Origin: Mucilaginibacter sp.
Lineage (GTDB): Bacteria; Bacteroidota; Bacteroidia; Sphingobacteriales; Sphingobacteriaceae
Reading direction: 5' to 3'
Length of the DNA: 64,000 bases
Assembly (NCBI GenBank): GCA_028288025.1
Contig: JAQBOM010000013.1
Location: forward strand, 62,001 to 126,000
In this document: positions 1 to 64,000 of the stretch, piece after piece
How the letters are laid out: each line of letters begins with the position of its first letter
Numbering within the stretch: the stretch's first letter is position 1
Program-made: the position numbers and the translations under genes
Notes under the pieces: model-generated
What the model saw: the letters and a program-made list of their open reading frames with translations, nothing else
Databases searched by the model: none
What the model was told of the DNA's origin: nothing

Positions 1-116
1 TTGAATAAGCCTAAATAAAATTTGATATTTTGAAGTATGCGAGACGGAGCCGGCCAAATAAAGCCAGGAAATAAAATGAAAGTATTCTATAAGTGGTATG
101 CGTGAAACGTACTAGC

Positions 117-1490
117 CTACTTCTTAGTCGTGTTTAACAACTGAAAGCCAACCAGTTCGTCCCAGCGGGCGCCGGGTGGGTGATAGTATACAAGCAGCTG
201 ATAATCGTTTTCGGTTTCATAATGACTGCCGGTTAAAGCCGTATCATCCGGTTTACCTGTAGCTTTATCCACCCATACATAAGTATAATCATATACGCCC
301 TGTTTCAGCAACTGGGATATGACATACTTTCCGGTGGACGGATCAAAATGCAATTTGCTGTTGTCATCCAGCTTATAATCATTAAATCGTCCAACTATAT
401 ACAAGGCACCGGTAGCAGATGACTTTTTTGTCAGCAATGAAAAATATAGCCTTGTATAATCGGCATCGGTGCGGGGATCGGTGCCGTCCTGATTCAGGAT
501 ATAGAAACTGCCGTTGAGGTCGTACTGTAATGTATAGTTTGGCTGGTTCCGGTCGGCGTCGGTTAATAACAGTATGGTATTGGCGGTATCGCGGTAAATA
601 TGGGCTATATGCTCCGAATTCAGTTTAAGGCTTCGGGTATCAAAATGCAGGAATTCATTCCCGCCCGGGAAATCATTCATATTTACATCGTTATAGATCA
701 GCTGCGAACCGCGGATATAAGTAGGTTGGGTATTCCACTGTCCGGTTTCGCTACGGGCGTTTTGCATGATCAGCACACGAATGTCAGCCCCGGGATTTTG
801 AACCCGCAGGCTGCCGTAATTAAGGGTGAAATTTACCTTTTGATTGGTTTGTCTTGTCGACACATCATTTGAGGGTACTATTTCGGCAGCTATTGAAATT
901 TGCGGATTAACAACATATAAACGCCTTGTTAGTATCAACTTTGTTGGATCGCTATCCTCGTAAACTTTTAACACATAATTGCCGGCGACTTTTGGCGCAA
1001 TATTCTCATTTGGCAGCTTGAGCTCGTAGTGAGTATATTTTTGAATGGTGCCGGTTGAGTAGCTATAGCCTGTTATTTTATCGTCGGTGTAGTTGTGCAG
1101 GTATTCGGCCGGCGAAAGATTGGATGAGTTCCAGTTGGCATCGCAATGCTCAAGGGTATAATTATAGGTTTGCGTGCCGCCGCGCAGGTTATCGAACGCC
1201 AACAGTACTTTGTCGTTTGACCGTAGTGTAATAATGGGAAAAGAAGCTTGTTTGGCGGTATTGTAAAATTCAACGCTTTTTATTTCGGGGCGGTAGACGG
1301 TGTTATCATAGGATTGCGCAAAGGAGTTGAAGCTAACTATCAATAAGAATACAGCAATCGGCACTTTAAAAAACCACTTGTCATTGCGAGCGACAGCGTG
1401 GCAACCGCGAACTATGCAGGGCCGCCCTGCATAGTTCGCGGTTGCTTCGTCGTTCCTCCTCGCAATGAAATAATTTTTTATATGCGTCAT
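117..1490 (-). CDS. DUF5103 / type IX secretion plug-like protein
   Basis: Exported protein of 457 aa matching the DUF5103 family, known in Bacteroidota as the T9SS plug-type protein. It is probably periplasmic or attached to the outer membrane. A hydrophobic signal segment ([12 protein letters not shown], ending FAQS) sits unusually deep, at residues 43-59. The preceding ~40 residues are odd: about 29 of them (IARRND...VARND) are encoded by an 88-bp palindromic repeat that has landed inside the 5' end of the gene. The ancestral N-terminus was probably MTHIKNYF joined almost directly to KWFFKV. No ATG lies between the repeat and the signal peptide, so the upstream ATG is kept as the start; a GTG at V44 is the only downstream alternative. 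Beta-rich body typical of the family. Family confidence is good; the start is uncertain. Confidence 0.8.
1381..1468. repeat. Palindromic element, GTCATTGCGAG family, inside DUF5103 gene
   Basis: 88 bp with perfect ends (TCATTGCGAG ... CTCGCAATGA). After a short unequal spacer comes a second perfect pair (CAACCGCGAACTATGCAGGG and its complement), so the whole element folds into one long hairpin. The same TCATTGCGAG...CAAYCGCGAAC arrangement returns at 52609-52695, and one arm of it at 50494-50518. It lies within the coding region of the DUF5103 gene and is translated in its N-terminus. Confidence 0.85.
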
Positions 1491-1512
1491 TTCTCTTTCA
1501 GAGTAAATTAAC

Positions 1513-1546
1513 CAATTCCGAAATCGAAAATCCGAATTCCGAAATC
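1513..1546. repeat. Degenerate heptamer array (AATTCCG/AAATCCG)
   Basis: Five consecutive 7-nt units read AATTCCG, AAATCGA, AAATCCG, AATTCCG, AAATCCT, filling the gap between the DUF5103 start and the end of the ABC-F gene. Confidence 0.7.
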
Positions 1547-1547
1547 C

Positions 1548-3470
1548 TTATGCTTCTAACTCCATTATCTGGTCAGCTAAAGCCTCCCATTGTAATTGTA
1601 CATGACCCAGCTCCAGTTTCTTCATTTCGTAATTTTTATTGACTTCATTTAGCTTAGGCAGATCATTGTATAACTTATCATCGGCCAACTCTGCTTCCAG
1701 TTGTTTTACGATTTTTTCCAGCGATGCGATCTGTTCTTCCAGCTTAGCCATATCCTGGTTTAGCTTTTTCAGCTGCTGCGATTTATTTTCAGACGGATGC
1801 TTAACTGGTTCAGCCTCTTTTTTCTCTTCCTTTTTAGGCTGCGGAATTGGCGCGGCGGCTTTTGGTTCCAGTTTGCGCTTGGCGTACCAAACGTCGAACT
1901 CGGCATAAGTGCCCGGGTATTGTTTGATTTGTTGGTCCTCAATAAACCATATTTTGTTGGCGACGTTATCGAGGAAATAACGGTCGTGCGAAACCACGAT
2001 AAACGTTCCTTCAAACTGCTCCAGCGCCTGTATCAATATGTTCACCGATTGAATATCCAGGTGGTTGGTGGGCTCATCAAGTATCAGGAAATTGGCGTCC
2101 GCGGTAAGCGCCTTTGCCAAAGCCACCCTTGATTTTTCGCCCCCGGATAATACTTTTATCTTTTTAAATACATCATCGCCCGTAAACAGGAACGAACCCA
2201 ATATGGACCGCAACTCGGTTTCGGTATGCTTTGGCGCGAACGACTGCAGTTCCTGCAGGGCTGTGCTTTCCAGGTGCAAGGCTTCCAGCTGGTGCTGGGC
2301 AAAAAAAGTTTCGGTTACGTTATGGCCAGTAACCATTTTGCCTTCAAAATCTTTATCGGCGTCGGCAATTATGCGCAGCAGGGTTGATTTACCTTTGCCG
2401 TTGGCGCCGATCAACGCTATTTTATCTCCTTTTTCAATTACCGCTTCAGCATTTGATAAAATATCGATGGCCGGATATTTTTTGGTGATGTTCTCCAGCG
2501 TTACCACGTGCCTGCCAGATTGCTTGGAGAAACGGAAGCTGAAGTTCACCGACGGGTTATCGTCATCCACATCATCCACACGCTCCAGCTTGTCCAAAGC
2601 TTTGATACGCGATTGAGCCATTTTAGCCTTGGATGCTTTCGCCCGGAAACGCTCGATCAAACGCTCTTCCTGCTTTATTTTCGACTGCTGGTTTTTAAAT
2701 TCACCGCGTTGGATATCTTCGCGCTGAGCCTTTTCTTCCAGGTAGAAAGAATAATTCCCGGCGTAAACGGTGAGCTTGCCTTTACGTGATTCAACCGTAC
2801 GGTTGATCACCTTATCCAAAAACCACCTATCGTGCGATACGATAACCACTGCGCCTTCAAAGGCTTTCAGATAATCTTCCAGCCATTGTATCGACGGTAA
2901 GTCAAGGTGGTTGGTAGGCTCATCCAATAATAAGATGTCAGGAGCTTGTAAAAGTATCTTGGCCAGCATCACGCGCATGCGCCAACCGCCCGAAAACTCG
3001 CTCAACTTGCGATGTGTATCCGGTTCGGTGAATCCCAAACCGGCTAAAATTTCGTGTGCTTTGTATTCGATGTTGTAACCGTCCAGTAACTCAAACTCAT
3101 GCTGTTTGTCGCTTAGCTTGTGCAGCAGGTCCTCGGTATAATCGGTCTCCAGCTTTTTAAGCAGGCTTTCTATTTCATCATGCAGCTGGTTCTGTCGCTC
3201 GAAAGCTTCCATGGCCACATGCAGTATATTTTTATCAGACGAGTACGAGAGCAGGTCCTGGTTAAGGTAGCCGATGGTCAGGTCCTTAGCCATGGATATG
3301 GTGCCCGAAGTAGGCGTATAATCGCCGACTATAATTTTTAAAAGGGTAGTTTTTCCAGTACCATTGGCGCCGATAAGGCCAATTTTTTCACCGGGTTTTA
3401 TATGCCAGTTAGCTTCATCGTATAATGCCCGCGCACCAATCTCAAACGTAAGGTTATTTATAGCTATCAT
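1548..3470 (-). CDS. ABC-F family ATPase
   Basis: Soluble protein with two ATP-binding cassettes and no membrane domain, the ABC-F plan (ribosome-associated translation factors such as Uup, EttA, YdiF; some members give antibiotic resistance). Cassette 1 has Walker A GANGTGKTT, FSGGW signature and LLLDEPTNHLD. Cassette 2 has GANGKGKST, LSGGEKSR and LILDEPTNHLD. A charged linker and a C-terminal lysine/glutamate-rich coiled coil (about the last 90 residues) point to a Uup/YdiF-like subtype. The ORF track starts 32 codons earlier; those residues come from the AGGNNAA heptamer repeat region and do not resemble the family. The ATG at 3470 gives the usual MIAINNLTFEIG start, 7 nt after a TATCTTTG promoter box. 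The exact cellular role cannot be read from sequence. Confidence 0.92.
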   Translation of the reverse strand: MIAINNLTFEIGARALYDEANWHIKPGEKIGLIGANGTGKTTLLKIIVGDYTPTSGTISMAKDLTIGYLNQDLLSYSSDKNILHVAMEAFERQNQLHDEIESLLKKLETDYTEDLLHKLSDKQHEFELLDGYNIEYKAHEILAGLGFTEPDTHRKLSEFSGGWRMRVMLAKILLQAPDILLLDEPTNHLDLPSIQWLEDYLKAFEGAVVIVSHDRWFLDKVINRTVESRKGKLTVYAGNYSFYLEEKAQREDIQRGEFKNQQSKIKQEERLIERFRAKASKAKMAQSRIKALDKLERVDDVDDDNPSVNFSFRFSKQSGRHVVTLENITKKYPAIDILSNAEAVIEKGDKIALIGANGKGKSTLLRIIADADKDFEGKMVTGHNVTETFFAQHQLEALHLESTALQELQSFAPKHTETELRSILGSFLFTGDDVFKKIKVLSGGEKSRVALAKALTADANFLILDEPTNHLDIQSVNILIQALEQFEGTFIVVSHDRYFLDNVANKIWFIEDQQIKQYPGTYAEFDVWYAKRKLEPKAAAPIPQPKKEEKKEAEPVKHPSENKSQQLKKLNQDMAKLEEQIASLEKIVKQLEAELADDKLYNDLPKLNEVNKNYEMKKLELGHVQLQWEALADQIMELEA

Positions 3471-3477
3471 TTGCGCG

Positions 3478-3485
3478 CAAAGATA
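3478..3485 (-). promoter_or_regulatory. -7 box TATCTTTG of the ABC-F gene
   Basis: TATCTTTG fits the Bacteroidota sigma-A -7 consensus TAnnTTTG. It ends 7 nt before the chosen ATG, so the transcript would be nearly leaderless. This also argues against the longer ORF. No clear -33 TTTG is present. Confidence 0.55.
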
Positions 3486-3493
3486 CGGATTTG

Positions 3494-3528
3494 AGGCGAA
3501 AGGATAAAGGCTAAAGGTGAAGGGTTTG
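3494..3528. repeat. Heptamer array AGGNNAA
   Basis: Units AGGCGAA, AGGATAA, AGGCTAA, AGGTGAA, GGGTTTG in strict 7-nt register. It is the reverse complement of the TTCACCT-type arrays at 12971 and 39172. Confidence 0.75.
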
Positions 3529-3554
3529 GTGTGAAAGTCCGGAAGAATTCTGCC

Positions 3555-3602
3555 ATGAACTATCAACTATGAACCATGAACCGGAGTTATGAACCATGAA
3601 CC
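3555..3602. repeat. Heptamer array ATGAACC/ATGAACT
   Basis: ATGAACT, ATCAACT, ATGAACC, ATGAACC, a diverged unit, then ATGAACC again, directly before the pyrD promoter. A second, unrelated heptamer family lies only 27 bp upstream. Confidence 0.75.
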
Positions 3603-3609
3603 AAAAAAA

Positions 3610-3617
3610 CTAACTTC
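3610..3617 (+). promoter_or_regulatory. Possible -7 box TAACTTCG of pyrD
   Basis: TAACTTCG differs from TAnnTTTG at one position and ends 6 nt before the pyrD ATG, similar to the spacing at the ABC-F gene. Confidence 0.4.
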
Positions 3618-3623
3618 GCAACC

Positions 3624-4661
3624 ATGTATTTTTTGATAAAGCCACTGCTTTTTGAGTTCGATCCCGAAAAGGTACATCACTTTGTTACCGCGAATTTGAA
3701 ACGTGTTAATCGCTTCCCCGGCGGACAGGCTTTAAGCCGCTCGTTGTGGGGTTTGGATGATCAGCGGTTGGAAAGGAACGTATTTGGACTGCGTTTTAAA
3801 AACCCAGTAGGGCTGGCGGCGGGCTTTGATAAAAATGCCGAAATGATGGGCGAAATGGCCAACCTGGGCTTTGGTTTTGTTGAGGTGGGCACCGTGACGC
3901 CCCTGCCACAACCGGGAAACGCTAAGCCAAGAATGTTCAGGTTGCCGGAAGATGGTGGGCTGATCAACCGCATGGGTTTTAATAATGACGGGGTGGAAAT
4001 GGTGGCTGAACGCATTGCCGCATTTCGTGCTAAAGGAGATTATAAACAACTGATCATCGGTGGCAACATCGGCAAAAATAAAGTTACACCCAATGAGGAT
4101 GCGGTAAGCGATTACATCAAATGCTTCGACCGTTTATTTGATGTGGTAGACTACTTTGTAGTGAACGTGAGTTCGCCCAATACGCCCGGCCTGCGCGAGC
4201 TGCAGGAAAAGGAGCCGCTCATGCAATTGTTGGGCACGTTGCAGCAACGCAATTCAAAAAACGGCATCAGCAGGCCCATCTTACTAAAAATAGCGCCCGA
4301 CCTGACCGACGAACAGCTTGATGATATTGTAGATATTGTGCAGCAAACCGGTATTGCCGGGATAATCGCTACCAATACCACCATCAGCCGGGAAGGCCTG
4401 GTATCAAAGGACGAATTAAAAAATGAAACAGGCGGTTTGAGCGGCAAGCCTTTAACTAAGCGTTCCACTGAAGTGATCTGTTATCTTGCAAAAAAATCTA
4501 AAGGGGCTTTCCCTATTATCGGTGTCGGCGGTATACATTCCGGAGAAGACGCGGTGGAAAAGTTAAAAGCCGGAGCCTCGCTGGTACAGCTTTACACCGG
4601 CTTTATTTACGAAGGGCCGGGGCTGATAAAGCGGATCAACAAGAAGATATTATCCTTGTAA
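3624..4661 (+). CDS. pyrD: Dihydroorotate dehydrogenase (quinone), class 2
   Basis: Oxidises dihydroorotate to orotate in pyrimidine synthesis, passing electrons through FMN to the quinone pool at the inner membrane face. Its 345 aa fits class 2. The N-terminal amphipathic segment ([18 protein letters not shown]) is the usual membrane/quinone-entry helix. The catalytic serine lies in [11 protein letters not shown] near residue 180, and [11 protein letters not shown] plus the C-terminal YTGFIYEGP form the FMN phosphate site. Start ATG at 3624 gives the canonical [11 protein letters not shown]-terminus. It is transcribed alone; the 4664-4686 palindrome follows its stop codon. Confidence 0.96.
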
Positions 4662-4663
4662 TC

Positions 4664-4686
4664 GTAGAGACGCAATGCGTCTCTAC
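4664..4686. repeat. 23-bp perfect palindrome downstream of pyrD
   Basis: GTAGAGACGCA, one central A, then TGCGTCTCTAC: 11-bp arms with a single-base centre. It has no T run, so it is better read as a short palindromic repeat than a classical terminator. Confidence 0.6.
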
Positions 4687-4710
4687 CGGTGTACAAAAAA
4701 GTTTACCCAT

Positions 4711-4746
4711 AAAAAAATCCTGCCGGTTTTGCAACCAGCAGGATTT
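4711..4746 (-). terminator. Terminator of the 58-aa gene
   Basis: Reading the minus strand, AAATCCTGC ... GCAGGATTT forms a stem followed by a run of seven T. It lies about 40 bp after the stop of the small gene, and may also stop pyrD transcripts from the other side. Confidence 0.7.
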
Positions 4747-4785
4747 GGAATATCATTTTTGCAATCTTTTAGCCCTTCGGGTAAA

Positions 4786-4962
4786 TTATTTTGCGGCGGC
4801 TGCTTTTGATAAAGCAGCGTTGTTGATAGCTATCTGGTTGTTCTTTTTCTCAGCTGAACGGCTACCGGCTTCCAGGTTAGTGGCAAGCTTTAAAAATTGC
4901 ACTTCTAACCTCGAAGTGGTTTTGTTTTTTCTATCTTTTCTTTTTAAACGAGTAACGCCCAT
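4786..4962 (-). CDS. Small basic conserved protein, 58 aa
   Basis: A real gene too short for the ORF track. Translation begins MGVTRLKRKDRKNK, continues through VQFLKLATNLEAG and ends in an Ala/Lys-rich tail (LSKAAAAK). The first 16 residues are strongly basic and the rest is probably helical. It recalls small lysine-rich proteins kept in Sphingobacteria, but I cannot give a function; RNA or ribosome binding is a guess from charge alone. It starts 30 nt after the tRNA-Cys gene on the same strand and is followed by a good terminator, so tRNA and mRNA may share a transcript. Clean start, stop and terminator support a real gene. Confidence 0.75.
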   Translation of the reverse strand: MGVTRLKRKDRKNKTTSRLEVQFLKLATNLEAGSRSAEKKNNQIAINNAALSKAAAAK

Positions 4963-4992
4963 GGTATTATAGTTTTAATGTTTTAATTCTCG

Positions 4993-5063
4993 AGGTCGGG
5001 AGCGGATTCGAACCGCTGTAAAAGGTTTTGCAGACCTCTGCCTAGCCACTCGGCCACCCGACC
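4993..5063 (-). tRNA. tRNA-Cys (GCA)
   Basis: The 71-nt cloverleaf reads on the minus strand: acceptor GGTCGGG/CCCGACC, D arm GCC...GGC, anticodon loop CTGCAAA with anticodon GCA, T arm AGCGG-TTCGAAT-CCGCT and discriminator T73, as expected for bacterial tRNA-Cys. CCA is not encoded. All stems pair, apart from one G-T wobble in the anticodon stem. Confidence 0.95.
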
Positions 5064-5110
5064 AATTTTCAAGGTTGCAAAAATAGCAATAATTTGTTGG
5101 CTGCCAACAT

Positions 5111-5860
5111 TTATTTGAATGATTTTCTGACTACCTCCGAACAAAACAAAGCCGTAGCAATGGCTACGTTTAACGATTCGGCATTTCCCTTTCGCGGTAT
5201 TGTTACCGCTTTACTGATCAGTTTCGCTACATCCGGCCTCAAACCGCTGCCTTCGTTGCCCATTATAATTAAGCCTTCCGGGCCAAAATCGGTATCGTAA
5301 ATGTTTTCGCCATCCAGCATTGCGGCAAAAATAGGGAGGCCGATTTGTTGTAAAATGGCGGGCAAATCAGCATAATGTACATTTATCCGCGAAAGCGAGC
5401 CCATACTGGCCTGTACTACCTTTGGGTTATAAACATCAACCGTATCGTCGGAGCAAATGATATGCTGCATGCCAAACCAGTCGGCGGTGCGGATGATGGT
5501 ACCCATATTGCCGGGGTCCTGTATCCCATCTAAAACTAACGAGAACTTTTGCTTCAGCTGTGTGTTATCCAACGCGGGCCAAACCGGTATTTTGACCATG
5601 GCAATAACCTGCTGCGGCGTTTTCAAACTGCTGACTTTTTCCATGTCTGTAACTGAAATTTCAGTTATATTTATTTTTTGGGATAATTTCAGCACTTTTG
5701 GGTCAAAAGACGCCGTATGGTAGATAGCCCCGATCTGGTAAGCGGAATGAATAAATTCAATGACTGATTTTAAACCTTCAACCAAAAATAAACTCTGTTG
5801 GGTACGATCTTTTTTATTTTGTAAGGACCTAAGTAAACTGATTTGAGATTTTGAAAGCAT
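5111..5860 (-). CDS. TrmH/SpoU family RNA 2'-O-methyltransferase
   Basis: SPOUT-fold methyltransferase using S-adenosylmethionine to methylate a ribose in rRNA or tRNA. The 249 aa begin with a short substrate-binding domain (FLVEGLKSVIEF). The three SPOUT motifs follow: LDGIQDPGNMGTIIRTADWFG near residue 110, IIMGNEGSGLRPDV near 200, and IPRKGNAESLNVAIATA near 220. These form the knotted cofactor site, with Asn/Arg of motif 1 in catalysis. Closest in plan to RlmB/TrmH-like YsgA proteins; the target nucleotide cannot be told. Its start codon overlaps the divergent 5851 gene by 10 bp, an unusually tight divergent arrangement. Confidence 0.9.
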   Translation of the reverse strand: MLSKSQISLLRSLQNKKDRTQQSLFLVEGLKSVIEFIHSAYQIGAIYHTASFDPKVLKLSQKINITEISVTDMEKVSSLKTPQQVIAMVKIPVWPALDNTQLKQKFSLVLDGIQDPGNMGTIIRTADWFGMQHIICSDDTVDVYNPKVVQASMGSLSRINVHYADLPAILQQIGLPIFAAMLDGENIYDTDFGPEGLIIMGNEGSGLRPDVAKLISKAVTIPRKGNAESLNVAIATALFCSEVVRKSFK

Positions 5861-8238
5861 ATAGTAAACCCGGTTATTACCGCCTTACAATATTAAGTAT
5901 TATCCTGCTCATTCTGGTTTCGGGCTGCAGTTTAACGCGGGGCATTAAGAACAACCAGGCGCTGGTGCGTAAAATTACCATGAAAGGCATGGACGAAGAT
6001 TATGCCGAAGCCGCGGTGAACTACGTCGACAAGGAGCAGCAGCCAAACAACTGGCTCAACCTTCAATTTTATTATGCGTTTAGCAACAAGGGTAAAAGAA
6101 GCATCGGCGAAGCCCCCCGGATACTGGACAGCAACCTGGTGGAGTTTTCGCGGCTGCAGATCGAAAAGTTCCTGCGCAGCAGGGGGTACCTGAAAGCAAG
6201 GGTAGTGGACACCGTCAATATCAAAAAGAAACGGGCCGAACTGGTTTTTACGGCGGTGGAGGGCCCAATGTTTAAGATCCGCACCTTTAAGGATAGTATT
6301 TACGATAAAAAGGTAAAAGAACTGTACCGGGTAAACCGTCCATCGTTTTCGCATGTGAAGCCTGGGGGGCGCTTTGATACCGATAGCCTGGCATTCGACC
6401 GCGACGAGTTTTACCTCATTATGAAACGGCATGGCTATTACGATTTTTACCGCCAGTATATCAATTTTAATTACGACTCCACTTATAACAAAAGCATAGT
6501 AGATGTAACCATGATCATCGATAACCCTATCGGGAAGGCTGCACACCCGGTGTATCGGATCAACAATACACTCATCACTATTACAAACAGCGCCGGCCGC
6601 ACGCCCGGTAAGGAGGATACCCTGCAGGTCGACTCGCAGTATAGGTTTGTCGATTTTTCGCACCGGTTTACGCCGCGCACAGTTACCGACTATATTTTTC
6701 AAAAAAAGGGCGATATCTATAATATCGATAAACAAACACTCACCACCTCGCGGTTGTCGGAGCTCAATGTATTCCGGAATGTGCCCAACCCTACGTACCA
6801 GAAATCGTCCGACAGTACCAACCGCTTAAATATCAAGCTCGACATTGTCCCGATCAAAAAAATGTCAGACAGGGTGGAGGGCGAGTTCCTGTTTAATGCT
6901 GGTCAGTATGGTTACAACCTTGGCAATACCTTTACCAAGCGCGACTTGTTCAAGCAGGCTGCTATTTTACAGATCAAGGCCAACTATAGCGTATTATTTG
7001 ATAACGCGAAAAGCTTAACCAATCCCAATGGTATCGAAAACCAGGATTTCAGGATAGGAGCCAGCCTTATTTATCCGCGGTTGATCACACCGTTCCATCT
7101 TCCTGTTTTGGGGCGGTATGGCATTCCGCATACCACCTTTTCAACCAACTACCAATGGTTTTATCAAAAAAGCCTGGTTACCCGCGAAAGTTTCGTTAAC
7201 TCCATCACCTATGATTTTTTCGAAACCGACCGCAAGCAACACAGCATTACTCCAATCGATATCGAATTTTCGAGAGGCATTATTGATCCAAGCGCGCAGC
7301 GCCTGTTATTGACCGACAACCTCTACGCCTACAGTTATCTAATAGGCCGCACCATTTTTTCGTCGGGCAGCCAGTACACGTTCCAGTATAACGCGATTGA
7401 GCTTAACTCGTACCGCAATTTTATCTATTTCCGCGGCAGTGTTGATGTGGGCGGTAATACTTTGTATTTATTAAGCAGCGTGCTGAATACCCGCAGGGAT
7501 ACGCTTGGCCAGCGTACCATACTTGGCCGCGCATTTGCGCAGTATGCCAAGGGCGAGGTCGACCTGCGCATTTACCGCAGCCTGGGCGGCGAGCGCCAGT
7601 TCATTTTCCGGTTAAATGCCGGCGTGGGCGATCCATACGGCAACAGCAACCAGCTGATATTTGAAAAAGATTTTTATACCGGCGGCGCCAACGATATGCG
7701 CGCCTGGCTGCCCCGCACACTTGGCCCCGGCCAGTTTAACAGGGCCGCTTTTTATGGCCCGCCGGGTGTTAACGGGGTGCCCTCAAAAGGCGACTCCCTG
7801 CGTACACGCCTAAAATACCTCGACCAGTTTGGCGAGGTAAAAGTGATTGCCAATGCCGAGTTCCGGTACAAAATTGTGGATGATTTTTTTGGCTCGAAAT
7901 TAAAGGGCGCTTTATTTATTGATGCCGGTAACGTTTGGCGATTGCATGCACAGCCCGGCCAGCCTAATGTGGAGTTCCGGTTCAATAATATGCTTAATTC
8001 ATCGGCAATGGATATTGGTACCGGTTTGCGGTTTGATCTGGCCTTTTTCGTGTTCCGGCTGGATGCCGCGCTTAAATTTAAGGACCCGCAGTTTAACGGC
8101 TCCGAGCAATGGGTGCTCATCAACCACTTTAATGAACTCTTCCATACCGGGCCGTTTAAAGCCGCCTACCGCGCCAACAACAGCGGCGATACCTATAACT
8201 TTATGCAGCTCAACTTCGGCATAGGAATGCCGTTTTGA
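5851..8238 (+). CDS. Omp85-type (BamA/TamA-like) outer-membrane protein
   Basis: Large 795-aa protein with a lipoprotein-type N-terminus (hydrophobic run then LVSGCS), POTRA-like segments through about residue 330 (VVDTVNIKKKRAELVF; NRLNIKLDIVPI) and a C-terminal surface-antigen barrel ending in NFGIGMPF. Features such as GGANDMRAWLPRTLGPG and GALFIDAGNVW are those of the Omp85 barrel. A role in inserting or exporting outer-membrane proteins is inferred from the family. In this reading frame the start is a TTG at 5851; no ATG precedes the signal sequence, and this start overlaps the divergent methyltransferase start. Omp85 proteins with a lipobox are common in Bacteroidota. It is not evidently BamA itself, since it is short on POTRA domains. 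Confidence 0.85.
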   Translation: MKAYSKPGYYRLTILSIILLILVSGCSLTRGIKNNQALVRKITMKGMDEDYAEAAVNYVDKEQQPNNWLNLQFYYAFSNKGKRSIGEAPRILDSNLVEFSRLQIEKFLRSRGYLKARVVDTVNIKKKRAELVFTAVEGPMFKIRTFKDSIYDKKVKELYRVNRPSFSHVKPGGRFDTDSLAFDRDEFYLIMKRHGYYDFYRQYINFNYDSTYNKSIVDVTMIIDNPIGKAAHPVYRINNTLITITNSAGRTPGKEDTLQVDSQYRFVDFSHRFTPRTVTDYIFQKKGDIYNIDKQTLTTSRLSELNVFRNVPNPTYQKSSDSTNRLNIKLDIVPIKKMSDRVEGEFLFNAGQYGYNLGNTFTKRDLFKQAAILQIKANYSVLFDNAKSLTNPNGIENQDFRIGASLIYPRLITPFHLPVLGRYGIPHTTFSTNYQWFYQKSLVTRESFVNSITYDFFETDRKQHSITPIDIEFSRGIIDPSAQRLLLTDNLYAYSYLIGRTIFSSGSQYTFQYNAIELNSYRNFIYFRGSVDVGGNTLYLLSSVLNTRRDTLGQRTILGRAFAQYAKGEVDLRIYRSLGGERQFIFRLNAGVGDPYGNSNQLIFEKDFYTGGANDMRAWLPRTLGPGQFNRAAFYGPPGVNGVPSKGDSLRTRLKYLDQFGEVKVIANAEFRYKIVDDFFGSKLKGALFIDAGNVWRLHAQPGQPNVEFRFNNMLNSSAMDIGTGLRFDLAFFVFRLDAALKFKDPQFNGSEQWVLINHFNELFHTGPFKAAYRANNSGDTYNFMQLNFGIGMPF

Positions 8239-8249
8239 TTTGAGATTTT

Positions 8250-8338
8250 GTCATCCTGAGCGGAGCGAAGGATCTTCTTCATCATAACAGTACCGGTGGT
8301 TTTACGCGAAGAAGATATTTCACGATGTTCAGGATAAC
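8250..8338. repeat. Palindromic element, TCATCCTGAG family
   Basis: About 89 bp beginning GTCATCCTGAGCGGAGCGAA and ending GTTCAGGATAAC, with an inner inverted pair GATCTTCTTC / GAAGAAGAT. Its length matches the TCATTGCGAG elements although the sequence differs. Confidence 0.65.
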
Positions 8339-8359
8339 AAAGATACGCACATCTGCAAA

Positions 8360-8385
8360 CTGTATCATTTTTGAAAAAGATACAG
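8360..8385. repeat. CTGTATC/GATACAG hairpin, left copy
   Basis: 26 nt: CTGTATC at one end, GATACAG at the other, with TTTTTGAAAAA between. A 27-nt copy in the opposite orientation lies at 10239-10265, so the two bracket the 8.4-10.2 kb island. Confidence 0.7.
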
Positions 8386-8591
8386 TGTCGCGTCCAGAAA
8401 AGTTGTCACTTAATACAAGTGTACCACCCGGTACAGGTGGACACACCTGAACACACCTGGATACAGTTTGTTACCAAATTAATACTTGGTTGTAATTATA
8501 TATGTGATATATAATTGATACTACGTATATCAAACATAAAAATCGGTAACGATATATGAGTTGGGACAAGATAAAAAATATCTACAGGTTA

Positions 8592-9038
8592 TTAAGACCA
8601 AAATTTCAAAATATGCATCCATGGGAAGTGGTGATAGCACCACTTGGTTACCTCAAAAAAACCATACAACCCTGCTAAACCCGTTCCGATTGATAGAGTC
8701 CAATTCTGAAATTGACCCTGATAGAATTTGATTACATCTTTTCTATGTCTTTTGACGTAACCCATGAAATAATAGCCGTCTAATGTAATTGAAAAAATAT
8801 CTACGTTTTTAACCAAAATAAATCCATCCTTTTCAAGTTTATGAAGAACCCTTTTAAATTCGGGTTCACTTAGGTTGGCATTATATCTCAAATTCATGCC
8901 GGTTAATAGGCCACCATACCTTTGCTCGTCGTTGTGGATTATTAAAGCCAGCAATACAAGGTCAAGTTTTTCCCGGTAATTGTACGGCTTTTTAGGTTTT
9001 GGCCTGTATGCGAATATTTGACTTATTTGTTTTGCCAT
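8592..9038 (-). CDS. Hypothetical protein, helix-turn-helix-like with C-terminal TM
   Basis: 148 aa, unrecognised. Residues ~20-95 look like a winged-helix fold: helical KLDLVLLALIIHN, a likely recognition region LSEPEFKRVLHKLEKDGFI, then beta hairpin VDIFSITLDGYYFMG. A hydrophobic stretch near 112-128 (LSIGTGLAGLYGFFEV) could span the membrane, leaving a short aromatic tail. The next gene upstream on the same strand (9096-9512) has the same plan, so the two may form a pair. The bases are AT-richer than in neighbouring housekeeping genes, consistent with an accessory island. No function proposed. Confidence 0.6.
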   Translation of the reverse strand: MAKQISQIFAYRPKPKKPYNYREKLDLVLLALIIHNDEQRYGGLLTGMNLRYNANLSEPEFKRVLHKLEKDGFILVKNVDIFSITLDGYYFMGYVKRHRKDVIKFYQGQFQNWTLSIGTGLAGLYGFFEVTKWCYHHFPWMHILKFWS

Positions 9039-9095
9039 AAAAGGGGGCGATAGGGTTAAACTTTCAATAAAATCACTATATAGAGGTAAAAAAAA

Positions 9096-9512
9096 CTATC
9101 TAATTATTTTTAACTTTACCAAAAGCCAGGTTCCAAATATCAAGACGATTAATCCTGTTATAATGAATTTTACCCAATCGTTATTAAAATTAATGAATCT
9201 CCATATTCCTTTTTGGTACTTTTCATTGGTTGTAGTCGGTGCGGTGCTATTCGGGGTTTGGGTTGGCAGACGCTCCTCAAGTTCGTTTACGGGAACTAAA
9301 GACTTTTCATAAGCATCTATGGTATTGTATAGTAGCAAAAGTTTTCTTGCCTCTCCAGTTAAAAGGTAATTTGATGAAACCTCAAAAATAAGTCCGTCCT
9401 CGATTAATTCGGTGATAAGACACTGTTGTTCATACGAACTAAACATAGATTTTAGTTGATACCCTGAATTTAACTGATATAAGATTTCGGTTTTCTTTTC
9501 ATTTTTAGTCAT
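9096..9512 (-). CDS. Hypothetical protein, HTH-like with C-terminal TM anchor
   Basis: 138 aa, unrecognised. The N-terminal ~75 residues suggest a small winged-helix domain (TEILYQLNSGYQ; QQCLITELIEDGLIFE; SNYLLTGEARKLL). A Pro/Thr/Asn-rich linker follows (TQTPNSTAPTTTN), then a strong TM helix near 115-135 (FIITGLIVLIFGTWLLV) with a basic tail. Its layout parallels the downstream 8592-9038 gene (57 bp apart). A membrane-tethered regulator or signalling partner is possible, but this is inference from shape only. Confidence 0.6.
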   Translation of the reverse strand: MTKNEKKTEILYQLNSGYQLKSMFSSYEQQCLITELIEDGLIFEVSSNYLLTGEARKLLLLYNTIDAYEKSLVPVNELEERLPTQTPNSTAPTTTNEKYQKGIWRFINFNNDWVKFIITGLIVLIFGTWLLVKLKIIR

Positions 9513-9557
9513 AAAAAAAAGGCTTAGAGCCTCTCAATATATGAAATTAGAATTTAA

Positions 9558-9794
9558 TTAGAGGGTTCGTTTCTCCTTTAGGGATTTCAATTGATCTCCC
9601 TTACCGTGCTTTTTAATTGGATTGTCAACCTTATGAAAATCTTTACCACTGTCAGATATTTTTTTTGCTAACTGCTCCCCCTGTTTCGGCTTTATAAAAA
9701 ACACTTTCATAGCCTCATCAAAACCCCCATTAATAGCAAGGTTACTTTTCTCGTATTTCTCCGGGCGTGGTTTTGCCTCTTTCTTCTTTGCCAT
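9558..9794 (-). CDS. Small basic hypothetical protein
   Basis: 78 aa from the ATG at 9794; the track adds two residues from a TTG. Lys/Glu-rich at both ends with a central NLAINGGFDEAMKVFF. This short beta-type motif recalls small proteins reading 'LxINGxFDExxKV' that accompany mobile or accessory genes. Highly charged and probably soluble. It is the first gene of the three-gene minus-strand run in the island, 45 bp from the next. Function unknown. Confidence 0.55.
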   Translation of the reverse strand: MAKKKEAKPRPEKYEKSNLAINGGFDEAMKVFFIKPKQGEQLAKKISDSGKDFHKVDNPIKKHGKGDQLKSLKEKRTL

Positions 9795-9820
9795 ACTCAA
9801 ATTTACGAAATTAAGTTAGC

Positions 9821-10125
9821 CTAAGTCAAACGTTTGCCGTTAACATTTTTGATAGCATCTTCAAATCTTACCACATCTTTAACCTGACGGCTGTTGTAAC
9901 GGTATCCGAACTCATGGCAATAACCGTGTAGGTGCTTCGGGCTTACTTGGTGATAGATACCTATTATACCTCTTTCAAGCAATGACCAAAGCCCTCGATA
10001 GTATTTGTATGATCGTCGCCTACTGTTATGTAGTTGCCCTCTGTGTGCTTAATAGCAACGTGAGTATAGTTAGCGGCTAAACCACAATATGAACGGTAAG
10101 CATCGGTTACAATTTTGCTATCAGC
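9821..10125 (-). pseudogene. ISXO2-like (IS1595 family) transposase remnant
   Basis: Only the C-terminal third of a DDE transposase remains. One frame gives IVTDAYRSYCGLAANYTHVAIKH...HTNTIEGF. A single missing T in the codon run after GAGGGC then shifts the frame. Restoring one T yields FWSLLERGIIGIYHQVSPKHL...EFGYRYNSRQVKDVVRFEDAI, ending at the TAG at 9821-9823. This is the typical ISXO2 end (NTIEGFWSLLKRGI). The 5' part is replaced by GAGATTT and CTGCACAT repeats. No terminal inverted repeats of an IS were found. Confidence 0.8.
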
Positions 10126-10127
10126 CT

Positions 10128-10240
10128 TTTGAGATTTGAGATTTGAGATTAGGTACGCAGGTTTTACAGCATCTGCACATATAAAATTTGCACATCTGCA
10201 CATCTAAAATCTGCACATCGCAATCTGCACATCGCAAGCT
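10128..10240. repeat. GAGATTT heptamers and CTGCACAT tandem words
   Basis: GAGATTT, GAGATTT, GAGATTA in tandem, followed by repeated CTGCACATC / TTGCACATC words spaced 8-13 nt apart. It truncates the transposase remnant. Confidence 0.7.
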
Positions 10241-10429
10241 GTATCTCTTTCAAAAAATGATACAGGTGAAACACTATGATACAGTTGATACACCATGATA
10301 CAGGCCCGAACACCCCCGAACACTGACAGAATACTGTCAGTATTCTGTTTCCGGAAGGGTTTTTGTTTGCCTCTGCAACCTCTTTAAAAGATAAGGTATT
10401 ATGCCTATCTTAGTGATAACCTTTACCGC
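10141..10429. other. Gene-free repeat region
   Basis: About 290 bp of CTGCACAT words, the right CTGTATC/GATACAG hairpin, several GATACAG/GATACAC words, and a perfect small hairpin ACAGAATACTGTCAGTATTCTG (arms CAGAATACTG). No ORF. Confidence 0.55.
10239..10265. repeat. CTGTATC/GATACAG hairpin, right copy
   Basis: 27 nt; its reverse complement matches the left copy at 8360-8385 except for small changes in the spacer (AAAAATGA versus GAAAGAGA side). The GATACAG word is repeated three more times in the next 40 bp. Confidence 0.7.
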
Positions 10430-11011
10430 ATGAAAATCACCCTTATTACCTTCACCGCGCTGGTGCTAAGCAGCTTTGCAGCCGCCTTCGGACAAGCCGG
10501 GCACCGCGACAGTACGGACATCCGGCGAAGTTTATGGGGAGCCTCGGGCCTGGGCGGCAGTTCGCTTGGGGCTTTGTCATTTATGGCCAATGGCAATGCC
10601 GAAATTCAGCACCATTGGCTTTTATCCGTCAGTGCACAGGCCGAATCCAGCACCTTCTTCAATCTTACGGCAAAACCCACCACCGGGGTAAATACTTATG
10701 GGGTATTGGCAGGCAAAATAATTAAACCAAGGTTCGCGTTTTTTACCATTTCGGCAGGGGCGGCCCTGGTTAATGTGTACACCCATACCAATCCCGGGCT
10801 TTTTGGTACGGGGCCCCAAACCCGCACAAGCCGCTACACCATTGGCTTTCCCATTTTACTGCAGGGCTATGGCGTGCTGTTCCGGGCGCTGGGGGTAGGC
10901 CTTAGCGGTTATGTAAATATCAACAGCGTCAAAACCACATCCGGCATTCATATGAGCATGGCCGTTGGCAGGTTAACAACGCGAAAAAATAGGTATATAA
11001 TTACCCGGTAA
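10430..11011 (+). CDS. Hypothetical secreted/outer-membrane protein (paralogue A)
   Basis: 193 aa with signal peptide (ITLITFTALVLSSFAAAFGQ). The mature part shows alternating hydrophobic/polar strands and aromatic ends, as in a small beta-barrel: GASGLGGSSLGAL, VNTYGVLAGKIIKPRFAFFTISAGAALVNVYTH, ALGVGLSGYVNIN. It is clearly paralogous to the gene at 12307 (shared SxGASSLGSL, VNTYNVLGGKI, VNxNxxKTTxGI). ATG at 10430 directly precedes the signal peptide. Function unknown; no partner domain recognised. Confidence 0.7.
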   Translation: MKITLITFTALVLSSFAAAFGQAGHRDSTDIRRSLWGASGLGGSSLGALSFMANGNAEIQHHWLLSVSAQAESSTFFNLTAKPTTGVNTYGVLAGKIIKPRFAFFTISAGAALVNVYTHTNPGLFGTGPQTRTSRYTIGFPILLQGYGVLFRALGVGLSGYVNINSVKTTSGIHMSMAVGRLTTRKNRYIITR

Positions 11012-11147
11012 AATACCGGCTTTGTTTTTTGTTCCTGCGGCATATCTCGGAGAGGGCGCTCAGGCAAGCATATTTTGATACCCGCATCATGGCTTTTGGA
11101 TTTCAAACCGCCGAATGTTATCTTAGGTGTCTCAACGATAATTAAAC

Positions 11148-11747
11148 ATGACAATAAGTAAATGTGCCAGGGCGGTTTTGGCGGTTTCGCTGTTAACCCT
11201 AACCGGTTTTTCGGCAAAGGTTAATGACGGTGTTGTTAACTATTTTGACATACCTGAAACCATTTCATTTAATAAACTCGACTATAAACTGGCCTGGAGC
11301 TCGCATCCGAACACTATTTATTACAAGCAGGAATATGTTCCCGCCGGTGACACCGTTACACGGTTCCAGGATATGATCATGATTGATTTTATTCAAATCG
11401 GTCTGCCGGTAAAAGCAGCCGTCGAAGCACAGGTTAAAACAATTATTGAACGTAAGAAGACCGATAAGGTGTGCAACTACCAGGTACTCAAGAAATCCGA
11501 CGATGATTTAATTCTCGACTTTGTAATGAGCGACTACAGCAGCGCCGACAACGTTGTGGAATGGAGCGCCTACCACTACAGTCAGTATACAGATAAAGCC
11601 GGGCACAAAGGCGTATTGCTGTTCGGCGTAAGTCATCGTGCATATAAGGACCAGATAATTCCTTTTATGACGTCTTTACTCAAATATAAAACCGATAATC
11701 TCAAAGCACTAAGTACATTCCCGGTGCCCGAAATTCAGATCAAATAA
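11148..11747 (+). CDS. Hypothetical exported protein
   Basis: 199 aa. A signal-like N-terminus (ARAVLAVSLLTLTGFSA) precedes a soluble alpha/beta body (YYKQEYVPAGDTVTRFQDMIMIDFIQIGLP; VKAAVEAQVKTIIERKK; LLFGVSHRAY). I recognise no known family and no catalytic motif. It lies between the two paralogous barrel-like genes, 136 bp after the first, and may belong to the same periplasmic system. The FGVSHRAYKDQIIPFMTSLL region looks like a conserved helix packing against a sheet. Confidence 0.65.
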   Translation: MTISKCARAVLAVSLLTLTGFSAKVNDGVVNYFDIPETISFNKLDYKLAWSSHPNTIYYKQEYVPAGDTVTRFQDMIMIDFIQIGLPVKAAVEAQVKTIIERKKTDKVCNYQVLKKSDDDLILDFVMSDYSSADNVVEWSAYHYSQYTDKAGHKGVLLFGVSHRAYKDQIIPFMTSLLKYKTDNLKALSTFPVPEIQIK

Positions 11748-11825
11748 CCTGCTTATTTTTGTCCCCGCATCATATCTTTGGATTTCAGGCCGCTAAATAA
11801 TACCTTAGATTCTTAAACCTTACCA

Positions 11826-11912
11826 ATGGAGATTTTCGATAAATTATTTAAGATAAAAAAGCCGGACGTAGCCAACTTTCTAATATTGACCTCCGACATG
11901 CATCTTAATTAA
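11826..11912 (+). pseudogene. Possible gene remnant, 28 codons
   Basis: ATG-initiated reading frame (MEIFDKLFKIKKPDVANFLIL...) ending at TAA inside a strong hairpin. The start resembles the N-terminus of a normal protein, but it is cut off after 28 codons; a truncated gene, small peptide or chance ORF are all possible. Confidence 0.2.
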
Positions 11913-11930
11913 AATTAAGATGCATTTGTT
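11898..11930 (+). terminator. Strong hairpin, terminator-like
   Basis: ATGCATCTTAATT, AA, AATTAAGATGCAT: a perfect 13-bp stem with a 2-nt loop, followed by TTGTTT. AT-rich and symmetrical, so it could act on either strand. Confidence 0.5.
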
Positions 11931-11992
11931 TCCAGTTCATAATCTCACAATTGATTTCTTTATTTGTTACCAGTAAATTCGCATTAGCAATC

Positions 11993-12229
11993 ATGGAAAA
12001 CTATTTCGAAATAAGCATAGGGCACGGCCCAGACTTGAAAACGTTCGAGGTAAAGGACTATGCCCATCACGAAGGCGATCAATGCAAGTTTGAGGTATTC
12101 AGCTCGGGCAAGCTGGTGCTGAGCCTTGAGCCGGACGGCCATTTTTTACGCACCTGCCAAAACCCCGGCGCGCTGGATGAAGACATCATCCACGCCATCA
12201 TGGAGAACATCGAGGCGATGCATTTGTAG
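11993..12229 (+). CDS. Small hypothetical protein, 78 aa
   Basis: Start set at the ATG at 11993 (MENYFEISIGHG); the 14 earlier track residues come from non-coding sequence. Small acidic, probably cytosolic alpha/beta protein: FEVKDYAHHEGDQCKFEVF, GKLVLSLEPDGHFLRTC, then a C-terminal helix EDIIHAIMENIEAM. No family recognised. It lies between exported proteins but has no signal peptide. Followed 77 bp later by paralogue B. Confidence 0.6.
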   Translation: MENYFEISIGHGPDLKTFEVKDYAHHEGDQCKFEVFSSGKLVLSLEPDGHFLRTCQNPGALDEDIIHAIMENIEAMHL

Positions 12230-12274
12230 CTTTTTTTCATAGCTTTAGCATGGGGTAACTTATTGTTAACCCTT

Positions 12275-12309
12275 GCAACCCATAACCTACAACTCACAAC
12301 CTAAACTTG
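12275..12309. repeat. Heptamer array ACAACCT/ACAACTC
   Basis: GCAACCC, ATAACCT, ACAACTC, ACAACCT, AAACTTG in 7-nt register. It runs into the TTG start codon of the next gene. Confidence 0.65.
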
Positions 12310-12942
12310 AAAATCCCAACGATCATATTTTTTTCCGCTATACTAATATTGGGCAACTTTAAAAAGGCACACGGCCAGGTTATAAAGGCCGACAGCATTA
12401 CCGCAAGGCGCAATTATTGGGGCAGCATTAGCTTCGGGGCCAGTTCGCTCGGATCATTGGCAGCCGGGTTAGACGCAAATGCCGAGCTGGCAAGTCACTG
12501 GGCGGTTACGATAGAAGCAAGAGGGGAGTTAAACAGGTTTTGGGGTATATATCAGGAAACCCCAAATGTAGATGTGAATACATATAATGTTTTAGGCGGA
12601 AAAATATTCAAGCAAAGATCATCCTTCCTTGTCGTGTCGGCAGGCGTTGGCCTCGTGGATGTTTATAGTTACACCTACCTTCTCCCCAACGGATCGTACG
12701 CGCACGACATAACCAGCCAGCAAGACCGGTACGCGTTAAACGTTCCCGTTGAGGTGCAAATGTATTTTGTGCCGGTAACGCCGTTTGCTGTTAGCATTGG
12801 CGCCTATGTAAACCTCAATAAACTAAAAACAACAGCCGGAATTACCGGCAAGTTTGCATTTGGCCGCATGTCAACACACAACACGCGCCGCCCCCCGCTG
12901 CTGCCCTTGCCGCCGCCCTGGCTACCCGGGCCAAAAAAATAA
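12307..12942 (+). CDS. Hypothetical secreted/outer-membrane protein (paralogue B)
   Basis: 211 aa, paralogue of the 10430 gene. Signal peptide (IPTIIFFSAILILGNFKKAHGQ), then similar strands: FGASSLGSLAAGL, VNTYNVLGGKIF, VVSAGVGLVDVYSY, VNLNKLKTTAGITGKFAFGRM. The C-terminus ends in a proline-rich tail (PPLLPLPPPWLPGPKK) absent from paralogue A, possibly a run-on past the original stop. The start in this frame is TTG at 12307, the first in-frame start before the signal peptide. Function unknown; a small outer-membrane barrel is the best structural guess. Confidence 0.65.
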   Translation: MKIPTIIFFSAILILGNFKKAHGQVIKADSITARRNYWGSISFGASSLGSLAAGLDANAELASHWAVTIEARGELNRFWGIYQETPNVDVNTYNVLGGKIFKQRSSFLVVSAGVGLVDVYSYTYLLPNGSYAHDITSQQDRYALNVPVEVQMYFVPVTPFAVSIGAYVNLNKLKTTAGITGKFAFGRMSTHNTRRPPLLPLPPPWLPGPKK

Positions 12943-12970
12943 GCTCCCAAGCCGTTTACCTGTAAACCAC

Positions 12971-12998
12971 CTTTCGCCTTTCACCCTTCGCCTTTCTC
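12971..12998. repeat. Heptamer array CTTTCGC/CTTTCAC
   Basis: CTTTCGC, CTTTCAC, CCTTCGC, CTTTCTC: four units of the TTTCACC family also present at 39172 and (other strand) 3494. Confidence 0.7.
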
Positions 12999-13079
12999 AA
13001 TAAACTTTTTCTCCCAACCAATTACATTTATTAATATATTTATAATATTCCATTACAGGCCAGCCATTTGATACCGCGA

Positions 13080-13889
13080 ATGTTAAATTTCACAGACATT
13101 GATGTTAAATCTCTCGAAAAAATAAACAATATCCCCAAATACTGGGAAAGCCTGAAGCCGCAGAACAACGTTTGCACCGCCATTGAGGAAAGCTGGCGGA
13201 AGAAGATGGAGTTTATGGACGATGTGTCTGTGCAAAATAACGTGGTGGTTTTGTTGTGGAACGCGTTCACCAATAAGTTTTTATACATCAGCGACAAGAT
13301 GCAGACACTGTCGTACTACGACCCTGCCCAGTTTACCGCCGAAAACGGCGTGCCCTATTTGCTTTCGCTGATACACCCGGCCCATATCGATGGCGTGCTG
13401 CTGATGATACAGCAACTGATCATCAACTACTGCGCCAAGCACAATAAGCCCGACTTTAAGAATGTTAAGATATCGCTGAACTATATGTTTAAAAACGGGC
13501 AGGGCGAATACCTGCAGATATTGCACCGTCCCGTTATTTTGGAGGTGGACGAAAACAACAAGCCCACCCTGGTGCTCAACGTTACCCACCATGTAGACCA
13601 TATCAAAAAGGAAGATTCGATAGGCGGCATTATCGTTACCGACCAGGACAATTTTATTTTCGACTACGACCTTGAAAAAAAATGTCTTGAACCGCCAAAA
13701 AACTTGTCAGACCAGGAAATGAAAATATTGCAGCTGCTTGGCAAGGGCCTGGATACCCGCGATATTGCCGAAAAACTGTTTATCAGTCCGCACACGGTTG
13801 ATACCCATCGCCGTAACATTATCAAAAAAACCAGCTGCATGGATACCACGGGCGTGGTGGCTTATGCCAAAATAGCGGGCCTGATATAA
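13080..13889 (+). CDS. PAS-like/LuxR-type transcriptional regulator
   Basis: 269 aa from the ATG at 13080; the track's TTG start adds four residues. The N-terminal ~190 residues look like a PAS-type sensor (NNVVVLLWNAFTNKFLYISDKMQTLSYYDPAQF; ending VLNVTHHVDHIKK). The C-terminal 65 residues are a LuxR/GerE helix-turn-helix: LSDQEMKILQLLGKGLDTRDIAEKLFISPHTVDTHRRNIIKK. There is no receiver domain or membrane segment, so it is a cytosolic one-component regulator. It stands alone within the cluster of secreted proteins, which are plausible but unproven targets. Confidence 0.88.
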   Translation: MLNFTDIDVKSLEKINNIPKYWESLKPQNNVCTAIEESWRKKMEFMDDVSVQNNVVVLLWNAFTNKFLYISDKMQTLSYYDPAQFTAENGVPYLLSLIHPAHIDGVLLMIQQLIINYCAKHNKPDFKNVKISLNYMFKNGQGEYLQILHRPVILEVDENNKPTLVLNVTHHVDHIKKEDSIGGIIVTDQDNFIFDYDLEKKCLEPPKNLSDQEMKILQLLGKGLDTRDIAEKLFISPHTVDTHRRNIIKKTSCMDTTGVVAYAKIAGLI

Positions 13890-14117
13890 AACTTCAAATG
13901 GCTGGCCGCTCTGGCAGTTCAATTCATTTTTCGTACCGGGCTTAACGAGCTTACCTGGCATGCCTTCTACTCAAACTAAGTATTTTATACATATACTCAA
14001 TTTAAGTATTGCCGCGGGCGGCTGGTGCATTGATATTTACATAACGCAAAAGCAGCGATTTAATGCGGGTTTTTGGCCGGGGTAAATAAAAGCTTAACAC
14101 ATGCTAAAAACGATACG

Positions 14118-14702
14118 ATGAAAAAAGGCATTTACTTAATGATCATGCTAGCCGGGGCCGGCCTTAGTTGCGCAAATGCCCAAAGTTCAGTGCTCGACCT
14201 GGGTGTCAGGCTGCAAAAGACGGTCAACCTGTACAGCGAAAATGGTATCGCGGTTAGTTATTCAGACAAAGGCCTGCTGGCCGACAGGCTGTATTTTGGA
14301 GCCAGCTATGCTACCAGCCGCCTGGGTACCGCTTTTCACTCAAACGCTATAAAGCAGGATAATTACCTGGTCTCTGCAGCCTGGTTCTTTCGGCGCGACC
14401 ACGTGATAAGGCCGTTTGTACGCGCCAATGGTGGTTATTTTTCGGCCAGTTATGGCGGGAAAATATTCGATGTGCTGCCGCACAGCTCGCCGCTGTTATC
14501 GTCCGACCTGGGCATTAGCTTTCAAACCGGTCTGCCGGTAAAAATAGCAACTTCGCTGGGCTACAACTTTATTACGGGCAACGGCTTAAGCGGCCCGGGC
14601 ACACTGTTCCCTGTTTTTTACCAGCTAACTGTATCGTGGAACCTGTTTGATCATGCCAAAATAAACCGCCACGAACGGCTTGCCCGAAAACTGAAACTAT
14701 AA
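14118..14702 (+). CDS. Hypothetical outer-membrane beta-barrel protein
   Basis: 194 aa from the ATG at 14118, which directly precedes a clear signal peptide (KKGIYLMIMLAGAGLSCANAQ); the track's 15 extra residues are rejected. The mature region alternates strand-like segments with glycines and aromatics (LYFGASYATSRLG, FVRANGGYFSASYGG, IATSLGYNFITG) and ends in YQLTVSWNLF, consistent with an 8-strand barrel. A basic tail (HERLARKLKL) follows. Located 24 bp before the lipoprotein hydrolase, so probably co-transcribed. Confidence 0.7.
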   Translation: MKKGIYLMIMLAGAGLSCANAQSSVLDLGVRLQKTVNLYSENGIAVSYSDKGLLADRLYFGASYATSRLGTAFHSNAIKQDNYLVSAAWFFRRDHVIRPFVRANGGYFSASYGGKIFDVLPHSSPLLSSDLGISFQTGLPVKIATSLGYNFITGNGLSGPGTLFPVFYQLTVSWNLFDHAKINRHERLARKLKL

Positions 14703-14726
14703 TATCACAGTCATAAAATAAAGCTT

Positions 14727-15659
14727 ATGAAAAAAATATTACTCGCCGCTATTATAATCACTGCGTTTGCCGCGTGCAAAAAAAACCCGGTTATACCAGC
14801 CGCCGACCTGGGCGGGGGACAAGTGTTCGATCCCTCGGTTTACAACCCGGCAAAGTACCTGGTATCAGCAGCCAACCCAACGCCAAACGCTTCCGACGCG
14901 CTGAAGCCGGTGATCATAGCCTGCCACGGCTATTCGGCCACCACATTTGAATGGGATGAGTTCAGGGCATGGTCGGCCGGAAGGACTGATTATTTTATTT
15001 CGCAGGTGCTGCTTGCGGGCCATGGTACCACTTACGCCGATTTTAAAGCCGCCACCTGGCACAACTGGCAGGCTTCCATCGCCGCCGAATACAACACGCT
15101 GGTTAGTGAGGGATATAAAAATATAAACTTCGCGGCTTCGTCGACAAGTTGCCCGCTGATCCTGGATATGATACACGCAGGCTTTTTTAATAATACAGGC
15201 ACTACCGTTCATATATTCCTTGTCGACCCGATCATTATACCGGCCGATAAAAACTTGTCGCTTATTGGCATACTGGGCCCAATGCTTGGGTATATAACAT
15301 CAAACAATGCGCCCGGCGAAGAAAAATATTACTACCATTACCGCCCGCAGGAAAGCCTGCAGCAGCTGCAGGATGTACTGAACGTGGCACGCAACGAACT
15401 ACAGGATGGCTTTACATTGCCAAAAAATGTTTACCTGAAAGTATATAAATCAATAAAGGACCCCACCGCCGACCCGGTAAGCGCCGTGCTGATCTATAAC
15501 GGCATTAAAACCTATAACGGCGGCCATATCGGCATTGATCTCATCAATTCCAATATCCACGTATTTACACGGTTAAGCCTTGTGCCGGATGTTACCGCCC
15601 GCGATAAGGCCAACCAGGTATATGCTTTTAATGACATAACAACGCAAATATTTCAATAA
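14727..15659 (+). CDS. Alpha/beta-hydrolase-like lipoprotein
   Basis: 310 aa. Lipoprotein signal (LLAAIIITAFAAC, Cys17). The fold is that of carboxylesterase/monoacylglycerol-lipase type hydrolases: strand and oxyanion region PVIIACHGYSATTFEW, then QVLLAGHGTTYADF. A late acid candidate in KSIKDPTADPVSA and a candidate histidine in NSNIHVFTRL lie where this family keeps them. The nucleophile elbow, normally G-x-S-x-G, reads FAASSTSCP with no glycines, so activity may be altered. Substrate unknown. Follows the barrel gene at 14118 by 24 bp. Confidence 0.75.
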   Translation: MKKILLAAIIITAFAACKKNPVIPAADLGGGQVFDPSVYNPAKYLVSAANPTPNASDALKPVIIACHGYSATTFEWDEFRAWSAGRTDYFISQVLLAGHGTTYADFKAATWHNWQASIAAEYNTLVSEGYKNINFAASSTSCPLILDMIHAGFFNNTGTTVHIFLVDPIIIPADKNLSLIGILGPMLGYITSNNAPGEEKYYYHYRPQESLQQLQDVLNVARNELQDGFTLPKNVYLKVYKSIKDPTADPVSAVLIYNGIKTYNGGHIGIDLINSNIHVFTRLSLVPDVTARDKANQVYAFNDITTQIFQ

Positions 15660-15720
15660 TAGCAAAACAAACTTCTTATAATTCACTTAATATGTACTCA
15701 CACCTAAATTTAAAAAAATC

Positions 15721-16350
15721 ATGAAAAAATGTCTATTGTTACTTTGCTTTACGTCCATCGCCGGGCTTTCATTCGCCCAATCCGTAAGCTTCGGTGTTAA
15801 GGCCGGGGTAAATTTTTCAAAACTAACCACCTCATCAAGTGGTATAAGCGTCACATCCGCCACTTTAACCGGTTTCCATGTTGGCGCCGTTGCCGATGTC
15901 GGGTTGGGCAGCTGGTCGCTTCAGCCTGGCGTGCTTTTTTCAACCAAAGGCGGCAGTTATGGCAACGGGTCATCAAACGGTTCGTTAAAGCTTACCCTCA
16001 ATTATATTGAAGTTCCGGTAAACCTGTTGTATAACATCCCGGTTGGCGTTGGTAAGGTATTTATTGGCGCCGGCCCATACGTGGGGTTGGGCGTTTCGGG
16101 CAAGGGTACAACTACCGGCTCGGCAACATCCTCAGGCAGCGGTACCGAAACAACCAATATAACTTTTGGCAGCGGCCCGAATGATACCAAAAACCCCGAT
16201 TATGGTATAAATATTTTAGGTGGGATGCGTTTTACTTCTGGCCTCTCGCTTAGCGCCGGTTACGGAATCGGTTTGGCCAATCTTTCAAATGACAACTCCG
16301 GAACGATAAAAAACAATGTGCTAAGTTTCTCGGTAGGATACTTTTTTTAA
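15721..16350 (+). CDS. Porin-family outer-membrane beta-barrel protein
   Basis: 209 aa with signal peptide (KKCLLLLCFTSIAGLSFAQ) and a typical outer-membrane beta-barrel domain of the Bacteroidota type: SVSFGVKAGVNFSKL, GFHVGAVADVGLGSWSLQPGVLFSTKGG, LNYIEVPVNLLYNIPVGVGKVFIGAGPYVGLG, and a terminal strand NNVLSFSVGYFF. A serine/glycine/threonine-rich extracellular loop near residues 140-160 (TTTGSATSSGSGTE). Structural or small-pore role; substrate unknown. A stem-loop follows its stop codon. Confidence 0.88.
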   Translation: MKKCLLLLCFTSIAGLSFAQSVSFGVKAGVNFSKLTTSSSGISVTSATLTGFHVGAVADVGLGSWSLQPGVLFSTKGGSYGNGSSNGSLKLTLNYIEVPVNLLYNIPVGVGKVFIGAGPYVGLGVSGKGTTTGSATSSGSGTETTNITFGSGPNDTKNPDYGINILGGMRFTSGLSLSAGYGIGLANLSNDNSGTIKNNVLSFSVGYFF

Positions 16351-16380
16351 CAGGCGGCACTTTAATGTAGGAATTAACTA

Positions 16381-16413
16381 CAATCCGGCAGAGGTATGCG
16401 CTTTGCCGGATTG
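16381..16413 (+). terminator. Stem-loop after the porin-like gene
   Basis: CAATCCGGCA ... TGCCGGATTG, a perfect 10-bp stem with a 13-nt loop, followed by a weak T-rich stretch (TTGATTT). Confidence 0.6.
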
Positions 16414-16465
16414 TTGATTTACTACCGCAGCGTGTCTCTTTCAAGTTACAACCTGCAACTTTCCC

Positions 16466-16999
16466 CTAAAAAATCCCTTTCAGCCCGTCAATAATGCTCT
16501 CAAAAAATGTAGGGATGCTGAGGCCGTTGTGGTAGTTGAAGTACATAAAAATGCAGAAGATGATAATGGCAATAATAATAAACCGCTTAAACATGTACGC
16601 CAGCACGATGAGCGCGCAGGGTATGGCCAGCAGCAATATCCAGCTGATGTGGAAGGGGCTCAGCTTATCGTCGTGTTTATAAATGTAGTACAGCAGCGAA
16701 TGGGTGCCGCTTTCGTTGATGTGCCTGGCGTATAAAAAGGTTGAACGTTCAATTTTATGGCGGTAAAAAGCGGTGCCTTTGTCAAACTGCAGGGTATCCT
16801 GAAAGCCGTTGATGGTAAAATTGAATACGCCGCTCACGTTCTCCTGTATATTGCCCAGCGAGTCGGTGGCTACTACGGCCACTTCGCTTTTGGCAAACGG
16901 GTTCTCCTTAATAACAAAATGATTGATGGCGATGCCGCCTGCAAAAGCATAACCGGCCGAAAGGATTGCCAGGCAAAAAATGAGCGCTATTTTTTTCAT
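16466..16999 (-). CDS. Hypothetical membrane protein with signal peptide
   Basis: 177 aa, unrecognised. A signal peptide (IALIFCLAILSAGYAFAG) leads into a short periplasmic beta domain (VAVVATDSLGNIQENVSGVFNFTINGFQDTLQFDKG) that resembles a small transthyretin- or Ig-like fold. Two close TM helices follow (WILLLAIPCALIVLAYMF; FIIIAIIIFCIFMYF) and a short amphipathic tail. No conserved catalytic residue is evident. Stands alone on the minus strand. Confidence 0.65.
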   Translation of the reverse strand: MKKIALIFCLAILSAGYAFAGGIAINHFVIKENPFAKSEVAVVATDSLGNIQENVSGVFNFTINGFQDTLQFDKGTAFYRHKIERSTFLYARHINESGTHSLLYYIYKHDDKLSPFHISWILLLAIPCALIVLAYMFKRFIIIAIIIFCIFMYFNYHNGLSIPTFFESIIDGLKGIF

Positions 17000-17043
17000 T
17001 CCTTAGGTTGAGTTCTAAAACGGTTATAAAAGTACGGCTTTTA

Positions 17044-17212
17044 TGGTTAGTTGATTGGGTGAGTAGTTGATTAGGTTGATTAAGTTGGTAGGTGATTGGG
17101 TTGATTAAGTTGGATTAAGTGAGTAGTTGTCGATTCGTGCTATTTAATTCGCCCAACCCAATACGTAACCCAATCAAATCAATCCAATTCAATCAACAAT
17201 AGTTAATCAATG
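17044..17212. repeat. Long hairpin of TTGATTGGG / CCCAATCAA words
   Basis: The left half (to ~17130) is built of TTGATT, AGTTGG and GAGTAG words; the right half (17147-17212) is its rough complement (CCCAATCAA, CCAATTCAATC). The transcript would fold into an imperfect hairpin of about 70 bp. Confidence 0.7.
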
Positions 17213-17399
17213 ATCAAAGTAAATTTAATAGGCTAACTTACAGAGGATTAAATAATCAATTGAAAATATTCTATAAAGTCTATAGGAATTATAGATTAAT
17301 ACATATATTTGCCTCATGATCGCTCTTTATAAATGCTTAGCCGGAAAGCCATACCGGTAAGTGGTTTAGTCGTTTTATTTGATTATTAGTTTTTTTTAA

Positions 17400-17470
17400 A
17401 GTCGCGTGACCGAGAGGATAGGTGGGAGTCTGCAAAACCCCGTACGGCAGTTCGAATCTGCCCGCGACAT
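17400..17470 (+). tRNA. tRNA-Cys-like sequence (GCA), diverged
   Basis: 71 nt, the same length as the tRNA-Cys at 4993 and alignable with it end to end. D arm ACC...GGT, anticodon loop CTGCAAA (GCA), T arm GGCAG-TTCGAAT-CTGCC and T73 are intact. Two defects stand out: an A-A mismatch at the first acceptor pair (AGTCGCG/CGCGACA) and an A-C mismatch in the anticodon stem (GGAGT/ACCCC). It could be a second, weak tRNA-Cys, a specialised tRNA-like RNA or a decaying copy. A TATATTTG box lies 89 nt upstream. Confidence 0.6.
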
Positions 17471-17491
17471 CTATAGTTGACTGACCTCGCT

Positions 17492-17690
17492 ATTGGGTGG
17501 GTAGTTGATTGGGTTGGATTAAGTTGATTAAGTGAGTAGTTGATTAGGTTGGATTAAGTGAGTAGTTTCGATTTGCTCTATTTAATAAGCTTAACCCAGC
17601 TCAATCCAATCCAACCCAACCCAACCAAACTCAATCCAACCCAATCCAACCCAACTCAATCCAACCCAACCAATCAACCAATAACAAACT
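17492..17690. repeat. Long hairpin of TTGATTGGG / CCAAC-CCAAT words
   Basis: Left half of GTTGATT/GGATTAAG words, right half a long near-pentameric run of CCAAT and CCAAC units. Same design as 17044-17212, so the tRNA-like gene is flanked by two copies. Confidence 0.7.
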
Positions 17691-17783
17691 AATTACACAA
17701 CTATTTCTAAACATTGTGTACTATTGGCTGTCATACATTCCGGGCGGATAATAAGCCTTAATGCCGCCGCGGCGCTTTTTTTT

Positions 17784-20700
17784 ATGAATGAACTAAGTAT
17801 TGTTTTGGGTGATGACCGCCCCGACCTGGTGAGAGATGAAACCCTTGCCGAACTATTCCGTACGTCGGCCCGTGAATATGCAGGCAATACTGCCCTTATT
17901 TTTAACGGCCAATCATTAACTTATACCGAATTGGATGAGTGGAGCGATACCATCGCCGCGTACCTGGCCGGGCAGGGGCTGGGCCGCGGCGCCTATATCG
18001 GCGTTTGGTGGCAGCGGGGGCTCGAGCTGCACGCGATCATACTAGGTATCGTAAAATCAGGTGCAACGTATGTCCCTGTCGACCGGGAGATCCCTGCCGA
18101 GCGGGTGGAAGTAATACTGGAAGAAGTTGGCGCAGCCGCTTGTTTTAGTTTGCAGGAGTTGAATACAGAGTGTTTGATGTTGCAGGCCTCACCCAAACCC
18201 TCTCCAAAGGAGAGTGCTTTAAAAATGGGCGCAGCTAAAGTCTCTCCTTTTGGGGGAGATTTAGAGGGGGCTCCCATTGGGTCAGACTGCGCATATGTTT
18301 TATACACTTCCGGCAGCACAGGGAAGCCTAAGGGGATACCCATAAGCCAGAAACAGATATGCCACCTGGTACGGTCGGAGCAAACCGTTTTACAGATACA
18401 GCCCGGTGATAAGGTTTACCAGGGCTTCTCGGTATCGTTTGATATGTGGTGCGAGGAAACCTGGATAAGCTACTTTGCCGGTGCCACCTTATGGATTGCC
18501 GATAACACCACCTCAAAGGCGATAGATGAACTGGCGGATACTTTAAGAAATGAAAATATAACCATACTGCATGCGGTGCCAAGCCTGCTGGCTGTTATGG
18601 ACGATGATATACCCTCATTGCGATTGGTAAATGCCGGCGGCGAGGCTTGCACGCCCCGTGTGCTAGCCAAATGGGCAAAACCGGGCATCCGGTTTTTTAA
18701 CAGCTATGGCCCTACCGAAACCACGGTTACGGCTACCATGGCCGAACTACAGCCGGGCGATCCGATCGTGATCGGCGACCCCTTGCCCAACTATAACTTA
18801 GCCGTTGTTGACGAAGCGCTGAACCCGGTGCCTGTCGGCGAGGCAGGCGAGCTGGTGATAACAGGCCCGGGCGTGTCATCAGGCTATGTAAAGCTGCCGC
18901 AGCTCACAAATGAAAAATTTGTACCCAAACCCGCAACGCTGGCCGCGCTGCCAGGCGATATTGTGTATCGTACAGGCGATATCGCGATCATACATCCGGA
19001 CGGCAGCGTTGAAATGCAGGGACGTGTTGACGACCAGATAAAGCTGCGGGGCTACCGCATTGAGTTAGGCGAGATCGAGGTAAAGCTGGGCGAAATTGCA
19101 GGCGTGCAGTCGGCAGCGGTAGCCGTGAAAAAAGATAGCAGCGGCCAGGAGCATTTGGTGGGCTACGTCATCACCGAGGGGTTGGAGTGCATCGAGGAAA
19201 ATATATTCCGCGTGGAGCTTTCAAAAAGCCTGCCGTCGTATATGGTACCCTCAACCATTATGATCCTGTCCGAAATGCCGCGCATGCCAAGCGGAAAGAT
19301 CAACCGCAAGGCCTTGCCGGTTCCGGATTCGCTTGTCGCGGATTTGAACGGCGCGTCCGAAACGCTTGACGTTAACGCCCCCGTGCCCGACAGGATATTG
19401 GCGGTGCTGCACAGGATATTCCAAAACCGCGAGATCAACCCGTCGATGGATTTTTTCAACGACCTGGGCGGGCATTCCTTATTGGCAGCCGGTTTTGTAT
19501 CCCAACTCAGGCGTGATGCCGGCCTTCCCAACGCCTCGTTAAAGGATGTTTACATCCACCGGCCGTTAAGCAATTTAATAACCGAATGGAGCAAGCTGCA
19601 GGAAACTAAAACCAGGCCCAGGCGTGTATTTAATAAAGTACCGGCACTAAGATATATCACCTGCTGGCTGGCGCAAACCGTTTCACTGCTGGTTATTTAC
19701 GGGTTGTTTGCCTTTCAAATATTTATCCCTTACCTCGGTTACTATTACGTCGACCAGGAAACCAATAATATTTTATACGCCATTATAACCTCGTTGCTGC
19801 TGTTCGCACTTATGCCGCCCATATTTACCATTATTTCTATCGGGACAAAATGGCTGGTTATCGGCAAAATGAAGGCCGGCGACTACCCGCTATGGGGCAG
19901 CTATTATTTCAGGTGGTGGCTGGTAAAAACCATGCAGCGGCTGCTGCCAGCGCAGTTTCTAAACGGTACGCCGCTGTATCCGCATTACCTGCGCCTGTTA
20001 GGCGTAAAAGTGGCCCCCGATGCGCAGATCAGTGATTTCAGCTTCGGGGCTGAAGACCTGATCACCATCGGCAGTGACGTGAGCATCAGCTCGCAAACCA
20101 ATTTGAACAACGCTTTTGTTGAAGACGGACTTTTAAAATTACGCTCCATCACGCTCGGCGACCATGCCTATATCGGCAGCAGTGCAGTTATATCAGGCGA
20201 CAGCCACATAGCCGAATGGGGCGAATTGCAGGACCTTAGCTTTTTGCAGCCGGGCAAAACCATCGGCCCGGGCGAAGTTTGGCAGGGCAGCCCCGCGCAG
20301 TTAAAAGAAACGAAAAATATTGAAGACCTTCCTCAGCCATTGCCGGTTTCAACGGTCAGGCGACGAAAGTATAAGATCGTTTTTATCTTGTCGATCCTGG
20401 TATTCCCGTTCATCATTTTATTGCCCCTGCTCCCCACCATTATTACCATAAACAAGCTGGATAACGCCGCCAGCGACTATGATTTTACCTATTTGATAAG
20501 TGCGCCGGGGCTGGCATTGATCTATATCATTTTGTTTGCCGCCGAAACGATTTTGCTTACGCGGATACTGCAGCGCGGCATACAGCCCGGCAAATATCCC
20601 ATCTATAGCTTATTTTACGTCCGCAAGTGGTTTTCCGACCAGCTGATGTCGCTGAGCCTGATCGTTTTGCACCCCATTTACGCAACGGTGTATATTGCAA

Positions 20701-21761
20701 GATTTTTCAGGGCGCTTGGCGCGACTATCGGCAAGGACACCGAAATATCCACAGCCAGCAGTGTCACTCATCCCTTGCTTAAAATCGGCGACGGTGCTTT
20801 TATTGCCGATGCGGTTACACTTGGCGAATCGGATATCCGCGCACAGCAGCTAATATTGAGCCAAACAACCATCGATAGCAACAGCTTTGTGGGCAACAGC
20901 GCGCTTATCCCGCAAGGTTACCACCTTTTTGGCAACATGCTCATCGGGGTACTGTCAACGCCACCGGAGCCGGGGCAAATGGCTGCCAACAACGCAAAAG
21001 ATTGGTTTGGCTCGCCCGCTATTCCGCTGCCGCGCAGGCAACAGAGCCATCCATTCCCGCCGGAGTTAACCATTCATCCCAATAAACGCCGGAAAACGGC
21101 GCGGGCATTGGTGGAGTTTATCCGCATTATTTTACCCGAAAGCGCTATCATCTGCTGTTCTATCCTTTTCATAGCCTACGGCCACGACCTGCTTGTTGAA
21201 AAGCCTTTATGGAAGATCATCCTGTATTTTCCCTTCTACTACCTGTTTTTTATGGGTATTCCTGCCTTTTTACTGACCGTTTTATTAAAGTGGGCCTTCA
21301 TTGGGAAATATAAGCCGAAGCAGCGGCCCATGTGGAGCTGGAACGTGTGGCGCAGCGAGGCCATCACGTCGACGTATGAGGCGTTGTCAATCCCGTTTTT
21401 ACTTGAGTATATGCAGGGAACGCCATGGCTGCCGCTGATGATGCGACTGCTTGGGGTAAAAATGGGCAAGCGCGTGTGGATGAACACTACGGACATTACC
21501 GAGTTTGATATGGTAACCATCTGCGACGACGCAGCACTAAACGCCGACTGCGGCCCGCAAACACACCTGTTCGAAGACCGTGTAATGAAGGTGGGCCATG
21601 TAAAAATAGGGGCGAGGAGCAGCGTAGGCGCGGGTACCATTATTTTGTATGATAGTGAGTTGGGCGATGATACCCACGTTGAAGCCTTATCGTTAGTGAT
21701 GAAAGGTGAACGCCTGGCCCCTGGAACCGATTGGACAGGCAGCCCCGTAAAACCGCTATGA
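17784..21761 (+). CDS. Pls/PosA-type NRPS: A-PCP-membrane left-handed-helix protein
   Basis: 1325 aa; the ATG at 17784 (MNELSIVLGDDRPDL) is preferred over the track's TTG. An adenylation domain (~1-530) carries YVLYTSGSTGKPKG, NSYGPTETTV, YRTGDIA, GRVDDQIKLRGYRIELGE and the Lys of SGKINRKALP. A carrier domain has FNDLGGHSLL near 565. The remainder (from ~630) alternates TM segments with three hexapeptide-repeat regions (e.g. ITLGDHAYIGSSAVISGD, LKIGDGAFIADAVTLGE, VKIGARSSVGAGTIIL). There is no condensation or thioesterase domain. This is the layout and size of the epsilon-poly-lysine synthetase (Pls) family. By eye the pocket residues read roughly D-M-E-H-V-A-S-V-T-K; Glu at the third position hints at a basic amino acid. 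Residues ~135-164 come from an inserted repeat. Confidence 0.85.
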   Translation: MNELSIVLGDDRPDLVRDETLAELFRTSAREYAGNTALIFNGQSLTYTELDEWSDTIAAYLAGQGLGRGAYIGVWWQRGLELHAIILGIVKSGATYVPVDREIPAERVEVILEEVGAAACFSLQELNTECLMLQASPKPSPKESALKMGAAKVSPFGGDLEGAPIGSDCAYVLYTSGSTGKPKGIPISQKQICHLVRSEQTVLQIQPGDKVYQGFSVSFDMWCEETWISYFAGATLWIADNTTSKAIDELADTLRNENITILHAVPSLLAVMDDDIPSLRLVNAGGEACTPRVLAKWAKPGIRFFNSYGPTETTVTATMAELQPGDPIVIGDPLPNYNLAVVDEALNPVPVGEAGELVITGPGVSSGYVKLPQLTNEKFVPKPATLAALPGDIVYRTGDIAIIHPDGSVEMQGRVDDQIKLRGYRIELGEIEVKLGEIAGVQSAAVAVKKDSSGQEHLVGYVITEGLECIEENIFRVELSKSLPSYMVPSTIMILSEMPRMPSGKINRKALPVPDSLVADLNGASETLDVNAPVPDRILAVLHRIFQNREINPSMDFFNDLGGHSLLAAGFVSQLRRDAGLPNASLKDVYIHRPLSNLITEWSKLQETKTRPRRVFNKVPALRYITCWLAQTVSLLVIYGLFAFQIFIPYLGYYYVDQETNNILYAIITSLLLFALMPPIFTIISIGTKWLVIGKMKAGDYPLWGSYYFRWWLVKTMQRLLPAQFLNGTPLYPHYLRLLGVKVAPDAQISDFSFGAEDLITIGSDVSISSQTNLNNAFVEDGLLKLRSITLGDHAYIGSSAVISGDSHIAEWGELQDLSFLQPGKTIGPGEVWQGSPAQLKETKNIEDLPQPLPVSTVRRRKYKIVFILSILVFPFIILLPLLPTIITINKLDNAASDYDFTYLISAPGLALIYIILFAAETILLTRILQRGIQPGKYPIYSLFYVRKWFSDQLMSLSLIVLHPIYATVYIARFFRALGATIGKDTEISTASSVTHPLLKIGDGAFIADAVTLGESDIRAQQLILSQTTIDSNSFVGNSALIPQGYHLFGNMLIGVLSTPPEPGQMAANNAKDWFGSPAIPLPRRQQSHPFPPELTIHPNKRRKTARALVEFIRIILPESAIICCSILFIAYGHDLLVEKPLWKIILYFPFYYLFFMGIPAFLLTVLLKWAFIGKYKPKQRPMWSWNVWRSEAITSTYEALSIPFLLEYMQGTPWLPLMMRLLGVKMGKRVWMNTTDITEFDMVTICDDAALNADCGPQTHLFEDRVMKVGHVKIGARSSVGAGTIILYDSELGDDTHVEALSLVMKGERLAPGTDWTGSPVKPL
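18187..18273. repeat. Palindromic element inside the NRPS gene
   Basis: 87 bp: ACCCTCTCCAAAGGAGAG at one side and CTCTCCTTTTGGGGGAGA...AGAGGGGG at the other, an imperfect palindrome of a type common between genes in Sphingobacteria. It is in frame and encodes the Pro/Ser/Gly-rich segment before the A3 motif (SPKPSPKES...FGGDLEGAP), which adenylation domains normally lack. Confidence 0.7.
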
Positions 21762-21767
21762 TGATTT

Positions 21768-21800
21768 AGATTTGTCAACTTTTTAAAAGTTGACAAATCT
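21768..21800. repeat. 33-bp perfect palindrome
   Basis: AGATTTGTCAACTTTT, one central T, then AAAAGTTGACAAATCT: 16-bp arms, 1-nt centre. Same length and layout as the palindromes at 39140 and 60174. Here it lies between convergent genes and could terminate both. Confidence 0.75.
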
Positions 21801-21810
21801 ATTCACCGGC

Positions 21811-22656
21811 TTACAAATAAGACAATCCCTTTATGCCCGACTGTTCGTAATAAAAAGGTTCAAAATTTTCTTCGGCAAGTTCGCAGCTCACCAGCATCGA
21901 GGTGAACATAACGTTGCCAAAAATATTGGCGATGGCGGTATCCGCAGCGTCCCGGCCCGATGCGATCTTGATCAAACCATTCAGCGGGACTAATTTTGTC
22001 GCATCAAACAGCACCCACTCTTCACCGATATAAGCCTCAAAACAGGCGTGGAAGTCGGCGGGTTTTAATTGGTAGGCATATCCTGTAAAATAACGCGCCG
22101 GTATGGTTAACGCACGGCACAGCGCGATGCCCAGGTGGGCAAAATCGCGGCAAACGCCGGCTTGCTCGGTCACGGTATCGTAGGCCGATGTTTGGGAGTT
22201 GGTTGTGCCGCTCAGGTACTGTACATTTTGATGTATCCAGTCGGTAAGTGCCGACACCTTTTCAAACGGATTGATGATATGGCCGAATAGATGGTTCGCA
22301 AGCCTGTATAATTTGTCCGACTGGCAATATCGGCTGGGATATAGGTAGGGCATAACAGCAGGGTCCATTTTGGCTACCGGGATCTCTTCCAGCTGATTGT
22401 AATCCTTTATTTCGCAAAAATTGTCTACTGTAGCTTTATAGGTTACCTTGATAGAAGTGCCATCCTGTATCTCAAACCGCATCAGCCGGTTCTCTCTATT
22501 CGGAGATACCAATTCCTCAACTTTCGTATAAGGTTCAATGGCAAATATTTCGCTGATAACCGTTTGACGGGGCGTCCGTAAAGCATGGATATTTAATATC
22601 AATGTGCCCGGCGATTGCGCCGAATATTCCATCTCAGTGCGGACGTCAAATTTCAT
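21811..22656 (-). CDS. Transglutaminase-like cysteine protease family protein
   Basis: 281 aa. An N-terminal beta domain of the bacterial transglutaminase type (~1-130) is followed by a transglutaminase core with the Cys-His-Asp triad: EQAGVCRDFAHLG, DFHACFEAYIGEEW and VLFDATKL. Such proteins act as peptidases or amidases, usually in the cytosol when they lack a signal peptide, as here. It follows the Anbu gene by 109 bp on the same strand. Transglutaminase-like genes are a known neighbour of anbu, along with ATP-grasp and alpha-E genes, which are absent here. ATG at 22656 gives a normal N-terminus. Confidence 0.9.
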   Translation of the reverse strand: MKFDVRTEMEYSAQSPGTLILNIHALRTPRQTVISEIFAIEPYTKVEELVSPNRENRLMRFEIQDGTSIKVTYKATVDNFCEIKDYNQLEEIPVAKMDPAVMPYLYPSRYCQSDKLYRLANHLFGHIINPFEKVSALTDWIHQNVQYLSGTTNSQTSAYDTVTEQAGVCRDFAHLGIALCRALTIPARYFTGYAYQLKPADFHACFEAYIGEEWVLFDATKLVPLNGLIKIASGRDAADTAIANIFGNVMFTSMLVSCELAEENFEPFYYEQSGIKGLSYL

Positions 22657-22765
22657 GTTTCGTGTTGTACCGTTATAATGTTACAGGGCTGTAGATGTTT
22701 TAGGCGTTTAAAAATATTACGAAAGTAAAAGCCCAACCTTTTCACCTTTACAACTTTTCCAACAA

Positions 22766-23485
22766 CTACAACTCCTTATCAAAAGCCGATTCCATCCACT
22801 CCTCCGAAATATTTTCGAGGGCGGTTTTCAATTCTTCGGCCCATTGGGCTGATATATATTCGAGGTCTTTTTTTTCGTATCGTTTTTCGATCATGTGAAA
22901 GCTACCGCTTTTGTAAATCGCCACATCTATCGGGAAATCAACGTTATTTGAACTCACCCGGGTTGAATCAAAAGAAAGGAATCCCGTCTTCAATGCCTGT
23001 TTTAAACTTGAGTCTTCGTTCAATATACGGTTCAGGATAGCCTTTCCGTGCCCCGAGTTGCCGATGATCACAAAAGGTGCGCCCTGTCCAAGCTCAACCC
23101 AGTTCCCTTCGGGATATAGCAGGAATAGTTTATGTTCGTCATCGCCGGAGAGCTGGCCACCGATTATGGTATTCAAATCAAATTTAAAACCCGATTTTTC
23201 TAAAGCTGCCCGGTCTTCCTGCGCCACCCTTTTTACCTGCTCACCAAAAGCGTTAACTGCTTTGTATAGCTTGTCAAATTCTTTGGTTTCTATCAGTTCG
23301 GTAAAATATACGATCGCCTTGTCGCGCACCGAGCGTAAACCGCTGGTCATAATAAAAAGCGAAAATTTATCCTTTTGCTCGATCGTGATCTTCTTCTTAA
23401 CAGTCGTGTCGGTACCCGACGTAATACGTGTATCGGCAATGGCCAGCAGGCCTTCTTTAACTTTTATTCCTAAACAATAAGTCAT
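22766..23485 (-). CDS. Anbu-type bacterial proteasome homologue
   Basis: 239 aa, beginning MTYCLGIKVKEGLLAIADTRITSG, the N-terminal form of Anbu (ancestral beta-subunit, COG3484). The Thr after Met is the expected N-terminal nucleophile. The Ntn-hydrolase body includes DKFSLFIMTSGLRSVRDKA and LGQGAPFVIIGNSGHGKAIL, with the Asp/Lys support positions (ADTRI, KKKITIEQKDK) in place. Anbu forms large open ring or helical assemblies; its substrates are still unclear. Operon partner is the transglutaminase-like gene downstream. A C-terminal charged helix (YISAQWAEELKTALENISEEW) is typical. Confidence 0.88.
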   Translation of the reverse strand: MTYCLGIKVKEGLLAIADTRITSGTDTTVKKKITIEQKDKFSLFIMTSGLRSVRDKAIVYFTELIETKEFDKLYKAVNAFGEQVKRVAQEDRAALEKSGFKFDLNTIIGGQLSGDDEHKLFLLYPEGNWVELGQGAPFVIIGNSGHGKAILNRILNEDSSLKQALKTGFLSFDSTRVSSNNVDFPIDVAIYKSGSFHMIEKRYEKKDLEYISAQWAEELKTALENISEEWMESAFDKEL

Positions 23486-23580
23486 TTACAGTAACGATTT
23501 GTTTGATCTGGTGACTGGTCACCTGTATTCAAGGTACGAAGATAAGGCAATCAACTTAATCCGCCCTCATTAACTTGAAA

Positions 23581-25002
23581 CTACTTTGGTAATACCGTTA
23601 CAATAACTCTTTTATACCGGGTCAGCCTGGGCGAGCCTTTATCGGTAACTTTTAGTATAAAATGTATAGTTTGAGGGCTGTTTACTACGGGCGCCGTTAC
23701 CGGGATGTCGTATAAATTAGGCGCATAGGGCGAAAAACTAATCAATCCCTTATAACTACCAGCTTCAGGGTACTGGAACCAGAGGTAGCTTAATGAATCA
23801 CCATCAGGGTCATAAGTTCCGGCCGCGCTCAAATGAAATTGCTCGCCTGATTTCACCGAAAAATGGTCCGGGTGCCCAAGCCTGGGAACGGGTGGGTGAT
23901 TCGCTTCCTTATAGCTTTTTGTTGTCCAGGCCATACGGGCGGCAAAATCATTCTGGTATTCTTCCCGCCAGCGCCATATTGTAGCCTGGATGTTTTTATG
24001 CCACATTTTATCGATGGTCGAGTAAACAGAATCTTCAGTATTTGCCCATAACGGCCGGGTCTCCTGCTCAGTAACAGGCCAGTTTGGCCTTGGATTTGCC
24101 TCCGGCGTGTGTGACAGCTGCGGTGTATAAAAAACATAGCGCCCGCCCCAGCCGCCATAGTCGGGGTGTTCCTGATCGTTAAGCCCGTTTGATATCAGCG
24201 ACATAAACGAGGGCGAGTCGCCTTCCATGCCATAGGCAACATCCGGGTAAGCTGCTCCTAATGGCCCGTGGCCCTGCTGTATATTTTTCGCGATCCATTC
24301 ATTGCTCACCACCTCCTTGTTCGATCCGGGTACACCAAAGCTAAAACCCACCCAGGTGGCATTACCATAAGTATAGCCCGGACTGCAGATAAAAAATATA
24401 TCCGGAAATGTTTTTCGTATCCACGGCCCGGCATCGTCCTGGTCGGATATGGTATAAATTCTCAGTTTTTTGTAAAGCTTCCCGGCCTGCGCGGCTGTTT
24501 GAGTATGCTGTATCTTCCACAACGCCTGTGCCAGGCAATTGGTACCGCCCCAAACGCAAACCCACACCGGCCGGTCATCATTCCTTTGCAGCACTTTGAT
24601 GATCCATTCCGAACCTTCCGAATCATGGCCCGCGCCCACACCTTCCATCCCGTAAACGGGCAAGCCTTTTTTTACTTTCGGCTGCAGTTCGGCAAAGGCC
24701 GGAAAGCCTTTCTCATGTTTTAATAAATTGGGCTGTATCTTGTTGTAGGCTTCTAAAATTTTAACGATGGTTTCGGATGCAACCTTCTTTTTTTGGTGAA
24801 TGGATGTGGTGGCGATCAAACCCTCGATATCCCACTGGTTGCTGTAGGTCAAAAACCGTATCAGCGATTGCGAATCATCCGGATCAGCTTCAATATCCGT
24901 GGTAACTAAAACCCGTAGCTTTTTGCCGGCTTGCGCCGATAAAACGAAAGGTAAAGCAGCCAGCAGGGTGAGAATAACATAACGAAAACCTATCTTTCTC
25001 AT
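23581..25002 (-). CDS. DUF1593/Sde182-type nucleoside-hydrolase-like exported protein
   Basis: 473 aa with signal peptide (VILTLLAALPFVLSAQA). The N-terminal domain (~25-310) matches DUF1593, related to inosine-uridine nucleoside hydrolases: the Ca-binding Asp cluster appears as TTDIEADPDDSQSLIRFL near residue 34, followed by VWVCVWGGTNCLAQAL and the GMEGDSPSF region. A C-terminal Ig-like/Sde182 domain (~375-470; GTYDPDGDSLSYLWFQYPE) suggests attachment to polysaccharide. Probable role: periplasmic hydrolysis in polysaccharide or glycan use. Substrate not determinable. Confidence 0.88.
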   Translation of the reverse strand: MRKIGFRYVILTLLAALPFVLSAQAGKKLRVLVTTDIEADPDDSQSLIRFLTYSNQWDIEGLIATTSIHQKKKVASETIVKILEAYNKIQPNLLKHEKGFPAFAELQPKVKKGLPVYGMEGVGAGHDSEGSEWIIKVLQRNDDRPVWVCVWGGTNCLAQALWKIQHTQTAAQAGKLYKKLRIYTISDQDDAGPWIRKTFPDIFFICSPGYTYGNATWVGFSFGVPGSNKEVVSNEWIAKNIQQGHGPLGAAYPDVAYGMEGDSPSFMSLISNGLNDQEHPDYGGWGGRYVFYTPQLSHTPEANPRPNWPVTEQETRPLWANTEDSVYSTIDKMWHKNIQATIWRWREEYQNDFAARMAWTTKSYKEANHPPVPRLGHPDHFSVKSGEQFHLSAAGTYDPDGDSLSYLWFQYPEAGSYKGLISFSPYAPNLYDIPVTAPVVNSPQTIHFILKVTDKGSPRLTRYKRVIVTVLPK

Positions 25003-25051
25003 AAGTTATTTGGACGCTTCTAAAATATAGCGTTTATTTGTTCAAAGGGTC

Positions 25052-25798
25052 TTATTTAAAATAGTTAACCAACGTACCGATTAATTCCTTTATGTAAAAA
25101 TCCCACGTCCATAAAACATCGGCCTTTGGAATAAATGAATCAGGACTTATTTTGCCATTGCCGGCCATATAATTACAGGGGTAGGGGATCATCTCCAACT
25201 TTGCTTTCTTAAAAATACCTAACGAACGCCGCAGGTGAAACGCAGAGGTCACCAGCAAATAAGGCGGCGAAAGATGGCGGGCCTCTATAAGGGTTTTTGA
25301 AAAAGCGGCATTTTCAAGGGTATTACGGCTTTTATTCTCAATCAGCACGCAACTATCCGGAACTTTAAACGCCTTCAATTGGGTTTTAACCCAGTCGGCC
25401 TCTGCAAATTTATCGTGCAATAAATTGCCGTTGCCGCTTGTGATCAGGATGTGTGAGGCTTTGCCCGTAACAATTAATTTTAATCCCTCTATAAATCTGT
25501 CTGCAGCCACATTAAAAACCCCATTCCCATTTGCATCTTCTCCGGTAAAGCCGCCAAGCACAATTACACAGCTGTATGAACCCGATTTTTTTAACGGAAC
25601 AGGAGCAATATCCCACCGCTTTGCGAATTGGTCTAATAAAAACGGGTTCGAAAATATTAAGGATAAGACAGCCGTGGTAATTAAAAGCCTGCGTTTAAGA
25701 ACTGGCTTTTTAATAAGAATAGCCGCGATTAAAAACCCTAATATCCAAGTAAACGGATAAATAAAGATAATCAGCAGCTTCGAAAAAATAAAAAACAT
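25052..25798 (-). CDS. YdcF/SanA-like family protein (DUF218)
   Basis: 248 aa from the ATG at 25798 (MFFIFSKLLIIFIYPF); the track start lies inside the preceding gene and adds 62 unlikely residues. Two N-terminal TM segments (~3-22, ~33-50) are followed by the DUF218 domain: SCVIVLGGFTGEDANGNGVFNVAADRF, HILITSGNGN, ENKSRNTLENAAFSKTLI, YLLVTSAFHLRRSLGIFKKA. This family has a nucleotide-binding Rossmann-like fold and is tied to envelope integrity. It is the last gene of the BlaI/M56-type operon region on the minus strand, with 133 bp before it. Confidence 0.88.
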   Translation of the reverse strand: MFFIFSKLLIIFIYPFTWILGFLIAAILIKKPVLKRRLLITTAVLSLIFSNPFLLDQFAKRWDIAPVPLKKSGSYSCVIVLGGFTGEDANGNGVFNVAADRFIEGLKLIVTGKASHILITSGNGNLLHDKFAEADWVKTQLKAFKVPDSCVLIENKSRNTLENAAFSKTLIEARHLSPPYLLVTSAFHLRRSLGIFKKAKLEMIPYPCNYMAGNGKISPDSFIPKADVLWTWDFYIKELIGTLVNYFK

Positions 25799-25931
25799 AT
25801 AAGGCCTATTTGCAGTAAAAATACTTTTTTCCGTGATTAATAAGTAGTATACCACAAGTACTGCAAATAAAAAACACCGGCAATTCAAAATAGCCGATGT
25901 TTGCTTAAATAGAATTGATTGATATAATTGG

Positions 25932-26996
25932 TTAGTTGAAACCGGTATCCCTAAGCCGGATGTAATCATCCAGCGTGTGCACATTCATTCCCTTATCTTT
26001 TATCTTTTTGATATACTCTGCGTTTACACCGTGATCGCGCAGCTCGCGGGCTTTATCGAGCGAAACATCGTTAAAACCGAGCGCGTGAATGCTTTTTATA
26101 AATTCTGGATTTACACCATGGTCCTTTAACTCCCGTGCTTTATCAAGCGTGATATCCTTATAACCCATTTGCTGAATGCTGCTGATAAACTGCGGGTTAA
26201 CACCATGATCTCTTAATTCCACCGCCTTGTCCAGCGATATCTTTTCATACCCCATTTTTTGAATGCTGGTTATAAACTCCGGCGTTACACCATGGTCGCG
26301 TAATTCCAGGGCCTTATCTAAAGGAATTTGCTCATGATAACCCATTTGGCGAAAACTGTTTACAAACCCCGCGTTCACGCCATGCTCGCGCAGTTCTACA
26401 ATTTTGTCGAGAGACTGGTGCCCGTAATCTTCTGTTTTAAAAAGCGCGAAATAGTCTTCCATCACCTTGCGGTTCAGATCTTGCTGTGCAAGGTCCCTTA
26501 ATTGCTGATTTGAAATACTGGCGTACCCGTTTTCTTTTAAAAATTCAAAGTAACCCTTGTTGATATCTGTAAGGAAAATATCCAGCATCAGTTCTTTATC
26601 CAGGTCCGAATAGCCCCTTTGCTGCAGGTACGATTTAAAAGCAGCATTCTCGGCAAATGTGTAAAACCCATGTCCTTTGCCGCCGGCAAATTCGCCTTTA
26701 AAGTTTATTGTGCCGGCTTCGCGGGTCAGCGCAAATGTTCCCTCGTTTCCGGTTGGCAACATGCCAGTTTCTGTTAACAGGAATGTTCTGCCGGTGTTCC
26801 AGTCTTCCCCGGTAAATTGGATATGAACTTTTTCGCCCGCGATATAGGCAACCCAGGTTCCCGGCACGTGACTGCCGCTGTTACCCGTTCTATGCATATT
26901 TTTAACGGCAACTTTTACATTTGCAGACTGCGCAAGGCTGGATAGTGCTGAAAACAGCACTGCAATAAATAGCCCGGCGATAATATTTTTTTTCAT
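25932..26996 (-). CDS. Secreted 29-residue-repeat protein (sensor paralogue 2)
   Basis: 354 aa from the ATG at 26996, which precedes a signal peptide (NIIAGLFIAVLFSALSSLAQS). A conserved beta domain (~30-110; GTWVAYIAGEKVHIQF, GTFALTREAGTINFKGEF, GHGFYTF) is followed by a helical linker and at least five tandem 29-residue helical repeats of the form GVNPQFISSIQQMGYKDITL / DKARELKDH. Both parts are shared with the M56 sensor and with the 27068 gene, from which it probably arose by duplication. No catalytic motif; the repeats look like a protein- or ligand-binding solenoid in the periplasm. Last recognised repeat gene of the operon. Confidence 0.8.
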   Translation of the reverse strand: MKKNIIAGLFIAVLFSALSSLAQSANVKVAVKNMHRTGNSGSHVPGTWVAYIAGEKVHIQFTGEDWNTGRTFLLTETGMLPTGNEGTFALTREAGTINFKGEFAGGKGHGFYTFAENAAFKSYLQQRGYSDLDKELMLDIFLTDINKGYFEFLKENGYASISNQQLRDLAQQDLNRKVMEDYFALFKTEDYGHQSLDKIVELREHGVNAGFVNSFRQMGYHEQIPLDKALELRDHGVTPEFITSIQKMGYEKISLDKAVELRDHGVNPQFISSIQQMGYKDITLDKARELKDHGVNPEFIKSIHALGFNDVSLDKARELRDHGVNAEYIKKIKDKGMNVHTLDDYIRLRDTGFN

Positions 26997-27003
26997 GACA
27001 TTA

Positions 27004-27064
27004 TTCAAATTAACAGTACTAACAATTAACCTAATCAACTTAATGCAACCCAATCAACCAACCT
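27004..27064. repeat. CCAATCAA-type word run
   Basis: AACCTAATCAAC, GCAACCCAATCAACC words of the family that builds the 17 kb hairpins, filling the gap between two repeat-protein genes. Confidence 0.55.
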
Positions 27065-27067
27065 CAA

Positions 27068-28606
27068 CTATTCACTATCCTTAAATGCATTTTTCAACCG
27101 CATATACTTCCGCAGGTCGTTTGACTTAAATCCTTTCCCCTGCATCGACGCTACATATTCGGGCGTAACGCCGGTTGATTTAAGGCCGGGCAGTTCATTT
27201 AACGGGATGTCGGTAAAGCCAAGCTTTTTGAATCCGTTGATATACTGCGGCGTAATACCCATTGATTTTAGGGGCAGAAGGCTGTGCAACGATATATCCT
27301 TATAGCCTGCTTCTTCAAACCCCCTGATATATTCAGGTGTAATGCCCATCGACTTTAACATGACCAGGTCGTGCGCCGGAATATTTTTATAACCAACAGC
27401 TTCAAAGCTTTTTATATAAGCACCATCGATGTTCGACGATTTCAATGAGATCAGGTCGTGAACCGGGATGTTTTTATAGCCCAGGTCCATGTATTCCTTT
27501 ACAAATTCCGGCGTAATGTTCATCGACTTCATGGCGGTAAGCTGATTGTAGGGAATATTATCATACCCCACTGCCTTAAATGAATTCACATACGCCGCAT
27601 CAATATTCATCGACTTATAGGCTACAAGCTGGTTAGCCGGAGGTAAACCACTCTCGCTATCGTCTTTGCGCAGACCCCTGATATAGTCGCCGGTAATGTG
27701 CTGCGATTTAAAACTTATCAGCTGGTTGAATGAAATATCTTTATACCCTGCATCGCGGATCTCTTTCACATAAGCCGCATCAATCTCCATCGATTTGCCG
27801 GCAACCAGGTGGTTGGGCGAAATATCGTTAAAGCCGTTCTCCTTCCACATTTTTATATAAGGCTCATCAATTTTCATCGACGCCATTGCTATCAGGTTAC
27901 CTCTCGACATATCTTTAAACCCGTTTCGCACCAGCATCTCTACATAGTTCCTTTTAAGGTTCACCACAAAAAAAGCAAACGCATTGCGCTCATCGTCGCC
28001 GGTTATGCCCTGGGTTTTTATATAATCATCAAATGCTTTATCAGCAACGAACTTATAGTGTCCATAACCCAGGTCATCGTCGAACTTGCCTGTAAACGTC
28101 ATGGTTCCGGCCTCTCTTTTTAGTGAGAATTCTCCTTTTTGGCCCCTGGGCAGCGACGGAAATTCGCTCAGCATAAAATCCGAATTGCTCGACCAGTGGT
28201 AGTTTTCATCATCGCTTCTGAATTCGATCATGATCTTATCGCCCTTAATGCTGGCAAACCAGCTCCCTTCATTGCGGTCAATGCCGGTAATATTCACATT
28301 AACGTCGGCGTTAACACCTATATTGATGTTCGGGATAACGATAGACGGTACCACAGCATTAACAACCGGGGTTACATTGGCGCTGACCGTTGAACCCATA
28401 ACCGGGTCAACAATTGCATTTATGGTTGACTTCACAATCGGTTTAACGCGGGTGTTAACCCGGGCATGTACCGCTTGGTTAATGTTGGTTGTTATAACAA
28501 CCGGGGTAACCGTTGCTTGTGCATTGGCGGCCGGATTGTTAAGGCAGCCCAGCAGCGGCACCAGGAAGAAATACTTCCTGAGTGCAGCGATAATTGGTTT
28601 TTTCAT
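27068..28606 (-). CDS. Secreted 29-residue-repeat protein (sensor paralogue 1)
   Basis: 512 aa. The N-terminus (RKYFFLVPLLGCLNNPAANAQ) is a possible lipoprotein signal (LLGC), and its KYFFLVPLLG is identical to the last TM segment of the neighbouring M56 sensor, marking a duplication of the sensor's C-terminal half. A valine/proline-rich low-complexity stretch (~30-95) is followed by the shared beta domain (GSWFASIKGDKIMIEF, SNSDFMLSEFPSLP, FSLKREAGTMTFTGKF, GYGHYKF). The rest is about ten 29-residue helical repeats (MGITPEYIRGFEEAGYKDIS...). Starts 7 nt after the sensor's stop codon, so co-expressed with it. Exported; binding function inferred. Confidence 0.82.
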   Translation of the reverse strand: MKKPIIAALRKYFFLVPLLGCLNNPAANAQATVTPVVITTNINQAVHARVNTRVKPIVKSTINAIVDPVMGSTVSANVTPVVNAVVPSIVIPNINIGVNADVNVNITGIDRNEGSWFASIKGDKIMIEFRSDDENYHWSSNSDFMLSEFPSLPRGQKGEFSLKREAGTMTFTGKFDDDLGYGHYKFVADKAFDDYIKTQGITGDDERNAFAFFVVNLKRNYVEMLVRNGFKDMSRGNLIAMASMKIDEPYIKMWKENGFNDISPNHLVAGKSMEIDAAYVKEIRDAGYKDISFNQLISFKSQHITGDYIRGLRKDDSESGLPPANQLVAYKSMNIDAAYVNSFKAVGYDNIPYNQLTAMKSMNITPEFVKEYMDLGYKNIPVHDLISLKSSNIDGAYIKSFEAVGYKNIPAHDLVMLKSMGITPEYIRGFEEAGYKDISLHSLLPLKSMGITPQYINGFKKLGFTDIPLNELPGLKSTGVTPEYVASMQGKGFKSNDLRKYMRLKNAFKDSE

Positions 28607-28613
28607 AATTGAT

Positions 28614-31094
28614 TTATCTGAATGCGCTTTTTAGTTCAATGTATTTGTTTAGGTCGTCCGACTTAAAGCCCTTTTCTTTCATTTGGGTAACATAATCCGG
28701 GGTAACACCCATCGCTTTTAAGGAGGTGGCCTCGTCAAGCGTGATATTGTTATAACCGATCTTCCTGAAGCCTTCGATGAAATCAGCAGTTATGCCCAAT
28801 GCTTTTAACGATGAGATATGGTCAACCGAAATGTTTTTATAACCGATATCGCGGAAACTCTGGATATACTGCGGGGTGATACCCAGTGCTTTAATGGACG
28901 AAAGCTCATCTATCGGGATGTTTTTAATGCCGGCGCTTTCAAAGCTTTTAGCGTATTCAGGCGTTATCCCGAGTGACTTGATAGAGATCAGGTTGTCAAC
29001 CGAAATATTATGATAGCCGGCAGCTTGTAAACTTTCAATAAATTGAGGTGTCACACCCACCGCTTTCATGCCGCTCAGGTTATCGGCGGAGATATTTTTA
29101 TAGCCCAATGCCGCGAAGCTTTTTACAAACTCAGGGGTAACACCCAGCGATTTTAGCGATACAAGTCCTTCAGCCGGGATGTTTTTATATCCTGCGGCCC
29201 TGAAACCTTCGATATATGCCGGTGTAACGCCAACAGCTTTCATACCGGTTAGGTCGCTCAGTGAAACATTGGTATAACCTGCCTTTTGAATAGCACTAAC
29301 ATAGCTTTCATCCACATTCAGCGCTTTAACCGATACCACGTCATCGGCGGATAATTTATTTGCCGTCTGGCTATTTTTGCCGTTCGTTCCTGCTTTGGTA
29401 TCAGCGCCATGCAGCCCGGCGATATATTTACCGGTAACGCCGGTGGCTTTAAAGCTTACCAGTTGTTCAAAAGTAATATGTGTGTAACCGGCTTTGCGGA
29501 TCTCACTTACATAAGCGCCGTTAATCCCGAGCGCTTTGCCCGATACCAGCTCATCAGGCGTTAAAGTATAGCCCATCTCCTTCCAGAAACGAATGTAGGG
29601 GGCATCAACTTTAAGCGCGCCCATGGCAATCAGTTCATCTTTGGTAAGGTGCTTATAGCCATTGCTTTCCAGCATGGTAATATAATCCTTCCTGATATTG
29701 ATAATAAAAAACGCGAATTCATCCCCTTCTTCAACACCTTTAATACCATAGTTCGCCAATGTGTTTTTAAATTCGGTGCTGGCTTTAAATTTATAGTGGC
29801 CGTAACCCTGGCCGCCGTCAAATTTGCCGTTAAATGTTATCGTACCGGCTTCGCGGGTTAAGGTAAAATCACCTTTTTTATCGCGCGGCAGCGTCGAAAA
29901 TTCGCTCAGCATAAAATCGGAGTTGCTCGACCAGTTATGATCATCCGAATCACTGCGGAACTCAATTTTTACTTTATCATTTTTTATGGTAGCAAACCAG
30001 CTTCCCTCGGTTTCGGTATTATTTGACCAACGCGGATTATTTGAATGGCTTTTTACTTTGGGTTTAACGATCTGCGCATAAACTTGCGGGTCGTTTAGTG
30101 CGCAGGCCAGTATCCCCAGCAATGGCACCAGGAAAAAGTATTTCCACATAATATGGATGTTTGACCGTTTGGAGTTCATCATCAATATCCTTCTTTTTAA
30201 TAACGACTGGTTATAATTTGTGGTAATGCCCAACGATAAATGCGGGGCCGATACCTTTAGCAGGCTCATCTGGTAGCTCGACCGTTCGATCTCCTTATGT
30301 TCAAGCACGGCATCATCGGTTAAAAATTCCAGGTTGCTTTCCACTTCCGTGCGATAGAGCCAGGCAAAAGGGTTAAACCACTGCAGCACCAACACCAGCT
30401 CGGCTATCAAAATATCAAAGCTATGGCCTTGCCGGATGTGAATTTTTTCGTGGAGCAGTATCTGGCTGTAGGTATCCCAGTCATATTTTTCGGGATTGAT
30501 AAAAATGTTATTGCCAAATGAGCATGGCGCTTTATCGCCGGTTAGCTCAATAATGCGGAACTTGCCGTCCCTGATAACCGGTTTGGTATATGCCTGGAAA
30601 AGCAATACCACCAGCTGAAGCAAAAGGTTTAAACCAAATGCGGCAACACCTATCCAATAGATATAGAACAACCATTTGATAACGCGTGGTAATAACGATG
30701 TTGTTGCTGCGGTGGTCGTGGTAGTATTTTTTATGGCTGCTGCCTGAACGATAGTCGCTTGAGCGGCCCTTGCTATGGTATGATTAACTTTTGGCGATGC
30801 ATTGGCTGTTGCGCTTGCTGTAACAGCGGCTTTTATGGCAGCCTGCTTTTGCGTCACCACGTTTTGCGCATAGCTATTAACGGCATCAACCGCTGTATTA
30901 GCCGCAGGGGCGGGGCTTTCCCTGAAAGCCCATTGCTGCGGTATAGGTATAAGTGGCAGGCCAAAGGATAACGCCATGCAAAAAACCAATATCCACCGGT
31001 TTAATTTGTAAAAAGTTTCCTTTTGTAATAATACTTTATAAAACAGCAGGCAAACTGAAATAAGCAGCGCCACGTGCAAAATGTATGGTATCAT
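28614..31094 (-). CDS. BlaR1-like M56 metallopeptidase sensor with C-terminal repeats
   Basis: 826 aa. The N-terminal ~330 residues form the BlaR1/MecR1-type M56 domain: TM helices near 1-55 and 140-175, zinc motif LLHEKIHIRQGH (HExxH) near 215, TDDAVLEH, and a TM segment KYFFLVPLLGILAC near 322. In place of the usual penicillin-binding sensor there is a beta domain (GSWFATIKNDKVKIEF ... GYGHYKF) and about eleven 29-residue helical repeats (GVTPEFVKSFAALGYKNISA). It should sense a periplasmic signal and trigger cleavage of the BlaI-type repressor encoded just upstream (ATGA overlap). The signal is unknown; beta-lactam sensing is not supported by the sensor domain. Confidence 0.9.
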   Translation of the reverse strand: MIPYILHVALLISVCLLFYKVLLQKETFYKLNRWILVFCMALSFGLPLIPIPQQWAFRESPAPAANTAVDAVNSYAQNVVTQKQAAIKAAVTASATANASPKVNHTIARAAQATIVQAAAIKNTTTTTAATTSLLPRVIKWLFYIYWIGVAAFGLNLLLQLVVLLFQAYTKPVIRDGKFRIIELTGDKAPCSFGNNIFINPEKYDWDTYSQILLHEKIHIRQGHSFDILIAELVLVLQWFNPFAWLYRTEVESNLEFLTDDAVLEHKEIERSSYQMSLLKVSAPHLSLGITTNYNQSLLKRRILMMNSKRSNIHIMWKYFFLVPLLGILACALNDPQVYAQIVKPKVKSHSNNPRWSNNTETEGSWFATIKNDKVKIEFRSDSDDHNWSSNSDFMLSEFSTLPRDKKGDFTLTREAGTITFNGKFDGGQGYGHYKFKASTEFKNTLANYGIKGVEEGDEFAFFIINIRKDYITMLESNGYKHLTKDELIAMGALKVDAPYIRFWKEMGYTLTPDELVSGKALGINGAYVSEIRKAGYTHITFEQLVSFKATGVTGKYIAGLHGADTKAGTNGKNSQTANKLSADDVVSVKALNVDESYVSAIQKAGYTNVSLSDLTGMKAVGVTPAYIEGFRAAGYKNIPAEGLVSLKSLGVTPEFVKSFAALGYKNISADNLSGMKAVGVTPQFIESLQAAGYHNISVDNLISIKSLGITPEYAKSFESAGIKNIPIDELSSIKALGITPQYIQSFRDIGYKNISVDHISSLKALGITADFIEGFRKIGYNNITLDEATSLKAMGVTPDYVTQMKEKGFKSDDLNKYIELKSAFR

Positions 31095-31453
31095 TTTTTT
31101 TGTGATTTAATAAGGTTTACTATTTCATTTAATTCCTCTTCCGATATCTTTTGCTCCTTCGCAAAAAACATCAGCATATTGGGGTACGAGCTGTCGAAAT
31201 ATTGGGTTACGATATCTTTCATGGCATGCTGCTGATACAGCGCTTTTGATATGACAGGGTAATAGCGGAAAACGTTACCAACCGCTTCATGTTCAAGGAA
31301 ACCTTTGTCTTCCAAAATCTTTACCATAGTGGCAATGGTATTATAATGCGGCTTCGGATCGGGCATTTCGTTTATGATCTCTTTGATAAATGCATGCCCC
31401 AGTTGCCACATAGCCTGCATTATTTGTTCTTCCCTTTTAGCCAGTTTTTGCAT
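31091..31453 (-). CDS. BlaI/MecI/CopY-type repressor
   Basis: 120 aa, the usual size of this family. A winged helix (~5-75: LAKREEQIMQAMWQLGHAFIKEIINEM, HYNTIATMVKILEDKGFLEHEAVGNVFRYYPVISK) and a C-terminal helical dimer region (MLMFFAKEQKISEEELNEIVNLIK). Family members dimerise on palindromic operators and are inactivated by their M56 partner; the partner here overlaps by four bases. Two identical dyads upstream (ACTAATnnATTAGT) are the likely autoregulatory operators. ATG at 31453 is the natural start. Confidence 0.95.
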   Translation of the reverse strand: MQKLAKREEQIMQAMWQLGHAFIKEIINEMPDPKPHYNTIATMVKILEDKGFLEHEAVGNVFRYYPVISKALYQQHAMKDIVTQYFDSSYPNMLMFFAKEQKISEEELNEIVNLIKSQKK

Positions 31454-31480
31454 AACGATCTATAATTTTTATAAAGTTGC

Positions 31481-31516
31481 TACTAATAAATTAGTATTAC
31501 AACTAATCGATTAGTA
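31481..31516 (-). promoter_or_regulatory. Tandem operator dyads for the BlaI-type repressor
   Basis: ACTAATAAATTAGT (31482-31495) and ACTAATCGATTAGT (31502-31515) are two perfect dyads with the same arms and a 2-bp spacer. Their centres lie exactly 20 bp apart, two turns on one DNA face, and 28 bp upstream of the repressor start. Confidence 0.75.
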
Positions 31517-31704
31517 TTTGCAGCAATATCGGTATAACATGTTGATTTTCAGTCAGAAAAAATTATCATTGCCCGCGTTCAGGATCAGGTGCGGCTAAAC
31601 AACCTGATGCGCGATTAGGAAAGGAGGTATAATTTAATGGCGGTTATAGCCGCAAAATATGCGTTTATGCTTGATTGGAGATATGCATAGGGAGTAGTAG
31701 TTTA

Positions 31705-31887
31705 TTATAGCTTTTTCTTTTGCTCCTGTTTTTTTACGGCTTTTCGCAGCTTTGTTTCTGCTTTTTTCACCTCATCCTTTTCGCTAAGCGGAAAGTCTGA
31801 TTTAAGCCGCGTGCTTTCACTGTCCGGTAAGCGTGTGCCTTCTTTTTTACCCTCGTTTGAATTATCTATTCCTGTAATCGCGTTCAT
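31705..31887 (-). CDS. Small charged hypothetical protein, 60 aa
   Basis: 60 aa, unrecognised: a polar N-terminal half (DNSNEGKKEGTRLPDSESTRL) and a Lys/Glu-rich coiled-coil-like C-terminal half (KDEVKKAETKLRKAVKKQEQKKKL). No hydrophobic segment, so probably cytosolic and intrinsically disordered. It stands alone between the repressor operators and the galactosidase. The even charge pattern and ATG start make it plausible, but a small ORF of this composition could also be spurious. Confidence 0.4.
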   Translation of the reverse strand: MNAITGIDNSNEGKKEGTRLPDSESTRLKSDFPLSEKDEVKKAETKLRKAVKKQEQKKKL

Positions 31888-31954
31888 GATATGGAGTTCT
31901 TATTGGTTAAACTGTTCATAAACGTATATGTTTCGATTTAGGCGACAATCGGCG

Positions 31955-33172
31955 TTATTTTGTCAGCCTCAGCACCACTACATCATCCGGCGCTATAGAT
32001 TGTTTAAAGGCTTTGCCGGTAGTGCCGGCATCCTTTTTCGTCCATACATCCCGGAGCTTATAAGTGGTTTGGTTAAAGTCGATATTGATCTTTGATATAT
32101 CCTCGGTTATAGCATGGTCCTTCCAGTCATAATTTATCATCTGCGTGCGTTTTGAACGGTTTAAAAAGCAAACAGCCAATTCATTATTCGCCAATGGCTT
32201 TACAAATATCTCCAGCCCGTCGAATGAGTAATATTTAAAACATTCAATACCCAGCGGGTCCTGGTCAATGGCTATCATTTCTTTATTCGTAAGTATCCCT
32301 GTAATTTGCGCCGGCATTTTGCGCAGATCGTTACCGGCCATTAGGGGCGCCGCCAGCATGCACCACAGTGAAAAGTGTGCTTTATCCTGGGTGTAGGTCA
32401 TCCCGTTACCAACTTCCAGCATATCCGGGTCGTTCCAATGGCCCGGGCCCGCATATTGCCTGATGCTGTCCTGACGGTCCAGTATGTTGAGCACGCTTAA
32501 AGGCGTCCAGCCATTCCTGGTTACAGGTTTATCAAATGCAACGCCTATATCCCCGGTGCTGCGCCATAATTGACCAACGTTTTTAGCCCATCGCCACGGT
32601 TGATGTTCCCCCCACTCGCACAGGCTGAATATCATAGGCCTGCCCGCCGCGCGGATAGCCTTGCTCATCATTGCGTAAGCTTCACGGGCATTTATGCCCG
32701 CGGTATTGCACCAGTCAAATTTCAGGTAATCAACATCCCACGAAGCATATAAGCGCGCGTCCTGGTATTCGTAGCCGCGGGTGCCCGGATAACCAGCACA
32801 TGTTTTTGTTCCGGCGCAGTTGTAAATGCCAAATTTTAATCCTTTTGAATGCACATAGTCGGCAAAGGCTTTCATCCCGTGCGGAAACTTTTTAGGGTCG
32901 GCTACCAGGTTGCCGTCCTTGTCTCTTTCCATCGCCATCCAGCCATCGTCTAAAACAAAATAAGTATATCCCGCATCCCGCATGCCCGATGACACATAGG
33001 CATCCACCATGCCCTTAAGCAAAGGTTCGTCAATATGGGTTTGAAAAATGTTCCAGCTATTCCAGCCCATGGGCGGGGTTTGAGCCAGTTCTTCGAATTT
33101 TTGCGCAAATAAAGTTGTGCACACGGCAATATTGATCGCGAATGCAAATAGGAAGCGGTTCAAAGATTTCAT
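31955..33172 (-). CDS. Glycoside hydrolase family 27, alpha-galactosidase
   Basis: 405 aa with signal peptide (FLFAFAINIAVCTTLFAQ), so periplasmic or exported. The GH27 (beta/alpha)8 barrel is evident: TPPMGWNSWN at residue ~33, YTYFVLDDGWM, GLKFGIYNCAGTKTCAGYPG, the nucleophile Asp in YLKFDWCN (~residue 153) and the acid/base Asp in LWRSTGDIG (~209). A C-terminal beta-sandwich follows (~310-405; ELAVCFLNRSKRTQ). Removes terminal alpha-galactose from oligosaccharides or polysaccharides. No SusC/SusD genes are nearby, so it is not within a visible polysaccharide locus. Confidence 0.94.
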   Translation of the reverse strand: MKSLNRFLFAFAINIAVCTTLFAQKFEELAQTPPMGWNSWNIFQTHIDEPLLKGMVDAYVSSGMRDAGYTYFVLDDGWMAMERDKDGNLVADPKKFPHGMKAFADYVHSKGLKFGIYNCAGTKTCAGYPGTRGYEYQDARLYASWDVDYLKFDWCNTAGINAREAYAMMSKAIRAAGRPMIFSLCEWGEHQPWRWAKNVGQLWRSTGDIGVAFDKPVTRNGWTPLSVLNILDRQDSIRQYAGPGHWNDPDMLEVGNGMTYTQDKAHFSLWCMLAAPLMAGNDLRKMPAQITGILTNKEMIAIDQDPLGIECFKYYSFDGLEIFVKPLANNELAVCFLNRSKRTQMINYDWKDHAITEDISKINIDFNQTTYKLRDVWTKKDAGTTGKAFKQSIAPDDVVVLRLTK

Positions 33173-33401
33173 TTTTACGGTTTATTCTGTGGGATATAAA
33201 AACTAAATCTAAAGATAATTTATCTTTTATCTGCAACTATAATATGCGGCATTGCTTTATTTGAATTTGAAAATATGGCCGCCTGCAACGACAAAATTTG
33301 TGGTAAATTGCTTAGGCCCGCTATAAATGACAAACATCTTACCAAGTTTTTTGTAGTAAGCACATCATTATGTTACAGAAGTAAATACCTTTATCGGATT
33401 A

Positions 33402-34211
33402 ATGAGTAAAACAAATACCACATCACTACCTGAAGAAAAGACCGGCGTTTCACTTAAAGAACGCCTGGCAGAATTTTTCGCCGATCTTTATAAGGTTCAC
33501 TTGTTTGTGCTCCGGTTTTTTAAAGAAGCGTTTGTGCCGCCGTTTGAATTTAGGGAAATTGTGCGGCAGTGTTTTGAAGTAGGGGTGCGCTCATTCACAC
33601 TCATCACGGTAACAGGATTTATCGTAGGACTTATATTTACCAAACAATCGCGGCCCTCACTTTCGGAATTCGGCGCCACCTCATGGCTGCCATCATTGGT
33701 GTCAATTGCCATTATGCGCGCGCTGGCGCCGCTCGTTACCGCGCTCATTGCATCGGGCAAAGTAGGCTCAAGCATAGGCGCCGAACTGGGCTCAATGCGC
33801 GTGACGGAACAAATTGATGCGATGGAGGTTTCGGGTACCAAGCCGTTTAAATATTTGGTTTGCACCCGGGTAATCGCAACCACAATTACTATTCCTGTTT
33901 TAGCCAGCTACACCGCATTTATTGCTTTACTCGGCGGCTATTTAAACGTGAGCATGAATGAAGGTACCAGCTACACCACTTTTATGGAGCAGGTTTTTGA
34001 GCCGCTTACGTTTCTCGATTTTACCGCGTCGTTAATAAAATCTATCGTTTTTGGTTTTACGATCGGAATTGTGGGCTGTTACCAGGGATATTATTCGACC
34101 AAAGGTACCGAGGGGGTGGGTAAGGCAGCCAATGGCGCAGTAGTTACCGCGATGTTTATCGTATTTATAGAAGAGATTATTATCGTGCAGATTATCGGTA
34201 ACTTCCGCTGA
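33402..34211 (+). CDS. mlaE: MlaE-type ABC permease (lipid transport)
   Basis: 269 aa integral membrane permease of the MlaE/YrbE family. A cytosolic N-terminal helix (~25-60) is followed by about five TM segments, with signature regions FTLITVTGFIVGLIF, APLVTALIASGKVGSSIGAELGSMRVTEQIDAMEVSG and FGFTIGIVGCYQGYYSTKGTEGVGKAANGAVV. It forms the inner-membrane channel of the MCE transporter moving phospholipids between membranes. First gene of mlaE-mlaF-mlaD; 16 bp separate it from mlaF. Confidence 0.95.
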   Translation: MSKTNTTSLPEEKTGVSLKERLAEFFADLYKVHLFVLRFFKEAFVPPFEFREIVRQCFEVGVRSFTLITVTGFIVGLIFTKQSRPSLSEFGATSWLPSLVSIAIMRALAPLVTALIASGKVGSSIGAELGSMRVTEQIDAMEVSGTKPFKYLVCTRVIATTITIPVLASYTAFIALLGGYLNVSMNEGTSYTTFMEQVFEPLTFLDFTASLIKSIVFGFTIGIVGCYQGYYSTKGTEGVGKAANGAVVTAMFIVFIEEIIIVQIIGNFR

Positions 34212-34227
34212 TTTGAGGTAAAAAATT

Positions 34228-35001
34228 ATGGACAAGGCAAAAGCACATATCGACCACAATAAAAAGGTGATCACCATCAGGGGCCTCGAGAAGTCATTTG
34301 AAGATTACGCCGTGCTGTGCGGGATTGACCTCGACCTGTACCAGGGCGAAAACCTCGTGGTACTTGGACGCTCGGGAACCGGCAAGTCGGTACTCATAAA
34401 GCTGATATCGGGCCTTTTAAAGCCCGACAAAGGCACTATCGAAGTTTTGGGCCAGGACATAACAAAGATCAGTGAAAAAGAATTACAGGAACTGCGCATC
34501 CGGATAGGTTTTTCATTCCAGAGCAGTGCTTTATATGATAGTATGACGGTGCGTAAAAACCTGGAATTCCCGCTGGTGCGCAATCGCAAAAACATTACAC
34601 GGGAAGAGATAGATACAGAAGTGGAAAAGGTTCTTGACGCTGTTGGCCTTTCACAAACCATCAATCAAATGCCGGCAGAGCTTTCGGGCGGGCAGCGAAA
34701 GCGCATAGGTATCGCACGCACGCTCATATTAAACCCCGAGATCATGCTGTATGATGAGCCAACCGCTGGCCTTGACCCGATCACCTGTATCGAGATAAAC
34801 GATTTGATTAACGAGGTGCAGCAGCGATTCAATACGTCGTCAATTATCATTACACACGACCTTACCTGTGCTAAATCGACCGGCGACCGGGTGGCCATGC
34901 TCCTGGACGGAAAATTCCAGCGGGTAGGTACTTTCGACGAAGTATTTAATACGGATGATGATAGGGTAAAACCTTTTTTTGATTATAACTTTATACAATA
35001 G
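34228..35001 (+). CDS. mlaF: MlaF-type ABC ATPase
   Basis: 257 aa ATPase partner of the MlaE permease. Walker A GRSGTGKSVLIK near residue 48, Q-loop GFSFQSSALYD, signature ELSGGQRKRIGIARTL, Walker B EIMLYDEPTAGLDP and H-loop IITHDLTCAKST. The SSALYDSMTVRKNLEFPL segment is typical of the MlaF branch. Drives lipid movement by ATP hydrolysis. 4 bp separate it from the MlaD start; all three genes are one operon. Confidence 0.95.
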   Translation: MDKAKAHIDHNKKVITIRGLEKSFEDYAVLCGIDLDLYQGENLVVLGRSGTGKSVLIKLISGLLKPDKGTIEVLGQDITKISEKELQELRIRIGFSFQSSALYDSMTVRKNLEFPLVRNRKNITREEIDTEVEKVLDAVGLSQTINQMPAELSGGQRKRIGIARTLILNPEIMLYDEPTAGLDPITCIEINDLINEVQQRFNTSSIIITHDLTCAKSTGDRVAMLLDGKFQRVGTFDEVFNTDDDRVKPFFDYNFIQ

Positions 35002-35005
35002 ATTT

Positions 35006-35992
35006 ATGGCTACGACAGATAACAGGAAAGCAATAACGGTCGGCATTTTTTTGGCGCTTGGAATGGTCATATTTTTACTGGGTGTGTTTACCCTTGGCGG
35101 CCAGCAAAAAAGCTTTGCAAAAACCCTTCATATCAGCGCTATATTTGATGATGTTGCCGGCCTGAAAAAAGGGAATAATATTTGGTTCTCGGGCGTTAAA
35201 GTGGGCACTATCAGCAGCATTCATTTTACCGGAGCATCAAAGGTGGATGTAATGATGAATGTCGACCAGGCTACGCAGCAGTATATTCATCGGAATGCCG
35301 GGGTACGGATAGGGTCGGACGGGCTGATCGGAAACAAGATCATCGTTATTGACGGCGGGAGCCCCCAGGCGCCTGTTGTACAGGATGGCGATGTGCTGCA
35401 GGCCGAAAAATTGTTATCAACTGATGATATGCTGAAAGTGCTTCAGCAAAACAACCAGAACCTGCTTGGCATAACAACCGATTTCAAGATATTAAGCCAT
35501 AAAATGCTGCAGGGAAAAGGAACTGTAGGCGCATTATTAGCGGATAGCCTGATGGGCGAACAGTTAAAAACCTCGATGCGTAATTTGCAGGCTGCTACCA
35601 CCAGCGCCGCGCGTTTGGCTACGCAGCTTAACCAGTTCAGCAATAAAATAAATACCAAAGGTGGCCTTGCCGATAAGTTATTTACCGACACAGTAACATT
35701 TAACCGTTTAAAAGCAGCTGCGGCACAATTACAGCAAGCGGCGGCTAATGCAACTACGCTCACGAACAACCTCAATAAAGCAAGCAATAAATTAAACACG
35801 ACAGATAATGCATTAGGCATATTGCTAAACGATCAGAAGAGTGCTGCACAGGTACAATCAACAATTACCAACCTGCACCAAAGCTCGGTGCTGTTAAACC
35901 AGGATCTTGAAGCCGTACAGCATAACTTTTTACTAAAAGGCTTTTTCAAGAAAAAGGCAAAAGCGAAAGCTGATAGTTTGGCGCGGAAGTGA
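35006..35992 (+). CDS. mlaD: MlaD/MCE-domain lipid-transport protein
   Basis: 328 aa from ATG 35006 (MATTDNRKAITVG); the track's nine earlier residues overlap mlaF and are rejected. One N-terminal TM helix (~12-32), then the MCE domain (~38-120: LHISAIFDDVAGLKKGNNIWFSGVKVGTISSIHF, GLIGNKIIVIDGG). A long helical C-terminal region follows, rich in Ala/Gln/Asn (~150-320), ending in a Lys-rich tail. MCE proteins form periplasmic hexamers that shuttle lipids. The operon has no mlaB or mlaC gene here, as often in Bacteroidota. Confidence 0.93.
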   Translation: MATTDNRKAITVGIFLALGMVIFLLGVFTLGGQQKSFAKTLHISAIFDDVAGLKKGNNIWFSGVKVGTISSIHFTGASKVDVMMNVDQATQQYIHRNAGVRIGSDGLIGNKIIVIDGGSPQAPVVQDGDVLQAEKLLSTDDMLKVLQQNNQNLLGITTDFKILSHKMLQGKGTVGALLADSLMGEQLKTSMRNLQAATTSAARLATQLNQFSNKINTKGGLADKLFTDTVTFNRLKAAAAQLQQAAANATTLTNNLNKASNKLNTTDNALGILLNDQKSAAQVQSTITNLHQSSVLLNQDLEAVQHNFLLKGFFKKKAKAKADSLARK

Positions 35993-36149
35993 TGGTGATT
36001 GGAGGTTAGGGAATAGAGACTTGTTTTAACCAATTGGATTACAGCAATAACAATCTAACAATTAAACAAACAACAATTGACAATATATCATTTAGCAATC
36101 AACTTTTATCTTTACTTCCGGAATGATTAACCTTATCCTTTGAAAAACC

Positions 36150-36812
36150 ATGTGTGCTAAAATTGAAGACGACACTCTTAACGGTGAACTATATAAAAAT
36201 TTGCTGAAAGGAAACAGGCAGTTTGTCCAGGATACGCTGAAGTTAGACCCTCACTATTTTGAGAACCTGGCGAAGGGACAGTCGCCGCCTGTTTTATGGA
36301 TAGGCTGCGCCGATAGCCGTGTACCGGCCAATCAAATAACCAATACCGCACCGGGCGAAATATTTGTGCACCGTAATATTGCCAATATGGTTATCCATTC
36401 GGATATGAATATGCTTTCGGTGCTCGATTACGCGGTAAACGTGTTAAAGGTAAAGCAGGTTATCGTTACCGGCCACTATGGTTGCGGCGGTGTAATGGCT
36501 GCCATCAGTAACGAGCAGTTTGGGTTAATTGATAACTGGCTGCGGCACATAAAGGATGTATACCGCCTGCACGCTGATGAACTCGACAAGATCACAGATA
36601 TTGATGAGCGCTGCGACCGGCTGGTTGAATACAACGTGATCGAAAACGTTTATAACCTCTGCAAAACTTCTATCGTGCAAAACGCCTGGCATAGTGGCCA
36701 GCCTTTAGGTGTCCATGGATGGGTGTACAGCCTTAAAACGGGCATTATTACCGATTTAAAGGTAAGCGCCTACGATGATGCCAATATGGATAACGTGTTT
36801 AAGTTTAAGTAG
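36150..36812 (+). CDS. Beta-class carbonic anhydrase
   Basis: 220 aa. Zinc ligands of the beta class are visible: Cys in WIGCADSRVPANQ near residue 53 with its Asp-Arg dyad, and the His/Cys pair in VTGHYGCGGV. EIFVHRNIANMV and the C-terminal LGVHGWVYSLKTGIITDL complete the family pattern. Interconverts CO2 and bicarbonate in the cytosol, feeding carboxylation reactions. Transcribed alone, followed by a heptamer-repeat hairpin shared with the convergent pruA gene. Confidence 0.95.
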   Translation: MCAKIEDDTLNGELYKNLLKGNRQFVQDTLKLDPHYFENLAKGQSPPVLWIGCADSRVPANQITNTAPGEIFVHRNIANMVIHSDMNMLSVLDYAVNVLKVKQVIVTGHYGCGGVMAAISNEQFGLIDNWLRHIKDVYRLHADELDKITDIDERCDRLVEYNVIENVYNLCKTSIVQNAWHSGQPLGVHGWVYSLKTGIITDLKVSAYDDANMDNVFKFK

Positions 36813-36814
36813 AT

Positions 36815-36931
36815 TAGTCGATAGTCCATGGTCCATAGACCATAGCAAATTAACTTATTCTGCCACGGACCATCGACCATAACAAATTCACTTACTGATT
36901 CTGCCATGGACTATGGTCTATCGACTATGGA
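36815..36931. repeat. Heptamer-based hairpin GTCCATG/GACCATA
   Basis: GTCCATG, GTCCATA, GACCATA units on the left and their complement (CTATGGTCTATCGACTATGG) on the right. The two arms pair into a long imperfect hairpin that exactly fills the gap between convergent genes. Confidence 0.7.
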
Positions 36932-38560
36932 CTAACCCAAAAACGGATACCTGTAATCTTTCGGTGGATCAAATGTTTCTTTAATGGTGCGCGGCGATAC
37001 CCAGCGTAATAAATTGATCATTGATCCTGCTTTGTCATTCGTTCCCGATCCCCTGGCTCCGCCAAAAGGCTGCTGGCCCACTACGGCGCCGGTAGGTTTA
37101 TCGTTTATATAAAAGTTTCCGGCAGCATTGCGTAAGCGATATGTCGCTTCGGCAATCGCATACCTGTCCTGGGAGATAACTGCGCCTGTTAAGGCGTATA
37201 TTGATGTTTTGTCGATAATATCCAGCACCTCGTCAAATTTATTATCCTCGTACACAAATACTGATAACACTGGCCCGAACAATTCCTCGCACATGGTTAC
37301 GTAGTACGGATCGTTTACCTTAATTACGGTTGGCTCAATAAACCAACCATTGGTTTTGTCGTACTTGCCGCCTGCAACAATTTCTACATTCTTGTCGGCT
37401 TTAGCCGCATCAATATATTTCGCCAGCTTATCAAACGATTTTTCGTCGATCACGGCATTGATAAAGTTCCCGAAGTCTTCCACCGGGCCCATTTTTAACG
37501 AAGCCATATCGCGCTGCATTTTTTCTTTAACTGCAGGCCATAACGAAGCCGGTATATAAGCCCTTGAAGCAGCCGAACATTTTTGCCCCTGGTATTCAAA
37601 TGCGCCGCGAAGCAGGGCAACGTTTACCACATCGGCATTGGCACTTGGATGTGCCAAAACAAAGTCCTTGCCGCCTGTTTCACCCACTATGCGGGGGTAA
37701 GTTTTGTATTTATGAATGTTGGTGCCGATCGTTTTCCAGATATTTTGAAACACCCCTGTTGAACCTGTAAAGTGTATCCCGGCAAAATCAGGGTGGTTAA
37801 ATATAACCTCCCCTGCTAAAGGCCCGTCAACATATACCAGGTTGATAACACCCGGCGGAACCCCCGCTTCGCGGAACACCTGCATCAGCACATTGGCGGC
37901 ATAAATTTGTGTATTGGCGGGCTTCCAAACCACCACGTTGCCCATAAGGGCGGCAGAAGATGGCAGGTTACCGGCGATAGCTGTAAAGTTAAACGGTGTT
38001 AACGCAAACACAAAACCCTCCAGCGGACGCTGTTCAACCCTGTTCCAAACGCCCTTGCCCGAAATAGGTGGCTGCTGTTCGTATATCTGGCTCATGTAAT
38101 GCACGTTAAAGCGCAAAAAGTCGATCAGTTCACAGGCGCTGTCAATTTCGGCCTGGTACGCGTTTTTCGACTGCCCAAGCATAGTAGCCGCATTTACTTT
38201 AGCCCGGTAAGGACCGGCTAGCAGGTCGGCAGCTTTTAAAAATATGGCAGCCCGTTGCTCCCATGGTAATTTCTCCCAATTGGTTTTTGCAGCGAGCGCA
38301 GCGTCAATGGCCGCTTCCACGTGGCTTTTATCACCGTCGTGGTAAGTTGCCAGTATGTGTTTATGATCGTGCGGTGGACGTATATAGGCAGTTTTGCCCG
38401 TTCTTACTTCCTTGTCGCCGATATACATCGGAATGTCTGTCTGGGATGAACGCGCATCAGCCAGCGCCGCTTTAAGCGCTGCGCGTTCCGGGCTTCCCGG
38501 GGCATAATTTAGCACAGGCTCGTTTTGCGGCACCGGAACATTAAAAAATCCTTTAAGCAT
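36932..38560 (-). CDS. pruA: L-glutamate gamma-semialdehyde (P5C) dehydrogenase
   Basis: 542 aa aldehyde dehydrogenase of the P5CDH type, completing proline breakdown by oxidising glutamate semialdehyde to glutamate with NAD. Catalytic Cys in YQGQKCSAASRAYIP near residue 312, general base Glu in RIVGETGGKDFVL near 277, cofactor region WKPANTQIYAA and GIHFTGSTGVF. The N-terminal PVPQNEPVLNYAPGSPERAAL is diagnostic for the eukaryote-like P5CDH subfamily. No proline dehydrogenase (prodh) gene is adjacent; it must lie elsewhere. Confidence 0.95.
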   Translation of the reverse strand: MLKGFFNVPVPQNEPVLNYAPGSPERAALKAALADARSSQTDIPMYIGDKEVRTGKTAYIRPPHDHKHILATYHDGDKSHVEAAIDAALAAKTNWEKLPWEQRAAIFLKAADLLAGPYRAKVNAATMLGQSKNAYQAEIDSACELIDFLRFNVHYMSQIYEQQPPISGKGVWNRVEQRPLEGFVFALTPFNFTAIAGNLPSSAALMGNVVVWKPANTQIYAANVLMQVFREAGVPPGVINLVYVDGPLAGEVIFNHPDFAGIHFTGSTGVFQNIWKTIGTNIHKYKTYPRIVGETGGKDFVLAHPSANADVVNVALLRGAFEYQGQKCSAASRAYIPASLWPAVKEKMQRDMASLKMGPVEDFGNFINAVIDEKSFDKLAKYIDAAKADKNVEIVAGGKYDKTNGWFIEPTVIKVNDPYYVTMCEELFGPVLSVFVYEDNKFDEVLDIIDKTSIYALTGAVISQDRYAIAEATYRLRNAAGNFYINDKPTGAVVGQQPFGGARGSGTNDKAGSMINLLRWVSPRTIKETFDPPKDYRYPFLG

Positions 38561-38653
38561 AGTCAGTTATTATGCCGTAAAGATAAGGTTAATGTGCATA
38601 TTTTTAACGCGCCTACAAGCAGATTGCAGGGCGATGACAGTATGCCCTTGGTA

Positions 38654-39076
38654 TTATCGTTTATCGTTTTTCGGATAACCTTCTTCATCCAGGTCGTCGC
38701 GATCATCTTCGGGGGTGTGGCCCAGGGCGCGGTCCATTGCATTCAGTTCAATGATATCGCCGTCGTCTACATGCATGCCCAGCTTATCCACATCCGTTTC
38801 GAGCGACTCATTTGGTATATACTCATCAACGGCGTCAAACGGGTTAGCCTCATCGTACGTTGAATTCATATCCTCGCCATTTTTTACTGAAGTATTGTAA
38901 GGGTCGGGATGCTGATAATCCGGGTCGTCGCTTTTAACATCATATTCAAAGCTGTTATCCTCAGCATTAAAAGTCAGGTCTTCCTTGTCGATGGTTTCGC
39001 CCAGCTCGTCTTTCAAAGTTTTGTCCCTGTCTTCGTTTTCATCGTCAAAGCCAGGATAAAAGGTATCTTTGTTCAT
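38654..39076 (-). CDS. Acidic hypothetical protein, 140 aa
   Basis: 140 aa, very rich in Asp and Glu (e.g. DDENEDRDKTLKDELGETIDKED) with few hydrophobics; probably soluble and largely disordered. No signal peptide or known domain. Similar small acidic proteins of unknown role occur in Sphingobacteria. ATG at 39076 is a clean start. Stands alone, downstream of a TTTCACC array and a 33-bp palindrome. Confidence 0.6.
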   Translation of the reverse strand: MNKDTFYPGFDDENEDRDKTLKDELGETIDKEDLTFNAEDNSFEYDVKSDDPDYQHPDPYNTSVKNGEDMNSTYDEANPFDAVDEYIPNESLETDVDKLGMHVDDGDIIELNAMDRALGHTPEDDRDDLDEEGYPKNDKR

Positions 39077-39139
39077 AGGAGGTTAAGTTTAATATGTATA
39101 TAATACGCTAAAAACCTTGCCAAATTGTGCGAACTTATC

Positions 39140-39172
39140 AGACTTACGAAGTTTTCAAAACTTCGTAAGTCT
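39140..39172. repeat. 33-bp perfect palindrome, AGACTTACGAAG copy 1
   Basis: AGACTTACGAAGTTTT, central C, then the complementary arm. Identical to the copy at 60174 except for the centre base. Here it is downstream of the 39222 gene. Confidence 0.85.
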
Positions 39173-39220
39173 TTCACCTTTCACCTTTCACCTTTCACCT
39201 TTCACCTTTCACCTTTCACC
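39172..39220. repeat. Perfect heptamer array, 7 x TTTCACC
   Basis: 49 bp made of exactly seven copies of TTTCACC without a mismatch, ending two bases before the stop codon of the 39222 gene. Confidence 0.95.
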
Positions 39221-39221
39221 A

Positions 39222-39938
39222 TTAATATTGAATTTGCTTCCGGTATGACGTTGTTGCGCCGCCAACTGCAAATTTTACGCCTAGTGTAAACTGCGAGTAG
39301 ACATCATGGTGGCCGTTGCCCGTTGAAAAACCATCCAGTTCATCTCCTAATACATAATTGTATCCGTAACCCAGGTCGACTTTAAAGCTGGGTTGGTTAT
39401 ATTTATTAAAAAGTTTAAACTCATAACCTATCCGCAACGGGATAAAAGGTTCCTGGCTGTTATTCTGGCCATCGGTGAAAAATCCCGGTACCTGGTGCGA
39501 GTACCTGCTGATGGAGGTAATGCGGTTAACTACAAATCCAAAACCGGCAGAGATGTACAGGTTTTTAAGCGCGTTGTACAAACGGTTATTGGAATAATCT
39601 ATCAATTCGCCGGCTTGAATTTGCCCCCTGAGTAAAAAAGCGCTGAAGTCGTTGTTGAACTGCATGCCGCTTTTTGATTTCAAAGAGTCGCCGCCCCTGA
39701 GCTTGCCCAGCTGGGCCTCAAAAACAAAATTCGTATAGGGGGTTGCGTTATAAGTCAAATTAAAATGAATGGATTGGGTTGAAGTTGTCGTTTCGGGGTT
39801 ACCATGTACAGTATTGAAACCAACCGCTGTGCCGATGTCATACTGCGAAAAGTTGTATCCCAATTGCGCTTTGGCAATTAACGTTATACAACAAACAAAT
39901 AAGGTTAAAAATGCTGTTTTAGTAATCAGTTTTATCAT
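39222..39938 (-). CDS. Outer-membrane beta-barrel protein
   Basis: 238 aa with signal peptide (ITKTAFLTLFVCCITLIAKAQ). The mature protein has regular amphipathic strands with glycine/aromatic ends (YNFSQYDIGTAVGFNTV, HFNLTYNATPYTNFVFEAQLG, LYISAGFGFVVNRITSI, FIPLRIGYEFKLF, FKVDLGYGYNYVLG, YSQFTLGVKFAVGG), as in a small 10-12-strand barrel. Role unknown. A TTTCACC array abuts its stop codon. Confidence 0.82.
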   Translation of the reverse strand: MIKLITKTAFLTLFVCCITLIAKAQLGYNFSQYDIGTAVGFNTVHGNPETTTSTQSIHFNLTYNATPYTNFVFEAQLGKLRGGDSLKSKSGMQFNNDFSAFLLRGQIQAGELIDYSNNRLYNALKNLYISAGFGFVVNRITSISRYSHQVPGFFTDGQNNSQEPFIPLRIGYEFKLFNKYNQPSFKVDLGYGYNYVLGDELDGFSTGNGHHDVYSQFTLGVKFAVGGATTSYRKQIQY

Positions 39939-40125
39939 AATGTTAAGGCGTGCTGGTAAATAACAAGATTAACCAATTTTTGATTGATATATTTTATAAA
40001 AGTAACATCAAAGTTTGTATAAATGGCAACTCATTTAAATAAAGTTAGGTAATGAGTGCTCAATAGTGAATAGAAAATAAGAAAAAACTGACTATTCATT
40101 GCGTACTATCTCAATATCAATTTTA

Positions 40126-40133
40126 TATATTTG
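40126..40133 (+). promoter_or_regulatory. -7 box TATATTTG of icd
   Basis: TATATTTG matches TAnnTTTG, 22 nt before the icd ATG. No -33 TTTG at the usual 19-nt spacing is evident. Confidence 0.55.
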
Positions 40134-40155
40134 ACGCCACTAAAAAAAATACCCA

Positions 40156-41388
40156 ATGACGTCAAAAATAAAAGTAGCAAACCCGGTAGTTGAACTGGAC
40201 GGGGATGAAATGACCCGCATTATTTGGAAATTTATAAAGGATAAGCTGATATTTCCTTATCTCGAACTTGATATCAAATACTACGATTTGGGTATTGAAT
40301 ACCGTGATGAAACGAACGACCAGGTAACTATTGATGCCGCAAATGCCATTAAACAATACGGCGTTGGTATCAAGTGTGCCACCATAACACCTGATGAAGA
40401 CCGTGTAAAGGAATTCAACCTGAAACAGATGTGGAAATCGCCGAACGGCACTATTCGTAACATTTTGGACGGTACCGTTTTTCGCGAACCTATCGTAATG
40501 GCTAACGTACCTCGTTTGGTGCCTAACTGGACAGCCCCGATATGCATAGGCCGCCACGCTTTTGGCGACCAGTACCGCGCAACCGATTTCGTAACCAAAG
40601 GTAAAGGTAAACTCACCATAACATTTACGCCCGAAGATGGCGGGAAAGAGCAGTCATTTGAAGTTTATAACTTTAAAGGCGATGGTGTGGCCCTGGCTAT
40701 GTACAATACCGATGAGTCGATCAAAGGCTTTGCCCGTGCTTGCTTTAACCAGGCGCTGTTGAAAAAGTGGCCTTTATACCTGTCTACAAAAAATACCATT
40801 CTTAAAAAATATGATGGCCGCTTCAAGGATATTTTCCAGGAGATATACGAGCAGGAATTTAAACAGGAGTTTGAATCTAATCAGCTAACGTACGAGCACC
40901 GCCTGATCGATGATATGGTTGCGTCTGCCTTAAAATGGCATGGTAACTTCGTATGGGCCTGTAAAAATTATGATGGCGACGTTCAGTCGGATACGGTAGC
41001 ACAAGGTTTTGGCTCCCTGGGGTTAATGACCTCGACTTTAGTAACGCCGGACGGCACGGTAATGGAAGCGGAAGCAGCGCATGGTACAGTTACCCGTCAT
41101 TACCGCGAGCACCAGGCAGGCAAGCCAACTTCAACAAACCCGATAGCATCCATTTTTGCCTGGACCCGGGGTTTAGAATTCCGTGGTTTACTGGACAACA
41201 ACCAGGAACTGATTAAATTCTGCAAAACATTGGAAGAGGTTTGTATTGAGACTGTTGAAAGCGGAAAAATGACCAAGGATCTGGCCATTACCATAAAACC
41301 AAAGGTTGAGCATGGCAAAGATTTCTTATACACTGAAGAATTTTTAGCTGCGATTGATGAAAATTTGAAAAAGAAGCTGGGGAAATAA
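40156..41388 (+). CDS. icd: NADP-dependent isocitrate dehydrogenase
   Basis: 410 aa, the homodimeric 'eukaryote-like' IDH form found in many Bacteroidota. Converts isocitrate to 2-oxoglutarate with NADPH. Diagnostic stretches: [56 protein letters not shown], the metal/substrate segment [20 protein letters not shown] and [15 protein letters not shown]. Start ATG at 40156 is the family start. A TATATTTG box lies upstream and a strong terminator downstream, so it is a single-gene unit. Confidence 0.97.
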
Positions 41389-41423
41389 AACGTTCGTTTT
41401 CGTTCTTTACATGCAATTTTTAT

Positions 41424-41458
41424 AAAAATCCTGTGGTTAATTTTACAGGATTTTTTTG
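41424..41458 (+). terminator. Rho-independent terminator of icd
   Basis: AAAAATCCTGT ... ACAGGATTTTT: 11-bp stem with a 10-nt loop and T tract, 36 bp after the icd stop. Confidence 0.85.
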
Positions 41459-41484
41459 TTTTTGATACATTAAAGTAGACGCTA

Positions 41485-41961
41485 TTAAGCCGAAGCATTT
41501 TGTTGTTTCATAATAGCCTTTTTAATTCTATATGAAGTTATCCTAAGTTCTAACCAGATTAAACCTAAAAACAATAGGAAAAATATAAAGATCGTTATAA
41601 AGCTTTCAAATGGGATATCTCCTCTAATAACTCGTGACAAACTGAAAATTAATCCGAAACAAAAAAGGAAAAACAATATCATTGCCAGGGTGCTTAAACG
41701 GAATGCGTAATAAAGGCTGGTTTCATCTTTAGGCAGGCTGAAAATTATGTTTGGTAAAAACACCTCTATCGAATTTTTTATGCGCATAAAATATAACCCT
41801 TTTTTATTTTCATATCCAAAGAAGCGCTTATCCGTACCGATATTGGATGTTGAAAATTCTAGTTGCCCAAATCCATCGCGTTTTATAGCGCTTTTACGAA
41901 AAGCTGCTTCTATATCTACTTTATCTGAATGATTAAAATAAACTTTTTTAAAATTGACCAT
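41485..41961 (-). CDS. Hypothetical membrane protein with two TM helices
   Basis: 158 aa, unrecognised. The N-terminal ~65 residues are a small soluble domain (VDIEAAFRKSAIKRDGFGQLEFS, FFGYENKKGLYFMRIK). Two TM helices follow (~80-103 LSTLAMILFFLFCFGLIFSL; ~113-135 FITIFIFFLLFLGLIW) and a basic amphipathic tail. No signal peptide. Stands alone between icd and the HicB-like gene; AT-rich like the toxin-antitoxin cluster that follows. Function unknown. Confidence 0.6.
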   Translation of the reverse strand: MVNFKKVYFNHSDKVDIEAAFRKSAIKRDGFGQLEFSTSNIGTDKRFFGYENKKGLYFMRIKNSIEVFLPNIIFSLPKDETSLYYAFRLSTLAMILFFLFCFGLIFSLSRVIRGDIPFESFITIFIFFLLFLGLIWLELRITSYRIKKAIMKQQNASA

Positions 41962-42076
41962 TTTAAGGTTTTGGTGTTGACAATTTTAAGAGCTAAATTT
42001 CCCTATCACTGTAAATATAAAATAAACTACTCTGCATTCCTGAAGTTGCATTAGAAATAATTGACTATATTGAAAT

Positions 42077-42244
42077 ATGAAATTTACAGCAATAATTGAA
42101 ATGGGAGAGAGTGGTTGGTATGTAGGCCAAATAGAAGGGGTCCCGGCTGCTATTTCCCAGGGTGAAACCACTGAAGAGTTAAAAGAGAATTTGTTGGATG
42201 CCTTAAGACTGGTACTGGATAGCCATGAAGTCGAGTTGAATTAA
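42077..42244 (+). CDS. HicB-like antitoxin, orphan
   Basis: 55 aa, too short for the ORF track. MKFTAIIEMGESGWYVGQIEGVPAAISQGE plus TTEELKENLLDALRLVL is the compact HicB/UPF0150 fold (beta-beta-beta-helix RNase-H-like) that partners HicA toxins. No HicA (dsRBD-like, with the GSHHIY-type motif) lies within 200 bp on either side, so it appears to be an orphan or to act without its toxin. A TATATTGA box ends a few bases before the ATG. Good family match, function uncertain. Confidence 0.75.
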   Translation: MKFTAIIEMGESGWYVGQIEGVPAAISQGETTEELKENLLDALRLVLDSHEVELN

Positions 42245-42341
42245 ATAGCTCGTATTGACAAAACATTTTGCAGATATTTTGCCATTATCCGCAGGTTCTT
42301 TTGTTTAGCAAAACCAATACTGTTATTTATGAGATAAGCTT

Positions 42342-42349
42342 TATATTTG
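42342..42349 (+). promoter_or_regulatory. -7 box TATATTTG of mntA/hepT
   Basis: TATATTTG ends 4 nt before the mntA ATG, so transcription would start at or next to the start codon. Confidence 0.55.
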
Positions 42350-42353
42350 CTTT

Positions 42354-42644
42354 ATGCTTGATCTTAGTAAAACAAAAAATATCCTTTCCTATCTTAAGCC
42401 CGAGCTGGTAAAGAAGTATCCCATTGCTTCTATCGGTTTGTTCGGTTCTATTGTCCGTGATGATTTTACTGAAAGTAGCGATATCGATATTATTGTTGAT
42501 TTTAATGATAAGATAGGTATAGAGTTTATAACTCTTGCTGATGAACTTGAACTAAAACTTAACCACAAAGTTGACCTGGTTTCCAGGGGCGGCATAAAAC
42601 AGAAGTATTTTAATGTGATTGAACCCGAAATAGTCTATGTCTAA
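42354..42644 (+). CDS. mntA: MNT-type nucleotidyltransferase antitoxin
   Basis: 96 aa minimal nucleotidyltransferase. The active-site pattern GSxxR...DID is present as GLFGSIVRDDFTESSDIDIIVDF near residues 28-50. In MntA/HepT modules this protein adds AMP to (and so silences) the HEPN ribonuclease partner. The hepT start overlaps the mntA stop by 8 bases. The mntA frame is intact while the partner is frameshifted. A TATATTTG box is 4 nt upstream of the ATG. Confidence 0.9.
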   Translation: MLDLSKTKNILSYLKPELVKKYPIASIGLFGSIVRDDFTESSDIDIIVDFNDKIGIEFITLADELELKLNHKVDLVSRGGIKQKYFNVIEPEIVYV

Positions 42645-42977
42645 CCGTCAGCCCAAACTTCTGCTGGAAGATATTCTTGAAAGCGCTAAAAAATCATTAC
42701 ATATACCGAATCCTTAACTTACGACGAATTTATTGCTGACAGCAAGACAATTGATGCTGTGATAAGAAATTTTGAAATTATTGGGGAGGCGGCTAACAGA
42801 CTACCAGATGAGTTAAAAGATAATAATAGTGAAGTCGACTGGCATAAGTTACGGGGATTAAGAAACCGGATAGTACATGGCTATTTCGGAATTAACTATA
42901 AGATTATTTGGTCAATTATCCAGGAATACCTCCCCGAACTAATTTCTCGAATTCAAAAACTTATTGACACATATTAA
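42637..42977 (+). pseudogene. hepT: HepT-type HEPN toxin, frameshifted
   Basis: The first frame (MSNRQPKLLLEDILESAKK) hits a stop after 26 codons. The rest of the family pattern continues in another frame: IITYTESLTYDEFIADSKTIDAVIRNFEIIGEAANRLPDE, then the HEPN ribonuclease motif RNRIVHGYF (R-x4-H) and the usual C-terminal helix. One A is missing from a run (six present, seven needed after GCT). Either an inactivating mutation, a reversible slippage switch, or a sequencing error in a homopolymer. The catalytic motif itself is intact. Confidence 0.85.
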
Positions 42978-42998
42978 GTTTATACATAAAATTTTACC

Positions 42999-43979
42999 AT
43001 GTCATCGTTATACCCGTTAAAATTCCAAACCATTTATAAAGACAAAATATGGGGTGGAAAAAAAATAAAAACCTATCTGCATAAGAACTTCGGCGATCTG
43101 CCAAACTGCGGCGAAACCTGGGAAATATCCGGGGTGAAATCTGATGTCTCGGTTGTTTCAAATGGCGAGCTGACAGGTGTATCCTTAGCTGCATTGCTCG
43201 AAAACTACAAAGATCAGTTGGTTGGCAAAAAAGTATACGAGCGTTTCGGCGACACTTTCCCTTTGCTGGTGAAGTTTATTGATGCCAATGAAGACTTGTC
43301 TATCCAGGTTCACCCGGATGATGAGCTGGCAAAAAAACGCCATGATTCGTTCGGCAAAACCGAAATGTGGTATGTGATACAAGCCGATCCCGGTTCAACA
43401 TTGATAGCCGGCTTTAATAAAGAACTGGACGAAAAGGAATACCTCGAAAAATTCAACAGCGGACATATTACTGATATTTTAAACAAGGAAGACGTAAAGG
43501 CCGGCGATGTTTTCTTCTTGCCCGCAGGCAGGGTGCACACTATCGGAAAAGGTTTATTGATAGCTGAAATTCAGCAAACATCGGATATTACTTACCGTAT
43601 TTATGATTTCGACCGGGTTGATGATAAGGGGAATAAACGGGAGTTGCATACCGAAGAAGCACTTGCAGCTATCGATTATAAGCATTATCCCGAATATAAA
43701 ACCAAATATCAGCCGCAAAAAGATGCCGTAGTTAAACTGGTAAGCTGTCCTTATTTTACCACCAATTTACTGGATTTTACAAAAAAAACAACCCGCGACT
43801 ATACCCAACTCGACTCTTTTGTAATATATGTATGCCTTAAAGGCGATTTCATTATAAAATACAATAAAAAGGAATATCCGGTGAAGATGGGCGATAGTAT
43901 TTTGCTTCCGAAAACGATCAACAAAGTAACCCTTGAAACATCAGGTGCTTTTAAGATACTGGAAAGCTATATTGAGTAG
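42999..43979 (+). CDS. manA: Mannose-6-phosphate isomerase, class I
   Basis: 326 aa cupin enzyme of the short bacterial ManA type; interconverts fructose-6-phosphate and mannose-6-phosphate for GDP-mannose and glycan synthesis. Zinc-ligand regions: LSIQVHPDDELAKKRH and GKTEMWYVIQADPGS near residues 100-130, then GDVFFLPAGRVHTIGKGLLIAEIQQTSDITYRIYDFDR with the active-site Arg. A C-terminal second cupin ends the protein. ATG at 42999. Stands alone, 21 bp after the hepT remnant. Confidence 0.95.
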   Translation: MSSLYPLKFQTIYKDKIWGGKKIKTYLHKNFGDLPNCGETWEISGVKSDVSVVSNGELTGVSLAALLENYKDQLVGKKVYERFGDTFPLLVKFIDANEDLSIQVHPDDELAKKRHDSFGKTEMWYVIQADPGSTLIAGFNKELDEKEYLEKFNSGHITDILNKEDVKAGDVFFLPAGRVHTIGKGLLIAEIQQTSDITYRIYDFDRVDDKGNKRELHTEEALAAIDYKHYPEYKTKYQPQKDAVVKLVSCPYFTTNLLDFTKKTTRDYTQLDSFVIYVCLKGDFIIKYNKKEYPVKMGDSILLPKTINKVTLETSGAFKILESYIE

Positions 43980-44055
43980 TCTTTAAAGTTCGCTGTTTTC
44001 AGTTCGCAGTTTGCTTAAAAAATTCGTTTGCAAACTGCCCGTTGCAAACTCTTTA

Positions 44056-45534
44056 CTAAACCAGTCGTATAGTAAATTTTGTTCCCACATCCACCTTGCT
44101 GTCTATCTTAATCGAGCCGCCTAATGATTCTACCTGGTTTCGGGTTATAAACAGCCCGAGACCCTTTGAGTCGGGGTTTTGATGAAAGGTTTTATACATG
44201 CCAAAAACTTTGTCGCCATAGCGCTCGAGGTCAATTCCCACACCGTTGTCTTCAAATATCAAATAAACATGTTTATGGTTTTTAGTCGTTCGGCAATTTA
44301 TAACCGGATTGCGGTCGGTATGGCGGTATTTTAATGCGTTGGTCAGTAAATTTTGGAGGATACTTTCCAGGTAAGCCGGTATATAATTGATTACCGGGCA
44401 TTGGGTGAAATCATAATTAACTTCGGCGCCTGTATTCTCAATATTATTCTGAAGGGCCGAAACCACATTTTTAAATATAACTTCAAACTCAACGGCCTTT
44501 CTTTCCTTTTTAATATCAGTGTGAATTTTTACGATCTCGTTGAGGTGTTCAATGGTTGAGTTAAGGCTGCTGCTTATTGACTTGATGTGCGAAAATACCT
44601 CGGCACGGTCATCTGCCGACTCGCTCTCTTCATGCAGATTCACCATGAATTGCAAATTGCCGGTATGTGACCTCAAGTTATGCGACACGATATAAGCGAA
44701 ATTCTGCAGCCGTTTATTTTGGTCGTTTAATACATTAATTGACGATTGTAAACCAAGTCCATCCTTTTTGATGCCATCAATATCTTGGAATATACCTCGT
44801 ATTTTAACGCATTTACCAAAGTCATCAATAATAGGCAAGCCTTTAGCCTTGATCCATATCACATTATTTTTAGCCGTCCTGAATAACAGTTCCAAATCAA
44901 ACGGTCGGCATGATTTTATTGCACTTTCAACAGCTACCTTAAATACGGGCCGGTAATAAGGCTCGAAAAAGTTAATTACTTCATCAAGGCTAAACTGATC
45001 CTGGTCATTTACTTCATAAATATTATAGGCTTCTTTTGTTAATTTTAAACAGTGCGAAGATATATCTATTTCCCAGCCGCTGATTTTAGCGATAGCGCCC
45101 ATTTCTTTAAACTCGCAACCATTTTGAGCGGCGGTTAAATCCAGTAACTTATATTGATGTATGTTAACCAGCGACCCCGTAAATTTAGTTTCCTGGCCGT
45201 CACCTGATTTTTGGGCGGTGCTTTCAAACCACTGGCAGCCGGCATTTTTTGTCAGAAGCCGGAAATGCACCTTATTTAAAGTACCCTCATTGTGGTTATG
45301 GATGGCATCCAGCAACAGGGGTTTATCCTGGTGATAAAGCAAATGATCCAGAAAGAAACTGTAGGAACATTCTATCTCGCCGGGTTTATAACCTAAAATG
45401 GAGTAAAAACCGGCCGACCATTTAACCTGGTTGGTATTAATATTATATTCCCAGATGCCGATATTAATATGGTCAATAATATTAGCAAGATGAGATGCAT
45501 CTTCTGCACTGAAATTATTCCCTCCTGCACTCAT
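44056..45534 (-). CDS. PAS-domain sensor histidine kinase
   Basis: 492 aa with no TM helices, so cytosolic. Two PAS-like domains (~12-125: IGIWEYNINTNQVKWSAGFYSILGY; ~150-265: ISGWEIDISSHCLKLTKEAYNIYEV). A histidine dimerisation segment with phospho-acceptor His in FAYIVSHNLRSHTGNLQF near residue 288. The ATPase domain has N box LLTNALKYRH, G1 FEDNGVGIDLERYG and G2 GLGLFITRNQVESLGG. No response regulator is adjacent, so the partner is unknown. Autonomous gene. Confidence 0.92.
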   Translation of the reverse strand: MSAGGNNFSAEDASHLANIIDHINIGIWEYNINTNQVKWSAGFYSILGYKPGEIECSYSFFLDHLLYHQDKPLLLDAIHNHNEGTLNKVHFRLLTKNAGCQWFESTAQKSGDGQETKFTGSLVNIHQYKLLDLTAAQNGCEFKEMGAIAKISGWEIDISSHCLKLTKEAYNIYEVNDQDQFSLDEVINFFEPYYRPVFKVAVESAIKSCRPFDLELLFRTAKNNVIWIKAKGLPIIDDFGKCVKIRGIFQDIDGIKKDGLGLQSSINVLNDQNKRLQNFAYIVSHNLRSHTGNLQFMVNLHEESESADDRAEVFSHIKSISSSLNSTIEHLNEIVKIHTDIKKERKAVEFEVIFKNVVSALQNNIENTGAEVNYDFTQCPVINYIPAYLESILQNLLTNALKYRHTDRNPVINCRTTKNHKHVYLIFEDNGVGIDLERYGDKVFGMYKTFHQNPDSKGLGLFITRNQVESLGGSIKIDSKVDVGTKFTIRLV

Positions 45535-45730
45535 TTTAATTGTTGAACCGTAATTATATTAACCAAAAGTTTGGGGTAATATAGAGAAATATTTTATAAA
45601 AGTAAAAACTTGCCATAACTGGTTCACTTATTACGAATTATAAAATAAATAGTTGTAATAATATTGATGTAACACGCTTTTAACGCTTTAAAAGTGAATG
45701 TTTTGTGACGCTGATATGTTTGAAGAAACG

Positions 45731-45765
45731 AAAAAAAACCCGTCTTGATAATATCAGGACGGGTT
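45731..45765 (-). terminator. Terminator of the hpd gene
   Basis: On the minus strand AACCCGTC ... GACGGGTT forms an 8-bp stem followed by eight T, 15 bp after the hpd stop codon. Confidence 0.85.
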
Positions 45766-45779
45766 GCCTGATTTTAATA

Positions 45780-46904
45780 TTACAGGTTGCCCCTTAATTC
45801 CTGTTCGCGCTCAATGGCTTCAAACAAGGCCTTAAAATTACCGGCGCCAAACGATTTTGCCCCTTTACGCTGGATGATCTCAAAAAATAGGGTAGGCCTG
45901 TCTTCAACGGGCTTCGTGAAAATTTGAAGCAGGTAACCCTCATCATCACGGTCAACGAGGATGCCCAATCTTTTTAATGGCCCCAGATCTTCGTCTATAT
46001 GGCCAACGCGGTCGGTAAGCTCATCATAATACGAAGTAGGCACGGTTAAAAACTCCACGCCGCGGCTTTGCAGGTCAGTTACCGTTTTAACAATGTTGGC
46101 AGTAGCAAGTGCCAGGTGCTGCACACCTTCGCCTTCATAAAATTCAAGGTATTCCTCTATCTGCGATTTCTTTTTACCCTCCGCCGGCTCATTTATCGGG
46201 AATTTAACATACCCGTTGCCATTGCTCATTACCTTGCTCATAAGCGCCGAGTATTCGGTCGAGATCATCTTATCGTCGAAGGTTAAGATATTTTTGAAGC
46301 CCATTACGTCTTCATAAAAATTAACCCACTCGTTCATTTTGTGCCAGCCCACATTGCCTACACAATGATCAATATATAATAACCCGGCTTCTGTTGGGTT
46401 ATAGGTGGATCCCATTTTTTCATAGCCTGGTAGAAAAGCGCCGTGGTAATTCTTTCGTTCAACAAAAAGATGCACTGTTTCGCCATATAGCTTTATTCCG
46501 CTTGTTCGTATCTCGCCAAACTCGTCGGTTAATGTTTGGGGTTCCTGGTAAGGTACTGCTCCGCGGCTTGTTGTTTGTTTAAAGGCGTCGTAGGCATCAT
46601 TAACAGAGAGGGCAAGTATCTTTACCCCGTCGCCGTGTTTTTTAATATGATCGGCAATAGGGTGGTCTGAGTGAAGTGGGGTGGTTAAAACCAAACGTAT
46701 TTTGCCCTGCTGCAAAACATATGATGCCCTGTCACGAACGCCTGTTTCCGGCCCGGCATATGCCAGGTTCTGAAACCCGAAAGCGGTTTTGTAGTAATGG
46801 GCGGCCTGCTTGGCGTTACCTACATAAAATTCAACGTAATCGGTACCGTTAAGCGGTAAAAAATCAGTTGCTTGCGTTTCTTTATTTATGGTTAGTGTTT
46901 CCAT
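45780..46904 (-). CDS. hpd: 4-hydroxyphenylpyruvate dioxygenase
   Basis: 374 aa from the ATG at 46904 (METLTINKETQATDF). The track's 21 extra residues are a Thr-rich run encoded by a GTTGTAGTAGTT repeat and are rejected. The two VOC domains carry the iron ligands: His in YIDHCVGNV near residue 187, His in GVQHLALAT near 270, and Glu in LFFEIIQRKGAKSFG near 349. Converts 4-hydroxyphenylpyruvate to homogentisate in tyrosine catabolism. Precedes its pathway partner only in strand order: hmgA lies directly upstream on the same strand (102 bp), so they are likely co-transcribed as hmgA-hpd. Confidence 0.95.
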   Translation of the reverse strand: METLTINKETQATDFLPLNGTDYVEFYVGNAKQAAHYYKTAFGFQNLAYAGPETGVRDRASYVLQQGKIRLVLTTPLHSDHPIADHIKKHGDGVKILALSVNDAYDAFKQTTSRGAVPYQEPQTLTDEFGEIRTSGIKLYGETVHLFVERKNYHGAFLPGYEKMGSTYNPTEAGLLYIDHCVGNVGWHKMNEWVNFYEDVMGFKNILTFDDKMISTEYSALMSKVMSNGNGYVKFPINEPAEGKKKSQIEEYLEFYEGEGVQHLALATANIVKTVTDLQSRGVEFLTVPTSYYDELTDRVGHIDEDLGPLKRLGILVDRDDEGYLLQIFTKPVEDRPTLFFEIIQRKGAKSFGAGNFKALFEAIEREQELRGNL

Positions 46905-46910
46905 TTTTGT

Positions 46911-46960
46911 TATAAATGTTGTAGTAGTTGTAAATGTTGTAGTAGTTAATTTTCGTTCAG
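46911..46960. repeat. GTTGTAGTAGTT repeat upstream of hpd
   Basis: Repeats of AATGTTGTAGTAGTTGT, which the ORF track translates as a poly-Thr extension of hpd. Related ACAACCT words lie at 46987-47005. Confidence 0.6.
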
Positions 46961-47006
46961 ATTGCAATGTTTAACGTTTTAAACCCTTACAACCTTTGCA
47001 ACGTTT

Positions 47007-48170
47007 TCAACTGCCTGACGCCCAGCTCTTATAGTAATCGCCATCCTCAATTTTAATGGCATCTTCAGTCAGCATCAGCGGGCGGAACGGATCGATCATT
47101 ACCGCCAACTCGTCAGTTGATTCTTTCCCGATAGATTTCTCAACCGTTCCGGGATGCGGGCCGTGCGGTATGCCGCCCGGGTGAAGTGTGATCTGGCCTT
47201 TCACCACGCTTTTGCGGCTCATAAAATCACCATCAACATAATATAATAGCTCGTCGCTGTCTACATTGCTGTGATTATAGGGCGCAGGTATCGAGAGCGG
47301 GTGGTAGTCATATTTACGTGGCACAAATGAGCAGATAACGAAGTTATGCCCTTCAAATGTCTGGTGCACCGGCGGCGGCTGGTGCAGCCTGCCGGTTATG
47401 GGTTCAAAGTCGTGTATCGAAAAGGCCCAGGGATAGTGGAAACCATCCCATCCGATAAAATCAAAGGGGTGTGTTCCATAGATATACGGATATATCAACC
47501 CTTGTTTTTTTATCAGGATCTTAAAATCTCCCTTTTGATCGTGGGTTTCTAAATTAGTTGGTTTTTTTATATCCCTTTCACAATATGGTGATTGTTCCAT
47601 TAGCTGGCCATACGCATTGGTATACCGCTTAGGTATCCTGATCGGGCTAAAGCTTTCAATGATAAACAGTCGGTTATCGGGCGTATCAAATTCCATTTGA
47701 TAAATAGTACCCCGCGGGATGATCAGGTAGTCGCCATAGCCAAACTTTATATTGCCATAGCCAGTTTTCAATGTTCCTGTGCCTTCATGAACAAAAACCA
47801 CCTCATCGGCCTGGCTATTTTTATAAAAATAATCGGTCATGGATTTGCGCGGCGCGGCCAGCGAAATATGCAGGTCGCTGTTAACCAGGACAGGTTTCCG
47901 GCTTTGCAGGTAATCATCTGCCGGCTCAATTTTAAATCCCAGCAAACTGGTATGTTTTAAATGTTTTTCGCGGGCAATTTTGGGTTCAACGCTGTATGGC
48001 TCGCCCAATTCCTTTACCAGAGTAGGCGGATAGGTATGGTACACCAGCGAATACAGGCTTGAAAAACCCTCGGTTGAAACCAGTTCCTCAGCATATAACG
48101 TACCATCGGGCTTACGGAATTGTGTATGCCGCTTCGGCGGGATGGCTCCTAAAGTATGATAAACGGGCAT
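47007..48170 (-). CDS. hmgA: Homogentisate 1,2-dioxygenase
   Basis: 387 aa, shorter than the ~435-aa classic form but normal for the Bacteroidota branch. Opens the homogentisate ring to maleylacetoacetate. A cupin core is seen (FVHEGTGTLKTGYGNIKFGYGDYLIIPRGTIYQMEFD), with HPFDFIGWDGFHYPWAFSI, the iron-site region near NFVICSFVPRKYDYHPLSIPAPYNHSNVDSDELLYYVDG and LHPGGIPHGPHPGTVEKS. ATG at 48170. Divergent from fah across a 411-bp gap; hpd follows. Confidence 0.93.
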   Translation of the reverse strand: MPVYHTLGAIPPKRHTQFRKPDGTLYAEELVSTEGFSSLYSLVYHTYPPTLVKELGEPYSVEPKIAREKHLKHTSLLGFKIEPADDYLQSRKPVLVNSDLHISLAAPRKSMTDYFYKNSQADEVVFVHEGTGTLKTGYGNIKFGYGDYLIIPRGTIYQMEFDTPDNRLFIIESFSPIRIPKRYTNAYGQLMEQSPYCERDIKKPTNLETHDQKGDFKILIKKQGLIYPYIYGTHPFDFIGWDGFHYPWAFSIHDFEPITGRLHQPPPVHQTFEGHNFVICSFVPRKYDYHPLSIPAPYNHSNVDSDELLYYVDGDFMSRKSVVKGQITLHPGGIPHGPHPGTVEKSIGKESTDELAVMIDPFRPLMLTEDAIKIEDGDYYKSWASGS

Positions 48171-48582
48171 GATGGTTTATAATTGGTTAAGTTAGAAACG
48201 TTTAAATAGTTGCAATAGTTTCAGAGAAGTGTTAGGGTTGTAAAAGTTTAAAATGTTGCAATAGCATAACATTTACAACCTCGATAACTAAATTAGTATT
48301 GCGCAAGCACGATCTTTGCGAGCATAGCATCCCTGAACGAAGACGCATCACTCATTGACGTGAGGCCGAGGGAAAAAAGAAAATGCTTTTGTATGCTCAT
48401 AAATGGATATACTAAATTAGGGCTATTATTTTTAATATGCAAGAATGGTTTATTAAGTTCATTATGTGAATAATTGATGAGGGTATAAACAGGGGATAAA
48501 TATTAACTCAATCAACCTAACCAACTTAGTCAACCCAATAAACTAAAAATGTTTAGTTTTGATTTCCTTAACCAATAAACCG
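48171..48582. other. Divergent hmgA/fah intergenic region
   Basis: About 410 bp without a gene. It contains TTGCAATAGTTTCAG/TAAAATGTTGCAATAG words, a GCGAGCATAGCATCCC...GACGCATCACTCATTGACG stretch resembling a decayed palindromic element, an AACCTAACCAAC word run at 48508-48540 and a TAGTTTTG -7 box before fah. No clear regulator dyad was seen. Confidence 0.5.
48554..48561 (+). promoter_or_regulatory. -7 box TAGTTTTG of fah
   Basis: TAGTTTTG matches TAnnTTTG, ending 21 nt before the fah ATG at 48583. Confidence 0.5.
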
Positions 48583-49578
48583 ATGAAGCTAGTATCCTAT
48601 AAAACCGAAGACCGTGAGCATTTGGGCGTTTTTATAAACGGACACATCTATAATCTCAACTCGTGCGATAAGCTGATACCCGACAATATGAATGCTTTTT
48701 TGTGGGGAGGCGATGAGCTGATGGACCGGGCGCAGCGCGTGAATAAGGCGATATCTTCCGGGAAGATGGAGGCCAAAGAGGAGTTATTTTTTGAGATGAT
48801 GGCGCCTGTGCCGCACCCCACATCGTGCAGGGACGGATATGCCTTCAGGCAGCACGTTGCAGCTGCCCGTCGTAACCGGAAGGTGGATATGATACCTGAG
48901 TTTGACCAATACCCGATATTTTATTTCACGAATCATAACGCCATACAGGGCCCCGGCGAGATCGAGTGCATGCCCGACCACTTCCAGAAGCTTGATTTTG
49001 AATTGGAGGTGGCCGTGGTGCTCAATAAAAAAGCACGAAATATCAGGGCCGCTGATGCGGATAGTCTTATTGCCGGGTACATGATCATGAATGACATGAG
49101 CGCGCGCACTCTGCAAATGGAAGAGATGATCTTAAACCTCGGGCCTGCCAAAGGGAAGGATTTTAGCACTGTTATCGGCCCGTGGTTGGTAACACCCGAT
49201 GAGCTGGAGCAATATAAAACAGCGCCAAAGGCGGGGCATACAGGCAATGCATACAAGCTTGAAATGACATGCGCGGTAAACGGCAAGCAGGTTTCAAAAG
49301 GCAGCATGGCCGATATGGACTGGACCTTTGCCGAGATAATTGAACGTTGTGCGTACGGCTGCGATGTGCTTCCTGGCGATGTGATAGGTTCCGGGACAGT
49401 TGGCACCGGTTGTTTCCTGGAACTGAACGGTACCGGCCTGCTGAATGACCCCAATTATAAACCCCACTGGCTGCAGCCTGGCGATCTGGTTGAAATGGAA
49501 GTCACCGGACTGGGCATGCTGGGCAACATTATTAAAAAAGCGGATAGTGATTTTTCTATTCTTAAACTAAAAAAATGA
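48583..49578 (+). CDS. fahA: Fumarylacetoacetate hydrolase family protein
   Basis: 331 aa from the ATG at 48583 (MKLVSYKTEDREHLGVF), dropping seven track residues. FAH fold with the metal/acid residues in DFELEVAVVLNKKARNI near residue 135, and YMIMNDMSARTLQ near 168; GDVIGSGTVGTGCFLELNG and LQPGDLVEMEVTGLG complete the C-terminal part. Hydrolyses fumarylacetoacetate (or maleylacetoacetate) to fumarate and acetoacetate, the last step of tyrosine breakdown, consistent with hpd/hmgA next door. Followed 15 bp later by the flavin reductase gene. Confidence 0.92.
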   Translation: MKLVSYKTEDREHLGVFINGHIYNLNSCDKLIPDNMNAFLWGGDELMDRAQRVNKAISSGKMEAKEELFFEMMAPVPHPTSCRDGYAFRQHVAAARRNRKVDMIPEFDQYPIFYFTNHNAIQGPGEIECMPDHFQKLDFELEVAVVLNKKARNIRAADADSLIAGYMIMNDMSARTLQMEEMILNLGPAKGKDFSTVIGPWLVTPDELEQYKTAPKAGHTGNAYKLEMTCAVNGKQVSKGSMADMDWTFAEIIERCAYGCDVLPGDVIGSGTVGTGCFLELNGTGLLNDPNYKPHWLQPGDLVEMEVTGLGMLGNIIKKADSDFSILKLKK

Positions 49579-49593
49579 ACTTCTTATAAAATA

Positions 49594-50481
49594 ATGCTAT
49601 CACTAAAAGTATCCGACCTCTCAATTCCCGAACTGCATAACTACCTGCAATACGCCATTGCGCCGCGGCCGATCTGTTTTGCATCAACGATTGATAAGGC
49701 GGGTAATATCAACCTTAGCCCGTTTAGTTTTTTTAATTTGTTTAGTACCAATCCGCCGGTTTGCGTTTTTTCACCATCGCGGAGAGTGAGAGATAACACC
49801 ACCAAGCATTCACTTGAAAACCTGCATGAAGTGCCCGAATGCGTCATCAATATCGTGAACTATGCTATGGTGCAGCAGGTGTCTTTGGCAAGCGTAGAAT
49901 ATCCAAAAAGCATTAACGAATTTATAAAATCAGGATTTACCATGCTGCCGTCGGAATTGGTAAAGCCACCCCGGGTAGCCGAGTCACCGGTTCAGTTTGA
50001 ATGCGTGGTGAACGAAATAAAATCATTGGGGAATACACCGGGCGCTGGTAACCTGGTCATCGCCGAGATCAAGCTTATGCATATCAACGAGGCCATTTTG
50101 GATGCAGATGGAAAGATAGACCAGGAAAAAATCGACCATGTGGCACGCCTCGGCGGCGACTGGTATTGCCGGGTTACCCCGGATAATCTTTTTAAGGTTG
50201 CCAAACCTGTTAAAACTGTCGGCATTGGTGTTGATGCTATTCCATTTGCTATTCGTAATTCTAAAATACTAACGGGCAACAACCTCGGCCAGCTTGGTAA
50301 TGTGGAAACTTTGCCTGCCGATGTTGAAATTGAGGCATACGCCCAATTGCCCGAAATAAAAGATGTATTAGACGCAACATTCGGCGATGCATCAACGCGC
50401 GAAACACAATTGCATTTAAAAGCCAAACAACTGTTGGATGCAGGAAAAGTGGCCGAGGCCTGGAAGCTATTGTTGCTGTAG
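49594..50481 (+). CDS. Flavin reductase-like (FMN-binding split barrel) protein
   Basis: 295 aa. The N-terminal ~200 residues match the flavin-reductase split-barrel family: YAIAPRPICFASTIDKAGNINLSPFSFFNLFSTNPPVCVFSPSRR, then INIVNYAMVQQVSLASVEYP and FECVVNEIKSLGNTPGAGNLVIAEI. A helical C-terminal extension (~230-295, EIKDVLDATFGDASTRETQLH) is seen in members linked to the homogentisate pathway in Bacteroidota. Probably FMN-binding; its reaction is not established here. Co-transcribed with fah. Confidence 0.85.
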   Translation: MLSLKVSDLSIPELHNYLQYAIAPRPICFASTIDKAGNINLSPFSFFNLFSTNPPVCVFSPSRRVRDNTTKHSLENLHEVPECVINIVNYAMVQQVSLASVEYPKSINEFIKSGFTMLPSELVKPPRVAESPVQFECVVNEIKSLGNTPGAGNLVIAEIKLMHINEAILDADGKIDQEKIDHVARLGGDWYCRVTPDNLFKVAKPVKTVGIGVDAIPFAIRNSKILTGNNLGQLGNVETLPADVEIEAYAQLPEIKDVLDATFGDASTRETQLHLKAKQLLDAGKVAEAWKLLLL

Positions 50482-50493
50482 CACTCTCAAACC

Positions 50494-50518
50494 GTCATTG
50501 CGAGGAACGAAGCAATCT
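50494..50518. repeat. GTCATTGCGAG element, single arm
   Basis: GTCATTGCGAGGAACGAAGC matches one arm of the elements at 1381 and 52609. The second arm is missing, so this is a half-element. Confidence 0.7.
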
Positions 50519-50569
50519 ATACGGAAGCAAGTCAACGGACCGGTGTTTTATTCAATGGATTAAGCCGGT

Positions 50570-51175
50570 TTACAACACCTGCATTTTCTCCAGTTCCTTC
50601 CGCGTCTCATCCGCCGAAGTATGATGTATCGATTTTATTCCTACTTTTTCAGCAGCCAAAATATTCCGGTAATTGTCATCAATAAATACCGCCTCGTCGG
50701 GCTTAACGTTATGGCGATCGAGCAATAACTGGTAAAATTCAGGATGCGGCTTACGCATTTTCTCAGCGCCGGATACTACGATACCATCAAACCAGTTTAA
50801 AAAATCATACCGGCTCACGGCATAAGGAAACGTTTCAGCCGACCAGTTGGTAAGCGCGTATATTTTGTATTTGCCGCTTTCTTTTAGCTCTTTAAATATC
50901 TCAATAGTATCCCAAAAAGGCTCGCCAAGCATTTCTTCCCAGCGCGAATAAAACGCGCGGATATTTGCTTCATGTTCCGGGAATTGTTTTACCAGCAGGT
51001 CCGTGCCTTCCTGTACAGTCCGGCCGCCATCCTGTTCTTCATTCCATTCGGATGTGCAAACCGTAGCCAGGAAGTTTTTCATTTCCCCTTCGTCGCTGAA
51101 CAGGGTGCGGTACATATAATGCGGGTTCCAGTCAATTAAAACCGCGCCAAGGTCGAATATTATGGTGTTGATCAT
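50570..51175 (-). CDS. HAD-superfamily hydrolase (YihX-like)
   Basis: 201 aa haloacid-dehalogenase-type phosphatase. Nucleophile Asp in TIIFDLGAVLIDWNP at residue 8, Thr in YALTNWSAETF near 112, Lys in EKMRKPHPEFYQ near 149, and acidic motif VFIDDNYRNILAA near 169. The helical cap with ALTNWS is close to YihX/alpha-D-glucose-1-phosphate phosphatase; the substrate cannot be fixed from sequence. Located just downstream of the thr operon on the same strand, 102 bp after thrC. Confidence 0.9.
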   Translation of the reverse strand: MINTIIFDLGAVLIDWNPHYMYRTLFSDEGEMKNFLATVCTSEWNEEQDGGRTVQEGTDLLVKQFPEHEANIRAFYSRWEEMLGEPFWDTIEIFKELKESGKYKIYALTNWSAETFPYAVSRYDFLNWFDGIVVSGAEKMRKPHPEFYQLLLDRHNVKPDEAVFIDDNYRNILAAEKVGIKSIHHTSADETRKELEKMQVL

Positions 51176-51196
51176 AGGTGTTGTAATAGATGAAAA

Positions 51197-51223
51197 CCGT
51201 CATGCCGAACTTGTTTCGGCACC
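51197..51223. repeat. GTCATGCCGAAC short palindromic element
   Basis: GTCATGCCGAACTTGTTTCGGCA folds as a short hairpin (TGCCGAA/TTCGGCA). Sequence differs from the GTCATTGCGAG family but the location between genes is the same. Confidence 0.6.
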
Positions 51224-51277
51224 CCACAGGACTGGCCGCTTTCTAAGTGTACGTCATGCAATTGGTGGGTTGCAATA

Positions 51278-52588
51278 CTAATTATTCTTCAGCAAATATT
51301 CCTTAAACCCATCAAAATCCTTGCCTAACGCCACCAAATGTTTGTTCTTTTTCGTCAATGCCTTAACCTGTTCAGGAACATCAATTTTACAGGAGATGCT
51401 CTCCGGATAAACATCCGGGAATTTACACGGATGTGCGGTTGATAAAAACACGCCAGCTACATTCTGTTTAAAATTATCCTGCTGCCAATCTCTTAAAGCT
51501 TGCCAGGCGATAGCGGTATGCGGGCAGGCAACATAGTTATAATTATCAAAGATGAACTTTATAGCCGCCATTGTTTCCTCATCATCATAGCTATAGCCGG
51601 TAATGAGGTTTTTCAATGCTGACATATCGTTCCTAAACAGGTCGGCTATGCGTACCCAGTTGCTTGGGTCGCCAACATCCATGGCGTTTGAGAGTGTTGC
51701 AACTGAAGGCTTTGGCTGGTAAACACCGGTTCTAAAAAATTCAGGCACGGTGTCATTTACATTCGTAGCGGCTATAAAATGCTTAACCGGCAAGCCCATT
51801 TTCCAGGCCAGTAAGCCAGCACCGATATTGCCGAAGTTGCCGCTGGGCACCGAAAAAACTACCTTATTAATCCCCTGCTTTAATAGCTGAGCATAGGCAC
51901 CGAAGTAATAAAATGTTTGCGGGATAAGCCGGGCAATATTGATTGAATTGGCCGAGGTTAACCTGAATTTGTCGTTCAATTCTTTATCGGTAAAAGCCTG
52001 TTTAACCAATGCCTGGCAATCATCAAAGGTTCCGTCAATCTCCACAGCGCGGATGTTTTGCCCGTTTGTGGTCAGTTGCAGCTCCTGTATTTCGCTCACC
52101 TTGCCCTTTGGGTATAATATAGTCACCCGCGTATTCGGCACGCCCAGGAAGCCTAAGGCCACTGCGCCGCCGGTATCGCCGGAGGTAGCTACCAGCACAT
52201 CCAACTGCTTTTCGCCTTTTTCTAAAAAGTACGCCATAACCCGGCTCATAAACCGGGCGCCAAAATCCTTAAATGCCAACGAAGGGCCATGAAAAAGCTC
52301 CAGTACAAACACATTATCTTCCAGCCTGACCACAGGCGCAAGAAAGTTAATCGCATCATCTATAATAGCCTTCAAATCACTATCGGGAATATCATCACCC
52401 AATAAGTTTTTTGATACATGAAAAGCAATTTCGGGCAGGCTGTATTCACGAAGATTATTGATAAACTTATCGTCCAGGCGCGGGATAGTTACAGGCATAT
52501 AAAGCCCCTTGTCCTGGGGCATGCTGTTGAAAACCGCTTCCTTAAAGGACACACGGGTGGATGGGTTATTGGTGCTGTAGAAGTGCAA
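51278..52588 (-). CDS. thrC: Threonine synthase
   Basis: 436 aa PLP enzyme converting O-phosphohomoserine to threonine. PLP-binding Lys in GPSLAFKDFGARFMSR near residue 109, phosphate-binding TSGDTGGAVALGFLG and SVPSGNFGNIGAGLLA. The N-terminal YSTNNPSTRVSFKEAVFNSMPQDKGLYMP is typical of the long thrC type. Third gene of thrA-thrB-thrC; an 87-bp palindromic element (52609-52695) lies between thrB and thrC, and may create a folding or processing site in the shared mRNA. Confidence 0.95.
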   Translation of the reverse strand: MHFYSTNNPSTRVSFKEAVFNSMPQDKGLYMPVTIPRLDDKFINNLREYSLPEIAFHVSKNLLGDDIPDSDLKAIIDDAINFLAPVVRLEDNVFVLELFHGPSLAFKDFGARFMSRVMAYFLEKGEKQLDVLVATSGDTGGAVALGFLGVPNTRVTILYPKGKVSEIQELQLTTNGQNIRAVEIDGTFDDCQALVKQAFTDKELNDKFRLTSANSINIARLIPQTFYYFGAYAQLLKQGINKVVFSVPSGNFGNIGAGLLAWKMGLPVKHFIAATNVNDTVPEFFRTGVYQPKPSVATLSNAMDVGDPSNWVRIADLFRNDMSALKNLITGYSYDDEETMAAIKFIFDNYNYVACPHTAIAWQALRDWQQDNFKQNVAGVFLSTAHPCKFPDVYPESISCKIDVPEQVKALTKKNKHLVALGKDFDGFKEYLLKNN

Positions 52589-52608
52589 TTTGATTTACGA
52601 TTAATGTT

Positions 52609-52695
52609 ATGTCATTGCGAGGTACGAAGCAATCGCGAACTTTGCAAGACCGCTCTGTAGGTTCGCGATTGCCGCGCTATCGCTCGCAATGACAT
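52609..52695. repeat. Palindromic element, GTCATTGCGAG family, between thrB and thrC
   Basis: 87 bp: ATGTCATTGCGAG...CAATCGCGAAC on the left, GTTCGCGATTG...CTCGCAATGACAT on the right. It matches the 1381-1468 copy in layout: one arm has the GTACGAAG type spacer, the other CGATAGCGCGG. Confidence 0.9.
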
Positions 52696-52705
52696 AGCTT
52701 TATTA

Positions 52706-53692
52706 TTAAATTATTTTCGGTCCCTGGTCGTTAATGGTCGATACATACGTATTCGACCCTATTTTCAGGTTTGTTAAGTGCTGCTGTAATTTTTGCGTGA
52801 TACGTTTCGCTGTTTCTTCATCTTTTGTAAAAGCGAAAACGGACGGGCCCGAGCCTGATATGCCGAAGCTCACCGCGCCCAGTTCCATGGCCATTTCGCG
52901 CATCCGGTAAAAATCAGGGATGAGCATAGAGCGCACTGGTTCAACTAAAATATCCTTCATGCTGCGGCCCATCAGGTCGATATCCTGCATAAATAGCCCG
53001 CTCACCAGGCCGGCGATATTTCCCCATTGGGTAACGGCGTCTTTCATTAATATTTTATTCCGGATGATCTCCCTGGCCTCGCGTGTCGGCACATCCACGT
53101 CGGGGAATACAATGGCACAATATAAACCGGCAGGATGGGGCAGGCGTACCACTTCAAGCGGGTCGTAGCTGCGTATCAGCACAAAGCCGCCTAACAGCGC
53201 GGGAGCAACATTATCGGCATGCCCGTGGCCGCAAGCCATTTCTTCGCCTTTCATGGCAAAAGGTAATAGTTTGGCAGGATCAGCGTTGTCACCCAGCAAA
53301 GTTTTTATTGCGTACAAACCAGCTACCGTACTGGCCGAGCTCGACCCAAGGCCGCTGCCGATAGGCATTTTTTTGTGCAGCTCAATATCCAGCCCGATGT
53401 CCGTCCGGCCAACGCTTTTTAAATAGTGCTGAACGCTTACGCTCACCGTATTTTTAGCAGGATCGAGCGGCAGGCGACCGTTATCACCTGTAATTTTACT
53501 GATGGTGATGCCGGGTTTGCTGGAAATACGCATTACCACCTCGTCGCCCGGTTCATTAACCGCGAAACCCAGCACGTCAAAGCCGCAAACCACGTTGGCA
53601 ACAGTAGCCGGGGCGAATACCTGGATGCTTTGCCCGGTTAAACTGCTTATTGACGCTATCGGCTGATTAATATCTTGTAAACTGTTTTCCAT
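52706..53692 (-). CDS. thrB: Homoserine kinase
   Basis: 328 aa GHMP kinase. ATP-binding loop PIGSGLGSSSASTVAGLYA near residue 112; N-terminal SIQVFAPATVANVVCGFDVLGFAV and C-terminal GISGSGPSVFAFTKDE complete the family signature. Phosphorylates homoserine for threonine synthesis. Its start lies 2 bp after the thrA stop codon, so it is translated from the thrA message and shares the attenuator. Confidence 0.95.
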   Translation of the reverse strand: MENSLQDINQPIASISSLTGQSIQVFAPATVANVVCGFDVLGFAVNEPGDEVVMRISSKPGITISKITGDNGRLPLDPAKNTVSVSVQHYLKSVGRTDIGLDIELHKKMPIGSGLGSSSASTVAGLYAIKTLLGDNADPAKLLPFAMKGEEMACGHGHADNVAPALLGGFVLIRSYDPLEVVRLPHPAGLYCAIVFPDVDVPTREAREIIRNKILMKDAVTQWGNIAGLVSGLFMQDIDLMGRSMKDILVEPVRSMLIPDFYRMREMAMELGAVSFGISGSGPSVFAFTKDEETAKRITQKLQQHLTNLKIGSNTYVSTINDQGPKII

Positions 53693-53694
53693 AA

Positions 53695-56142
53695 TTATGC
53701 TCCAATATTTATAAGGTCGGCAAATACACCTGCCGCGGTTACCTCGGCACCGGCACCGGGGCCTTTAACGACCAGCGGGCGCTCCTTGTACCGGTCGGTG
53801 GTAAAGGATATGATGTTATCACTTCCTGACAAGGTATAAAAAGGATGGTCTTCATCCACCATCTGCAGGGTGATCGCGGCTTTGCCATCTTCCAACTTGC
53901 CAATATAGCGCAATACCTTTTTACCAGCTTCAGCCTGGTTTTTTAATTGAGTAAAAAAAGCATCGTCAGCTTTTAATGCCGAATAAAAATCCTCAACGGT
54001 TTGCGCCTCCAAACAGGCTTGAGGTAAAATGCTTTCAATTTTTACGTCCGCAACTTCCATCGGGTAACCGGCATCACGGGCAAGGATCAGCATCTTGCGC
54101 ATAAAGTCCGTCCCCCGCAAGTCATCCCGCGGATCGGGTTCGGTATAGCCTTTTTCCTGGGCCAGTTTTACGACATCGTGGAAATTGGCGTCACTTTTAA
54201 AATTATTAAATATAAACGAGATGGTGCCCGACAGGATGGCTTCTATCTTCATGATCCGGTCGCCGCTGTTCATCAGGTCTTTCAGGGTACGGATAATAGG
54301 CAAACCGGCACCCACATTTGTTTCGTAAAAGAAATCAACGCCATGCTGTTTAGCCGCATCGTGAAAGGTTTTGTATTGCTTGTAGGATGCCGAATTGCCG
54401 ATCTTATTGCAGGTGATGACGGATATGTTTGATTTAAAAACTTCCTCATACACTTCAACAGGCTTTGGGCTGGCGGTATTGTCGATGAACACGCAATTGG
54501 GCAGGTTCATGCTTTTCATACGTTCAATAAATTCATCCAGGTCGGCTTTTTCATTTGAGGCGGCCATGTCGTCCTGCCAGTTGTCAAGCGATATGCCGTC
54601 GGTGTTAAATATCATTTTCCGGGTATTACTGATTCCGGCAATTTTTACCTGGATGCCATTATGCTGCCGCAAATATTCGCTGTGCGCGTTGAGCTGCCTG
54701 AAAAGCGTTTGCCCGATGTTGCCTGTCCCCAAACAAAAGGCATGCAGCGTTTTGGTAAGCTCTACAAAAAATGCATCATGTACGGCGTTTAATGCCTTGG
54801 CGAGATCATGCTCGGATATAATAACGGAAATATTATACTCGGACGATCCCTGCGCGATGGCCCTTACGTTTACCCCGTTTCGCCCCAGCGCATGAAACAA
54901 TTTGCCCGATACGCCGGGTGTTTGTTTCATATTCTCACCTACTACCGCGATAATAGCCAGGTTTTGCTCAATTACCACATGCTCCAGCTTTTTGGCGAGC
55001 AGTTCCAACTCAAATTCCTGCTCAATTAACCGGCGCGCCTTCTCGGTATCGCCTGGTTGTATAGCAAAGGTGATGCTATGTTCGGATGACGATTGGGTAA
55101 TTAAAATAATATTGATCTGCTCGCGGGCAAGTAAAGAGAACAGTCTGCCGCTAAAGCCTGATTTGCCCACCATGCCACTGCCTTCCAGGTTAAGGATGCT
55201 GATGTTGTTTATGGACGATATGCCTTTTATAGGCAGGTTTGAAGGTTTGCAATCATGCCGGATAACCGTGCCCTCAAAATTTGGTTCAAATGTATTTTTT
55301 ATGACGATGGGTATCCTCTTCAAAAAAGCGGGGATCATCGTAGGGGGGTAGATCACTTTAGCCCCAAAATATGAAAGCTCCATGGCTTCGGTATAGGTAA
55401 GCTCCGGTAACGAAAATGCCTTTTTTACCATACGCGGGTCGGCGGTCATCATGCCGTTTACATCTGTCCATATCTGGATTTCCCTCGCATTTAAAGCCGA
55501 ACCGAACAGCGCTGCGGTATAGTCGCTCCCACCGCGGCCCAGGGTAGTGATCTGCCCGGCTTTGTTTGCGGCTATAAACCCGGTCACGAAAAGCATTTTA
55601 TCACGATGTTCCTTATGAAAACTTTGAATCAATAAATTAGTCAGTTCAATGTCTACCCTTGCCTGGCCAAAAGAGCTGTCGGTTTTTATCAGTTCGGATG
55701 CATCCACACACAAAACTTCCGGGAAATGCTGCGCGGCTATTTTGCAGATCATCAGAGTAGCGCACCGCTCGCCATAGCTTAGCATCAGGTCGCGGGTTTT
55801 TGGTGTGAGTTCTCTTAAAGTTAATACACCCTGCAACAACTCTTCCAACTGGTTAAAATAAATCTTCAACCGGGTGAACGCAGGGTTCTGATGCTGCACG
55901 GAAAGGAGGCTTTTTACAACATCAAAATGGCGTTTTTCCAGTTCGGCTAAAGGTTCAGTAAAATCATTGCCGTTTGCTGCGTCTTCGGCCATAGCAGCCA
56001 GCAGGTTGGTAACCCCGCTCATGGCCGATAATACCACTACGGGTTTGTCCGTTGCCTTAACCTCATCCTTTAAAATGGTTAATAAGGTTTCGATGCTTTG
56101 AACTGATCCTACGGAAGTACCGCCAAATTTTAGAATTTTCAT
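53695..56142 (-). CDS. thrA: Bifunctional aspartokinase / homoserine dehydrogenase
   Basis: 815 aa fusion. Aspartate kinase with the KFGGTSVGSVQS start, TLGRGGSDYTAALFG and two ACT-type regulatory segments (~310-460, e.g. IAVVGENMKQTPGVSGKLFHAL). Homoserine dehydrogenase from ~470: LGTGNIGQTLFRQ Rossmann motif, ETNVGAGLPIIRTLKDL, AILSGTISFIFN and EPDPRDDLRGTDFMRKMLILARDAG. Catalyses the first and third steps toward threonine/methionine. Expression is likely attenuated by Thr through the leader at 56228-56293. First structural gene of thrABC. Confidence 0.97.
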   Translation of the reverse strand: MKILKFGGTSVGSVQSIETLLTILKDEVKATDKPVVVLSAMSGVTNLLAAMAEDAANGNDFTEPLAELEKRHFDVVKSLLSVQHQNPAFTRLKIYFNQLEELLQGVLTLRELTPKTRDLMLSYGERCATLMICKIAAQHFPEVLCVDASELIKTDSSFGQARVDIELTNLLIQSFHKEHRDKMLFVTGFIAANKAGQITTLGRGGSDYTAALFGSALNAREIQIWTDVNGMMTADPRMVKKAFSLPELTYTEAMELSYFGAKVIYPPTMIPAFLKRIPIVIKNTFEPNFEGTVIRHDCKPSNLPIKGISSINNISILNLEGSGMVGKSGFSGRLFSLLAREQINIILITQSSSEHSITFAIQPGDTEKARRLIEQEFELELLAKKLEHVVIEQNLAIIAVVGENMKQTPGVSGKLFHALGRNGVNVRAIAQGSSEYNISVIISEHDLAKALNAVHDAFFVELTKTLHAFCLGTGNIGQTLFRQLNAHSEYLRQHNGIQVKIAGISNTRKMIFNTDGISLDNWQDDMAASNEKADLDEFIERMKSMNLPNCVFIDNTASPKPVEVYEEVFKSNISVITCNKIGNSASYKQYKTFHDAAKQHGVDFFYETNVGAGLPIIRTLKDLMNSGDRIMKIEAILSGTISFIFNNFKSDANFHDVVKLAQEKGYTEPDPRDDLRGTDFMRKMLILARDAGYPMEVADVKIESILPQACLEAQTVEDFYSALKADDAFFTQLKNQAEAGKKVLRYIGKLEDGKAAITLQMVDEDHPFYTLSGSDNIISFTTDRYKERPLVVKGPGAGAEVTAAGVFADLINIGA

Positions 56143-56164
56143 TACGCGTTTGTATTAAACAAAA

Positions 56165-56192
56165 GCGCCTTCCTCTTTTCGGAGGAAGGCGC
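56165..56192 (-). terminator. thrL: Attenuator terminator of the thr operon
   Basis: On the minus strand GCGCCTTCCTC, six-base loop, GAGGAAGGCGC, then CTTTTG. The left arm (CTTCCTCCGA) is also complementary to the last codons of the leader peptide, the switch needed for attenuation. Confidence 0.85.
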
Positions 56193-56227
56193 TCATTTGG
56201 TTTCTTTTATGTTTTTACACCATACGA

Positions 56228-56293
56228 TTAGCTTCCTCCGAGTTTTATCCCGGTGGTAGTAACTGTTGTTGTTGTGGTGTAGTTAATATTCAT
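56228..56293 (-). CDS. thrL: Threonine-rich leader peptide
   Basis: 21 codons: MNINYTTTTTVTTT followed by GIKLGGS and stop. Eight of the residues are Thr, four of them consecutive ACA codons. Too short for the ORF track. The position between a likely promoter and thrA, and its link to a terminator/antiterminator, mark it as a true attenuation leader rather than chance. Confidence 0.9.
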   Translation of the reverse strand: MNINYTTTTTVTTTGIKLGGS

Positions 56294-56369
56294 ATATAAT
56301 GTCGGTAAAGTAAGTAGAATATTTTTTAATAAACAAGCGTATTGTATTTTATTTTTATTTACCGCAATA

Positions 56370-57164
56370 TTATTTACCCGCGTACAATTCAGGCTTAAAC
56401 CTTTTGGCTAATAAACCCGTCGCCAAACCGGTATCTATTTTCACCACAAACACGCCCGGTTTCCCATAAGGCTGATGCGCCAGGCATCGCCCATCCGGGC
56501 CTATTACCGAACTTGCCGACTCGGGGTATCGCGTAGCATAATTTGAGCTTGCAAAATAAATAGTGTTTTCCATAGCGCGCATCATTATCGCCTTTTCGTA
56601 GTATGGATTATCTTTATTTCCCCATTCCGTCAGTGCTGGGCCTTCAATATTGCTTCCCGCAAAGTGCGGGTGAAAAACGATTTTTGCATCATTCCGGGCA
56701 GCCCACCGCACTGATTCAGGATACCTGAACCCCTCATGGCATATCGTGATCCCAAACTTTACACCATTTACCTCAAAAAGCTCGCGTTCAGTGCCGGGCA
56801 CCCAAATATCGTCTTCGGTAGGGTCTAACTGGTTTTTGGTTTGGTATCCCAATACCTCGCCCGTACCGGATATCACCTGTGCTACATTTAACATCCCGCC
56901 AGGCGTATACCAGTCCATCGGTAATATAATGGCTATATTATTTTCCGCTGCCATTTTACATGCTTTATTTAATGCTGCATGCATTTTTTGAGGAGAGCTA
57001 ATCTCAACCTCGAATTCTTCAGCCGGGTAGCCGGGAATATAGGATTCCGGGAAACAGATGATCTCCGCTTGTTGTTCCGCCGCTTCTTTCACCAGCTTTT
57101 CGACGTGGAATAAGCCATCTTCAATAGATTTCGGATAGGGTGGAGAGGCGATGGCAATTTTCAT
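56370..57164 (-). CDS. Carbon-nitrogen hydrolase (nitrilase superfamily)
   Basis: 264 aa. The Glu-Lys-Cys triad is visible: Glu in ICFPESYIPGYP near residue 40, Lys in GYQTKNQLDPTEDDIW near 115, and Cys in FGITICHEGFRYPE near 150. This superfamily hydrolyses nitriles or amides; members of this length act on small amides or in N-carbamoyl metabolism. Substrate not identifiable. No neighbour in the same pathway; a single gene upstream of the thr operon's leader on the same strand. Confidence 0.9.
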   Translation of the reverse strand: MKIAIASPPYPKSIEDGLFHVEKLVKEAAEQQAEIICFPESYIPGYPAEEFEVEISSPQKMHAALNKACKMAAENNIAIILPMDWYTPGGMLNVAQVISGTGEVLGYQTKNQLDPTEDDIWVPGTERELFEVNGVKFGITICHEGFRYPESVRWAARNDAKIVFHPHFAGSNIEGPALTEWGNKDNPYYEKAIMMRAMENTIYFASSNYATRYPESASSVIGPDGRCLAHQPYGKPGVFVVKIDTGLATGLLAKRFKPELYAGK

Positions 57165-57262
57165 AAGGCTAAATTAAAATTAATATTCATGAAATTATTG
57201 GTTGCAGTTGAAACGGCTCTTTTATGTGAAATATATAAAAAAGTATATGTATATTTGATATA

Positions 57263-57270
57263 TAATTTTG
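57263..57270 (+). promoter_or_regulatory. -7 box TAATTTTG of the RHH/MazF module
   Basis: TAATTTTG ends 4 nt before the antitoxin ATG, matching the close spacing at mntA and hicB. Confidence 0.5.
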
Positions 57271-57274
57271 AAAC

Positions 57275-57532
57275 ATGAAAAGTATTCTGTTAAAATTAGA
57301 TGACAGATTGTTTGAAGAAACTGACAAGCAGGTCAAAGTTGAGAAAACAAGCCGTTCAAACTATATAAAGACGGCTATTGAACATTACAATAAATGGCTT
57401 AAGAAAAAAGCATTGGAAGAACAATTGGAAAGAGAAGCCAGGCTTTTAAAAGAATATGATCCCGATAAAGAACTTAAGAAGGAATTTGAGATTGCATCGT
57501 TATATGATCTAAAAAAATATTTAGATGATTAA
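57275..57532 (+). CDS. Ribbon-helix-helix-like antitoxin
   Basis: 85 aa. The N-terminal ~45 residues look like a ribbon-helix-helix (SILLKLDDRLFEETDKQVKVEKTSRSNYIKTAIEHYNKW), the DNA-binding form usual in MazE/CopG-type antitoxins. A long charged C-terminal helix (LEEQLEREARLLKEYDPDKELKKEF) then wraps the toxin. Its stop overlaps the toxin start by 8 bases (57525), the normal antitoxin-toxin coupling. Likely autoregulates its own promoter. Confidence 0.85.
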   Translation: MKSILLKLDDRLFEETDKQVKVEKTSRSNYIKTAIEHYNKWLKKKALEEQLEREARLLKEYDPDKELKKEFEIASLYDLKKYLDD

Positions 57533-57881
57533 AGATTATCCTGCTCAGCACGAGATATGGGTGGCAGATTTAGATCCTCCGATTGGCAGTGAACCTGGAA
57601 AAGTACGTCCAATAGTAATATTGCAAACCGATAGTCTAAATAAGATCGGGCACGGTACATTTGTTGCTTGTGCAATTTCATCACAGCATAAAGAAGGTGT
57701 TTCATTGATCAGACTCCCGGTTAAACCGACTGATTTTAATGGTTTACTAAGAAACTCATATATTTTGTGCGATCAGATCAGGTCAATAGATGTGCAACGA
57801 TTAAAAGGTAGGATAGGAATACTGGATAAAGAAACCATCCAACGCTTAAACGAAAGTATAAAGGCTATTTTATCACTTTGA
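57525..57881 (+). CDS. MazF/PemK-type endoribonuclease toxin
   Basis: 118 aa. Begins with HEIWVADLDPPIGSEPGKVRPIVILQTDSLNK, the PemK/MazF signature including the catalytic KVRP region, then FVACAISSQHK and a terminal RIGILDKETIQRLNESIKAIL. Toxins of this family cut mRNA at short sequence motifs; the specificity cannot be read. Coupled to the upstream RHH antitoxin, and its stop codon overlaps the rsgA start by one base (TGATG). Confidence 0.92.
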   Translation: MIKDYPAQHEIWVADLDPPIGSEPGKVRPIVILQTDSLNKIGHGTFVACAISSQHKEGVSLIRLPVKPTDFNGLLRNSYILCDQIRSIDVQRLKGRIGILDKETIQRLNESIKAILSL

Positions 57882-58801
57882 TGAAAGGTCTCATAACCAA
57901 ATCAACCGGCAGCTGGTACCAGCTGCAAACACCCGATGGCGAAAGAATAGATTGCCGCATTAAGGGAATATTCCGTACCAAAGGCATCACTACAACCAAT
58001 CCGCTGGCTGTTGGGGATATTGTTGATTTTGAAATGGAACCCGAACAGGGGACAGGGGTAATAACCAATTTACAGCAACGGAAAAACTATATTATCCGTA
58101 AATCAATCAATCTGTCAAAACAAGGGCAGATCATCGCCGCCAATCTTGACCAGGCGCTGCTGGTAGTAACCCTGGCATCGCCGCGTACCTCGCTGGGTTT
58201 TATCGACCGTTTCCTGGTGACTGCCGAGGCGTATGACATTCCCGCGAAACTTATTTTTAACAAACTTGACCTGTTTAGCGAGGAAGGCCTGGAGATATTA
58301 GCTGATTACAAGGCTATTTATGAAAAAGTCGGTTATCGATGTTATGAAGTATCGGCACTTGAGGGAACGAATATTGAGTTGGTAGAAGAACTGTTAAAAG
58401 ACAAAGTGACTTTATTCTCAGGTCATTCGGGTGTAGGTAAATCCAGCCTGATCAATGCCTTATTGCCCGACCTTGACCTGCGCACAAACCAGGTATCCGA
58501 CTGGAGCGATAAAGGCATGCACACCACTACCTTTGCCGAAATGTTCGAACTACCCCACGGCGGATTCATAATCGATACACCCGGCATCCGTGAACTGGGC
58601 GTGATCGACATCGAAAAACAAGAGCTCAGCCACTTTTTCCCCGAAATGCGTGAGCGCATGCACGATTGCCGTTTCAATAACTGCAGGCATATCAACGAGC
58701 CAGGCTGCGCTGTTCTGGAAGCATTACAAAACGGCGAAATTGAGCTATCCCGCTACGAAAGCTATTTGAGTATTTATAATGGGAATGATACGAGAGCGTG
58801 A
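57881..58801 (+). CDS. rsgA: Ribosome-assembly GTPase RsgA
   Basis: 306 aa from the ATG at 57881 (the track's leading residue is a TTG). N-terminal OB domain (~1-75), circularly permuted GTPase with G4 NKLDLF first, then the P loop GHSGVGKSSL near 186 and DTPGIREL near 233, and a C-terminal Cys/His zinc domain (CRFNNCRHINEPGCAV). Acts in late maturation of the 30S subunit. Unusual context: translationally coupled to the MazF toxin gene, probably by chance insertion of the toxin-antitoxin pair upstream. Confidence 0.95.
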   Translation: MKGLITKSTGSWYQLQTPDGERIDCRIKGIFRTKGITTTNPLAVGDIVDFEMEPEQGTGVITNLQQRKNYIIRKSINLSKQGQIIAANLDQALLVVTLASPRTSLGFIDRFLVTAEAYDIPAKLIFNKLDLFSEEGLEILADYKAIYEKVGYRCYEVSALEGTNIELVEELLKDKVTLFSGHSGVGKSSLINALLPDLDLRTNQVSDWSDKGMHTTTFAEMFELPHGGFIIDTPGIRELGVIDIEKQELSHFFPEMRERMHDCRFNNCRHINEPGCAVLEALQNGEIELSRYESYLSIYNGNDTRA

Positions 58802-58802
58802 T

Positions 58803-58880
58803 TTAGAGTCAGGAGTCAAGATTCAAGAGCCAAGACTCTGAATTTTGTCTTGATTCTTGGCTCTTACTGTCTTGATTCTC
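58803..58880. repeat. Heptamer hairpin GAGTCAA/GATTCAA and complement
   Basis: GAGTCAG, GAGTCAA, GATTCAA, GAGCCAA, GACTCTG on the left and TTCTTGG, CTCTTAC-type complements on the right, filling the space between convergent rsgA and the PLP-enzyme gene. Confidence 0.75.
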
Positions 58881-60120
58881 ATTTCTCACCCAACCCATTT
58901 TTAAAATCCTGCAAAAGATCATCTAAATCTTCGATCCCGATAGATAGCCTGATCATGGAATCAGATATACCCATTTCGGCACGTTTTACAGGACCCAGTT
59001 CATTGAATATGGTATGCGCCACGGGGATAGCCAGCGTACGGGTATCACCCAGGTTGCTTGACTTTACTATCAGCTTTAACTTGTTTAAAAATGCGAAGCA
59101 ATCGATACTGTCGTCCAGCTCAATGCTCATCAGGCTGCCATATTTTAAGAAAAGTTTGCCCGCCATTTCGTGCTGGGGATGTGATTCTAAACCGGGATAA
59201 TACACTTTTTTAATAAGCGGGTGCCCCTCAAAAAAAACCGCTAGGGCCAATGCGTTTGTGCAAGCCCGCTCCATCCGCAGCGCAAGGGTTTCTGAACCTA
59301 CAGAAATAGAATGTGCCGCTTCCGGCGCAAGTGTGCCGCCTGCATCGCGTAATCCTTTTTTCCTGATCTGGGTCATACCCAGTGTTTCGGGTTTAACCTG
59401 TTTTTTAAAGCCTTCAAAAATGTTAGGATAATTGGCCCAGTTAAATAAACCGGTATCGGTAACACTGCCCCCTAAAGCATTGCCATGGCCGCCAATGTAT
59501 TTAGTTAATGAATTGATCACCAGGCTGGCTTTCACATCAACCGGGCGGAATAAATACGGTGTGGTCATAGTGTTATCAACCACGTATATGATGCCTTTTT
59601 CGGTGCACAGGTCGCCAATTTTTGCCAGGTCGGCAATTTGCGTGGCGGGATTAGCGATGGTTTCAACAAAAACCATTTTGGTATTATCCCTTATCTCGTT
59701 TTTTACATTTTCACACGAAGTGGCATCCACGAAAGTGATATCGAGCCCGATGTCAATAAACGACTGGAAAATACTGCGGGTATTGCCAAACAAATATGAA
59801 CTGGCCAGCACATGGTTTCCTTTTTTGATGAGCGCTAATATGATAGCGGATATCCCGGCCATCCCGGTAGCAAAAGCGATGGTTGATAGCCCGTTTTCCA
59901 TTTGGGTAACCTTGTGTTCCAAAGCCGAAACAGTAGGATTGCCCTGCCTTGAATAGGCATATCCTTTTTTCTTATTCTGAAATATATCTACCAGGTCCTG
60001 TACATCATCATACCCGTAAGTTACCGAAGTATGTATGGGTTTATGCAATGCGCCATGCTCGGGATGGGTCAGCCGGTCGGAGTGTAATAATGTGGTTGTA
60101 AAGCCTCTCTTCGTCGTCAT
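58879..60120 (-). CDS. Cystathionine gamma-synthase/O-acylhomoserine-type PLP enzyme
   Basis: 413 aa PLP enzyme of the Cys/Met-metabolism gamma family. PLP Lys in INSLTKYIGGHGNALGG near residue 210; YSRQGNPTVSALEHKVTQMENG near 55, SYLFGNTRSIFQSF and FVETIANPATQIADL. The family catalyses gamma-replacement or gamma-elimination on activated homoserine or related thioether amino acids. Which reaction is done here is not clear. The enzyme uses the product of the thr operon branch but is not adjacent to met genes. ATG at 60120. Confidence 0.92.
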   Translation of the reverse strand: MTTKRGFTTTLLHSDRLTHPEHGALHKPIHTSVTYGYDDVQDLVDIFQNKKKGYAYSRQGNPTVSALEHKVTQMENGLSTIAFATGMAGISAIILALIKKGNHVLASSYLFGNTRSIFQSFIDIGLDITFVDATSCENVKNEIRDNTKMVFVETIANPATQIADLAKIGDLCTEKGIIYVVDNTMTTPYLFRPVDVKASLVINSLTKYIGGHGNALGGSVTDTGLFNWANYPNIFEGFKKQVKPETLGMTQIRKKGLRDAGGTLAPEAAHSISVGSETLALRMERACTNALALAVFFEGHPLIKKVYYPGLESHPQHEMAGKLFLKYGSLMSIELDDSIDCFAFLNKLKLIVKSSNLGDTRTLAIPVAHTIFNELGPVKRAEMGISDSMIRLSIGIEDLDDLLQDFKNGLGEK

Positions 60121-60173
60121 GTTCTTATTGAAACAAATAGTTTGCGAACTTAAATGTTTTTCAAGAAAAAAAC

Positions 60174-60206
60174 AGACTTACGAAGTTTTAAAAACTTCGT
60201 AAGTCT
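60174..60206. repeat. 33-bp perfect palindrome, AGACTTACGAAG copy 2
   Basis: AGACTTACGAAGTTTT, central A, complementary arm. Same as 39140-39172 apart from the centre base. Here it is between divergent genes, so it is not a terminator. Confidence 0.85.
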
Positions 60207-60247
60207 TAAAAATCTCTGTTTTTGAACTAATTTCCGATTTCTGTTTA

Positions 60248-60282
60248 TCTTGGCTCCTGATTCTTGAATCTTGATTCTACTC
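60248..60282. repeat. Heptamer array TCTTGAT/TCTTGGC
   Basis: TCTTGGC, TCCTGAT, TCTTGAA, TCTTGAT, TCTACTC in 7-nt register, ending right at the dtd start codon (60284). It is the complement of the 58803 family. Confidence 0.75.
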
Positions 60283-60283
60283 C

Positions 60284-60742
60284 ATGAGAGCTGTAATACA
60301 ACGTGTTTCGCAGGCAAGCTGCACGGTCGATAATAAAATAACCGGTGCTATACAAGTGGGATTTCTGGTATTGCTGGGTATTGAGGAGGCTGACACCGAC
60401 GAAGACCTGCAATGGCTGGCCCAAAAAATTTCGGGACTCCGTGTTTTTGGCGACGAAAACGGCCTGATGAATAAGGCTCTGGCAGATGTTGACGGGGATA
60501 TTTTGCTGATATCGCAGTTCACGCTTTTCGCGCAGACGAAAAAAGGAAACCGCCCGTCGTTTATCCGCGCGGCGAAACCGGATAAAGCTATTCCGATGTA
60601 TGAAAACATGGTAACAGCGCTTGAGGCAGCAACAGGCAAAAGAATAGCAACTGGGATTTTTGGCGCAGATATGAAGATCAGCTTACTGAACGATGGCCCG
60701 GTTACGATTATAATGGATACAAAGGACAAGGATAACCATTAG
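60284..60742 (+). CDS. dtd: D-aminoacyl-tRNA deacylase
   Basis: 152 aa. Removes D-amino acids (and Gly) from mischarged tRNA, a quality-control enzyme. DTD signatures: SQFTLFAQTKKGNRPSF near residue 80 and the Gly-cisPro region LNDGPVTIIMD near 138. ATG at 60284 begins MRAVIQRVSQASCTVDN, the family start. Followed 72 bp later by the MazG-like gene. A heptamer array ends one base before its start codon. Confidence 0.96.
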   Translation: MRAVIQRVSQASCTVDNKITGAIQVGFLVLLGIEEADTDEDLQWLAQKISGLRVFGDENGLMNKALADVDGDILLISQFTLFAQTKKGNRPSFIRAAKPDKAIPMYENMVTALEAATGKRIATGIFGADMKISLLNDGPVTIIMDTKDKDNH

Positions 60743-60803
60743 TGGCAGTGGCAGTTTAGAGTAGCAGTTAACTCATCTGCTGCCACTGCTACCGCTACTG
60801 CAA
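60739..60803. repeat. Hexamer hairpin AGTGGC / TGCCAC
   Basis: AGTGGC, AGTGGC, AGT... on the left and TGCCAC, TGCTAC, CGCTAC, TGCAAC on the right. A related piece (ACTGCTACTGCCACT) lies at 61172-61200 on the other side of the MazG-like gene. Confidence 0.65.
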
Positions 60804-60814
60804 CTAACAAATGC

Positions 60815-61141
60815 ATGACTATAGAAGACGCTCAAAAAACTGTTGACCAGTGGATAACTACTACCGGTATCCGTTATTTTAACGAACTAACCAACACCGC
60901 CATTTTAATGGAGGAAGTGGGTGAGGTGGCCCGCATTATGGCGCGGCAGTATGGCGAACAATCATTTAAAAAGTCGGATACCGAAGTAAACCTGGCCGAT
61001 GAAATGGCCGACGTGTTATTTGTACTGATATGCCTGGCCAACCAAACAGGTATTGACCTGACCGATGCGCTGGAGAAGAACATGGAGAAGAAAAATATCC
61101 GCGATGCAGACAGACATAAGAATAATGAGAAATTGAAATGA
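60815..61141 (+). CDS. MazG-like nucleotide pyrophosphohydrolase
   Basis: 108 aa. Metal-binding acidic pattern of MazG/dUTPase-like helices: LMEEVGEVARIMARQYGEQ (ExxE) and NLADEMADVLFVLICLANQ (ExxD). Hydrolyses NTPs to NMP and pyrophosphate, likely house-cleaning of non-canonical nucleotides; small single-domain members exist in Bacteroidota. ATG at 60815 (MTIEDAQKTV). Hexamer repeats flank it on both sides. Confidence 0.9.
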   Translation: MTIEDAQKTVDQWITTTGIRYFNELTNTAILMEEVGEVARIMARQYGEQSFKKSDTEVNLADEMADVLFVLICLANQTGIDLTDALEKNMEKKNIRDADRHKNNEKLK

Positions 61142-61171
61142 ATTAGTGACAGAGCGGCTTGTTTTCAAAAA

Positions 61172-61200
61172 CTGCTACTGCCACTTTACACTGCCACTAA
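61172..61200. repeat. ACTGCCACT short repeats
   Basis: ACTGCT, ACTGCC, ACTTTAC, ACTGCC, ACT words, the complement of AGTGGC at 60739, reaching the stop codon of comB. Confidence 0.55.
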
Positions 61201-61916
61201 TTGTTCAGTTTAACCAGTTTATCCCCTTCCAATACCGGTATAGTCGTAGTCAAATCCAACTGTAAGCAAAACTCGATATCCTTTTCAATACCTAATTTCT
61301 TCAGGCGCTCGCTATGGGATGTTTTTTTGAGGTATTCGTTTATATTGTCCTTTCCAATTTGGTAAAGGTCATTGGCGGCGATGGCCGCGTCATCAAGCAC
61401 AAATGGCATGTCTTTTAACTGTTCAACTACGGCGCCTGCAAATAAAGTGTCCTCGAGGTTGAAATTATTCTTCCACCCGGAACAAAGCAGTAAGATATTT
61501 TCATTCTGTTTTTTTAGCCAGCCGCACAGCGAGGTGAGGTTTAAGAAAGAGCCAATAACTATTTTTTTTGCTTGCCGCGACAAGTGCAGGGCATGAGTGC
61601 CGTTGGTGGTGGTCAATACGATAGTCTTACCCGATACTTTTTCTGTAGTGTAAGAAAACGGTGAGTTGCCAAAATCAAATCCTTCAACAACCTGCCCGTC
61701 GCGCTCGGCGGCTAATAAATATTTAAAGCCCTTTTCGCGGTAAGCGGCGCACTCTTCCACCTGCGAAACGGGTATAATGGCTTCGGCGCCATTGTCTATC
61801 CCATAGCATATGGATGAAGTTGCCCTGAAAATATCAATGATGACGACGATATGATCTTCAACCTGATAAAGGGGAATGAGCGCGGGGGTAAGGCAAACGT
61901 TTAGCTGGTTGGTCAT
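61197..61916 (-). CDS. comB: 2-phosphosulfolactate phosphatase (ComB family)
   Basis: 239 aa matching the ComB family, named from coenzyme M synthesis, though in bacteria without methanogenesis the phosphatase role may differ (sulfolactate or another acid phosphate). Features: VVIIDIFRATSSICYGIDNGAEAIIPVS, GFDFGNSPFSYTTEKVSGKTIVLTTTNGTHAL, ILLLCSGWKNNFNLEDTLFAGAVVEQL. ATG at 61916 is in the first unit of the CATTAGT heptamer array, so the start codon and the repeat share bases. Confidence 0.9.
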   Translation of the reverse strand: MTNQLNVCLTPALIPLYQVEDHIVVIIDIFRATSSICYGIDNGAEAIIPVSQVEECAAYREKGFKYLLAAERDGQVVEGFDFGNSPFSYTTEKVSGKTIVLTTTNGTHALHLSRQAKKIVIGSFLNLTSLCGWLKKQNENILLLCSGWKNNFNLEDTLFAGAVVEQLKDMPFVLDDAAIAANDLYQIGKDNINEYLKKTSHSERLKKLGIEKDIEFCLQLDLTTTIPVLEGDKLVKLNN

Positions 61917-62003
61917 TAGTCATTGGGCATTGGTCATTGTGTCATTAGTCATTGGGCATTCTATAATATGCGAAAACCAAATGACTAATGACCAGTGACC
62001 AAT
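61914..62003. repeat. Heptamer array CATTAGT/CATTGGG
   Basis: CATTAGT, CATTGGG, CATTGGT, CATTGTGT, CATTAGT, CATTGGG, then a complementary arm (ATGACTAATGACC). It begins with the comB start codon complement and ends near the gcvT stop codon. Confidence 0.8.
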
Positions 62004-62006
62004 GCT

Positions 62007-63086
62007 TTATTTGTTGAAAGGCGGTTTAACAATTTTTGCTTTTATCTTGTTATCACGGATATTGATAAATATTTCTGTACCTTCTTTAGCGAAGTCCGTT
62101 TTAACATAGCCCATGCCAATGGCTTTTTGCAGGGAGGGCGATTGGGTGCCGGAAGTAACTTTGCCAATACTATTGCCTTCAGCGTCCACAATTTCATAAT
62201 CGTGGCGGGGAATGCCGCGGTCTATCATTTCAAAACCAACCAGTTTACGCTTTACGCCTTCTTGCTTTTGCTGCTGTAATGCGGCCGAATTGGTGAATTC
62301 TTTGCTGAACTTGGTTACCCATCCTAAACCTGCTTCAAGCGGCGATGTGGTGTCGTCAATATCATTGCCATACAAACAGAAACCCATTTCTAAACGCAAT
62401 GTATCCCTTGCGCCGAGGCCAATTGGCTTTATGCCAAAAGGTTCGCCGGCTTTAAAAATGGCGTTCCAGATATGTTCGGCATTTTGGTTGTCGAAATATA
62501 TTTCGAAACCTCCTGCGCCGGTATATCCCGTTGCTGAAACAAGCACGTTATCTATCCCGGCAAACTTTCCTTTTTTGAAGGTGTAATATTCCATTGAAGC
62601 CAGGTCAATGTCAGTAAGGCTTTGCAATGCTTCTGCCGCTTTAGGCCCCTGGATTGCCAGGAGGGACGTGCGGTCCGAAATATTCTTCATGTCGACACCC
62701 ATCGTATTGTATTTGGATATCCAATCCCAATCCTTTTCAATATTGGATGCGTTAACAACCAGCATATAGGTTTTTTCGTCTATCCGGTATACCAACAGGT
62801 CGTCAACAATGCCTCCTGTTTCGTTAGGCAGGCATGAGTATTGGACCTTCCCGTCGTAAAGTTTTGAAGCGTCGTTGCTGGTAACCCGCTGAATGAGGTC
62901 GAGCGCTTGATCGCCCTTTAAAATAAATTCGCCCATATGACTCACATCAAAAACCCCGACACCGTTGCGCACAGTTTCATGTTCGGCATTGATCCCTGCG
63001 TATTGCACAGGCATGTTATAACCTGCGAACGGCACCATTTTGGCGCCGGCCTTGATGTGTATATCAGTTAAAGCGGTATTTTTCAT
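62007..63086 (-). CDS. gcvT: Aminomethyltransferase, glycine cleavage T protein
   Basis: 359 aa. Transfers the methylene group from the lipoyl H protein to tetrahydrofolate, releasing ammonia. GcvT signatures: [32 protein letters not shown] near residue 45, [31 protein letters not shown] and [23 protein letters not shown]-terminal beta domain ends [14 protein letters not shown] at 63086; a TACTTTTG box lies upstream. gcvH and gcvP are not in the window. Confidence 0.96.
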
Positions 63087-63103
63087 AAAATATCAGTTAA
63101 GCG

Positions 63104-63111
63104 CAAAAGTA
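63104..63111 (-). promoter_or_regulatory. -7 box TACTTTTG of gcvT
   Basis: TACTTTTG matches TAnnTTTG, ending 17 nt before the gcvT ATG. Confidence 0.5.
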
Positions 63112-63120
63112 GGAATGATT

Positions 63121-63204
63121 TGCGAATTACGAATTCAGATTTTCGATGTTTGATCGTCAATTACACAATTAATCGTAACTCGCAGATCTAAAATCGTAAA
63201 TCAG
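63121..63204. repeat. Heptamer array GCGAATT/ATCGTAA
   Basis: GCGAATT, ACGAATT, CAGATTT, TCGATGT, TTGATCG, TCAATTA ... ATCTAAA, ATCGTAA: about 12 units with heavy drift, close in words to the array at 1513. Confidence 0.55.
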
Positions 63205-64000
63205 CTTACGGTGTTATAAAATTGTATGAGGTTTTGGGTAACGGTATTAATATCGTACTGCTGTTCAATTAGTTTGCGGGCGTTGGCGCCTATCGCTTTA
63301 CAATATTCTTCATCGGTTATACACAGCCTGATCGCGTCGTAAAATTGATCCCGGTTATTGGCTATCAATATATTTTCACCGTCTGTAAAATTGATCCCTT
63401 CTGCACCCAGCGATGTGGAAATGATGCATTTTTGCATAGCCATCCCTTCTACGATTTTTACGCGCATACCCCCGCCAGACAGCAGTGGCACCACCATGAT
63501 CGACTTGCTATTCACAAATTCCAATGCATCGTCAACTTCGCCCTGGATAAATATTTTGCCCAACACCTCATAGTCATCAAAACGTTCAGGGATGTCGTTT
63601 CCTGCTACATAAAAGCGCACAGGCAGTTCGCCATCTATCAAATCCTGGTGAAAATTATCCAGGAACCATTCAATGCCCTCCCGGTTAGGCAGCCAGTCTA
63701 ACGATCCTAAAAAAAACAGGCTCGGAAATTCAGTCAGGCTGAGATCCGGCTTGTACCGGGTAAGGTCTATTCCCACAGGCAATATCTCTATCGGAATTCT
63801 AGTCCCGTATTCAAGCAACGTGGTTTTATCCTGCTCGGTAAACACGGCGATCCCGTCAAAATTATTCAGTTGTTGCAGCTCGTAGTTCTTTATCCGTTTG
63901 GCATGCATCCTCAAGTACGATTTTTTGAACGGATCTGATTTTTGCTGGGATAACCGTTGCCATATCTGGTTCTCGATATTATGCGCCCGGTATATCAGTT
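63201..64000 (-). CDS. Glycosyltransferase (GT4-like), 5' end beyond window
   Basis: Partial: the frame continues upstream of the track start to the window edge (LIYRAHNIENQIWQRLSQQ... KKSYLRMHAKR), so the visible part is ~266 aa of the C-terminal region. Nucleotide-sugar-binding half of a GT-B enzyme: GIAVFTEQDKTTLLEYG, ILPVGIDLTRYKPD, FFLGSLDWLPNREGIEWFLDN, and MVVPLLSGGGMRVKIVEGMAMQKCIISTSLGAEGI with the E of the EX7E-type loop. Probably acts on cell-surface polysaccharide; sugar unknown. Confidence 0.9.
   Translation of the reverse strand, partial: LIYRAHNIENQIWQRLSQQKSDPFKKSYLRMHAKRIKNYELQQLNNFDGIAVFTEQDKTTLLEYGTRIPIEILPVGIDLTRYKPDLSLTEFPSLFFLGSLDWLPNREGIEWFLDNFHQDLIDGELPVRFYVAGNDIPERFDDYEVLGKIFIQGEVDDALEFVNSKSIMVVPLLSGGGMRVKIVEGMAMQKCIISTSLGAEGINFTDGENILIANNRDQFYDAIRLCITDEEYCKAIGANARKLIEQQYDINTVTQNLIQFYNTVS

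Follow-up and report, generated by a model that had tools for sequence, protein, structure and literature searches.

A BlaI/M56 operon of Mucilaginibacter with a beta-plus-helical-repeat sensor and two exported relatives of its ectodomain

BlaI/M56 pairs are frequent among Bacteroidota, and the label 'beta-lactam sensors' is readily attached to them. The catalytic residues of BlaR1, H205 and E242, are spaced 37 residues apart, and the protein is shed at a signal-peptidase-type site directly after its last transmembrane helix (PMC9834060). Bacillus BlaI is inactivated by a peptidoglycan dipeptide (PMC3305447), and the operator of the CopR/CopY repressors is TACAnnTGTA (PMC7253601). The locus described here comes from a soil-dwelling Mucilaginibacter, whose genome holds six BlaI/M56 pairs. 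What is new is a beta-plus-helical-repeat ectodomain on a known BlaI/BlaR1-type switch, together with a palindrome, the predicted operator, that precedes blaI and, in related genomes, exported copies unlinked from it and some MacB-like permeases. A previous sequence-only reading knew of no described system with this gene set, and we found none in the literature searched.

The four genes form one operon on the minus strand of the window (the whole 64-kb stretch of DNA analysed), in the order blaI, M56 sensor, copy 1, copy 2. The blaI-type repressor gene (31091..31453; 120 aa; PF03965, E 5.5e-32) overlaps the start of the gene for the M56 (BlaR1-type) sensor-protease (28614..31094; 826 aa; PF05569, E 1.3e-13) in an ATGA at the blaI stop. 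After a gap of 7 bp follows exported copy 1 (27068..28606; 512 aa), made up of a signal sequence, a low-complexity linker, a beta domain and repeats, and after about 71 bp, assuming that copy 2 starts at ATG 26996, exported copy 2 (25932..26996; 354 aa), with a signal peptide, a beta domain and LDKARELRDHGVNPEFI-type repeats. That ATG is the more likely start than the TTG of the mechanical ORF. A terminator-like hairpin followed by U6 (25864..25900, minus strand; MFE -14.1 kcal/mol, z -2.8) lies just past copy 2 and closes the run off as a unit of four genes; both the tight run and the ATGA overlap had been read correctly from the sequence. No beta-lactamase gene is present in the four-gene operon.

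The repressor matched PF03965 with 111 bits (curated cut-off 22.6) and TIGR02698 CopY_TcrY with 44 bits, under that family's cut-off. The sensor scored 51.3 bits against PF05569 Peptidase_M56 (cut-off 31); its transmembrane region and gluzincin domain are N-terminal, with the last transmembrane helix at about residues 313-333. The gluzincin motif H215/E216/H219...E256/D260 was invariant in 54/54 sensor homologues, and the distance from HEXXH to EXXXD, 37 residues, equals the H205 to E242 spacing of BlaR1. Foldseek matched the N-terminal half of the sensor to the S. aureus BlaR1 structures 8exq, 8exp and 8exr (probability 1.00, moderate E values of 0.002-0.017), and the NCBIfam BlaR1 equivalog matched the protease part only (16 bits, cut-off 400). 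A Pfam search found no transpeptidase or PBP domain in the sensor, in agreement with the earlier description, and in the AlphaFold2 model the beta domain and repeats fill the position where BlaR1 has its penicillin-binding domain. Directly after the last transmembrane helix, 60 of 72 sensors carry a signal-peptidase-like motif, LN.P.[AV].[AGS].

The beta domain spans about residues 363-438 of the sensor (the gene part 29661..30026, minus strand, encodes residues 357-478), is conserved across 69 aligned sequences and was modelled with six strands (pLDDT 85.6). A fold search gave no significant PDB match, and a beta domain without a recognisable fold neighbour offers no pointer to the ligand; scattered matches to lipocalin-like and polyketide-cyclase-like folds (E 0.02 or worse, low TM) were left uninterpreted. 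That the domain is common to the sensor and both exported proteins was confirmed by an alignment of the three, which keeps invariant columns through it. The repeat solenoid occupies about residues 456-824 and comprises 12 two-helix units according to AlphaFold2 (whole sensor mean pLDDT 80). At a lag of 29 residues, self-identity reached 34-50% in the sensor, copy 1 and copy 2, against a mean of 6-7%; the period proposed earlier is thereby borne out, and the proposed number of eleven repeats is close to the 12 modelled. Pfam, NCBIfam, PHROGs and PADLOC assigned neither the beta domain nor the repeats to a family, weak repeat-composition matches aside, and a phmmer match to the designed nanocage 8v2d was likewise taken as one of repeat composition. 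The solenoid gave a weak Foldseek match to the BurrH/TALE-like repeats 4cj9 (E 0.011).

As to the origin of the exported proteins, the sequence-only reading had proposed that both are duplicates of the C-terminal half of the sensor. In the tree, the copy 1 clade (100/97) grouped with a Mucilaginibacter sensor (96/86), and copy 2 fell in a distinct clade (100/100), together with the exported protein that accompanies an M56 sensor of another subtype (L159). The proposal is thus half right: judged by tree position, descent from a Mucilaginibacter sensor applies to copy 1 alone, copy 2 representing a separate, older clade; a single origin of all copies was not formally rejected (p-AU 0.17). As that reading had also pointed out, the stretch KYFFLVPLLG is identical in the last transmembrane helix of the sensor and the signal sequence of copy 1, and WKYFFLLPL persists in some of the related copy 1 proteins; judged by this identity, the signal sequence of copy 1 is derived from that helix. 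The signal peptide of copy 2, MKKNIIAGLFIAVLFSALSSLAQ, is of an ordinary type. One locus, L081, shows an apparent fusion in which the start of copy 1 is joined to copy 2. A plasmid collection searched with copy 1 yielded no match, and the plasmid matches to an exported homologue of another class were weak and of repeat type (E 8e-6 and weaker), plant-pathogen TALE-type effector genes among them.

In a contig scan with a single beta-domain peptide pattern, 76 of the best 80 matches were loci beside blaI, which identifies the sensor module, as far as sequence can tell, as a conserved Bacteroidota family. The concern that the repeat might occur mostly in unrelated contexts does not apply to the beta-repeat module, but the bare 29-residue repeat is also found in unrelated proteins. 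One operon (L092), from a MAG titled 'Williamsia sp.', resembles those of Mucilaginibacter, and for that reason we doubt its label.

Upstream of blaI, the palindrome TACTAATnnATTAGTA was found in 74/75 homologous loci (beta-domain loci beside blaI, from the best 80 matches). The source operon has two such BlaI-type operator palindromes, TACTAATAAATTAGTA and AACTAATCGATTAGTA (31481..31516, minus strand), whose starts are 20 bp apart and which lie 28 bp upstream of blaI; they are the only exact matches of ACTAATnnATTAGT within the window. No further full operator site was found in the source genome, where matches with 2 mismatches did not exceed a reversed-pattern control, so the predicted regulon there is the operon alone, without a permease. 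We examined 40 site clusters from 101 congeneric genomes, among them L234, whose blaI has an in-frame stop; 30 clusters lie at blaI and 10 elsewhere: 3 before exported copies, 4 before MacB_PCD/FtsX permeases (67-94 bp) and 3 other. These permeases were counted by operator position only and were defined as a class once the data had been seen; with 39-136 MacB_PCD matches per genome they are so common that adjacency to one is weak evidence by itself. At L252/L096, a permease directly follows an exported copy. Isolated asymmetric operator matches (L209, L211, L217, L218, L220, L229) showed no consistent gene class and were treated as chance.

Exported copies that lie away from any blaI (L088, L090, L096, L239, L243) have the same operator in front of them as well; in the L088 genome (G352) the sensor is on a different contig from the exported copy, and in the L239 genome (G415, single contig) it is about 1 Mb away. 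Sites in front of unlinked copies support, at the sequence level, the earlier expectation that the exported genes are co-regulated with blaI, even in trans, and the shared DNA site suggests that one repressor controls sensor and exported copies. Outside Mucilaginibacter, the operator occurred once per genome, at blaI, in 17/17 genomes having the site, so the sensor is the operon's only predicted product there.

The model that we favour, by a modest measure of confidence, is a self-regulating BlaI/M56 envelope-sensing operon with ligand-binding exported ectodomain copies. By homology, BlaI on the two palindromes would repress the operon, and the position and conservation of the palindrome make such autoregulation very likely. 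A periplasmic ligand, or membrane or cell-wall damage, would by the same homology engage the beta-plus-solenoid ectodomain; the cytoplasmic gluzincin would then cleave BlaI in the BlaR1 manner and derepress the operon, a step that we hold to be probable. The predicted output is the sensor and its two exported ectodomain relatives, the latter with high probability under BlaI control; certain related species add more exported copies and MacB-like permeases that bear the same operator. The exported copies, which have about an even chance of being soluble ligand binders, would sequester the same ligand, thereby protecting the envelope and damping the signal, and the permeases, where present, would remove it. 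The likeliest ligand class would be an envelope-active peptide or similar compound, a peptide being a guess that we hold loosely. We also consider, tentatively, that the receptor's own ectodomain is the effector and that Mucilaginibacter copied it into soluble exported proteins and recruited MacB-like permeases, so that the receptor becomes a decoy in a one-component response. In most Bacteroidota with the unit BlaI would control blaI and the sensor only, and induction would then simply raise the amount of ectodomain, possibly released by shedding at the conserved signal-peptidase-like motif. In this reading the exported copies can leave the operon and still retain its operator.

The best of the alternatives, though rather improbable, is that the exported proteins act positively, as co-receptors or by presenting the ligand: they would collect the signal or relay it from the outer membrane or peptidoglycan to the sensor, pairing with it by solenoid-solenoid contacts. 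Exported beta-repeat proteins adjoin M56 sensors that have repeats but in which hardly any beta domain, or none, was detected (L159, L161, L162), and which an external beta domain could complete; the L159 protein falls in the copy 2 group, and the exported genes carry the same operator. However, the majority of sensors in the family possess a beta domain themselves and have no exported protein close by, which makes a presenter unnecessary in general. Somewhat less probable still is a role in envelope homeostasis (for example in response to cell-wall fragments or to stress on lipoproteins or the outer membrane) and not in defence, with the beta-repeat proteins being structural or chaperone-like: it agrees with the dipeptide inactivation of Bacillus BlaI (PMC3305447), and beyond Mucilaginibacter the operon itself is the sole predicted target, which implies no gene for export or resistance in those genomes, but the same-operator MacB-like permeases of several Mucilaginibacter genomes suggest export or detoxification. 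We consider it very unlikely that tandem duplication left the exported genes behind as drifting by-products with no role. Among close relatives they occur in some Mucilaginibacter-like lineages only, with variable repeat number and the apparent fusion in L081; yet their frames have stayed open across a long divergence (the copy 2 clade being distinct from the sensors), their signal sequences are conserved and the operator is kept even where they are unlinked from blaI. An ordinary BlaR1 beta-lactam resistance operon, suggested by the BlaI and M56 homology, is highly improbable, as the sensor has no penicillin-binding domain, the operon no beta-lactamase gene and the genome no second strong operator.

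The locus shows one BlaI/M56 subfamily whose conserved ectodomain is of a different kind, and it provides a concrete operator, a predicted regulon and exported partners that can be named. As the bacterium itself makes soluble copies of the ectodomain, sensing by a BlaR1 homologue of the non-PBP kind becomes testable by binding assays; should the ligand be sequestered by these copies, the receptor would be supplying its own decoy.

Among known systems, MacB_PCD/FtsX-type permeases of Bacteroidota are connected to the locus by the operator that some share in related genomes, although they are absent from the source operon. The solenoid resembles BurrH/TALE-like proteins (4cj9) weakly and in fold only: TALE repeats have 33-35 residues and read DNA, whereas the Mucilaginibacter repeats have a period of 29 and are external, on a membrane receptor or exported proteins, where DNA binding is unexpected. 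The RsiV/SigV lysozyme receptor works through an anti-sigma factor and regulated intramembrane proteolysis, and its proteins are unrelated to BlaI/M56. It is an analogue of the logic proposed here and not a homologue: an external receptor domain binds an envelope-attacking protein, and gene expression is released by proteolysis (PMC4183432). CopR/CopY belong to the same repressor superfamily and have an operator of the same two-fold symmetric TAC...GTA form, but the Mucilaginibacter palindrome is longer, and here the repressor has a protease-type sensor partner, with no direct copper sensing and no copper exporter. Closest is BlaI-BlaR1 (MecI-MecR1) of Staphylococcus and Bacillus, in which repressor and M56 gluzincin protease likewise share an operon and a palindromic operator, HEXXH...EXXXD has identical spacing, the protease is cytoplasmic with an external sensor past the last transmembrane helix, and BlaR1 is shed where the Mucilaginibacter sensor has its signal-peptidase-like motif (PMC9834060). 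The Mucilaginibacter sensor differs in having His (H224) in place of BlaR1 Asp210 and in its ectodomain, where a beta domain and a helical solenoid replace the penicillin-binding domain; its operon has neither a beta-lactamase nor a PBP2a target and encodes two exported ectodomain relatives in their stead.

Four genes run together on the minus strand from 31453 to 25932: blaI (120 aa; PF03965, E 5.5e-32), a gene for an M56 protein of 826 residues (PF05569, E 1.3e-13) that overlaps blaI by an ATGA, and two genes for exported proteins with a beta domain and repeats like those of the sensor, namely copy 1 (512 aa), starting 7 bases past the stop of the M56 gene, and copy 2 (354 aa from ATG 26996, although the mechanical ORF opens at a TTG upstream of it), about 71 bases past copy 1. 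The unit ends with a U6-tailed hairpin at about 25900-25864 (MFE -14.1, z -2.8). We found the same four-gene operon in another locus, L082, whose sensor is 92% identical to that of the window; Mucilaginibacter MAGs were the closest relatives with a name, so the window's genome probably belongs to that genus. A Pfam search of the sensor revealed no penicillin-binding or transpeptidase domain, and the sequence-only reading of a non-PBP M56 sensor in a tight blaI run held. Elsewhere in the window, ARAGORN predicted a pair of tRNA-Cys (gca) genes, oppositely oriented and separated by about 12 kb, at 4992-5063 (-) and 17400-17471 (+), only the former reaching the Rfam tRNA threshold.

Residues H215, E216, H219, E256 and D260 were invariant across 54 sensor homologues. 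The gluzincin signature of S. aureus BlaR1 is H201EXXH plus E242XXXD (PMC9834060), and its H205-E242 spacing of 37 is kept between H219 and E256 here, whereas the residue corresponding to BlaR1 Asp210 is a histidine. In an AlphaFold2 model of the sensor (54 sequences, mean pLDDT 80), TM helices and the protease domain are followed by a last TM at 313-333, by six strands at 363-438 and by a solenoid of 12 two-helix units of 29 residues, the repeat length agreeing with that read from the sequence and the number of units coming close to the eleven counted there; the placement of the domains relative to each other is uncertain in this model (pTM 0.45). Using Foldseek, the N-terminal half matched the solved BlaR1 structures 8exq, 8exp and 8exr, and the solenoid weakly matched BurrH. 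The beta domain on its own gave a good model (pLDDT 85.6), which had no significant match in the PDB. Directly after the last TM, 60 of 72 sequences carried LN.P.[AV].[AGS], a motif resembling a signal peptidase site; in S. aureus, signal peptidase sheds BlaR1 at the corresponding position (PMC9834060).

A beta-domain pattern was scanned over about 85,000 genomes and the best 80 loci were taken. Nearly all bore names of Bacteroidota (Mucilaginibacter, Pedobacter, Arcticibacter, Flavobacterium, Chitinophagaceae), and blaI and an M56 gene were adjacent in 76 of these 80 (the M56 gene of L159 was identified separately). Across the phylum, 44 of 297 sampled genomes matched, many by the repeat alone, in single-TM proteins (about 230-290 residues) in one family, encoded beside housekeeping genes and without adjacent blaI. 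On this sequence evidence, the module of beta domain plus repeats is a part of BlaI/M56 systems and the bare repeat has a wider use; the concern that the repeat might occur mostly in unrelated contexts was thus dispelled for the module, the bare repeat being indeed employed elsewhere too. The sensor module is a conserved family and not one genome's curiosity. The single-TM repeat proteins at L167-L170, L174 and L175 (genomes G231, G148, G099, G346, G338 and G267) come from another class of the phylum and share a conserved neighbourhood, with ferredoxin-NADP-reductase-like and alaS genes at L167 and L169. In two genomes of another class (L163, G331; L164, G339), blaI lies beside a gene for a giant M56-type sensor, about 1050-1095 residues long, in which a beta domain and nine repeats were detected. 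A Sphingobacteriaceae-like operon in a MAG titled Williamsia sp. (L092, JADCRZ010000005.1) probably reflects a wrong label or a chimeric MAG.

Exported beta-repeat genes lie immediately downstream in L080-L084 and L160, all Mucilaginibacter-like. In a second arrangement, BlaI and an M56 sensor with repeats and little or no detected beta domain are followed by an exported beta-repeat protein (L159, a Bacteroidota MAG; L161, G274, and L162, G310, from other classes of the phylum), where the beta domain seems to have split off from the sensor. Both copies had been read as duplicates of the sensor's C-terminal half. For copy 1 this is supported: in a beta-domain tree its proteins formed one clade (100/97) beside a Mucilaginibacter sensor (96/86), which fits the KYFFLVPLLG signal sequence common to both. 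Copy 2 did not follow, falling in a separate clade (100/100) that includes the exported protein of L159. Forcing all exported proteins together cost 6.6 log-likelihood units and survived the AU test (p-AU 0.17), which leaves two origins of the copies favoured, not proven. In copy 1 proteins the signal sequence is separated from the beta domain by a long linker of low complexity, built of repeated (V/A)xPVV motifs (residues about 31-105 in the window's copy, 28291-28516). At L081:7671-8930, a copy 1-type N-terminus (WKHFFLLLLMGC plus a VTPVV-rich linker) runs into a beta domain of copy 2 type, an apparent fusion, as though a deletion had removed the middle gene.

In the window, blaI is preceded by the palindromes ACTAATAAATTAGT and ACTAATCGATTAGT, whose starts are 20 bases apart. 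The form CTAATnnATTAG precedes blaI in 74 of the 75 loci with blaI and a beta-repeat sensor; it was not found near L159 and L161-L165, nor near any of the five further BlaI-M56 pairs in the window's genome, which had no other good operator beyond the blaI operon. The C-terminal halves of those five pairs (L177-L182) are different and mutually unlike, one being TonB C-terminal domain-like by eye. The operator also lies upstream of exported genes with no blaI or M56 gene nearby (L088, L090, L096, L239 and L243); the sensor is on a different contig in the genome of L088 (G352), and in the single-contig genome of L239 (G415) the sensor operon, with its own operator, is about 1 Mb off. This placement is sequence evidence for common control of exported genes and the blaI operon in trans, and at that level the anticipated co-regulation of the repeat genes with blaI was supported.

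Within the genus, TACTAATnnATTAGTW was far above the reversed control in 101 genomes. Forty clusters of the full symmetric form were examined, of which 30 lay at blaI, mostly 27-29 bases before the start, and ten elsewhere: three before exported copies, three others and four 67-94 bases before permeases of 785-794 residues with MacB_PCD and FtsX domains. Such permeases are also divergent from the blaI promoter in G022, G032, G413, L080, L081 and L083, and in L252/L096 one directly follows an exported copy. Genomes contain many MacB_PCD genes (39-136 matches each); four permeases among ten non-blaI sites would be unlikely by chance (about 1e-4 by a rough binomial with about 2.5% of genes, for a class named post hoc). 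The exact site occurred in 17 of 25 genomes of other genera, once per genome and, comparing contig coordinates with the beta-domain scan loci, always at the blaI operon, so that blaI and the sensor are the only predicted BlaI output there. Two operons read as decaying: L281 (G005:C368), with an intact blaI, a sensor truncated after about 43 residues and an operator kept before a permease in G005, and L234 (G397:C82, counted among the sites at blaI), whose blaI has an in-frame stop.

Gene order, catalytic residues, the conserved operator, the shared module and the operator on unlinked exported genes are the observed basis for a mechanism in which, as in BlaI/BlaR1, BlaI would repress the operon and ligand binding would lead to its cleavage; S. 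aureus BlaR1 cleaves BlaI directly (PMC9834060). The exported copies would bind the sensor's ligand and sequester it, and if the sensor ectodomain is shed here too, they would be a dedicated form of an already-released sensor product. An envelope-active ligand is plausible, but no more, in view of the permeases and of the system's location in the envelope. A full-text search of open-licence literature found no description of the beta-repeat module or the operon, in line with the earlier remark that no described system is known to have this gene set. The signalling principle is that of the known BlaI/M56 systems, and what makes this a new variant is its ectodomain, together with the exported partners and predicted regulon.
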